A stretch of DNA of 27,545 bases from a virus. The position numbers and the translations under genes were made by a program. Where the stretch lies: positions 1 through 27,545 of IMG/VR virus record IMGVR_UViG_3300045738_001577. One strand, given 5' to 3'. Below, piece after piece: positions 1 to 27,545 of this stretch. A model generated the notes under the pieces. That model was not told the DNA's origin, made no database searches, and was given only the letters and a program-made list of their open reading frames with translations. The number at the start of each line of letters is the position of its first letter. Within the stretch, counting starts at the first letter, position 1.

Positions 1-1285
1 ACTCGCGCTCAGCCGTCTTCGCCGACGCTTCACGCAGCCGGTCCACCTGCGCCGCCTGGCGCTCATAGGCGCGCTGCACCTCGGATGAGGCCTGTCGGAA
101 TCGCGGCTGGTCATCGATCGCCTGAAGGGCACGCTGCGCCTGTTGAAGCTCTACCTGCGCGGCTTCACGCGCGGCACGGGCGGCGGCAGTGGTCGCAGAG
201 GTATCTGCCAGCCCGGCGCGAGCATCGGCACCAGCCGCGCGGAACGGCGCAGCCACGCGCGAACCGGCGCCGCCGAGCAGACGGGCGCCAATCGGGCCTG
301 CCAGCGCGGCAACCGCCAGCGCAGCGCTGTCGCCGATCGTATCAAGGTTGCGAGCGACGAACTCGAGCCCGCCGACCAGCGCCTTCGTCGCGCCGATGCT
401 CTTGTCGACGTTCCCGATGTAGCGAGTGAGCGCGTTGTCGACCTGCTGGATGCCCGCCGCGATCGTCGGAGAGGTGCGGGAGAAGATGGTGTCGACCTCG
501 GCACCCGCGTTCAGGATCGCCTTGAACACGCGGGAGGAGACGAGTTCGCCCTGCGCGCCCATGTCCTTCAGCGCGCCGACAGCGACGCCGAATTCCTTGG
601 CGATGGCCTGGATCAGGACCGGGCTGTTCTCGGCGATGGATTTCAGCTCGTCGCCGTTGAGGCGGCCAGAGCCGAGGGCCTGCGTCAGCTGCGTGGCGAT
701 GGACGCCGATTCCGCCGTGGTCGCGCCGCCGGCCTGCAACGCCTTCTGCGTGATCTCGACCGCCCGCAGGATCTCGGTCTGGCTCGCCCCCAGCGTGCTC
801 GCAGAGAGAGTCATGCGGGAGAAAATGTTCGCGGTCGCCTCGTAGGAGGTGCGGGTCCGCTGCGCCGTCTCGAAGATCTGCTGATCGATGGCCGCCCGCT
901 GCGCCTGGATCGGAACGACCGTGGCCAGCCGGTTCTGGATATTGGTGGCGGTGTCCGCGTAGTTCTTGAAGGCGTTCAGCGCCACGCCGCCGGCGAGACC
1001 GCCGACCGCGGTGCCGAGCAGGGTGAAGGCCTTGTTGAGGGCCAGCACGCTGGTCTCAGCCCGCAGCGCGGAGATCGCGACGGCGTTGAGCGCGGAGTTC
1101 GACCGGCTGAGGCCGACGCTCGCCTGCCCGACGCGATCCGTCGAGGTAGCGATGCCGTCCATAGCACGCTTCACGCGGGCACCGGTCTGCTCCGAGATGG
1201 AGCCCGAGTCCCGCATGCTCGCCTGGAAACGCTCCGCGCCCAGCAGGCGGAGCGTGACCTCGATGCTGGCGACTTCAGCGACCAT
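1..1285 (-). CDS. Tail tape measure protein (N-terminal part, runs off the left edge)
   Basis: The tape measure protein sets tail length and later helps DNA cross the cell envelope. Reading the minus strand from the ATG at 1285 gives an open frame of 428 codons to the window edge, so the C-terminus is missing. The start reads MVAEVASIEVTLRLLGAERF. It is followed by an Ala-rich helical stretch and by the segment with IAENSPVLIQAIAKEFGV at about residues 190-210, which I recognise as the conserved N-terminal domain of tape measure proteins (TIGR02675-like). Beyond about residue 330 the sequence becomes coiled-coil-like and rich in Gln, Ala, Arg and Glu. The start overlaps the end of the preceding chaperone frame by a few bases, the usual position directly after the G/GT chaperone pair. 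Long antisense frames here are shadows. Confidence 0.88.
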   Translation of the reverse strand, partial: MVAEVASIEVTLRLLGAERFQASMRDSGSISEQTGARVKRAMDGIATSTDRVGQASVGLSRSNSALNAVAISALRAETSVLALNKAFTLLGTAVGGLAGGVALNAFKNYADTATNIQNRLATVVPIQAQRAAIDQQIFETAQRTRTSYEATANIFSRMTLSASTLGASQTEILRAVEITQKALQAGGATTAESASIATQLTQALGSGRLNGDELKSIAENSPVLIQAIAKEFGVAVGALKDMGAQGELVSSRVFKAILNAGAEVDTIFSRTSPTIAAGIQQVDNALTRYIGNVDKSIGATKALVGGLEFVARNLDTIGDSAALAVAALAGPIGARLLGGAGSRVAAPFRAAGADARAGLADTSATTAAARAAREAAQVELQQAQRALQAIDDQPRFRQASSEVQRAYERQAAQVDRLREASAKTAERE

Positions 1286-1945
1286 CGGCGGCTTTGGCTT
1301 TCCGTTCGGCCGCCACCTCGCCGAAATAGGCGAAGAGCGCGGCAGAGGATGCTTTCGGCTTCCCGCGGGGCGTCACCGGCGGGAAGCACTTCTCGTAGGC
1401 GGGCACTTTGGCGAAGCCCGTCAGGCTCGCCGTGAGCCACGCCGTGCGCTGGACCGCCGTATCCCGCACCTCGGCGCGGGCGGCGGCAATGGCGTAGACC
1501 TCGGCCGGGGTGAGGCCGAGGATCTCGTCGGTCAGGAGGCCTGCGGCGTATCCGGTTCGAAGAACTCGCTCGCTAAGCCGGAGGGATTCGCCGGAGGAGG
1601 GTTTGCGGTCGCCTCCCGGCGGGCCTCCACAAGTTCCGCATAGGGCTTGCCGCTGATGCCCAGCGTGATCGCGTCGATGATCGGCATGGCCGCGTCATCG
1701 ATCGAGAATGGCAGGTCATCGTAGTCGACGCCGGCAAATGGCTTGCGGCCGTCCTCACGTTTCAGCCCGGCCTTCAGGCACGCGACCATGACCTTGTGCG
1801 AGGTGCGCTGGAGCCCGGCGAACACCGCGCTCTGCCAATCCTCGCCGTAGGCGTCCTCGAGCTTGATGAGGTCCGCCGTCCGGAAGCGGAGGTAGGCGTC
1901 GTCCCCCGCAAGAGGGAACGGCACCTTGTTCTGGGGATCGGCCAT
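1275..1945 (-). CDS. Tail assembly chaperone, long form by -1 frameshift (lambda gpGT-like)
   Basis: The short chaperone frame can be joined to a second frame ending at 1275. That frame has no ATG, GTG or TTG between the slippery site and 1469, and it is open from the heptamer A-AAC-CCT (1604-1598) to its stop. It encodes LLTDEILGLTPAEVYAIAAA, then VRDTAVQRTAWLTASLTGFA and a basic tail ending AAERKAKAADGR. A -1 slip gives a protein of about 223 aa. Lambda-like phages make gpG and gpGT in exactly this arrangement just before the tape measure gene, and the extension recruits tail tube subunits. If no slip occurs, the alternative is a free 64-aa protein from the GTG at 1469. Frame, position and lack of an independent start are seen; frameshifting itself is inferred. 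Confidence 0.68.
1532..1945 (-). CDS. Tail assembly chaperone, short form (lambda gpG-like)
   Basis: 137-aa acidic protein starting MADPQNKVPFPLAGDDAYLR and ending DTPQAS. Its place between the tail tube gene and the tape measure gene is the invariant place of the G/GT tail assembly chaperones, which coat the tape measure protein during tail assembly. The N-terminus resembles the GTA/phage 'tail assembly chaperone' group (FRTADLIKLEDAYGEDW reads like the usual 'LRLTTRALIALEEELG' segment); this is family recognition by eye. The start is the ATG 11 bases after the tail tube stop; no strong Shine-Dalgarno is visible. The last part of the gene contains a heptamer fitting the -1 slippery pattern, and a second open frame continues past the stop (see the frameshifted form). 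Confidence 0.75.
   Translation of the reverse strand: MADPQNKVPFPLAGDDAYLRFRTADLIKLEDAYGEDWQSAVFAGLQRTSHKVMVACLKAGLKREDGRKPFAGVDYDDLPFSIDDAAMPIIDAITLGISGKPYAELVEARREATANPPPANPSGLASEFFEPDTPQAS
1598..1604 (-). promoter_or_regulatory. Candidate -1 ribosomal frameshift heptamer
   Basis: On the minus strand the bases read AAACCCT, in zero frame A AAC CCT, matching X XXY YYZ. A -1 slip moves the decoding to AAA CCC and enters the open T frame. It sits 22 codons before the stop of the short chaperone. I found no other heptamer in the overlap that fits in the right frame. C-type slippery sites are less common than A-type ones, so the exact slip point is tentative. Confidence 0.55.
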
Positions 1946-1956
1946 CGGTCAGCCGA

Positions 1957-2415
1957 TCAGGCGTCGTATTCGGGGTTGGTGTTCGCCTCGAAAACCGGGT
2001 CCGAGGAGATGCGGCCGTTGACAGTGCGCATCTTGGCGCCGTCGGTCGTGCCGGTCGCGATGTCGTGGCCGAGCAGGGCGAGATTGTATCGGATCTGCTG
2101 ACTCATATCCGGCGGCTTCACGGTCACCTCGACGGTCCCGCGCTTGTCGTAGACCGTCTTCAGCAGCATCTGGCCGGGATCGGTCGGCTGCCAGAACATC
2201 GCAATCTCCTGGGTCTGGCCGTCCTTCAGACCCGGGATGTAGCGGACCGCTCGCGCGCTCAGCGGCGTGGCGTTAATCTCGGCCGAGCGCTGCGAGATGG
2301 CTCCGATGGTCTGCACCTCGGTGATCTCGATCGCGGTTCCGGGCGTAGTGCCGGGCGTCACGTCCCTCACGGTGACGATCGTGCCGGCCGCGATGGAGAC
2401 AGGTTCGACTGCCAT
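1957..2415 (-). CDS. Major tail tube protein
   Basis: 152-aa protein, MAVEPVSIAAGTIVTVRDVT at the start. The composition is beta-rich: Thr/Val strands, GTAIEITEVQTIGAISQRSA, then a SARAVRYIPGLKDGQTQEIA segment and a C-terminal stretch of beta strands. This matches the phage tail tube (TTP/gpV-like) families in which 'LPGLKDGGEVEF' is typical. It would form the stacked rings of the non-contractile tail tube. Position supports this: it follows the gp10-like and tail terminator genes and precedes the chaperones. A good ribosome binding site, GGAGAGAAACA, lies directly before the ATG. A gap of about 90 bp separates it from the gene before. Confidence 0.85.
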   Translation of the reverse strand: MAVEPVSIAAGTIVTVRDVTPGTTPGTAIEITEVQTIGAISQRSAEINATPLSARAVRYIPGLKDGQTQEIAMFWQPTDPGQMLLKTVYDKRGTVEVTVKPPDMSQQIRYNLALLGHDIATGTTDGAKMRTVNGRISSDPVFEANTNPEYDA

Positions 2416-2508
2416 TGTTTCTCTCCTGCTGATGAATGCGCGGTAGGGTCCGACTTCGCCGCGGCGCCGCGCACGCAGGCTTCGGGCGACGGAGGGTGCT
2501 CGGCGGCC

Positions 2509-2922
2509 TCAGCCGCGGAAGATCGCCTGCACGAGGCTCTGGCCGGCCCGCATGACGATCTGAGCCTTCGTCATGTCGTAGGCGGGTCGCATGAAGGGCT
2601 TAGCACGGGCGCCGGGGTGCATCGTTCCGCCGAAGCGGTTCGGCTGCCAGTGCGGAGCGGTTCCGAATTCCACCAGCACCGCGACGCTGGCGTGCTTCTT
2701 CCCGCGGATCGGGCCGGCCGAGGACGTGACCGCGTCCTTCGACGCGATGCCGAGCGCCTGCGAGAGCTTGTAGGTCTTGTTGGAACCGTTGGCGGCGAGC
2801 TGTGCGCGGGCGGCGCCGACGAGCGGTGTCAGCCCATCTCGCCGGGCCTGACGCTGCTGCTGCGCGGTCGGCCGCGATGCCATCCGGCGCAGCATGGTCG
2901 CCACGGTGTCGAAGTCGCCCAT
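2509..2922 (-). CDS. HK97 gp10-like tail component
   Basis: 137-aa basic protein. Recognisable elements are the N-terminal helix GDFDTVATMLRRMASRPTAQ, ARAQLAANGSNKTYKLSQAL, the central VAVLVEFGTAPHWQPNRFGG and the C-terminal AKPFMRPAYDMTKAQIVMRA. The 'VEFGT..H......HPG....PFMRPA' pattern is characteristic of HK97 gp10 family proteins, which act at the head-tail neck. I chose the ATG at 2922 because it overlaps the stop of the upstream gene by one base (TGATG); a longer frame begins at 2949 but would overlap the neighbour by 28 bases. Confidence 0.85.
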   Translation of the reverse strand: MGDFDTVATMLRRMASRPTAQQQRQARRDGLTPLVGAARAQLAANGSNKTYKLSQALGIASKDAVTSSAGPIRGKKHASVAVLVEFGTAPHWQPNRFGGTMHPGARAKPFMRPAYDMTKAQIVMRAGQSLVQAIFRG

Positions 2923-3317
2923 CAGGCGGTCACCGGCTCTGTCGTCCAAACGTAGAAGTCGATGATCCGGCGGAAAACCGAAGCGTCGTCCGCGTGATCG
3001 GAATAATCGGAGCCAGTCGTCTGGATCGCCACGCGGAGATCGCCGACGGTGCCGCGGAAGTCCTTCAGCGCTCGGATGACAGCCGCGCCGAGGTTCTCAG
3101 CCGCCGTGAAGCTCTTGGCCCGGCATTCGACCTGCACCCGCGACGCGGTCATGCCAGTGGAGCGTGCGAGCCCGTAGGTCGGCCCACCGCTCACCCGGTC
3201 AACGACGATGTCTGGCAGCGTGGTGCCGCCGACGCCCGGGTTGATGCGCTGGGCGACGATGGCCTTGACCGCCGCATTCGCGAGCAGCGTCTTCGTGGTC
3301 ACGTTGACGGCGCTCAT
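2922..3317 (-). CDS. Tail terminator / tail completion protein (DUF3168-like)
   Basis: 131-aa protein. The opening VNVTTKTLLANAAVKAIVAQ followed by RINPGVGGTTLPDIVVDRVS and the middle VQVECRAKSFTAAENLGAAV is the DUF3168 pattern: an alpha-helical start, then 'R(I/V)YP....QG...PYIVY', then 'VQV(D/E)C.A.....A..L...V..AL'. Members of this family (SPP1 gp17 and lambda gpU-type) cap the tail tube and join it to the head. The C-terminal part ends FRRIIDFYVWTTEP, the usual final strand. Start and stop are both coupled to neighbours (ATGA upstream, TGATG downstream). Confidence 0.82.
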   Translation of the reverse strand: MSAVNVTTKTLLANAAVKAIVAQRINPGVGGTTLPDIVVDRVSGGPTYGLARSTGMTASRVQVECRAKSFTAAENLGAAVIRALKDFRGTVGDLRVAIQTTGSDYSDHADDASVFRRIIDFYVWTTEPVTA

Positions 3318-3790
3318 CGGTTCACCGCGTAGACGGCCACGGGGATCGAATAGGAGCCGAGAACGGCGAGCGCCGAAGCCTGAAGCACGACGCGCAGGGT
3401 GTTGGACGCGGTCGGGAAGGCATGATGCACGGCGTAGCCGGCACCGAGAGAGGCGGGTGCGGTCGGCAGGATGATGAGGTGGTCACCCGTGTCCACGGTG
3501 ACGTTGTCGTTAGCGCTCATCGTGCCGAGCAGCCGGATATCCTCATCGCAAGGATTCACGATGCGATAGGTCGTGGCATTCGGCGGTCGGCTGATCGGGA
3601 AGGTCTTCGGGGTCGTTCCGAGCGCCTTCAGCCGGATCGGCGCCGAGTGCGCCCGGCGGAACGGCAAGGTCATCGCCGGCAGCGGGTTGCTCATCGAGTA
3701 ACCGCCGCCGGCTGGACCCTGGTAGGGGATCGTCTGCGCGGCCAGGAGCGGTATCGCGAACAACGCGACGAGGGCATGCCACAGCTTCAT
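3314..3790 (-). CDS. Exported hypothetical protein in the head-tail block
   Basis: 158 aa from the ATG at 3790, which overlaps the preceding stop as ATGA. The N-terminus MKLWHALVALFAIPLLAA, followed by QT, has a positive residue, a hydrophobic core and small residues before the break: a classical Sec signal peptide, with likely cleavage after residue 18. The rest is beta-rich with few charges (for example YRIVNPCDEDIRLLGTMSAN), resembling a small beta-sandwich. A signal peptide is unexpected in a virion neck module. It could be a moron, a decoration protein whose N-terminus is not used for export, or an envelope-acting protein. I do not recognise a family. A longer frame from 3814 adds only Gly/Trp residues and lacks support. 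Confidence 0.7.
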   Translation of the reverse strand: MKLWHALVALFAIPLLAAQTIPYQGPAGGGYSMSNPLPAMTLPFRRAHSAPIRLKALGTTPKTFPISRPPNATTYRIVNPCDEDIRLLGTMSANDNVTVDTGDHLIILPTAPASLGAGYAVHHAFPTASNTLRVVLQASALAVLGSYSIPVAVYAVNR

Positions 3791-4158
3791 CGCGCCCCCT
3801 CCCCAGCCACGCATTGGAGCTTCGTGCGCCCGCGCCGATCGCTGTCTGGCAGCACGGTCTTGATGTCCCAGATGGTCGCTGCGGCAGCGTCATCCGGAGC
3901 GGATGGGTCGGGCGCGTAGAGGCGCATGCCGGCCGTCACGCCGCGCAGATCGAGGTAATCGCCCGTCATGTTGACGACGGTCTGCGAGTAACGCGCTCCG
4001 CCCTCAAAATACTCGCCGCCGGTCCGCGGGTCGAAGGAGAGCCACACCTCGCGGAACTTGCCCCAGGCCTGGATTTCCTCGTTCGAATCCGGGTCGCGCG
4101 TGATGGTGGCTTTCTCGATGCGCACCTTCGTCGACATGCTGCCGGCAGCGAGAGGCAT
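3787..4158 (-). CDS. Head closure / head-tail adaptor protein
   Basis: 123-aa protein. The pattern RIEKATITRDPDSNEEIQAW, then WLSFDPRTGGEYFEGGARYS, with a C-terminal IWDIKTVLPDSDRRGRTKLQC, is that of the phage head-tail joining family (SPP1 gp16/HK97 gp7-like, PF05521-type), where 'W..v.p..g.E.......' and a final 'Y.I......D...' recur. These proteins plug the portal-connector after DNA packaging. The ATG at 4158 shares one base with the previous stop (TGATG). An internal ATG at 4137 (MSTKV) is a possible alternative start. Confidence 0.8.
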   Translation of the reverse strand: MPLAAGSMSTKVRIEKATITRDPDSNEEIQAWGKFREVWLSFDPRTGGEYFEGGARYSQTVVNMTGDYLDLRGVTAGMRLYAPDPSAPDDAAAATIWDIKTVLPDSDRRGRTKLQCVAGEGAR

Positions 4159-4784
4159 CAGGAATGGTCCGGACTGATCCGATAGCGGCCGGCGAGCGCG
4201 AGGAGCCCGAACTCGACCTTCTTCGACACGTTCGACACGCGGGTGTCGCTCAGCGTCGCCTCGCGGTTCTGGTAGAAGTGGCCGGCCAGCAGCAGCAGGG
4301 CTTGCACCAGCGGCCGCGGCACGAGCCCCGGCTCTTTCCAGCCAGCCTTGAAAGCGATCCGGTACTGGCGCGGGTCGATGACGCCGATCTGCGGCTCGAA
4401 GCCCGTCGCGCGCAGCCGCGCCACGGTGCAGAAGCCATCCGACGACACAGGCAGCACGTCAGCGATGCCGTAGGCGGTGTAATCGCCCATCGCCAGCCGG
4501 CGGCCGACCGAGACGCTTGCCTCGTCGGCCACGGGCCGGAGGGGCACCTCGGTGGTGTCGCCGATCGCCTGCGGGAACGCCTCGAAGGACTCCTCCAGGA
4601 GGCAGTAGCCGTTGAGCCAGCCGTCCGGACCGTGGAGGTGATCGAAGGCGGCTTCGATGTGGTCGCCGATCAGCTCGTCTTCCTCGCTGTGGGCGACGCG
4701 CTCCTGCGCCTTCACCTTGGCAATCGGCAGCACCGCGAGCTTCTGCTCACGGGTCAGCGGATCGGAGATTCGGCGCAGGTCCAT
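4158..4784 (-). CDS. Head-tail connector protein (gp6-like)
   Basis: 208-aa protein. It opens with MDLRRISDPLTREQKLAVLP, contains the helix EDELIGDHIEAAFDHLHGPD and GWLNGYCLLEESFEAFPQAI, and later RYRIAFKAGWKEPGLVPRPL followed by VQALLLLAGHFYQNREA. The final 'VP..l.qA.lllvgh.YenRea' is the hallmark of phage gp6-like head-tail connectors (phiE125 gp8 type). Such proteins form the ring under the portal. It is followed immediately by the head closure gene, as in HK97-type genomes. Confidence 0.88.
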   Translation of the reverse strand: MDLRRISDPLTREQKLAVLPIAKVKAQERVAHSEEDELIGDHIEAAFDHLHGPDGWLNGYCLLEESFEAFPQAIGDTTEVPLRPVADEASVSVGRRLAMGDYTAYGIADVLPVSSDGFCTVARLRATGFEPQIGVIDPRQYRIAFKAGWKEPGLVPRPLVQALLLLAGHFYQNREATLSDTRVSNVSKKVEFGLLALAGRYRISPDHS

Positions 4785-4793
4785 GCGGGCCGC

Positions 4794-4955
4794 TCACTTC
4801 GTCTCGTAGCCGCGCCGGATGCTCGCCGGGCGAGCCATCTTGTCGGCCGGCGGGCGGGTGACGGTCTTGGGCTTGCGCCGCCGGTGATCGAACGACGCGA
4901 TGTCGTCCTGCTCGGCGGCGCGCTCCCGCACGTCCTTCTCGCGGTCGTCTGCCAT
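4794..4955 (-). CDS. Small hypothetical protein, 53 aa
   Basis: Short frame starting ATG at 4955 and ending TGA at 4794. The product is highly charged: MADDREKDVRERAAEQDDIA at the start, then a basic HRRRKPKTVTRP stretch, ending RRGYETK. The ATG overlaps the preceding stop by one base (TGATG), the junction style used throughout this block, and a 9-bp gap separates it from the connector gene; together these make it a convincing gene. Its function is unknown. Its place between the capsid and connector genes suggests a minor virion or assembly role. Confidence 0.65.
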   Translation of the reverse strand: MADDREKDVRERAAEQDDIASFDHRRRKPKTVTRPPADKMARPASIRRGYETK

Positions 4956-5410
4956 CAGGACGAGGTGCGCAGCGAGTTGGAGGTGATCGCGTTCGGGCCA
5001 CCGGTCTCGACCTGGGCACGACGATCGAGTTCACCCTGGATCTCGGTCTCGGCCTGCTCCTTCGTGAAGGAGCGGTCCTTGTCGCCGACGATGTCCTTTG
5101 CGAGCGCGATGTTCTTGAGGTGGTGCTGCGAGCGCCACTCGTCGGGAATGGTGATGCCGGCCTTGCGCTTGTCGGCGTCGGTCAAGGCGACGCTGCCCGC
5201 ATCCGGGTTCTCGGGCTTGCCGCTGACCTTGCCCTTGGCGGGCTCTGCGAGGCCATCGTTGTACCAGCGCAGCGCGGTGCGGGGCTCGACGCCCTGAATC
5301 GCCCCGACGCGGTCGGTGATGGTGGGAACGAGGAACTTCATCGGCACGAGGCCGGTGTCCTTGTTCTTGAGCTTGTCGAAATCCTCGACGGTGGCCACGG
5401 CCTTCGCCAT
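4955..5410 (-). CDS. Hypothetical phage protein downstream of capsid gene
   Basis: 151-aa protein starting MAKAVATVEDFDKLKNKDTG. It has no membrane segment or obvious catalytic motif. The central part (RTALRWYNDGLAEPAKGKVS) and the C-terminal half (DEWRSQHHLKNIALAKDIVG) look like mixed alpha/beta and helical structure. An upstream AGAGGA is suitably placed as a ribosome binding site. The slot after the major capsid gene often carries head decoration or minor head proteins, but no such function can be read from this sequence. It ends in a TGATG overlap with the 53-aa gene. Confidence 0.75.
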   Translation of the reverse strand: MAKAVATVEDFDKLKNKDTGLVPMKFLVPTITDRVGAIQGVEPRTALRWYNDGLAEPAKGKVSGKPENPDAGSVALTDADKRKAGITIPDEWRSQHHLKNIALAKDIVGDKDRSFTKEQAETEIQGELDRRAQVETGGPNAITSNSLRTSS

Positions 5411-5500
5411 CTCGGTGTCCTCTCAGATCTGGGGATCGGCGAAGTCGTCGCCGCGGCGAGCCGCCCGCGAGCCGGAGCCGGCGGGCGGCGAGGCTGGCGA

Positions 5501-6916
5501 TCAGCCGGCGACGGTGGAGGGCGAGCCCGCGCGCACGTGGGTGAGCAGCGCGGCCGCCTTCGGCTGGTCGAGCGTCACGTCGTGCTGCATCTCGCACAGG
5601 ATCGCGCTCATGTTCTGCTGCCAGAGCAGGATGAGCTGACCGCCGTCGTCGATGGTCGCCTCGGTGGAGGTCTTCATCGTCATGCCCTCCTCCTCGGCGA
5701 AGAGGACGTGAGCGAAGTCGACGAGGCCGACGTTGCCCTCGTCGGTGTTGACGCCACCGTTCTCAGCGAACTGGTTGGTGACGAGGATCGGCACACCCTT
5801 CCAGGTGTTGTTGGCCTCGACCGTCGGGTAGATCGGGTTGCCGTTCCCGTCGCGCAGGTCCGCGAGGTACTGCTTGAAGCGGTAGCCCATGGTCCAGCGC
5901 CAGGTGGGCGCCTCGAGGATGTTGGCGCCGGTGAGCGCCAGCTTCATGCGGGAGGCGGCGCGGTCGAGTTCGGCGACCGTCGGGGCGCGGTTGTTGGCGA
6001 ACAGCGTGGTGCCGGACCCGTCGAGGATGGTGATGCCATCCTGGTTGAAAATGCCGGTCGGCGTGGCTCCGGCGCCCGTGCCGAAGTACATCGCCGAGTC
6101 CATCTTCAGGCCCATTACCCGGCGCAGGTCACCGCGGACGTAGTCCTCGAGCCGGCCGATGGTCCACTTCGCCGCTTCGTTCGTCATGTAGACGATGCCG
6201 GCGAGCTTGTGGCTCCGCATGTCGATGTCGTCGAAGGTCGGCGCGCCGACGGGCTTCTTCGCCCCCTCGCCGACGTAGGCCGCGGTCGCCGAGCCGACCC
6301 CGCGGGCCTGCCGATAGGTGCCGCCGATCAGCTGCACGCGACGCGGATTGCCCTGGAGGAACGTCGCTGCCGGGTAGAGGATCGGGATGATCTCCTCCGC
6401 CACCGGCTGCGGGAGGAGCACGCTGCTCGACACGGTCGACGCCAGCCCGGCCTTGTGCCGCTGCTCGCGCGCCTTGCCGTCCAGCTCCTTCACGAGTTCG
6501 CCGTAGCCCTCGTTGTTGAGCAGATCGACCGGGCTGATGCGCTCGCTTGAACCGCTCTCCTGAGCCTGCTTGTTGAGGATAGCGGCCTTCGCCTGCGCGG
6601 CGACCGGGAAGAGCGGCTTCTGCTCCTCCTTCACGGACTTCTTCGGTGCCGCGTAAGTGCGGTGGACAGCATTGCCCCCGCCACCCTCGCTGCCACCACC
6701 CGCCGGGGCATCGGCGGCCTTGGAGGAAAGGGCGTCGATGCGCTCCTCCTCCTCGGCATCCTTGATGAGGTCCAGCGTGTCCTGGCACGCCTTCACGCCG
6801 GCCTTGTAGGCGGCGCGATCGTCGGCCGTGGCGCCATCGGCCGTGGCCTTGCCGCGGAGGTCCGACAGCTTGGTGCGGTCAGCCTTCAGCTTCTCGCGCA
6901 GTTGCGCAAGGGTCAT
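5501..6916 (-). CDS. Major capsid protein, HK97 fold
   Basis: 471 aa. Residues 1 to about 110 are helical and charged (LAQLREKLKADRTKLSDLRG), the scaffold-like delta domain normally removed by the prohead protease, followed by a Gly-rich linker near residues 72-82. From about residue 160 the HK97 core is recognisable: SSVLLPQPVAEEIIPILYPA, GGTYRQARGVGSATAAYVGE, KLAGIVYMTNEAAKWTIGRL and GTGAGATPTGIFNQDGITIL. This is the Phage_capsid (PF05065) pattern. A GGAGAAATACC site precedes the ATG. The protease gene lies immediately upstream, as expected for a self-maturing capsid. Confidence 0.95.
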   Translation of the reverse strand: MTLAQLREKLKADRTKLSDLRGKATADGATADDRAAYKAGVKACQDTLDLIKDAEEEERIDALSSKAADAPAGGGSEGGGGNAVHRTYAAPKKSVKEEQKPLFPVAAQAKAAILNKQAQESGSSERISPVDLLNNEGYGELVKELDGKAREQRHKAGLASTVSSSVLLPQPVAEEIIPILYPAATFLQGNPRRVQLIGGTYRQARGVGSATAAYVGEGAKKPVGAPTFDDIDMRSHKLAGIVYMTNEAAKWTIGRLEDYVRGDLRRVMGLKMDSAMYFGTGAGATPTGIFNQDGITILDGSGTTLFANNRAPTVAELDRAASRMKLALTGANILEAPTWRWTMGYRFKQYLADLRDGNGNPIYPTVEANNTWKGVPILVTNQFAENGGVNTDEGNVGLVDFAHVLFAEEEGMTMKTSTEATIDDGGQLILLWQQNMSAILCEMQHDVTLDQPKAAALLTHVRAGSPSTVAG

Positions 6917-6991
6917 GGTATTTCTCCGTGCAGAAGGGTGGCCGCACCCGCGGGCCTGTCGCCACCTGGGGGAACCGCCTACGCGGGCGGG

Positions 6992-8020
6992 TTACGCGGG
7001 GACGTGCTGTCCCATCTCGGCGTCGAAGGCGGCCAGATCGGCGTCAGCCTCGATCATGTCGTGGAGCGCCTCGATCTCGGGGAGATCCTTGGCGAGGTCA
7101 GAGCGGAGCTTCTGCTCGGGCGTCGGCTCGGGGGCGGGCTTCCTGCCGTCCTGCTCGGGCACCGGGTCGGCGGCCTCGGTCTTGCCCTTCAGGCCGAGCA
7201 TGCCGAGCAGCTTCGAAAGTGCGCTCTCAGCCTTCTCGGCACCATCGGCGAGCGCCTTGATGTGCTCGTGCGCATCGCCCGTGTCGACGCCGATGGAGAT
7301 CGTGTGCGAGGTGCGCTCGCCGCTCGCATGCCGGTGCGCGTCCTCGAACGCCTTCCGCGGCACGATCAGGCCGTCCTTCAGATCCCAGCAGTCGAGCACC
7401 TGCTCGATCAGTTCGCGGGACAGCGAGTCGCCGGCAGCCGCGGCCTTAGCCAGCGCGGCGGGATTCGCCGGAATCGAGCACGGGCTGCACTCGTACAGCT
7501 CCGCCTCGTGGATCATGTAGCCGGGGTAGAAGTAGTCGCCCTTCATCTCGTCAGGCACCTCACGGCGCTCGATGGACTTGGGCATGAAGCCGATGGAGCA
7601 GGCGCGGATCGAGCCCGCTTCCAGGTGCAGCGCGAGGCGGTCAGCCTGCGGCTCGCCCTTGGTGAGCTTTAGGGTGCCCTCGGTGCGCTTCGGGCGGCCG
7701 GAAAGCACCTTGGCGATGTCCGACCACTGCCCGACCGGCATGTACCGCGCCTGGTGCCCCCACGGGGCGACCGGGTTTTTCTCGAACTCCGCGGTGTCGA
7801 GGCCGGCCTGCACGACGATGTCCCGGTCACGATCCTCGACCTCGGCCGACATGACGAACCGGATGGTGCCGGCGTCTTTGTCGAATTTGGCCTTCTCGAC
7901 CATCGACGCGGGCAGCGCCTTCAGCACCACGCCGTCATCGCGGGCGAAGTGCTTGCGCTCCACGCCGCCGTAGCCGCGCGAGGCGAGGTATTCGTCGATC
8001 GAGACGCGCTTGCTGGCCAT
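6992..8020 (-). CDS. HK97-family prohead protease
   Basis: 342 aa from the ATG at 8020, chosen because it overlaps the preceding stop (TGATG). The S78/U35 protease pattern is visible: PWGHQARYMPVGQW with a probable catalytic His at residue 89, SIRACSIGFMPKSIE with the probable nucleophile Ser at 142, and IHEAELYECSPCSIPANPAAL at about 170-190 with the conserved acidic residue and the family's 'SIPANP' signature. It cleaves the capsid delta domain during prohead maturation. The C-terminal 130 residues (from about 210) are a charged extension with TPEQKLRSDLAKDLPEIEAL, longer than the minimal protease. This part may act as scaffold. Confidence 0.93.
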   Translation of the reverse strand: MASKRVSIDEYLASRGYGGVERKHFARDDGVVLKALPASMVEKAKFDKDAGTIRFVMSAEVEDRDRDIVVQAGLDTAEFEKNPVAPWGHQARYMPVGQWSDIAKVLSGRPKRTEGTLKLTKGEPQADRLALHLEAGSIRACSIGFMPKSIERREVPDEMKGDYFYPGYMIHEAELYECSPCSIPANPAALAKAAAAGDSLSRELIEQVLDCWDLKDGLIVPRKAFEDAHRHASGERTSHTISIGVDTGDAHEHIKALADGAEKAESALSKLLGMLGLKGKTEAADPVPEQDGRKPAPEPTPEQKLRSDLAKDLPEIEALHDMIEADADLAAFDAEMGQHVPA

Positions 8021-8298
8021 CAGGCAGGCTCCTTGTGGGCGATCGACTTCCCGTTGGCGAACCACGTTCCGTCGGAGTAGGCGTCCGCTTGCTCGCGCTC
8101 GGCGCGAAGCGCCTGGAGGTAGGCGGAGACCAGCTTCTTGGGGTCGCCGTTCGGGAAGGCGTGCATCTCGACGCCGTTGAACGGGACGATCACTTGCAGG
8201 CCGAGGCGATCGGCGAGAGCCACCATGGCCCGAGCCGTCTCGTCCGTGCTGTCGCCCGCGCAAGCCTCCGCGCGGATGCTAAGCATCGCTAATCGCAT
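8020..8298 (-). CDS. Hypothetical protein between portal and protease, 92 aa
   Basis: Small soluble protein, MRLAMLSIRAEACAGDSTDE at the start and ANGKSIAHKEPA at the end. It reads as one alpha/beta domain: helix ARAMVALADRLGLQVIVPFN, then a short strand and a helix LVSAYLQALRAEREQAD. Both ends overlap neighbours by a single base (TGATG), so it is translated with the portal and protease. I do not recognise a family. Its position suggests a head assembly accessory. Confidence 0.75.
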   Translation of the reverse strand: MRLAMLSIRAEACAGDSTDETARAMVALADRLGLQVIVPFNGVEMHAFPNGDPKKLVSAYLQALRAEREQADAYSDGTWFANGKSIAHKEPA

Positions 8299-9722
8299 CA
8301 GGCTGCTCCTGCTCCGTGGACGAGCCGAAGGCCCTTGTCCGCGTTGTTGTCGGGGCTCTCGTCCTCACCGGCGCCGGGGTTCGTCGCGTTCTGGCCGGAA
8401 GCAGCCTGCACCACGTTCCCCTGCCGATCGACGAGCGCCATGTTCACCGGCACCGTCCGGCACTGCCCGGCCTTGCCGAGCGGGTTGAGGCGGAACGGCA
8501 TCACCTCGCGCGCCTCGTCGATCTCCATGATCCCGGTGCCCATGCCGACCTTGATCAACTTCTCCAGCGTCTCCGGATCGTTCGACATCAGCGCCGACCG
8601 ATCGAACTCGGGGCGTAGGGTCGGCCAGTCGCGCTCGGGCAGCGAGTGGTTACGGAACTTGATCTCGATGTTCGTGGCCAGCGGCATAAGGCAGTTGTTG
8701 ACGTACTGCCGATCCATCGCGGTCTGGTTGTTGTAGGCCACGGCCTCCAGCGCGTAGATCCGGTGCGGCGGCACATCCATGAGCCCGCACATCCGCATCA
8801 CCTGCTGCGTGAAGCTGCCGGTGGTCTCGTTCTCCTTGGCGTTCACGGCGATGGCCTTGGCCGTCATGCCGTCTTCCAGCAGGATCGCCTCGCCGAAGTT
8901 GGAGGCGCGCCGGGCCGCGTCGCGCAGCTGCTCCTTCAGGCGCTTGAACGCGGTGTTGCCCTGGTCGCTATTCGGGAAGCCTTCTTTCTTCTCGAACACC
9001 AGCGGCTGCCGGCCATCCGATCCGAAGAGCTTCGTCTGGTACGCACCGATCGCGCTGATGAGGTCGAGGATCGGCGTGCCGAGGGCGAGGTTGGACAGGC
9101 CGTTGACGCCGTCCATCAGCCGCCCGCGGAAATGGATCACGTCGCTCTCGGGCACGATCAGGTAGCTCTCGCCCAGCACCGCGAGGTCGTATTCCGTGAC
9201 CGCCACGATCTCGTAGAAGATCCGCCCGCGGTCACTCACCCGCATCCGGCACCGGCCGGGCATGATCGGGATGTACTCTTCGATGTCCCCTTCGACCGTG
9301 CGCGGGGTGTAGACGTAGGCGTTCTGGGCGGTCTCGAGGTGGAGCACCACCATCCGCCAGAACTCGATCCAGGTCATCGCCGTGTCGTTCGGCTTGGTCA
9401 TCAACCGGTAGGCGACCGGGTTGGCACCAGCCTCGACCATGTCCCAGCCGCGGGCGCTGCGCCGGCGCCACATCAGCATCTCAGCTTTCGACAGATCGCG
9501 CGCCTTCACGTCGGCACACATGATCATCAGAGACAGGCCGCTGGCGCTGCCGCGATAGTGCCCGCTGCCGACGCCGAGGAAGCCGAGGTCGTCCCAGCCG
9601 CGATCGTACATCTCGCGGACGATCGTCTCCCGCGGGTCGGTCGCCGGGCCCGAGTAGACGAGCTGGCCCGCCTCATCCGACTTGGCGAGGCCGGCCCACA
9701 TCTCGGCTTCGGTCTGGCTCAT
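8298..9722 (-). CDS. Portal protein, HK97 family
   Basis: 474 aa. The dodecameric portal forms the DNA entry and exit vertex. Recognisable elements are NPVAYRLMTKPNDTAMTWIE and VLHLETAQNAYVYTPR (the 'l..hP.......f......lll.GNay....r' element), then VIHFRGRLMDGVNGLSNLAL, and MRMCGLMDVPPHRIYALEAV with the following Asn-Asn-Gln-Thr. This series matches Phage_portal (PF04860). I start at the ATG at 9722, which overlaps the stop of the membrane mini-gene as ATGA; a longer frame from 9791 begins with an implausible run of Arg residues encoded over that mini-gene. The C-terminal tail is disordered and Asn/Gly-rich. Confidence 0.93.
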   Translation of the reverse strand: MSQTEAEMWAGLAKSDEAGQLVYSGPATDPRETIVREMYDRGWDDLGFLGVGSGHYRGSASGLSLMIMCADVKARDLSKAEMLMWRRRSARGWDMVEAGANPVAYRLMTKPNDTAMTWIEFWRMVVLHLETAQNAYVYTPRTVEGDIEEYIPIMPGRCRMRVSDRGRIFYEIVAVTEYDLAVLGESYLIVPESDVIHFRGRLMDGVNGLSNLALGTPILDLISAIGAYQTKLFGSDGRQPLVFEKKEGFPNSDQGNTAFKRLKEQLRDAARRASNFGEAILLEDGMTAKAIAVNAKENETTGSFTQQVMRMCGLMDVPPHRIYALEAVAYNNQTAMDRQYVNNCLMPLATNIEIKFRNHSLPERDWPTLRPEFDRSALMSNDPETLEKLIKVGMGTGIMEIDEAREVMPFRLNPLGKAGQCRTVPVNMALVDRQGNVVQAASGQNATNPGAGEDESPDNNADKGLRLVHGAGAA

Positions 9723-9880
9723 GCGGGCGTGCCTACGAAGAGGTAGATGACGAAGGCGACGACGGCGCAGAACACGATCAGCAGCGCCCACCCTTCGGGA
9801 TAAATCTCGAAGCCGTCTCGGTAGATGCCGCCCGTATCCGGCGGCGGAGGATCGCGCCGGGCCGGCCGTCGCTCGGTCAT
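9719..9880 (-). CDS. Small single-span membrane protein, 53 aa
   Basis: ATG at 9880 overlapping the preceding stop as ATGA, and stop at 9719 overlapping the portal ATG as ATGA. The N-terminal half is basic and Pro-rich (TERRPARRDPPPPDTGG). Residues about 31-49 form a strongly hydrophobic segment, ALLIVFCAVVAFVIYLF, ending GTPA. It is therefore a one-span inner-membrane protein, with the positive N-terminus probably cytoplasmic. Coupling on both sides argues for a real gene. A holin-like or terminase/portal membrane-docking role is possible, but nothing in the sequence decides it. Confidence 0.7.
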   Translation of the reverse strand: MTERRPARRDPPPPDTGGIYRDGFEIYPEGWALLIVFCAVVAFVIYLFVGTPA

Positions 9881-10086
9881 CGCGCGGCGTCCCGCAGCTC
9901 GCGCGCGACGGTGGCGATGGGGGCCTGCACGTTGATCCAGGCCGGCTGCTCGCTGATCAGCACGATCTGCGTCACGTCGATCTGCCGCCCCTCGTGAGGC
10001 ACGACGGCCGACTTCAGGTACTGGACGCGATCAGGGCGCACCCACACCTCGGCGCCCTCAAGCGCCCTGAATGCCGCGAAGTTCAT
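9877..10086 (-). CDS. Small hypothetical protein, 69 aa
   Basis: Starts MNFAAFRALEGAEVWVRPDR and continues VQYLKSAVVPHEGRQIDVTQ, ending in a helix IATVARELRDAAR. The layout of short beta strands plus a C-terminal helix after an 'I.V..p...V...L' segment loosely resembles small FlbD-like proteins found in many phages; this is a weak structural impression. The ATG at 10086 overlaps the terminase stop (ATGA), and its own stop overlaps the next start (ATGA). Confidence 0.7.
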   Translation of the reverse strand: MNFAAFRALEGAEVWVRPDRVQYLKSAVVPHEGRQIDVTQIVLISEQPAWINVQAPIATVARELRDAAR

Positions 10087-11786
10087 GCGTCGAATCCGAT
10101 CAGGCCGCGCTCAAGGTAGATGTCCGGCTTCACGACCTTCACGCCGCTGGCGATGTTGCCGGCCTCAGCCTGCAGCCGCGCGGCGTTCGCCGAGATCAGC
10201 GCATCCATGCCGTCGATCGACTGCCGCGAGCCCTTCTGCTCCTTCTTCGGGAGCACGTTGTCATTGGCGTCCCGGTAGCCCACCACGTTCCCGGCGCACC
10301 ACGATGAGATCGGGTTGCCGTCGTGCTGGAAGCGGTCGGGATCCTGATGCCGGGTCGCGATGTCGTCGGTCGCGTAGGTGATGTGCTTGGCGACCTTCGG
10401 CACGATGTAGGCGGCGTAGCCCTCAGCCTCGACCTCGCCCATCAGGTAGTCCGCTTGGTGCTGGTCGAAGGCGAACCCCGCCACGTTGTGCCCGCGGACC
10501 ATCGCGAGCACGTCGTTCCGGATCGTCGGGTGGTGGACGTGGCTGCCCTTGGTCAGCGTCAGGTGGCCGGTTCGTGCCCAGGCCGCGAATTGGTCGGCGT
10601 ACCGGTCGTCCTGGAAGCGCACCGATCGCTCGGGCAGCCAGTACCGGAACACCGCATAGAGCACTTCCTCGACGCAGATCAGGAAGCAGGCCGCGTTCAG
10701 ATCCGAGTGGCTCGCGAGGTCGACACCCACGAACATCGGGTAGCCGCGGAGCGCGTCGAGCGTGAGCTTCGTGTCCCCGCAGGCGTCCCAGGACTCCACC
10801 GAGAAGAGGTTGCCTGCCGCCCGGCTCCAGATGTTCAGCCGGGTCCGCTTGTACTCCTGAAGCTTCGCCTCGCTCTTCCGGGCCTCGCGCTCCTCGGTCT
10901 CCAGAGAGACCGGGTTCAGCGAGATGCCGAACAGCGGGTTGAGCTTCTCCACAATGATCGGATCGAAGCGGCGCTCCTCATCCTCCACATCGGCCGCGTA
11001 CATGGCGATGAAGACGCGGTCGGCCCGCATCTTTCCCTCCAGCACCTGCTGATCACTCTTCCAGCCGTCGTAGGCGGGCCCGGTCGCGTTGCGGCCAGCG
11101 GTGGAGATGCCGAGCCATAGAGGCTGCAAGCGGGCCCCCTGGGCGGTCTTGATGACGCCGATCACGTCCTGGTTCTGCGCGTGGACCTCTTCGGCGAGCA
11201 CCACGTGCGGGTTGAGGCCATCGAGGTTCGGCGCGCGGCCGGCGAGCAGCTTCAGGACCGCGTTGTGCCGGCGGAAGCGGATCTCCTCGTGCGTGCCCTT
11301 CGCCAACGTCCAGTCGCGCAGATCGGCGACCTCGTCGATCGTGTGGCGGATCGCCTTGAACGGAATGTCCGCCTGCCGCTCCGATCCTGCGATGATCACG
11401 CCCTCGGCGCCGGGCTCGCCCTCGAAATTCTGGCAGTAGAGGACGACGATCTTGGCGAGTTCGGTCTTTCCGTTCTTCCGGGGCACCCAGAGCGCCACCT
11501 CGCGCGTCCAGCGCCGACCGGTGTCCCGCTCGCGGAAGCCGAAGATTGCCGCCAGCCACCAGCACTGCACCGGCTCGAGGACGATGTTGCCCTCGAAGCC
11601 CTTGCTGTGCGGCAGCGTCTCACCGAAGGCGCAGACATCGGCGACCCGGTCCGCGTCGTAGATGAACTCGGACCGCGGCTTCCTCGCCTCCTGAAGCATG
11701 TGCAGGAAGCGATGACAGGCCAGCCGTTCCCAGCGACAGGCCGTCACCGCCTCCTGCACGACCGCCTGGCAGTACCATTCGGCCAT
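10083..11786 (-). CDS. terL: Terminase large subunit
   Basis: DNA-packaging motor and nuclease. Numbered from the ATG at 11786 (567 aa): Walker A-like VPRKNGKTELA at about 101-111, Walker B-like VVLAEEVHA at about 195-203, and a C-terminal RNase H-like nuclease with acidic residues in FVGVDLASHSDLNA (Asp about 356), FAFDQHQADYL (Asp about 441) and SIDGMDALISA (about 525-528). This matches Terminase_1/HK97-type large subunits. The start is uncertain. The frame stays open to 11948, but that part overlaps the small subunit gene and is Arg-rich. The segment VADQRFALVDFKGDLTPDYA just before 11786 looks protein-like and could be included from a non-standard start. The stop overlaps the next start as ATGA. 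Confidence 0.93.
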   Translation of the reverse strand: MAEWYCQAVVQEAVTACRWERLACHRFLHMLQEARKPRSEFIYDADRVADVCAFGETLPHSKGFEGNIVLEPVQCWWLAAIFGFRERDTGRRWTREVALWVPRKNGKTELAKIVVLYCQNFEGEPGAEGVIIAGSERQADIPFKAIRHTIDEVADLRDWTLAKGTHEEIRFRRHNAVLKLLAGRAPNLDGLNPHVVLAEEVHAQNQDVIGVIKTAQGARLQPLWLGISTAGRNATGPAYDGWKSDQQVLEGKMRADRVFIAMYAADVEDEERRFDPIIVEKLNPLFGISLNPVSLETEEREARKSEAKLQEYKRTRLNIWSRAAGNLFSVESWDACGDTKLTLDALRGYPMFVGVDLASHSDLNAACFLICVEEVLYAVFRYWLPERSVRFQDDRYADQFAAWARTGHLTLTKGSHVHHPTIRNDVLAMVRGHNVAGFAFDQHQADYLMGEVEAEGYAAYIVPKVAKHITYATDDIATRHQDPDRFQHDGNPISSWCAGNVVGYRDANDNVLPKKEQKGSRQSIDGMDALISANAARLQAEAGNIASGVKVVKPDIYLERGLIGFDA

Positions 11787-11841
11787 GCCGGCGTAGTCGG
11801 GGGTCAGATCTCCTTTGAAGTCGACCAGCGCGAACCGCTGA

Positions 11842-12222
11842 TCAGCGACCGCCCGAGAAACCGAAGCGCGCGTACCGGTTGACGGGCGCTTCCTTCGGCG
11901 CGGAGATCGGCTTGTCGAGGTCATCGATCGCAAGCTCTTTCTCGGCACGCCTCATTTCGTTGAACCACGAGGCCCGAGGGGTTCGCCCTTCCTCGCTGAT
12001 GCCCGTGATCTGATCGACGAGGCTGGCGTAGCGGCTCAGCGCCATGTGCTTGGCCTTCGACAGCCGGCCGGCGTGCCAGAGCAGTCGAGCAAGCTCGTCG
12101 TAGGTCTTGCGCGCCTTGTCCGTCTTCAGCGCAAAATCGCAGGCGGGCAGCGTGCGGAAGCCCGGGTGCGCGACGACGTTGGGATCTCCCTGGCCTACCT
12201 GCGCGAGACTGGCCTTGGGCAT
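11842..12222 (-). CDS. Probable terminase small subunit
   Basis: 126 aa from the ATG at 12222, four bases after the preceding stop. The alternative ATG at 12246 would overlap that gene. The product is mostly helical: ARKTYDELARLLWHAGRLSK, KHMALSRYASLVDQITGISE and RTPRASWFNEMRRAEKELAI. The layout of a short helical region with a linked C-terminal tail, directly before the large subunit, is that of small terminase (P27-like) proteins, which recognise the packaging start site. The functional call rests more on position than on motif. The C-terminus (RYARFGFSGGR) is common in these proteins. Confidence 0.75.
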   Translation of the reverse strand: MPKASLAQVGQGDPNVVAHPGFRTLPACDFALKTDKARKTYDELARLLWHAGRLSKAKHMALSRYASLVDQITGISEEGRTPRASWFNEMRRAEKELAIDDLDKPISAPKEAPVNRYARFGFSGGR

Positions 12223-12226
12223 GGCA

Positions 12227-12391
12227 TCACCCGTTCGTCGGCTCACTCAGGCGCAAGCCCCACCATTTGACGCCGAGACTCGGATCGCTGCGCACGAGCG
12301 CGTAGTATTCCAGGCGCTCATCACGACCGAAGAGTTCGGGGCGCAGCAGGTGCCGAACGCGGCGGAAATTGTGCTTCTGGCTTTCGGTCAT
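12227..12391 (-). CDS. Small hypothetical protein, 54 aa
   Basis: ATG at 12391 (MTESQKHNFRRVRHLLRPEL), four bases after the stop of the preceding gene. It contains aromatic and basic residues (EYYALVRSDPSLGVKWWGLR) and ends SEPTNG. The frame is open further upstream, but that part lies over the neighbouring gene and is unlikely to be used. Located directly before the terminase genes and spaced like an operon member. Function unknown. Confidence 0.6.
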   Translation of the reverse strand: MTESQKHNFRRVRHLLRPELFGRDERLEYYALVRSDPSLGVKWWGLRLSEPTNG

Positions 12392-12395
12392 CGCG

Positions 12396-12695
12396 TCACG
12401 CGCCGTCGTCAGCCTCACGGCAGGCGCTTTCATCGGCGCCGGACTCGAACACAGTCCCGTCCGCGTATTCGATCCGCTTGATCGCCTTCCGCTCTCGGCC
12501 GGGCGCAGCGTGATAAAGCGTGGCATCGGCCAATGCCGCGCCTACTGCGAAGATGATGTCGATTTCCGCTCGAGGCACGTCGCCGCCGCGATGATGAAAG
12601 CGAACAGCTTCGACCGCGTTCGAGATGTCCGTGCCATCCTCGGTGAGGATCTTCGTGCCCGCCACGCTGCCGTCGGCCTGGATGCGCACCTTCAT
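12396..12695 (-). CDS. Hypothetical protein, first gene of the late block
   Basis: 99 aa, MKVRIQADGSVAGTKILTED at the start, then ISNAVEAVRFHHRGGDVPRA and IEYADGTVFESGADESA at the end. Probably a small all-beta domain. A good ribosome binding site (CGGAGAACGCG) precedes the ATG. It is the most upstream gene of the leftward packaging and morphogenesis series, facing the orphan rightward gene across a 107-bp divergent gap that must hold promoters. No family recognised. Confidence 0.72.
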   Translation of the reverse strand: MKVRIQADGSVAGTKILTEDGTDISNAVEAVRFHHRGGDVPRAEIDIIFAVGAALADATLYHAAPGRERKAIKRIEYADGTVFESGADESACREADDGA

Positions 12696-12802
12696 CGCGT
12701 TCTCCGAAATTGCGCTGGCCGATCTGTGGACGGGCCGAAGCCCGAAATTGACTCGCCTCGGAATGAGAACGAAAAAAGAACATCGCCTACGGGAGGATCG
12801 CT

Positions 12803-13141
12803 GTGCCCACCGCTTGCCCCGATCTCTGCACCCCGGAGACCACCGAGTTCATCGTGCTGCTGCCAGCGGCCGTAGTGGAGGACGAAGAGCGCAGAGAGAA
12901 CCTGCTCGATGGCCTTGAGGCAGCGTTCCCAGGCTCGACGTTCCGCGCCGTTCAGTCCGAAAGCCTGCGCAATCCCGAAGGGAAGCGCCTAGTGATCAGC
13001 GAACCGCTCGTCGTTCCGATGATGGGCGACGCGAACACCGGTATCCCTGAACCGATACGCCGCCGGCCTTCCGACGATCGCATGCACGACATGATGGCGA
13101 CGCTGCAGGCTCTCCTCAGCGACGCAACGAGCCTGCACTGA
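12803..13141 (+). CDS. Orphan rightward hypothetical protein, 112 aa
   Basis: Starts at a GTG with a well-placed GGGAGGATCGCT. The protein is acidic: MPTACPDLCTPETTEFIVLL, AVVEDEERRENLLDGLEAAF, then VISEPLVVPMMGDANTGIPE and a C-terminal helix MHDMMATLQALLSDATS. Residues 1-80 could form a small alpha/beta domain. It is the only rightward gene between the late block and the HNH gene, and its last 26 bases overlap the 3' end of the convergent HNH gene. Function unknown. A TTGACT at 12748-12753 could be a -35 element, but no convincing -10 follows. Confidence 0.65.
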   Translation: MPTACPDLCTPETTEFIVLLPAAVVEDEERRENLLDGLEAAFPGSTFRAVQSESLRNPEGKRLVISEPLVVPMMGDANTGIPEPIRRRPSDDRMHDMMATLQALLSDATSLH

Positions 13142-13577
13142 ACCGTGCCGGTCTCTCCGATGGATCATCGCACCAGAGCGGCAGCAGATAGATCTGGCCG
13201 TGCTCGCGGGCGTAGACCTGCATCGCCGCCTTCAGGCCGTTGTGATGGTGCCAGCAGAGACTTTGCAGGTTCGCGGCTTTCAGCCGGTCCCCACCATCGT
13301 CAATCGGTATCTTGTGGTCGACCGCATCAGCGAGGCGCTGCCGGCCTTCCTGAGCGCAGAAGACACAGAACGGGTGGCGTCGCCGATGCCGCTCCGATGT
13401 CTTCCGCCAGAGGTTGTCGTAGCCCCTTCCCGCCGTCTTCGGTCTTTCAGGCTCCGGCGCTCGCACGACCCGGACCGCAGGCGCGGCCCGTCGGCCGAGG
13501 ATCGTCGGCACCCGGTGATCTCCAGAGGCAATTTTCCGTATGGCGGTTTGGATACCGGCGTTCCGGGGAATGGGCAA
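13116..13577 (-). CDS. HNH endonuclease (packaging-associated type)
   Basis: The core is clear: GRGYDNLWRKTSERHRRRHP, CVFCAQEGRQRLADAVDHKI with PIDDGGD, and NLQSLCWHHHNGLKAAMQ. The His in 'VDHKIP', the Asn in 'AANLQSLC' and the His in 'WHHHN' form the HNH/beta-beta-alpha metal nuclease, with structural Cys pairs CxxC and a late Cys-His. HNH proteins near terminase genes are known to help terminase at cos sites in HK97-like phages. The frame opens with a TTG at 13577; a GTG at 13466 giving about 116 aa is an equally plausible start, as neither has a strong ribosome binding site. Confidence 0.88.
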   Translation of the reverse strand: MPIPRNAGIQTAIRKIASGDHRVPTILGRRAAPAVRVVRAPEPERPKTAGRGYDNLWRKTSERHRRRHPFCVFCAQEGRQRLADAVDHKIPIDDGGDRLKAANLQSLCWHHHNGLKAAMQVYAREHGQIYLLPLWCDDPSERPARFSAGSLRR

Positions 13578-13640
13578 CCGGAATTTTACGAGTCATCTCA
13601 ATGCGTTGGTTGAAATTCGCCACGCAACCGATTCTCGGAA

Positions 13641-13690
13641 CGATAGATAAAGCCTATTGTGCGACATTCTGTCATCGGAGTTATCTATCG
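13641..13690. promoter_or_regulatory. Perfect 10-bp inverted repeat, likely operator pair
   Basis: CGATAGATAA at 13641-13650 and its exact reverse complement TTATCTATCG at 13681-13690, with centres 40 bp apart (about four helical turns). The right arm ends two bases before the ATG of the LexA-like regulator. A possible -10 (TATTGT, 13655-13660) lies between the arms, so a protein bound to both could block this promoter. Autoregulation by the downstream regulator is the simplest reading. The arms could also pair in RNA. Confidence 0.6.
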
Positions 13691-13692
13691 CG

Positions 13693-14181
13693 ATGAGCAT
13701 GCGTTCGCTGACCCGAAAAGAGAGCGTCATCCTCGCCCTGATTCAGGATCGGATCGTGAGCCAGCAGCCGTGCCCTTCGCTGCAAGAGATGGCCGAGACC
13801 ATGGGGATGCGCAGCCGATCGGGGCCCCACCGGCTGCTGAATGGGCTGATCGAGAAAGGATTTCTCGTTCGGAAAGGGCACGGCCTGCGGCTGGTCGAAT
13901 TACCGGAAGCCGGCCCGCCGGTGGCGATCGTCGAGAAGGAGGTCGTCCGCCACGTGCTGCAGCCGGTCCCCATGCTGGTGCACGAGCCGGTCGTCTCTCC
14001 GCATCCACCGAAGGATCAGGCGCGGCTCGCCGCCACCCGGCGCAAGCGGACCTACGTCGTGGAATTGGAGGCGGACGTGAACCGGCGGCTGCGGCTGATA
14101 TCCGAGAACGCCAACATTCCAGCCGAGGCGATCATATCGCAGGCGCTGCGGGCCTGGATCATGGATGCTGAAGGCGAGTAG
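13693..14181 (+). CDS. LexA-type winged-helix regulator with ribbon-helix-helix-like C-terminus
   Basis: 162 aa from the ATG at 13693 (a second ATG at 13699 is possible; the frame opens earlier with a TTG that would lie in the control region). Residues 3-70 match the LexA DNA-binding domain closely: LTRKESVILALIQDRIVSQQ, PSLQEMAETMGMRSRSGPHR and LLNGLIEKGFLVRKGHGLRL. The C-terminal S24 peptidase of LexA and cI-like repressors is absent. Instead, after a Pro/Val linker there is a short RTYVVELEADVNRRLRLISE with AEAIISQALRAWIMDAE, a ribbon-helix-helix-like segment. A transcriptional regulator, possibly the lysogeny repressor. With no self-cleaving domain it would not respond to RecA directly. 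Confidence 0.82.
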   Translation: MSMRSLTRKESVILALIQDRIVSQQPCPSLQEMAETMGMRSRSGPHRLLNGLIEKGFLVRKGHGLRLVELPEAGPPVAIVEKEVVRHVLQPVPMLVHEPVVSPHPPKDQARLAATRRKRTYVVELEADVNRRLRLISENANIPAEAIISQALRAWIMDAEGE

Positions 14182-14243
14182 AGGCAAGACGCGGCATTCA
14201 AAGCCCATGCGTTGCCGTGCTTTCAAGCGGGTATAGGAACACT

Positions 14244-14948
14244 ATGGATTACATTACGCCCGCGGTCATAGCTGCCCTCGTATCCGGCGCAATATCTGTT
14301 GTGGGCCTGGCGGTCAATCGATCAACAAACATCAGAATACATAGAAGTAGAATGCGGACAGACTTAAGGCTGGCCAGCAAAAAGTTCAATTTTGATTGCG
14401 AGTTGGCGAAAAGGAAATTCAATTATGATGTGACCCAAGCCGCCCTCAAGCGAAAATTTGATTTGGCAGATCAGATGTTATCAGATGCCTACAAACTAGA
14501 GCATTTAATCGAGTATGCGCGCAGTGGATTCACTTTTGAGGGCGAGGGAGAGACCAGAAAAGGTGAGCCTACGGAATCCGAAAGCAAGAGGAGCGCGAGA
14601 AACTCATACTTTGTGCCATTTGAAAGGCTCAACAAAGAGAAGGAATTCATTGGGTCAATGATGGCGCGGAGATACACAGCCAGAGCTTTGTTCGGGCCGG
14701 AAGCGGATGAAGCCTTCACTCTTTTCAACTCTGCGATCAGGAAAATTCAAAACGCGTCAGTGATGTTATCAGAGAGTTCGGACGAGGAGCTTATGGACAG
14801 GGAGTTCGTAGCCGCGTTGAAAGTGACTATTTGGTCGGGGTACACGCCAAACCGGCAGGTTGATCTAGTCGGAGCGATGATCAAAGACGGCGTCTCGCTG
14901 ACTGAAAAGTTCTGCAGGCCAGCGCTGAGCGCGCAGATCGGCGGGTAG
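14244..14948 (+). CDS. AT-rich membrane-anchored accessory protein (moron)
   Basis: 234 aa from the ATG at 14244, preceded by AGGA at good spacing. The frame opens earlier with a GTG at 14217, but without such a site. Residues about 4-25 (ITPAVIAALVSGAISVVGLA) form one membrane span, followed by a positively charged stretch and a long helical, coiled-coil-like region (LASKKFNFDCELAKRKFNYD). The rest is soluble and mostly helical. Base composition is clearly more AT-rich than in the flanking genes, a sign of separate acquisition. It stands alone between regulators. The layout (membrane anchor plus cytoplasmic helical domain) is common among superinfection-exclusion or anti-phage morons, but I recognise no family and this role is a guess. 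Confidence 0.75.
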   Translation: MDYITPAVIAALVSGAISVVGLAVNRSTNIRIHRSRMRTDLRLASKKFNFDCELAKRKFNYDVTQAALKRKFDLADQMLSDAYKLEHLIEYARSGFTFEGEGETRKGEPTESESKRSARNSYFVPFERLNKEKEFIGSMMARRYTARALFGPEADEAFTLFNSAIRKIQNASVMLSESSDEELMDREFVAALKVTIWSGYTPNRQVDLVGAMIKDGVSLTEKFCRPALSAQIGG

Positions 14949-14993
14949 CAATTGCGTCGTTCGCTGCTCAAGGCGCCGACGATCCACAAGGGA

Positions 14994-15023
14994 ACGGCCG
15001 CAGCGGAGAACCGTCGCGGCCGT
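14994..15023. terminator. Hairpin between convergent genes
   Basis: ACGGCCGC (14994-15001) pairs perfectly with GCGGCCGT (15016-15023); the 14-base loop can form a further CGG/CCG pair. It lies between two gene ends (14948 rightward, 15035 leftward), where a bidirectional terminator is expected. No strong T-run follows on either strand, so efficiency is uncertain. Confidence 0.5.
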
Positions 15024-15034
15024 GGTGGGTCAGG

Positions 15035-15253
15035 TCAGCGGGGCTGAGGGCCCGGCAAATCCCAGGACGAGGAGTCGCCTTCGAACGTCTGTTCGACAGA
15101 TCGCACGGCCGAGCCAATGGCTTCAGCCAGCTTCCAGCCCGGATAGGCGGCCGGGAGATCAGCCCTCAATCGTTTCCAGTCCGCTAGGGACATGGTGACC
15201 GTCAGCGTGATTTCGACCTTGCCGGGGTCGGCAACACGCATCTCGGTCTTCAT
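15035..15253 (-). CDS. Hypothetical protein downstream of HU gene, 72 aa
   Basis: ATG at 15253 overlapping the HU stop by one base (TGATG); a GTG at 15256 is the only alternative. The sequence KVEITLTVTMSLADWKRLRA followed by AYPGWKLAEAIGSAVRSVEQ suggests two beta strands and helices, and the C-terminus (WDLPGPQPR) is disordered. Cotranscribed with the HU gene. No family recognised. Its short strand-helix-helix layout could be a small DNA-binding or partner protein. Confidence 0.65.
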   Translation of the reverse strand: MKTEMRVADPGKVEITLTVTMSLADWKRLRADLPAAYPGWKLAEAIGSAVRSVEQTFEGDSSSWDLPGPQPR

Positions 15254-15525
15254 CACGCCACCGCGTCGGCGAGCGCCTTCGACGCCTTAAACTTCGCGAC
15301 CTTCCGGGCCGGGGAATGGAAGGGCTGCTTCGTCGCCGGGCTGATACCGGAGCGCGCCGCCTGCGCCTTTACCTTGAACGCGCCGACATCCGGGATCGAG
15401 ATATCCCGCCCGCCGCGCAATTCGACATGGATCAGGTCCGTCAGCGCCGCCAGCATCGCGCCGGCCGCGGTCTTCGTCACGCCCGCCTGACTGGCGATGT
15501 GCGCGGTGATCTCATTCTTGGTCAT
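15253..15525 (-). CDS. HU-family DNA-binding protein
   Basis: 90 aa, the normal length of HU/IHF proteins. Residues 1-50 have the HU pattern: MTKNEITAHIASQAGVTKTA, MLAALTDLIHVELRGG, then ISIPDVGAFKVKAQAARSGI. The DNA-binding arm reads SGISPATKQPFHSPARKVAK (the equivalent of 'GRNPxTGxxIxIxAxxxxxF') and the C-terminal helix is FKASKALADAVA. Several canonical arm residues differ (ISPATKQPF for RNPATGKPI), so DNA affinity may be altered. It would bend DNA in replication, packaging or repression complexes. The start at 15525 has an AAAGG upstream and sits 16 bases from a conserved hairpin and its own promoter. Confidence 0.9.
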   Translation of the reverse strand: MTKNEITAHIASQAGVTKTAAGAMLAALTDLIHVELRGGRDISIPDVGAFKVKAQAARSGISPATKQPFHSPARKVAKFKASKALADAVA

Positions 15526-15541
15526 GGGTGAGCCTTTCAGA

Positions 15542-15557
15542 GCCTCACAATCGAGGC
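15542..15557 (-). promoter_or_regulatory. Start-associated hairpin, copy a (HU gene)
   Basis: Minus strand reads GCCTCGATTGTGAGGC: 5-bp stem GCCTC/GAGGC with a six-base loop GATTGT, 16 bases before the HU start codon. It is identical to copies b and c. The 5' end lies 8 bases after a promoter-like CACGTT. Confidence 0.75.
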
Positions 15558-15565
15558 GCGCCCGG

Positions 15566-15594
15566 AACGTGGCGCGGGGCACTCATCAAGTAAA
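15566..15594 (-). promoter_or_regulatory. Candidate sigma70-type promoter for the HU gene
   Basis: On the minus strand TTTACT (15594-15589), a 17-base spacer, then CACGTT (15571-15566) and 8 bases to hairpin copy a. Geometry and the CAyGTT box match the rightward promoter at 15907. The individual boxes are weak matches; the shared layout is the main evidence. Confidence 0.45.
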
Positions 15595-15906
15595 GCGCCC
15601 GCGAGAGCCCCAGAGTGGATTTCCTTGGGGCAAATCCGGTGTTTCGCCAGCAGGGGCTTTATCCGACCCATTCCGAGCCGCGAGCGCGCGCTGAAGTAAC
15701 GCCGCTCAGATTTTTCGCGCCCAAAGTCGCGGATTATGATTGCCACGGCCGGTCGTGTCCTTTTTCGCCAATTTCTTAATCGACACCCGGCACCCCTTCT
15801 TCTCGCGCGCCCTCATGCGCGAGCGGGCACCGATCGGATGCTTTGCTTTCCCTTTCTGTGCGCCGATGCCTGCCTGTGATTTCTTGGCGAATACTGCGAA
15901 TGGCTG
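15595..15906. other. Divergent intergenic region with no convincing gene
   Basis: The core of the control region between the leftward HU gene and the rightward operon. It holds short open frames on the minus strand (15537-15746 with a GTG start; 15706-15999 with a Lys/Arg-rich product), but they overlap each other, the promoters or the rightward gene and lack ribosome binding sites. A 7-bp hairpin CTCGCGC/GCGCGAG lies at 15802-15823. The region is somewhat richer in A and T than the surrounding genes. Confidence 0.4.
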
Positions 15907-15935
15907 TTGACAGGTCGAATGTGCGGCCTCATGTT
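15907..15935 (+). promoter_or_regulatory. Candidate sigma70-type promoter of the rightward operon
   Basis: Consensus -35 TTGACA (15907-15912), a 17-base spacer, then CATGTT (15930-15935) as a moderate -10. Initiation would fall at about 15942, so hairpin copy b (15944-15959) would be the very 5' end of the transcript. It drives the gene starting at 15981. Confidence 0.6.
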
Positions 15936-15943
15936 CGGGATGC

Positions 15944-15959
15944 GCCTCGATTGTGAGGC
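15944..15959 (+). promoter_or_regulatory. Start-associated hairpin, copy b
   Basis: GCCTCGATTGTGAGGC, 21 bases before the ATG at 15981 and at the predicted 5' end of the mRNA. It is identical to copies a and c. Confidence 0.75.
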
Positions 15960-15980
15960 TCCGACCTGAGATCCCTCCCC

Positions 15981-16358
15981 ATGACCAGCCTTGAGACACG
16001 TTCTGCGCTTCAGCTGACAGAGCTGCTGCAGGACCGCGCTACCGAGACCCGTGACAGCGGGCTCACTCCTGACCAGGCGATTGCGAACATCGAGGCCGGG
16101 CTTGTCCTGTCCCTGGCTCGCACCGCCACTGCCTTCCACCACGCTGACGAGGAATGGGGCGCGGCGCTCAGGACGGCGTTCGGCCGGCGCGCTACGGATG
16201 CCCGCTATTCCACCCTCGGGCAGGGCGAGCCCAGCAGCGAGCTGCGCGCCCTCTACGTGGCCCGCTACCAGGCGTATGCGGCGTGGAGTGCGGCACGGAG
16301 CCTGCCGGTAATGCCCGATCCGGTGGCGGGCATGCTGACCGTCAAGGCGGTGGCGTGA
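15981..16358 (+). CDS. Hypothetical protein, first gene of rightward operon
   Basis: 125 aa, almost entirely helical and Ala-rich: MTSLETRSALQLTELLQDRA, LTPDQAIANIEAGLVLSLAR, AALRTAFGRRATDARYSTLG, RALYVARYQAYAAWSAARSL. No Cys, no membrane segment, no catalytic motif. The first 45 residues could form a helical hairpin. It has no strong Shine-Dalgarno; its leader carries the hairpin instead. Directly coupled (TGATG) to a 26-codon frame. Function unknown; early accessory genes of this kind often include host-takeover or anti-defence factors. Confidence 0.7.
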   Translation: MTSLETRSALQLTELLQDRATETRDSGLTPDQAIANIEAGLVLSLARTATAFHHADEEWGAALRTAFGRRATDARYSTLGQGEPSSELRALYVARYQAYAAWSAARSLPVMPDPVAGMLTVKAVA

Positions 16359-16438
16359 TGCTCGCCTGCCTCTTCATCTTCGCCGCGGCCGGCCTGTGCG
16401 TGGCCCTGTCTGCCGCGGGCGTGTTCCTCGACCCCTGA
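16358..16438 (+). CDS. Possible membrane mini-protein, 26 aa
   Basis: ATG overlapping the preceding stop by one base (TGATG), ending TGA at 16438. The product is nearly all hydrophobic: MLACLFIFAAAGLCVALSAA, then GVFLDP, a single membrane-spanning peptide. The overlap is the only support beyond composition. Small hydrophobic peptides like this occur in phage early regions. Confidence 0.4.
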   Translation: MLACLFIFAAAGLCVALSAAGVFLDP

Positions 16439-16449
16439 TGCGAGCAAGG

Positions 16450-16470
16450 CGGCCGGGCGTGTCCCGACCG
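16450..16470 (+). terminator. Strong GC hairpin after the first operon genes
   Basis: CGGCCGGG pairs with CCCGACCG around a five-base loop, with one C/A mismatch. It lies 12 bases after the stop at 16438 and 25 bases before hairpin copy c. No T-run follows, so it may pause or protect RNA rather than terminate. Confidence 0.4.
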
Positions 16471-16494
16471 CTCTCCCGCCTCAGTGCGGCCCCT

Positions 16495-16510
16495 GCCTCG
16501 ATTGTGAGGC
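16495..16510 (+). promoter_or_regulatory. Start-associated hairpin, copy c
   Basis: GCCTCGATTGTGAGGC, 21 bases upstream of the ATG at 16532; an AAGGA follows as ribosome binding site. No -35/-10 pair is evident upstream, so this copy probably lies within a longer transcript. Confidence 0.72.
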
Positions 16511-16531
16511 GCGAACCAAGGATTTCCACCG

Positions 16532-16687
16532 ATGACCACGGCCACGATTCCCGCCGGTTTCCTCGACGGCACGATGACCATTCCCGAGTTGCGGCGTGCC
16601 TGGGCGGATGCCCGCAAGCGTGTGTTCCGCAAGGCCCGGCGCCAGCGCATTGCGGCCAAGGAAGCGTTCCTTCGCTCCGCTCGCTGA
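16532..16687 (+). CDS. Small basic protein, 51 aa
   Basis: MTTATIPAGFLDGTMTIPEL, then a strongly basic helix RRAWADARKRVFRKARRQRI and AAKEAFLRSAR. The frame is short but is framed by a start-associated hairpin, an AAGGA and a downstream hairpin, exactly like its larger neighbours. The Arg/Lys-rich amphipathic helix suggests nucleic-acid or ribosome binding. No family recognised. Confidence 0.6.
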   Translation: MTTATIPAGFLDGTMTIPELRRAWADARKRVFRKARRQRIAAKEAFLRSAR

Positions 16688-16703
16688 TCTCTCCACCGAA
16701 TGC

Positions 16704-16723
16704 GGCCGCGCCTGTGTGCGGCC
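16704..16723 (+). terminator. GC hairpin after the 51-aa gene
   Basis: GGCCGC pairs with GCGGCC around an eight-base loop, 16 bases after the stop at 16687 and 15 bases before hairpin copy d. No T-run; terminator strength is uncertain. Confidence 0.4.
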
Positions 16724-16738
16724 TTCCTCGACCCTCTC

Positions 16739-16754
16739 GCCCCGATTGTGGGGC
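16739..16754 (+). promoter_or_regulatory. Start-associated hairpin, copy d (compensated stem)
   Basis: GCCCCGATTGTGGGGC, 20 bases before the ATG at 16775. Relative to copies a-c the fourth stem pair is changed from T-A to C-G on both arms while the loop GATTGT is unchanged, so base pairing is preserved. Confidence 0.74.
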
Positions 16755-16774
16755 CTCACCCGAAAGCCAATCCG

Positions 16775-17296
16775 ATGACCACCACCTTCCGCACCCACGA
16801 CGGCCGCACGCTCGAGCAGGCCGCTTCCGATCTCGTCCAGCGCGAGGTGCTGTGCTGCATGTCCAGCATGGTCGCGACGCTGGCGAACAGCGCGCATCGT
16901 GTCCCGCACGTTGATCACGACGACACAGCTCTGGCCGGCCTGACGCAACAGGCGTTCGAGCTTTCCGCTCCCGTGCTCGATTATGAGGACGCCGCGCGGG
17001 AAGCGGGTTGGGTCTGGTGCGCCAAGTCCGAGGCCTGGACGCACGACTGCGAGGAAGAAGCGTATTTCTCGGACGCTGAGGATCTGTGCGAGGCGCGGCA
17101 CCTCGACCCCTACGAGTGGGAGGTGTTCGAGCATTGGGCCGTCTCGACGTGGCTTGCCGAAAAGCTCCAAGCGGCAGGCGAGCGCGTCGATACCGACTTC
17201 GCCGGCCTGAACGTTTGGGCCCGCACCACGACCGGCCAAGCCATCAGCATCGACGCCGTGATCGAGCGGATCACCCGCGAAATGCACGCGGCCTGA
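16775..17296 (+). CDS. Acidic hypothetical protein, 173 aa
   Basis: Starts at the ATG at 16775, beginning MTTTFRTHDGRTLEQAASDL; an upstream in-frame start would overlap the hairpin. It contains REAGWVWCAKSEAWTHDCEE and a conserved-looking C-terminal half, VFEHWAVSTWLAEKLQAAGE then DFAGLNVWARTTTGQAISID. This C-terminal pattern recurs in hypothetical proteins of alphaproteobacterial prophages (from memory). The protein is acidic and Trp-rich. Its charge is compatible with a DNA-mimic or partner-binding role, but no function is known to me. A terminator follows directly. Confidence 0.8.
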   Translation: MTTTFRTHDGRTLEQAASDLVQREVLCCMSSMVATLANSAHRVPHVDHDDTALAGLTQQAFELSAPVLDYEDAAREAGWVWCAKSEAWTHDCEEEAYFSDAEDLCEARHLDPYEWEVFEHWAVSTWLAEKLQAAGERVDTDFAGLNVWARTTTGQAISIDAVIERITREMHAA

Positions 17297-17303
17297 TCGT
17301 GCC

Positions 17304-17332
17304 CGGCGGTGCCGCGTGTGCCGCCGTTTTTT
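17304..17332 (+). terminator. Rho-independent terminator
   Basis: CGGCGG pairs with CCGCCG around an 11-base loop and is followed by six T residues (17327-17332). It lies 7 bases after the stop at 17296. It is the only hairpin in the operon with a full T-run, so transcription of the next gene probably needs its own start or readthrough. Confidence 0.72.
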
Positions 17333-17353
17333 CACCGCTCCAGAAATTTCCCC

Positions 17354-17369
17354 GCTGCGAATGTGCGGC
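17354..17369 (+). promoter_or_regulatory. Start-associated hairpin, copy e (diverged)
   Basis: GCTGCGAATGTGCGGC, 16 bases before the ATG at 17386. The stem is preserved by a G-C pair replacing T-A at position 4 and a G-T wobble at position 3. The loop GAATGT keeps the GA..GT frame. Confidence 0.62.
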
Positions 17370-17385
17370 AACCGTGAGAAATGCC

Positions 17386-17844
17386 ATGACCATCACTCGC
17401 AACCCCGACTTCTCAGATTTCGAAGTGCTGGCGCATCCATGCGCCGAACGGGAAAGCCGGATCTTCTATCGGCAGGAAGCGCACCGGGCCGAGCCTACGG
17501 GCGTCTGTTACCGGGCATATTCGCTGCAGCTCGCGCGGGGCTACTCGTCGCGGGATCTGGTGATCCTTGTCGAGCATGGCGGCGGCCGCGAGGCGGTGCA
17601 TCTGCACAGCATCTACGGCGTCGAAGCTGATTGGCTCCTGAGCATTACGGACGAACGGCGTCTCTATGCGGCACTGTGGACGCTCTACAAGACCGCGAGC
17701 GACGCCGACCGGGCTGCCCGGCATGATACGGCGACGGAATACGCGCAGGCGTTCGCAGAAGGCCGGCTTAAGAAGCGCCGCAAGTACGGGCGCGTGCGCG
17801 TTGAGATGGAGCCGCGCGCCGCTGCAGCGACGGAGGCCGCCTGA
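17386..17844 (+). CDS. Hypothetical protein, 152 aa
   Basis: Begins MTITRNPDFSDFEVLAHPCA; the frame is open further upstream, but that stretch crosses the terminator and hairpin. The central part (GVCYRAYSLQLARGYSSRDL, VILVEHGGGREAVHLHSI) looks like a beta-sheet domain. It is followed by helices DERRLYAALWTLYKTASDAD and TEYAQAFAEGRLKKRRKYGR, and a basic tail. It may be a small alpha/beta protein with a positively charged binding surface. Coupled by TGATG to the next gene. No family recognised. Confidence 0.72.
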   Translation: MTITRNPDFSDFEVLAHPCAERESRIFYRQEAHRAEPTGVCYRAYSLQLARGYSSRDLVILVEHGGGREAVHLHSIYGVEADWLLSITDERRLYAALWTLYKTASDADRAARHDTATEYAQAFAEGRLKKRRKYGRVRVEMEPRAAAATEAA

Positions 17845-18071
17845 TGTCCCGCATCGCCCCCTACAGCGTCCAGGACACGGCACAGGCCGCGAAGTGGCTC
17901 GACTACGTGGCCGATTCCTTCGCGGGCGTGAGCGGCACCGCTGCGCGCGTCGGCGCGATCCAGGAAGCTATCGACAAGCTCGAACGGCGCGGACTGATCG
18001 GTCCGGCCGTAGGTTGCCTACTCGCCGAGACGTTCGACGTGCCGTACGCCGCTGCGTTCGAACTCGCCTGA
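17844..18071 (+). CDS. Hypothetical protein, 75 aa
   Basis: Starts one base into the preceding stop (TGATG), MSRIAPYSVQDTAQAAKWLD. All-helical with the segments AARVGAIQEAIDKLERRGLI and CLLAETFDVPYAAAFELA. No membrane segment or Cys motif. Probably translated with the 152-aa protein and may act with it. Function unknown. Confidence 0.68.
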   Translation: MSRIAPYSVQDTAQAAKWLDYVADSFAGVSGTAARVGAIQEAIDKLERRGLIGPAVGCLLAETFDVPYAAAFELA

Positions 18072-18079
18072 TGCGACCC

Positions 18080-18106
18080 TGCCGGATGGGTGCGATCCGT
18101 CCGGCA
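18080..18106 (+). terminator. Long stable hairpin after the 75-aa gene
   Basis: TGCCGGATGGG pairs with TCCGTCCGGCA (11 pairs including two G-T wobbles) around a five-base loop TGCGA. It lies 8 bases after the stop at 18071 and 20 bases before hairpin copy f. No T-run. Confidence 0.45.
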
Positions 18107-18126
18107 CAGCCGCACCATGCCGTTAC

Positions 18127-18142
18127 GCCTCGACGGTGAGGC
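18127..18142 (+). promoter_or_regulatory. Start-associated hairpin, copy f
   Basis: GCCTCGACGGTGAGGC, 18 bases before a TTG start at 18161. The stem is identical to copies a-c; the loop is changed to GACGGT and still begins GA and ends GT. Confidence 0.68.
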
Positions 18143-18160
18143 ATTACCGCAGGAGACACC

Positions 18161-18553
18161 TTGATCGACCCGTTTCGTTCCCGTGGCCCCGCGCCGGGCC
18201 CGTCGATATGCTCCGATGCGCAAGACGTGCGCCCTACGGAGAAAAGCCGCTCGCCCATGGTCCGGAACATTCAGGAATGGCGTCGCATGAGCGGCGAGCA
18301 GTTTTCGGCAGCGCTTGAGCAGGTGGGGCTTGGCCGGGCGGCGTTCGCCTGGATCCTCGGCACGCGATCGGAGCGTGTCACGGCTTGGGCGAAGGGTGCG
18401 GAGACGGTGCCCTTCTACATGGACGTGCTGCTTTCCCTGATGACGCTGCCGGGCGCGCGGGAGATGGTCCTACGCGTCGTCAGGCGGCAGCAGATCGGCG
18501 ACCAGCAGGCAGAGCGGGAGTTCGACGCCTGGGAGCGCGGACGCGATGGGTAA
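18161..18553 (+). CDS. Helix-turn-helix (XRE-like) protein
   Basis: 130 aa from a TTG directly after GGAGACACC and hairpin f, which decides this start. An ATG at 18257 would give a 98-aa protein. The first 30 residues are Pro/Ser-rich. From about residue 40, MSGEQFSAALEQVGLGRAAF, AWILGTRSERVTAWAKGAET and VPFYMDVLLSLMTLPGAREM match the familiar pattern of small alphaproteobacterial helix-turn-helix proteins ('F...L..LG.s...fA..LG.....V..Wa.G...vP'). It is a candidate regulator of this operon or of the lysis-lysogeny switch. Confidence 0.7.
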   Translation: MIDPFRSRGPAPGPSICSDAQDVRPTEKSRSPMVRNIQEWRRMSGEQFSAALEQVGLGRAAFAWILGTRSERVTAWAKGAETVPFYMDVLLSLMTLPGAREMVLRVVRRQQIGDQQAEREFDAWERGRDG

Positions 18554-19175
18554 GCCGATACGCATCGACCCGCACGCCGAGATGATGGCGCAGCGCCTGA
18601 TGACCGGCGCGATGGATGAAGTCGCACAGGGCATCCTGTCCGGCCGAGATGGCTACGCGGTGCGTGAGAGCGTCCTCAGCGAGCTTGCGCCCGCCTGGGT
18701 GAAGATGGCGGGCCGTGGGCCGGCAGATGCGGCTGTGCGGGGCATGTACGCCCTGGAGCCGCGGGAGTGCCTGACGACTGCGGAGGCGGCGGGGCTGCGG
18801 CGGCTGGAGGCGATCGAGGCGGAGGGCCTGCGCGACCACCAGGCCGCCCGCGCCGCCGAGTACCGCGCCTATCTTGCCGAGCACGCTCCGCACCTGCTGC
18901 CACGCCGGCCGAGCACCTTCGCCCGCATCGCGAGTTGGTCCGTGCTGGCGCTCCTGCTGGCCCTGATCGCCTGCGGGGTGCTCATCAGGCCGGCGGCCGC
19001 GGGCGAGGCTCACAGCCGCTGGCGGGCTCTGGCGGAGTGCGGCGTGGCCAAGGGCGCGGACTACGAGCGCAAGTGCCGGCGATTCAGCCGGACCGAGCGC
19101 AGCACGTGGCGGGCATACGATGGCCCCGGCGCCGGAGCGCCGAGGGAATGGGAAGCCCCGAAGGCTTGGGATTAG
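18546..19175 (+). CDS. Membrane protein with cytoplasmic helical domain, 209 aa
   Basis: Overlaps the preceding gene by 8 bases. Residues 1-120 are soluble and helical (AEAAGLRRLEAIEAEGLRDH, ARAAEYRAYLAEHAPHLLP). Residues about 124-148 (FARIASWSVLALLLALIACG, then VLIRPAAAGEA) form one membrane span, with small residues after it. The last 55 residues contain two Cys (AECGVAKG, KCRRFSRT) and probably lie in the periplasm, where they could form a disulfide. Topology suggests cytoplasmic N-terminus. The stop overlaps the Rha gene end by 4 bases in a convergent arrangement. No family recognised. Confidence 0.7.
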   Translation: MGKPIRIDPHAEMMAQRLMTGAMDEVAQGILSGRDGYAVRESVLSELAPAWVKMAGRGPADAAVRGMYALEPRECLTTAEAAGLRRLEAIEAEGLRDHQAARAAEYRAYLAEHAPHLLPRRPSTFARIASWSVLALLLALIACGVLIRPAAAGEAHSRWRALAECGVAKGADYERKCRRFSRTERSTWRAYDGPGAGAPREWEAPKAWD

Positions 19176-19876
19176 GCCGCGGCCGCCTCGGGAGGCGCCT
19201 GGATCTCGATCGCGTAAGCCTTGCGCCACACGTCGGCGTGATAGGCCTTCACCGACCCGTAATTCGCGTCGAACACATCGATCGGTGCCAAGCCCATCGC
19301 GGCGGAAACCTGCTTCAGCAAGCGCCACGAGAATTGCCGCCCGCCACAAATTGTTTGCACCCGTTTGACAGTGGCGTACTCGCGTGACCGGTCCAGTTCG
19401 ATTGCCAGCCTGCCCGCCCGCTTCACGGCCTGGCTCGCGGTGTTCATGGCCGTCGCCTCTCGGCGCGTACCAATCTCCGCCTTCGTCCGTTCGGCCGTCA
19501 CGCGGGCTTCGTATTGCTCAGCCCACGCCCGCGCGGCGGCGGCGGGGTTCCTGAAGTCGGGGAGCGCCGAGGTAGGACCGGCGCCATCCTCTAGCTCTTG
19601 CCAGCGGTCGATGATCGCCGCGCGAAGCTCGACGCTGTAGCCAGAAATAAGTATCAGGCACTCCCGCTTGGGGAGGTTGAAGCAGGCACGCTCCTCGCCT
19701 TTCGCATCCCGATAACCAGCCGAAAACTCGGTCGGTTGTTTTCCAAGTTGCTCCAGCATGTTGCGGACATCGGCTAGGACGTGAGCGTGACGCTTTCCGG
19801 TGCGTTCCGCGATCTCCAACGAAGACATCGTGATCGGAATCGCCCCGACCGGGGTACGCGTGATATCGTGGGGCAT
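19172..19876 (-). CDS. Rha-family phage regulatory protein
   Basis: 234 aa. The N-terminal domain has the pRha pattern: SSLEIAERTGKRHAHVLADV then RNMLEQLG, and GEERACFNLPKRECLILISG with YSVELRAAIIDRWQELE at about 75-97. Rha proteins are phage early regulators that interfere with growth in host-factor-deficient cells. A linker rich in Ala/Arg leads to a C-terminal domain (VKRVQTICGGRQFSWRLLKQ, GLAPIDVFDANYGSVKAYHA) that resembles phage antirepressor-type DNA-binding domains. AGGAGCCGCAG precedes the ATG. The gene faces the rightward operon tail to tail. Confidence 0.85.
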   Translation of the reverse strand: MPHDITRTPVGAIPITMSSLEIAERTGKRHAHVLADVRNMLEQLGKQPTEFSAGYRDAKGEERACFNLPKRECLILISGYSVELRAAIIDRWQELEDGAGPTSALPDFRNPAAAARAWAEQYEARVTAERTKAEIGTRREATAMNTASQAVKRAGRLAIELDRSREYATVKRVQTICGGRQFSWRLLKQVSAAMGLAPIDVFDANYGSVKAYHADVWRKAYAIEIQAPPEAAAA

Positions 19877-19981
19877 CTGCGGCTCCTGGGCCGTGGGTGG
19901 CGAGGCAGCCCGACAAGGCGACCTCGTTCGGAATGGCGGCGGGGCTTGTGACTTGGCGGTTTCGGGCCCTGCCGCCGGCTT

Positions 19982-20071
19982 ATGGTTAACGGTGTATCAA
20001 CAATCCTCCATCGTTCTCCTAACAGCGGGACGATCGGTTAAAAACGGATCGCCTTTCAACGATGGTTAACG
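19982..20071. repeat. 10-bp direct repeat 80 bp apart with an intervening related box
   Basis: ATGGTTAACG occurs at 19982-19991 and 20062-20071, exactly 80 bp apart start to start, with a related CGGTTAA at 20035-20041. Each full copy includes the palindrome GTTAAC. This looks like a set of protein-binding sites upstream of the Rha gene. Confidence 0.55.
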
Positions 20072-20161
20072 CACACTTTCTACAGGCCTTCCGTTAGCAA
20101 TTACCGAAGCCTTAGACGTCGATCTGATTCGCCGCCGGGAAGCCGTTGATGTGGTCCGATC

Positions 20162-20214
20162 TCACAGGGCATCCTGTGAACAACCATGGGACAAGCCTGA
20201 GTCCCAGCAGGCTT
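20162..20214. repeat. Two adjacent perfect hairpins
   Basis: TCACAGG/CCTGTGA (20162-20168 and 20173-20179, four-base loop) and AAGCCTG/CAGGCTT (20193-20199 and 20208-20214, eight-base loop), 13 bases apart. They lie downstream of the replication operon. They may end its transcript or belong to a small structured RNA. No clear tRNA-like fold. Confidence 0.45.
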
Positions 20215-20278
20215 AGATGCAAGCCGTCCGCGGCCTTTGTGCACGCTAACCACCGAGTGCCGTGGCCAGTGTGAATGT

Positions 20279-21208
20279 TCACGCTGCGTTCCCGGCCCAC
20301 GCGACCGGTGCATGCTGCTCCATCACCTCGACAGCCCGAGACCGCTCACGCAGCCCGAAATGCCGGGCGGTCGCGTCGATGGCAGCGAGGAAAAGCACGC
20401 CGAGCCGCTCGGACTCGCCCATGCCCTGGCTGGCCATCCACGAGAACGAGTGGCCGTTGATGACCCGGTGAAAGAGGATGGCGAAGAACTCCTCTCCGAT
20501 GCGGGTCTTCACGTCGCCGATCAGGCGGAGCGATTCCGCGCGGTCATCTGACACGCCGCCGATCTTGCGGGAGGTGTCGACGCCACGCTCGAAGCGGGGA
20601 TTCGGGAACTGGCCGGCGTGGGCACGGTGCCAAAGCGCGTCGAACCGTTCGAGCGCCAGCAGGCGCGGCGGGGTGCGATCGGTCTGCCGGTGGATCAGGT
20701 TGGCGTAATCGGCGAGCGAGGCGCGCTTATCGACGGCCGGCCCACGGATCTGGATTTCACGTTGGCCCGCGGCGGTGCGGGGATCGTGATCGACGCCGGC
20801 CGCCTTCTCGTCGCGCCTCCGCTGCGCCTGCCCCTGCTGAGCGAGCCGGTCGCGTTTCTCCTGCTCCTTGGCCAGCCGACGCTGCTCCTTGGCGCTGATG
20901 GCCTTCGGATGCGGGGTGGCGGCGGCGAGCTCCATCGCGCGGGCGAGCCGGGCTTCGGCGACGAGCTCGTTCTGCCGGCGGACGGTCTGCGCTCGCTGCA
21001 CCATGGGAGCGAGGCGGTCGGCTTCCTGGCCATGGGCCTTGGCATGCGCCTCGGCCTTCTCGGCGGCCTCCTGCGAGATCTTGGCGAGCGCCACCTTGCC
21101 CGCGGCCTCGCGCTTGGCCTGCGCCTCCCGGTGCTTCGCCGCGGACGCCGCCCAGCGGTCCCGGCGGGCGATGGCGGTCTCGTAGCGGGTGTCGATGTGC
21201 TGGGGCAT
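20279..21208 (-). CDS. Coiled-coil protein with C-terminal HTH-like domain, 309 aa
   Basis: Last gene of the leftward replication operon, two bases after the helicase stop. Residues 1-145 are a long charged helix (KHREAQAKREAAGKVALAKI, RRLAKEQEKRDRLAQQGQAQ) typical of a coiled coil. The C-terminal 120 residues (DDRAESLRLIGDVKTRIGEE, ILFHRVINGHSFSWMASQGM, LGVLFLAAIDATARHFGL) resemble a helix-turn-helix domain with an inspection-type 'G.s....A...g' element, as in DUF6456-like proteins; this is a weak resemblance. It could be a loader or accessory factor for the helicase. Function unproven. Confidence 0.72.
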   Translation of the reverse strand: MPQHIDTRYETAIARRDRWAASAAKHREAQAKREAAGKVALAKISQEAAEKAEAHAKAHGQEADRLAPMVQRAQTVRRQNELVAEARLARAMELAAATPHPKAISAKEQRRLAKEQEKRDRLAQQGQAQRRRDEKAAGVDHDPRTAAGQREIQIRGPAVDKRASLADYANLIHRQTDRTPPRLLALERFDALWHRAHAGQFPNPRFERGVDTSRKIGGVSDDRAESLRLIGDVKTRIGEEFFAILFHRVINGHSFSWMASQGMGESERLGVLFLAAIDATARHFGLRERSRAVEVMEQHAPVAWAGNAA

Positions 21209-21210
21209 GG

Positions 21211-22998
21211 CTACAGGTCCGCTGCCAACTCAGGAAGCCACACGTGGAAGCCGGTCTCCTCCACGCCATGATAGAAAGCGACGCCGCCCTTGGAGAGGCT
21301 GATGAAGGCGTTGCGGAAGCGCGTCTTGACCTTGTCCTCCTCCTCGCCGGGCATGACGTTGTTGCCGAACGCCTTGCGTGCGTCGTCCAGCGGGATGAGG
21401 CGGGCACCCTTCGGCAGCCGGCGATCGGCGGCGCGCTGCTCCTGGCTGGCGAGGGTGGATTTGGTTAGCGTGAGGCTCTTCAGGATGCCGTAAAGAACGG
21501 TGCCCTCGGCGGTGAAGGACGGCTTCTTGGCGGCGCGCTGGCGCACCTCCTCGGGCTCGATCTCCCGCGGCTCGGGCTCGTTCGTGAAACGGGTGAATTG
21601 CCCCTCGAAGCCGAGTTCGGCCGTGCCCTCAGGCCCGTGCCGGTTCTTGCCGATGATGATCTCGGCGACGCCCTGCCACTTGCGCATCGCAGCCTGCCAT
21701 TTGGCGTGCTGCTCGGTGCCCTCCTGACGGGGCTCGGCCTTCTTGAGGTAGTATTCCTCCCGGTAGACGAAGAGCACGCTGTCGGCGTCCTGCTCGATCG
21801 ATCCGGATTCGCGCAGGTCGGAGAGCATGGGGCGCTTGTCGTCGCGCTCCTCCACCTTCCGGGAGAGCTGCGACAGGGCGATGATCGGAACGTCCAGTTC
21901 CTTGGCGAGCGCCTTGAGGCCGGTGGTGATCTCCGTCACCTCGGCCACGCGGTTGTCGCTGCGCCGGCCGGAGCCGGTGAGCAGCTGCAGGTAGTCGACG
22001 ACCAGGAGCGAGAGCCCGCGGCGCTTCTTCAGAGCGCGTGCCCGGATCTTCAACTGCGCGATGGAGAGACCGCCGGTGGGATCGATCAGAAGCGGCAGCT
22101 TCGCAAAGTCGCGCTCGGCGATCGTGTAGCGCTCCATCTCCGCCTTGTCGGCGAGACCGCGTTTCAGCTTCCAGAACGGCACGCGAGCGAGGTCGGAGAG
22201 GATGCGCTGCTTGAGCTGCCGCTCGCCCATCTCGAGCGAGGAGAAGCCGACGACGCCGAGCCGCTCGCCCGCAGCGAGCCGCGCCATGACATACCGAGCG
22301 ACCGCCAGCGCGATGTTGGTGGCGAGCGCCGTCTTGCCGGCGCCGGGCCGGCCCGCAAGGATGATCAGGTCTGAAGGCTGCAGGCCGCCCAGCACATCGT
22401 CCAGGCGTTGCAAGCCGGTCGATAGGCCCACGATCCCGGATTGGCGCTGGTAGGCGTCGTAGACATCGTCGGAGGAGATCCGGCCGAAGTCGCGGAAGTC
22501 CGATTCCTGCCCGCTGAGCGCCGGGCGCACCTCCTCAAGATCGCGCTCCAGATCGGCGAAGATCGTTTCGGCTGTCGACTGCACGGGGGCGTCGTAAGCT
22601 AACGCGGCGAGGCTCTGGCCGATCGTGATCAGCCTGCGCCGGAGCGCCATGTCGCGCACTTGCTTGGCGTATTCCGGGGCGTTGATGACGGTGGTCGCCT
22701 CAGCCGAAAGGCGGGCGAGGTACTGCATCGGCGTCATACCGTTACCGAGGTCGGCGTCGCCTAGGTGGCCTTTCAGCAGGATCGGATCGGCCCGGCCGCC
22801 GGCGGCGATCACGTCGATCATCACCTGCCAAATCTGGCGGTGGACGCCCTCATAGAAGTGCGCCGGCTCCACCACGCTGGCGACCTTGCGGTAGGCGTCG
22901 TTATTGAGGAGCACGGCACCGATCAGCGCCTGCTCGGCGTCGATGTTGGCCGGTGGCTGACGCATCACGGATTCGTCGAGGTTGCGCATGACGGTCAC
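21211..22998 (-). CDS. dnaB: Replicative DNA helicase, DnaB-like, with C-terminal extension
   Basis: 595 aa, longer than typical DnaB (about 450-480). N-terminal domain: PPANIDAEQALIGAVLLNND, then HFYEGVHRQIWQVM. RecA-like motor: Walker A AGRPGAGKTAL (about 215-225), LGVVGFSSLEM, Walker B LLVVDYLQLL (about 331-340), IIALSQLSRKVEER and DLRESGSIEQDADSVLFVYR (motif H4), with IIIGKNRHGPEGTAEL near 447-462. Residues about 485-595 are an added domain (TVLYGILKSLTLTKSTLASQ, DDARKAFGNNVMPGEEEDKV, AFISLSKGGVAFYHGVEETG) resembling the winged-helix tails of phage AAA/primase-helicases. It would unwind phage DNA. Start: a GTG at 22998 overlapping the preceding stop as GTGA; the ATG at 22989 is an alternative. 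Confidence 0.93.
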   Translation of the reverse strand: MTVMRNLDESVMRQPPANIDAEQALIGAVLLNNDAYRKVASVVEPAHFYEGVHRQIWQVMIDVIAAGGRADPILLKGHLGDADLGNGMTPMQYLARLSAEATTVINAPEYAKQVRDMALRRRLITIGQSLAALAYDAPVQSTAETIFADLERDLEEVRPALSGQESDFRDFGRISSDDVYDAYQRQSGIVGLSTGLQRLDDVLGGLQPSDLIILAGRPGAGKTALATNIALAVARYVMARLAAGERLGVVGFSSLEMGERQLKQRILSDLARVPFWKLKRGLADKAEMERYTIAERDFAKLPLLIDPTGGLSIAQLKIRARALKKRRGLSLLVVDYLQLLTGSGRRSDNRVAEVTEITTGLKALAKELDVPIIALSQLSRKVEERDDKRPMLSDLRESGSIEQDADSVLFVYREEYYLKKAEPRQEGTEQHAKWQAAMRKWQGVAEIIIGKNRHGPEGTAELGFEGQFTRFTNEPEPREIEPEEVRQRAAKKPSFTAEGTVLYGILKSLTLTKSTLASQEQRAADRRLPKGARLIPLDDARKAFGNNVMPGEEEDKVKTRFRNAFISLSKGGVAFYHGVEETGFHVWLPELAADL

Positions 22999-23405
22999 GC
23001 CTTCACCTCGACCACCTGCACGCCAGCGGCGCGGGCTTTCGCCACCATGTCGGCGGTGCCCGTTTTGCCGGGCATGGCGATGACGATGTCGGGCCGGCCC
23101 TCAGCAAGCATCTGAGCGTTCCGGATCGGCCCAGCGGCCTTGCGGTGCTTCTTCCAGTTCGCTGGGAAGGGCTGGACCGGCACGCCGTGACGCTTCGCCC
23201 ACCTGTCGGCCAGCGTGTCGGCTCCGGGCGCAGCACCGTGGATGATCGTATGGGCGCCGAGATCCCGCTGATACGGGGACAGGGCCACGTCGAGCATGCG
23301 CTGTTCGCGAGCGGCACGCGCCCGCTCTTCCTCCATGCGCTCGGGCGGCGTGTCTTGAGGGATGCTGCCGAACTTGCGGCCGCCGCAGACGAGGACTCGG
23401 GTCAT
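22995..23405 (-). CDS. SLOG/DUF2493-family protein
   Basis: 136 aa. It matches the YspA-type Rossmann-like family: MTRVLVCGGRKFG at the start (nucleotide-binding loop), TIIHGAAPGADTLADRWAKR, VPVQPFPANWKKHRKAAGPI, RNAQMLAEGRPDIVIAMPGK and TGTADMVAKARAAGV at the end. SLOG proteins bind nucleotides or nucleotide derivatives; some sense ligands in defence or stress systems. An insertion after 'GGRKFG' (residues 14-38, DTPPERMEEERARAAREQRM) lengthens the first helix. Coupled by ATGA to the upstream gene and by GTGA to the helicase. The role in the phage is unknown. Confidence 0.88.
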   Translation of the reverse strand: MTRVLVCGGRKFGSIPQDTPPERMEEERARAAREQRMLDVALSPYQRDLGAHTIIHGAAPGADTLADRWAKRHGVPVQPFPANWKKHRKAAGPIRNAQMLAEGRPDIVIAMPGKTGTADMVAKARAAGVQVVEVKA

Positions 23406-23698
23406 GCCGCGTCTCCGTCGATGAGCGTTGAAGCCGTGTTGCTGAGGACGCGAGCCGGCAAGCTGAGCGCACAGCCGGTCGCCGCGCGACGACGCTCCCG
23501 CATTGCCGCGCAGGCTTCTGCATCGACCCGACGCTGCTCAGGCGAGCGCCGATCGAAGCAGATCTCCGCGTGGTGGGCGCAGTAGCTCGACTTCTCGTGC
23601 TCGACGGGCTCGGCGCAGAAGAGATGGCTCGGAGCGCTGTGCGGGGTGACGGCGAACCGGCACTGGCCGCGGCGCAGGAGGTGGATCGGCTTGCTCAT
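23402..23698 (-). CDS. GcrA C-terminal-domain-only protein
   Basis: 98 aa. The segment GQCRFAVTPHSAPSHLFCAE followed by PVEHEKSSYCAHHAEICF matches the C-terminal domain of the alphaproteobacterial cell-cycle regulator GcrA ('CKWPIGDP......FCG.......YC..H..vay'), including three Cys, an aromatic after the first Cys and the final His pair. In GcrA this part binds sigma70 domain 2, while the N-terminal helix-turn-helix binds GANTC-methylated promoters. That DNA-binding half is absent here. The tail (SPEQRRVDAEACAAMRERRR) is basic and helical. It may recruit or divert RNA polymerase. The pattern was matched by eye. Coupled to both neighbours by ATGA. Confidence 0.72.
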   Translation of the reverse strand: MSKPIHLLRRGQCRFAVTPHSAPSHLFCAEPVEHEKSSYCAHHAEICFDRRSPEQRRVDAEACAAMRERRRAATGCALSLPARVLSNTASTLIDGDAA

Positions 23699-24264
23699 GC
23701 TGCCGCTCCATCAAACTTGCCGGCCTCAAAGCCCCACGAATCCCAGCCGGGCCGGGACTCGCGTGAGAAGATGTCCGCCCGGCGAGTCGCGTCGCAGGCA
23801 AGCGCCTCGGCGGCGACGTAGGCCTCGTTCGGCTTCCGGCTGTGCTCGCGCACCGGCGCCATCAGGACGGTCCGCACGTTCCGCGCCGTGCCCGGCCGGC
23901 CGAACTTGCCGATCAGGAAGGGCTCGGATGCGGAGCGCAGGACGTATCCGGTGCCGAAGGCAAGCTTGCCGCCGGACGTGGTCTTCACCCAGACGCCCGA
24001 CGTGGTGAAGCCGAAGCCCCACGCCGCCATCACGTCGAGGGCCTGCGGCAGCATCGGGTGCGTCGCCCAGAGCCAGAGGATCGCATCCTTGCGGGCGAGG
24101 TGCCCGACCGGCAGCGCCTTGATGTCGTCGAGCGACATGCAGTCGTATTGCGCCTGGGCGCTCTTGCTCTCGCCCTTCTCGGAGCGGAGCGCGAAGCGCC
24201 ACGGCGGGTCGATCATCAGCAGGTCGTAGGAGAGCGGGCGGAGAGTGCCGAAGGGCCAGGTCAT
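23695..24264 (-). CDS. MT-A70-family adenine methyltransferase
   Basis: 189 aa from the ATG at 24264, which overlaps the preceding stop (ATGA). The catalytic DPPW is at residues 19-22 in YDLLMIDPPWRFALRS. The downstream elements are typical of MT-A70 enzymes of phages: QYDCMSLDDIKALPVGHLA, DAILWLWATHPMLPQALDVM with AAWGF, SGVWVKTT, GTGYVLRSASEPFLIGKFG and HSRKPNEAYVAAEAL. It uses S-adenosylmethionine to methylate N6 of adenine in DNA, probably to protect phage DNA from restriction or to alter regulatory sites. Target unknown. The frame continues upstream, but only over the neighbouring gene. Confidence 0.92.
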   Translation of the reverse strand: MTWPFGTLRPLSYDLLMIDPPWRFALRSEKGESKSAQAQYDCMSLDDIKALPVGHLARKDAILWLWATHPMLPQALDVMAAWGFGFTTSGVWVKTTSGGKLAFGTGYVLRSASEPFLIGKFGRPGTARNVRTVLMAPVREHSRKPNEAYVAAEALACDATRRADIFSRESRPGWDSWGFEAGKFDGAAA

Positions 24265-25043
24265 GCCGCAGCCCTCGGCTGCTGGCGTCCCGTCGCCGAG
24301 ACAGGCCGTGCGTACCGAGACATCAGGTCGAAGAACCAGACCTTGTTCGGTTCGAGCTTGGGCAGGCTCACGTAGATCGAGTGGCGCAGCATGAAGGCCG
24401 CCACGTCGCTCTCGTGGATCACGTACCCGTCGCCCCTCTGGGCGTCGGTGCGCGTCGAGCCGCGGCGCTCCGCCTTGAGCAGGTCGCGCTTGATCCAGCC
24501 GGTGACGACGCTGACGCTGATGCCCATGATGTCGGCGAGCCCCTGAGCGGTGAAGCGCTCGGCATCCACGCGGTCGACTCGGCCATCCGTGCGCATGTGG
24601 GCGATGGCTCGCGGCGTGCGGGACCATCCCTTGCGGCGCATCTGCTTCGATAGTTCGTGAGGCGGAACCAGGGGGCGAGCGGACGCGAACTCGATCTCTT
24701 CCGTCGTCCACGGCCGATGATCGGCTGTGGTGGACACGCCCAGCGCCATGGCGCGCTTCTGCACCCAATCCTGTGTCCGCCCGACCTGAAGCGCGCACCG
24801 GCTGACGAAGCCGGTCTTCCGCTCGCCGGTGTAGGCACGACGAATGATCTGATCGATCATGTCGTTGGTCGGCGGGCTGACATCCGCCCCTCGGGTGATG
24901 CCGAGGTACTGAGCGCGCTTGCGCACGCTCCCCAACGTGCGCCCTTCAAGCTTCTCCGCACACCACGGTGCGCCGTGCTTCCGGTAGTTTTTCTGGAGGA
25001 AAGTATCTTCCTCTTCCCTGAAGGCAGGGCCACGCGAAGACAT
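24261..25043 (-). CDS. Multi-HTH DNA-binding protein with Myb/SANT-like and MerR-like parts
   Basis: 260 aa from the ATG at 25043 (TGATG with the upstream stop). Residues about 6-50 (AFREEEDTFLQKNYRKHGAP, GRTLGSVRKRAQYLGI) form a Myb/SANT-like three-helix unit. A second, HTH-like unit covers SRCALQVGRTQDWVQKRAMA, with WTTEEIEFASARPLVPPHEL after it. Residues about 170-235 (FTAQGLADIMGISVSVVTGW, IKRDLLKAERR, VIHESDVAAFMLRH) resemble an excisionase/MerR-type winged helix. It is probably an early regulator or replication accessory binding DNA at several sites. Domain calls are by eye. Confidence 0.78.
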   Translation of the reverse strand: MSSRGPAFREEEDTFLQKNYRKHGAPWCAEKLEGRTLGSVRKRAQYLGITRGADVSPPTNDMIDQIIRRAYTGERKTGFVSRCALQVGRTQDWVQKRAMALGVSTTADHRPWTTEEIEFASARPLVPPHELSKQMRRKGWSRTPRAIAHMRTDGRVDRVDAERFTAQGLADIMGISVSVVTGWIKRDLLKAERRGSTRTDAQRGDGYVIHESDVAAFMLRHSIYVSLPKLEPNKVWFFDLMSRYARPVSATGRQQPRAAA

Positions 25044-26137
25044 CACGCCGCCTCCGACCGAATGGCCAGCAGGCGACAGCCGTAGCCGCGCTGGTAGCGC
25101 AGCTCGACGCCGATCTTGGCCAGCGCCGACGCCCAGATGCCCATGGAGGCAACGATCGCGTCCTCCTTGATGCCGCTGACCTTCGCCATGCGGCTGGTGT
25201 CGTAGAGCTGTCCGTCGGCGAGGACGTTGATGGCCTTCGCGACGGCGCGATCCGCGGTCCACGAGCCGGCGGCGCCGGTGATCTGCCCGGTATCGAGATT
25301 GATGAGCGCGGGCTTGCCGTCGGGGATCTCGTGGCGCGGCGGGCGGAGCGCGGCACGGGCGAGGTCGCCCTTCAGAGCGCGAGGGTCGGCGAGACGGCGG
25401 GCGGTAGAGAGGTAGGCCGCTGGCGTGCCGCTGTTCACCCCCAGCTTCCGAGCGATCTCATCCTGCGTGAGCGTCGTATCCGCCCAGAGGTTCAGCACCT
25501 GATCGCCGCGGGTCTCGCCCGTGCCGCCACCGTCCTGCACAAGGCCGCCGCCTTCCGCCTGGACCGCCGGCGGGCGTCGGGGCACGACCGGATCAGCTGC
25601 AGGACCGGCGATGGGGTCGACCGGCTTAGCGGCTGCCTTGCGTTTCGTCTTGTTCGCGCCCGGCGCCGGGGCGGTATCGGCTGAGGCTGCGCTCTCGCCC
25701 CCCGCCCCGGCATCGTGACGACATTCCTCGGATTGGCCGGTCCGAACGTCCACGCCAGCACCCCGCACCGGCACTTCATCCGAGGCTTTCCCGACTCTCA
25801 CGGGCTCCCCTTCGCTCTGGGCTTGAGGTTGGATGTCTGCGGGGGTGGCAGCTTGTGCGGCCGGCGCGGGGCGCTCAGCCAGGAGGGGGAGAGGCGCCGC
25901 CTCGCGAACGGCGCGCTGCAGCTTCTGGGCTGCGTCAGGCGTCATCGGCGACCGGATGACCGCCGTCGTCGTGCTGAGGTCGCGGATCATCTTGCCGAGC
26001 CGCGACTGCATGCCGGCAGAGCGTTCTGAGAGGCGGGCTTGCTCGGCCTGGAGATCGGCCATCTCGCCGATGATGCAGGCGAGGTCCGCGATGATGGCAG
26101 CGCGGGAGTGCTGGGACTGAGCGTCGTGCTGGGTCAC
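25043..26137 (-). CDS. Coiled-coil protein with HTH and winged-helix C-terminus, 364 aa
   Basis: GTG at 26137. N-terminal helices IIADLACIIGEMADLQAEQA and RLSERSAGMQSRLGKMIRDL form a coiled coil. Residues about 75-205 are a disordered Ala/Pro/Gly linker. An HTH-like segment follows (VLNLWADTTLTQDEIARKLG, NSGTPAAYLSTARRLADPRA). The C-terminal 90 residues (SWTADRAVAKAINVLADGQL, VSGIKEDAIVASMGIWASAL, ELRYQRGYGCRLLA) resemble a winged helix. The start codon is decided by position: hairpin copy g lies just upstream and its GAGG is at Shine-Dalgarno distance. Probably an oligomeric DNA-binding protein, perhaps an origin or promoter factor. Confidence 0.8.
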   Translation of the reverse strand: MTQHDAQSQHSRAAIIADLACIIGEMADLQAEQARLSERSAGMQSRLGKMIRDLSTTTAVIRSPMTPDAAQKLQRAVREAAPLPLLAERPAPAAQAATPADIQPQAQSEGEPVRVGKASDEVPVRGAGVDVRTGQSEECRHDAGAGGESAASADTAPAPGANKTKRKAAAKPVDPIAGPAADPVVPRRPPAVQAEGGGLVQDGGGTGETRGDQVLNLWADTTLTQDEIARKLGVNSGTPAAYLSTARRLADPRALKGDLARAALRPPRHEIPDGKPALINLDTGQITGAAGSWTADRAVAKAINVLADGQLYDTSRMAKVSGIKEDAIVASMGIWASALAKIGVELRYQRGYGCRLLAIRSEAA

Positions 26138-26143
26138 GGGTCT

Positions 26144-26159
26144 ACCTCACAGTCGAGGC
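26144..26159 (-). promoter_or_regulatory. Start-associated hairpin, copy g, overlapping the ribosome binding site
   Basis: On the minus strand GCCTCGACTGTGAGGT, starting one base after the stop of the upstream gene and ending 6 bases before the GTG start. The 3' arm (GAGG) is itself the Shine-Dalgarno, so the stem would hide it. The loop is GACTGT; the outer pair is G-T. Confidence 0.65.
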
Positions 26160-26160
26160 G

Positions 26161-26394
26161 TCAGAGAGAATCGCCGGGGCGCTTCAGCGGAGGAGGACGG
26201 TGCTTCTCGCAGTACCACTCGACGTTGTCGGTCGGCCTGCCGAAGTTGCCGCGACCGAAGCAGGCATAGGCGCCACACTCCTCGCATCGCGGCTGCGGCG
26301 GGCCCGGGTCATTCTTGCGAAGCCAGGCCTGCCGCTCTTTCGCCTCCTGCTCTGCCTGCCATGCGCCGGGCGGGCGGAGATCGAGTTTCGCCAT
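26161..26394 (-). CDS. Cys-rich mini protein, 77 aa
   Basis: Begins MAKLDLRPPGAWQAEQEAKE with a charged helix, then PQPRCEECGAYACFGRGNFG and VEWYCEKHRPPPLKRPG. CxxC plus a later C-x2-H (YCEKH) resembles a zinc-ribbon-like site, typical of small phage proteins of unknown function. The start overlaps the preceding MucR-like stop (TGATG). Likely a nucleic-acid or protein-binding adaptor. Confidence 0.72.
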   Translation of the reverse strand: MAKLDLRPPGAWQAEQEAKERQAWLRKNDPGPPQPRCEECGAYACFGRGNFGRPTDNVEWYCEKHRPPPLKRPGDSL

Positions 26395-26855
26395 CAGGCG
26401 GCGGCGAGAGCACGCCCCTTCGGCTGGCCGAGGCCGATCGCCTTGGCGAGCGCGGCGCGCTGCTCGGAGTAGGAGGCCGCCACCATCGGGTAATCCCGCG
26501 GCAAGCCGTAGCGCCGGCGGTATGAGGCCGGGTCGAGACCATGGGTGCCGAGGTGGCGCTTCAGGGTCTTGTAGGGCTTGCCGTCCACGAAGGAGATCAG
26601 CGCGTCATGCGTGATCGAAGCGTCGATCTGCTCGGCGCTGGCCCGCCCATGAACCGACTTGCTCTCGGAGGCAGCAGGCGCGGCGGCGATGGACGATGCT
26701 GCGCCCAAGATCGACGCCGAAACGGCCTCGTGCATCTGGGTGTAGAGCGTCGGCAGAGCCTCGGCGGGCGTGCCTCGCCATGTCGCGACGGCGGTGATCA
26801 AGGCGGCGGTCGCGGCAGCGCCGATCGCAACGGTTTCTCTGTCAGCAGCGGTCAT
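26394..26855 (-). CDS. MucR/Ros-family regulator lacking zinc-finger cysteines
   Basis: 153 aa, preceded by AGGAGAGCACC. The C-terminal half matches MucR: LISFVDGKPYKTLKRHLGTH, GLDPASYRRRYGLPRDYPMV and AASYSEQRAALAKAIGLGQP. In Ros/MucR the segment before this helix carries a Cys in 'ICLEDGKKFKSLKRHL'; here the equivalent is ISFVDGKPYKTLKRHL, so the zinc-binding Cys residues are missing. Such zinc-less members are known in Mesorhizobium. The N-terminal half is a long Ala/Ser-rich, probably oligomerising region, longer than usual. It would bind AT-rich DNA, like an H-NS-type silencer. Confidence 0.88.
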   Translation of the reverse strand: MTAADRETVAIGAAATAALITAVATWRGTPAEALPTLYTQMHEAVSASILGAASSIAAAPAASESKSVHGRASAEQIDASITHDALISFVDGKPYKTLKRHLGTHGLDPASYRRRYGLPRDYPMVAASYSEQRAALAKAIGLGQPKGRALAAA

Positions 26856-26913
26856 GGTGCTCTCCTGGGAATAGAGCGGTGGGTGAAGGGGTTGGGCGCC
26901 GGGCCGGGGCCGC

Positions 26914-27147
26914 TCAGCGCTTCGGGGCGGCCTTGTCGCAGCCGGGAGTCGCGCCGTTGTCGAGGACGATGCGCTCGGCGCCCGTGCTCTCCAGGCGCTG
27001 CACGTCGAACCACTGCGACTCCGGCAGCTTGCCGTCCTGCACCGGCGGCACGACGAGCGCCTGATTGCAGCCGGTGAGATATTCGACGTGGCCGGTGACC
27101 ACGCCGGTGAAGCCTGTGATTCGGTTGCGAACGGTCAATCCGAGCAT
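26914..27147 (-). CDS. Conserved small phage protein, 77 aa
   Basis: MLGLTVRNRITGFTGVVTGH, then VEYLTGCNQALVVPPVQDGK and SQWFDVQRLE. The pattern 'G.(k/r)v.d.iTGf.Gvvtg...YlTGC.q.lvqP.....g....s.WfD..Rl' is a familiar beta-barrel-like phage protein of unknown function that I have seen in many phage early regions. AGGAGATCTCC precedes the ATG. The C-terminus is basic (CDKAAPKR). Confidence 0.82.
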   Translation of the reverse strand: MLGLTVRNRITGFTGVVTGHVEYLTGCNQALVVPPVQDGKLPESQWFDVQRLESTGAERIVLDNGATPGCDKAAPKR

Positions 27148-27162
27148 GGAGATCTCCTGGGG

Positions 27163-27545
27163 TTAGGCGGCGCTGGGACGCTCGCCGTGCATGATGAGTT
27201 CGCGGGGGACGTGCTTCCACGACTTGCCCGCAGCGATCTTGTTGACCTGATGCCTGTTCAGGCCGACGCGCGCGCCGATTTCTCTGCCGGTCATGCCTGC
27301 AGATTTCAGTTCTCGAATGAGAACGACTGTTGCGTTGTTGATCTTGGCGCACGCATGCCGCTCGCCGACGCAATCAGTCCCATGCCGACGCCGATCCGCG
27401 GCGTTCTCCTGCCGCGTTCCCCACGCGAGGTTGCCCTCGGCGTTGTGCCCCTGGTTCCCATCAAGGTGCCGCACTTCATGGTCGTCGGCCGGGCGAGGGC
27501 CATGAAAGGCTTCGCAGACAAGAACGTGAACACCCACGGCCTTCC
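27163..27545 (-). CDS. HNH endonuclease (HNH_3 type) with C-terminal HTH, 5' end missing
   Basis: The frame is open to the right edge. Visible elements are VHVLVCEAFHGPRPADDHEV, RHLDGNQGHNAEGNLAWGTR and QENAADRRRHGTDC, matching the HNH_3 pattern 'vH.lVaeaF.G....g..V.H.dGn..nN...NL.w.t..EN'. In this copy the usual 'VDH' is VRHLDGN. The C-terminal half (TVVLIRELKSAGMTGREIGA, RVGLNRHQVNKIAAGKSW) is a helix-turn-helix domain common in homing-type HNH enzymes. It is a nicking or mobile endonuclease; the HTH positions it on DNA. A GTG at 27537 would give a 124-aa frame, but residues before the HNH core are expected, so it probably starts outside. Confidence 0.83.
   Translation of the reverse strand, partial: KAVGVHVLVCEAFHGPRPADDHEVRHLDGNQGHNAEGNLAWGTRQENAADRRRHGTDCVGERHACAKINNATVVLIRELKSAGMTGREIGARVGLNRHQVNKIAAGKSWKHVPRELIMHGERPSAA

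What the first reader, a model, noticed from the sequence alone, without database searches (positions are those of the whole stretch)
15542..15959. Mirror-image promoters that place the hairpin at the predicted 5' end of the mRNA
The leftward HU gene and the rightward operon have matching layouts: TTTACT-N17-CACGTT and TTGACA-N17-CATGTT, each followed by exactly 8 bases and then the same hairpin. Initiation would fall within about two bases of the hairpin, making it a 5'-terminal stem-loop on both divergent transcripts. The other copies lack such boxes and probably sit inside longer transcripts.
Basis: partly seen in the sequence, partly recalled or inferred. Interest (0 to 1): 0.5.

Follow-up and report, generated by a model that had tools for sequence, protein, structure and literature searches.

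The report
Phage start-associated RNA hairpin regulon
Phages related to one of Methylobacterium appear to mark the starts of a set of their genes with one kind of small RNA hairpin, defined by its loop and not by its stem sequence; two of the copies in this window lie right behind a predicted promoter, so they would sit at the very 5' end of the messenger RNA.

Summary
In detail: TTTACT-N17-CACGTT and TTGACA-N17-CATGTT, each followed by 8 bases and GCCTCGATTGTGAGGC, on opposite strands. The rightward promoter scores 9/12; the HU one 6/12, no better than two copies called promoterless, but both recur at the same spacing in a Methylobacterium sp. R2-1 prophage. The 5'-terminal place is not the defining feature. 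The window holds seven copies, all in gene sense, six of them 16-21 nt before a start codon. Related phages keep the loop (RAYNRY in 42 of 45 copies) and place but swap the stem: one prophage has five copies with five different paired stems. In 45 copies of ten phages, 37 pair cells changed on both sides (13.7 shuffled, 0/500). The loop-closing pair is G.U, A-U or A.C. This points to an RNA element of mRNA leaders rather than a DNA operator. A 30-51 aa Arg-rich protein, itself behind a hairpin, accompanies it in nine of the ten phages; searches with the protein led to four of them. Likely role (inferred): an RNA regulon beside the ribosome-binding site, with that protein as probable ligand. 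It resembles N/boxB and SAS/ESAS but fails their membership tests.

The parts
15542..15557 (-). Hairpin copy GCCUC-GAUUGU-GAGGC in the leader of the leftward HU gene, 16 nt before ATG
   Evidence: G001 homologue GCCTCGGTTGTGAGGC
15566..15594 (-). Predicted promoter of HU: TTTACT-N17-CACGTT (6/12)
   Evidence: same boxes and spacing in G001
15253..15525 (-). HU/IHF-type DNA-binding protein gene
   Evidence: Pfam PF00216, E 6.4e-24
15907..15935 (+). Predicted promoter of the rightward cluster: TTGACA-N17-CATGTT (9/12)
15944..15959 (+). Hairpin copy 1 of the rightward cluster, predicted at about +3, 21 nt before ATG
15981..16358 (+). First gene of the cluster (125 aa, unknown)
   Evidence: no Pfam or PHROG match
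16495..16510 (+). Hairpin copy 2, before the basic-protein gene
16532..16687 (+). 51-aa Arg-rich protein, candidate hairpin-binding protein
   Evidence: alignment; AlphaFold: helix 17-50, mean pLDDT 84.9
16739..16754 (+). Hairpin copy 3, compensated stem GCCCC/GGGGC
16775..17296 (+). 173-aa protein, unknown; a homologue (by eye) is also hairpin-led in G219
17354..17369 (+). Hairpin copy 4, GCUGC-GAAUGU-GCGGC
17386..17844 (+). 152-aa unknown protein
   Evidence: no Pfam or PHROG match
18127..18142 (+). Hairpin copy 5, GCCUC-GACGGU-GAGGC, 18 nt before TTG
18161..18553 (+). 130-aa unknown protein
26144..26159 (-). Hairpin copy 6, GCCUC-GACUGU-GAGGU, 6 nt before a GTG start; its 3' arm could serve as Shine-Dalgarno
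   Evidence: the G073 homologue also has a hairpin there, the G114 one does not

Best explanation
The hairpin is a cis-acting RNA element of phage mRNAs. It consists of a GC-rich stem of mostly 4-5 pairs of free sequence, a weak closing pair (G.U, A-U or A.C) and a loop A-Y-N-G (variants A, G), placed as a rule 14-23 nt before a start codon; in the window cluster it stands before all five starts that do not overlap the gene before. At HU and at the first rightward gene the predicted promoter is spaced so that the hairpin forms the 5' end of the transcript. I infer that the phage's 30-51 aa Arg-rich protein binds the loop and stem in trans and so switches translation, or the decay, of the gene set together; it would also control its own gene. 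Shown: copies, orientation, position, compensated stems, promoter spacing, association with the basic protein. Inferred: RNA folding in the cell, binding, level and sign of the control.
For: Covariation: 36 copies in 7 phages (25 distinct rows), 34 double-change cells against 13.9 shuffled (0/500); the four inner pairs are standard in 100 of 100 cells. 45 copies in 10 phages (29 distinct rows): 37 against 13.7 (0/500), score 0.791 against at most 0.231 for slid partners. G073 has five copies with five stems. Check without asking for pairing: the window has 21 loop cores, 6 with 4 outer pairs, the other 15 with at most 1; L205 has 16 cores, 5 with 4 pairs, 11 with at most 2. All 7 window copies lie in the sense of their gene, although the arms are symmetric. 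Closing pair in 29 distinct rows: G.U 13, A-U 8, A.C 8. The two overlapping starts in the window cluster (17844, 18546) have no hairpin. Basic protein: homologues in G001, G094, G073 (3 of 111 genus genomes), G365 and G219 (of 9 hits in 397 family genomes) and G542 (of 3 hits in 397 order genomes), all six with start-associated hairpins. Of 22 loci, the nine with the protein hold 43 hairpins against 5 with the loop reversed; four with a homologue of the 173-aa gene but no basic protein hold 1 against 1.
Against: No RNA data. Folding energy alone is ordinary (z -0.06 to -0.92 in 8 leaders), and for copy 18127 another fold wins in its 53-nt context. Symmetric DNA sites would covary too. Part of the copies outside the window were found by scans that asked for paired stems. 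G002 has three hairpins but no basic protein seen in its 27.8-kb fragment. The match of G219 (E 8.1e-5) was no better than those of G307 or G341, which I set aside because they lie in another gene or frame; a hairpin before the G219 gene influenced that judgement. G525 has 4 hairpin-like hits against 0 reversed, scattered on both strands, with only a weak protein match. G542 has one 4-pair stem and two of 3 pairs. Not every free start has a hairpin: in G073 a gene starting near L205 13006 has none. In G114 and G094 the HU leader has another hairpin.
Confidence: 0.56

Rival explanations
1. The sites are DNA operators, like stoperators of cluster A (recalled) or ESAS of cluster K mycobacteriophages: a dimeric protein binds the double-stranded inverted repeat near promoters and gene starts.
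For: Symmetric arms; promoter-linked at two copies; within the type-A and type-C genomes most copies share one stem, as operators would. ESAS are read as DNA sites or promoters by their authors.
Against: Arms differ at several positions between all five copies of one genome (G073), which a sequence-reading dimer would hardly tolerate; the asymmetric loop faces the gene in all 7 window copies; position is tied to the start codon and lies downstream of the promoter; most copies have no promoter box; the only departures from Watson-Crick inside the stems are one U.G (17354) and one G.U (outermost pair of 26144) (its 7 unpaired cells at column pair 1-16 are the flanks of the 4-pair stems of G114 and G094).
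Confidence: 0.13
2. nut-like sites: the basic protein is an N-type antiterminator that loads on RNA polymerase at each hairpin and carries it through terminators such as 17304-17326.
For: Arg-rich helical peptide resembling P22 N by eye (NAKTRRHERRRKLAIERDT, quoted from PMC11480772); 5-pair hairpin near the start of two divergent leaders, as nutL/nutR; a terminator inside the rightward cluster.
Against: One hairpin per gene start rather than one per operon; no boxA (0 exact, 17 one-mismatch hits against 16.3 by chance, none in the hairpin leaders); hexaloop not of the GNRA-like type; protein 30-51 aa, little room for polymerase-binding parts; no PDB match at E up to 10.
Confidence: 0.15
3. Generic 5' or intercistronic stem-loops that stabilise mRNA against RNase E or keep the ribosome site open; no dedicated ligand.
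For: Predicted 5'-terminal stem-loop with about 2 nt overhang at two copies; leaders 15944, 16495 and 16739 leave the start codon unpaired in the predicted folds.
Against: Does not explain the conserved loop and the closing pair kept weak, nor the narrow distance to start codons, nor the tie with one small basic protein.
Confidence: 0.13
4. Recently duplicated leader sequence without function.
For: The HU and rightward modules are a 63-nt 71% inverted repeat.
Against: Compensated stems and conserved position across diverged phages.
Confidence: 0.03

Closest known systems
SAS/ESAS of cluster K mycobacteriophages (PMC3203893) and cluster EF Microbacterium phages (PMC7302621)
   Same: Short repeated elements just before the start codons of a subset of phage genes, mostly in one orientation, conserved across relatives; ESAS consensus differs between subclusters.
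   Different: ESAS are 17-bp imperfect repeats with variable spacer, reported to hold promoters, and their departures do not support RNA pairing; here the departures are compensated, the loop is 6 nt, and no SAS stands out (10 hits at up to 3 mismatches against 11.1 by chance).
Lambdoid N protein / boxB RNA
   Same: Small Arg-rich helix and a short GC hairpin in phage leaders; two of them on divergent transcripts.
   Different: Other loop, no boxA, one site per gene, protein of only 30-51 aa; binding untested.
Microbacterium cluster EG start-associated inverted motif GATCAACCNNGGTTGATC (PMC7302621)
   Same: Repeated inverted motif at gene starts.
   Different: Fixed palindromic sequence with 2-bp centre; no loop-conserved, stem-free pattern in the passages seen.
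5' stabilising stem-loops of mRNAs such as ompA (recalled)
   Same: 5'-terminal hairpin with short overhang.
   Different: No defined loop sequence and not repeated before many genes (recalled).

Membership tests
Lambda-type N/boxB | Arg-rich RNA-binding helix in a phage protein | tested here: inconclusive
   Invariant R33, R36, R37, R39, A41, K43 in 8 homologues; helix 17-50 predicted; no PDB sequence match, no Pfam match at E up to 1 for 4 of the homologues, PHROGs only E 0.18 and 0.28, one member each
Lambda-type N/boxB | boxB with GNRA-like pentaloop | tested here: not met
   Hexaloop RAYNRY in 42 of 45 copies; the GNRA criterion is recalled, P22 boxB letters from PMC11480772
Lambda-type N/boxB | boxA beside boxB | tested here: not met
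   (lambda boxA letters recalled)
Lambda-type N/boxB | Antitermination of transcription | not testable with these tools
   needs an experiment
SAS/ESAS | 13-bp SAS at the ribosome-binding site | tested here: not met
SAS/ESAS | 17-bp imperfect repeat, variable spacer, upstream of SAS, pairing not supported | tested here: not met
   4-5-pair stem, 6-nt loop, compensated; definition
Rfam cis-regulatory RNA families | Match to a curated covariance model | tested here: not met
   window, E up to 5: three hits, none at a hairpin copy; six loci, gathering threshold: three tRNAs only
sigma-70 promoter followed by 5'-terminal hairpin | Transcription start within about 2 nt of the stem | not testable with these tools
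   spacing consistent; needs 5'-end mapping

The most novel reading that the evidence does not exclude
A new kind of phage RNA regulon: one loop-defined hairpin before the independent gene starts of a cluster, read by a phage-encoded basic peptide as small as 30 aa, which controls translation of the set (its own gene included). Stem sequences drift freely, so relatives keep the code in the loop and the closing pair alone.
Probability: 0.37. Interest if true: 0.82.

Novelty: new variant of a known kind. Interest (0 to 1): 0.62.

Why it matters
Start-associated repeats have been described in actinophages since 2011 with no settled function (PMC3203893, PMC11373665, passages). Here is a case in phages of Alphaproteobacteria in which the repeats covary as RNA and travel with one tiny basic protein, so that element and candidate ligand can be tested together. 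A 30-aa RNA-binding protein with a loop-only code would also be a useful RNA-protein pair.

Tried and rejected
Exact 16-mer in IMG/VR: 21 records; by my estimate about as many as chance gives; only L018 and L004 were recognised as relatives, the others were not studied one by one. Patterns with ATG in IMG/VR (5, 13 and 22 stretches): besides L018 and L004 the hits looked like chance (judged). L136 has the same matched sequence and downstream bases as the second hairpin of the tandem pair of the G073 prophage, so it is probably that prophage or a near relative; not checked by alignment. Genome-wide pattern: 38 stretches, one with three clustered copies, L055 = Methylobacterium sp. R2-1; the rest single. 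Genus pattern: 5 of 111 genomes hit, of which G001 is clustered and G073 is the tandem pair; the other three are single hits judged chance. Type-C pattern: 2 of 111, G094 and a single hit in G101 judged chance.

The loose scan also listed 4 further window hits and scattered hits in the other loci; I judged them chance because their stems and loops are unlike the set. Rfam: nothing relevant. Fold energies do not single out the leaders. Rhizobium phage RHph_N65 and IMG/VR loci L068, L069 have the 173-aa homologue without the element; L070 has one hairpin-like hit, control also one. Weak basic-protein hits: G307, G341, G352 lie in another gene or frame, G275, G224 look like chance; scans there gave 0 in L221 and L222 with the strict rule and scattered hits in L212-L214. 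Remaining rows, not in the totals of 43/5 and 1/1: L126, L128, L206, L208, L209 together 2 hairpins, 4 controls; L127 2 and 0; L221 0 and 1; L222 0 and 0; L231 4 and 0. Plasmid collection: no match for the first gene.

Literature: no paper held all of Methylobacterium, prophage, hairpin and start codon; 'methylobacterium phage' occurred in one of the 12 papers listed; the listings showed nothing of this kind. The library holds only freely licensed papers. I saw passages found by term, not whole papers: PMC3203893, PMC12699233, PMC7302621, PMC11373665, PMC11480772, PMC6023938; all other papers as search listings.

Full report
What the window is. The window is a 27,545-base IMG/VR virus record. 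Its terminase is 97% identical over 349 residues to that of a prophage in Methylobacterium sp. R2-1 (NZ_JACHWM010000022.1; G001 C22, loci L055, L125, L126), so a Methylobacterium host is likely. Further relatives: virus records G003 (L018, L129), G002 (L004, L127) and G114 (L168), prophages in genomes G094 and G073 of the same genus, and loci in G365 and G219 (family search) and G542 (order search).

The observation. The rightward promoter scores 9/12, the HU promoter 6/12; 0 of 4000 and 18% of random positions do as well, and two of the five other window copies also reach 6. HU is set apart only by TTTAC at -37, which G001 keeps. The rightward promoter is found at -37 in G001 and G003 too, and TTGAC stands at -36 in G114, G094 and G073, where spacer and -10 differ. 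G002 has it at -44 and so has G365. The 5'-terminal hairpin is thus a recurring design of the first leader in six of these phages, resting on spacing alone; no transcript end was seen.

The element. The window has seven copies: 15542-, 15944+, 16495+, 16739+, 17354+, 18127+, 26144-. All are in the sense of the gene behind them; six end 16-21 nt before its start codon, the seventh 6 nt before a GTG. The two cluster genes whose start overlaps the gene before (17844, 18546) have none. G001 has five copies, G003 five, G002 three.

Stems change, loop stays. In G114 and G094 the same place before related genes carries GGGC-AAYNRC-GCCC (one loop AAATGC), with TGGC/GCCA and CGGC/GCCG variants. In G073 five copies have five stems: GCTCC, GCGGC, GAGCC, GCCGC, GGCGC, each with its complement, around GATTGT or GATCGT. 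G365 has CCGC and CGCC around AATCGT and AATTGT; G219 six copies of CCGG, TCGG or CGCG type around AACGRT, and one with AACATG; G542 CGGC/GCCG and shorter GGC/GCC and GTC/GAC. On 36 copies of seven phages (25 distinct rows) 34 pair cells changed on both sides, 13.9 when shuffled, 0 of 500 shuffles reaching it. On 45 copies of ten phages (29 distinct rows) it is 37 against 13.7; the seventh G219 copy, the two short G542 stems, a G365 hairpin with loop CACGC and the tandem pair of G073 were left out of that count. Because some copies outside the window were found by scans that demanded pairing, I also listed every loop core without asking for pairs: the window has 21, of which 6 known elements have four outer pairs and the other 15 at most one; L205 has 16, of which 5 have four pairs and 11 at most two. 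The loop fits RAYNRY in 42 of 45 copies; the exceptions are the copy 17354, the HU copy of G001 and one of G094. The closing pair is G.U in 13 distinct rows, A-U in 8 and A.C in 8; A.C as protonated pair has the shape of G.U (recalled). Closure by G-C does not occur in the aligned copies, though the scans allowed it; counted separately it gave 9 start-associated hits over 22 loci, not examined further.

RNA rather than DNA. An inverted repeat read as DNA would also keep its arms complementary. Against that reading stand the asymmetric loop that faces the gene, the tie to start codons, the place downstream of the promoter, copies with quite different arms in one genome, and two wobble departures in stems (17354, 26144). 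Pope et al. used the same argument the other way for ESAS: departures there do not support pairing, hence DNA sites (PMC3203893, passage). Folding energies do not help: z between -0.06 and -0.92 in eight leaders, and copy 18127 prefers another fold in its context.

A candidate ligand. Gene 16532-16687, itself behind a hairpin, encodes a 51-aa basic protein. Its homologues share R..RR.R.A.K; in G073 the protein is 30 aa, hardly more than this stretch. AlphaFold gives one long helix, residues 17-50, mean pLDDT 84.9. In 111 genus genomes it occurs in three, G001, G094 and G073, all with hairpins. G073 had appeared as a single pattern hit, so it was not wholly blind. The family search gave 9 of 397 genomes (G001 and G094 again, G365, G219 and five weak ones), the order search 3 of 397 (G001 again, G542, G525). 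G365, G219 and G542 have start-associated hairpins. G219's match was no stronger than those of G307 and G341, which I set aside because they lie in another gene or frame; the hairpin before the G219 gene weighed in that choice. G275 and G224 look like chance, G525 is unresolved. Of the 22 loci, nine with the protein hold 43 hairpins by a strict rule, 5 with the loop reversed; four with a homologue of the 173-aa neighbour but without the protein hold 1 and 1. These phages are related, so this is association, not proof. G002 has the hairpins without the protein in the fragment held.

How it may work. The hairpin ends just upstream of where a starting ribosome sits, with a Shine-Dalgarno-like stretch between it and the start codon in most copies (by eye). 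A peptide bound there could hold the ribosome off or help it on; I cannot tell the sign. Antitermination is possible, since a terminator lies inside the cluster (17304-17326), but there is no boxA and one site per gene suits translation or mRNA decay better. In the window cluster all five free starts have the hairpin; in G073 at least one free start, near L205 13006, has none, and I did not check every start in the other phages.

Novelty. No Rfam family matches, no Pfam or convincing PHROG match for the protein, and the listings of the searches made showed nothing like it in phages of Alphaproteobacteria. SAS/ESAS are the nearest described arrangement, N/boxB the nearest mechanism; neither fits by membership. 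On checking, the confidence was lowered by 0.01 for the choice of G219 and the HU score.

Noticed in passing
window 17304-17326: Strong intrinsic terminator with T6 inside the rightward cluster, just before the 17354 hairpin; by eye G003 has one at the same place.
   Followed up: partly
window 15913-15928: Inverted repeat GGTCG-AATGTG-CGGCC inside the -35/-10 spacer of the rightward promoter, kept in G001 and G003 with pairing (one G.U in the window); possible operator.
   Followed up: no
window 18072-18126: Block GATGCGACCC...CAGCCGCACCATG before the 18127 hairpin is found, in part and by eye, also in G001, G002, G003, G073 and G114.
   Followed up: no
L168 4860-4985 (-), L089 800-890 (-): In G114 and G094 the HU leader keeps TTTACT but has another hairpin, CCCTC-CCTAY-GAGGG, 8-9 nt before ATG and holding the likely Shine-Dalgarno.
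   Followed up: partly
L206 6897-6952: Two elements in tandem, GCCTCGATCGTGAGGC and GCCGCGATTGTGCGGC, before a small gene elsewhere near the G073 prophage.
   Followed up: no
L055 6740-7350: In G001 the homologues of genes 16775 and 17844 are joined by a deletion that lacks terminator, hairpin 17354 and gene 17386.
   Followed up: no
L219 9230-9260 (-): The basic-protein gene of G365 follows a hairpin GCCGC-CACGC-GCGGC with another loop.
   Followed up: no
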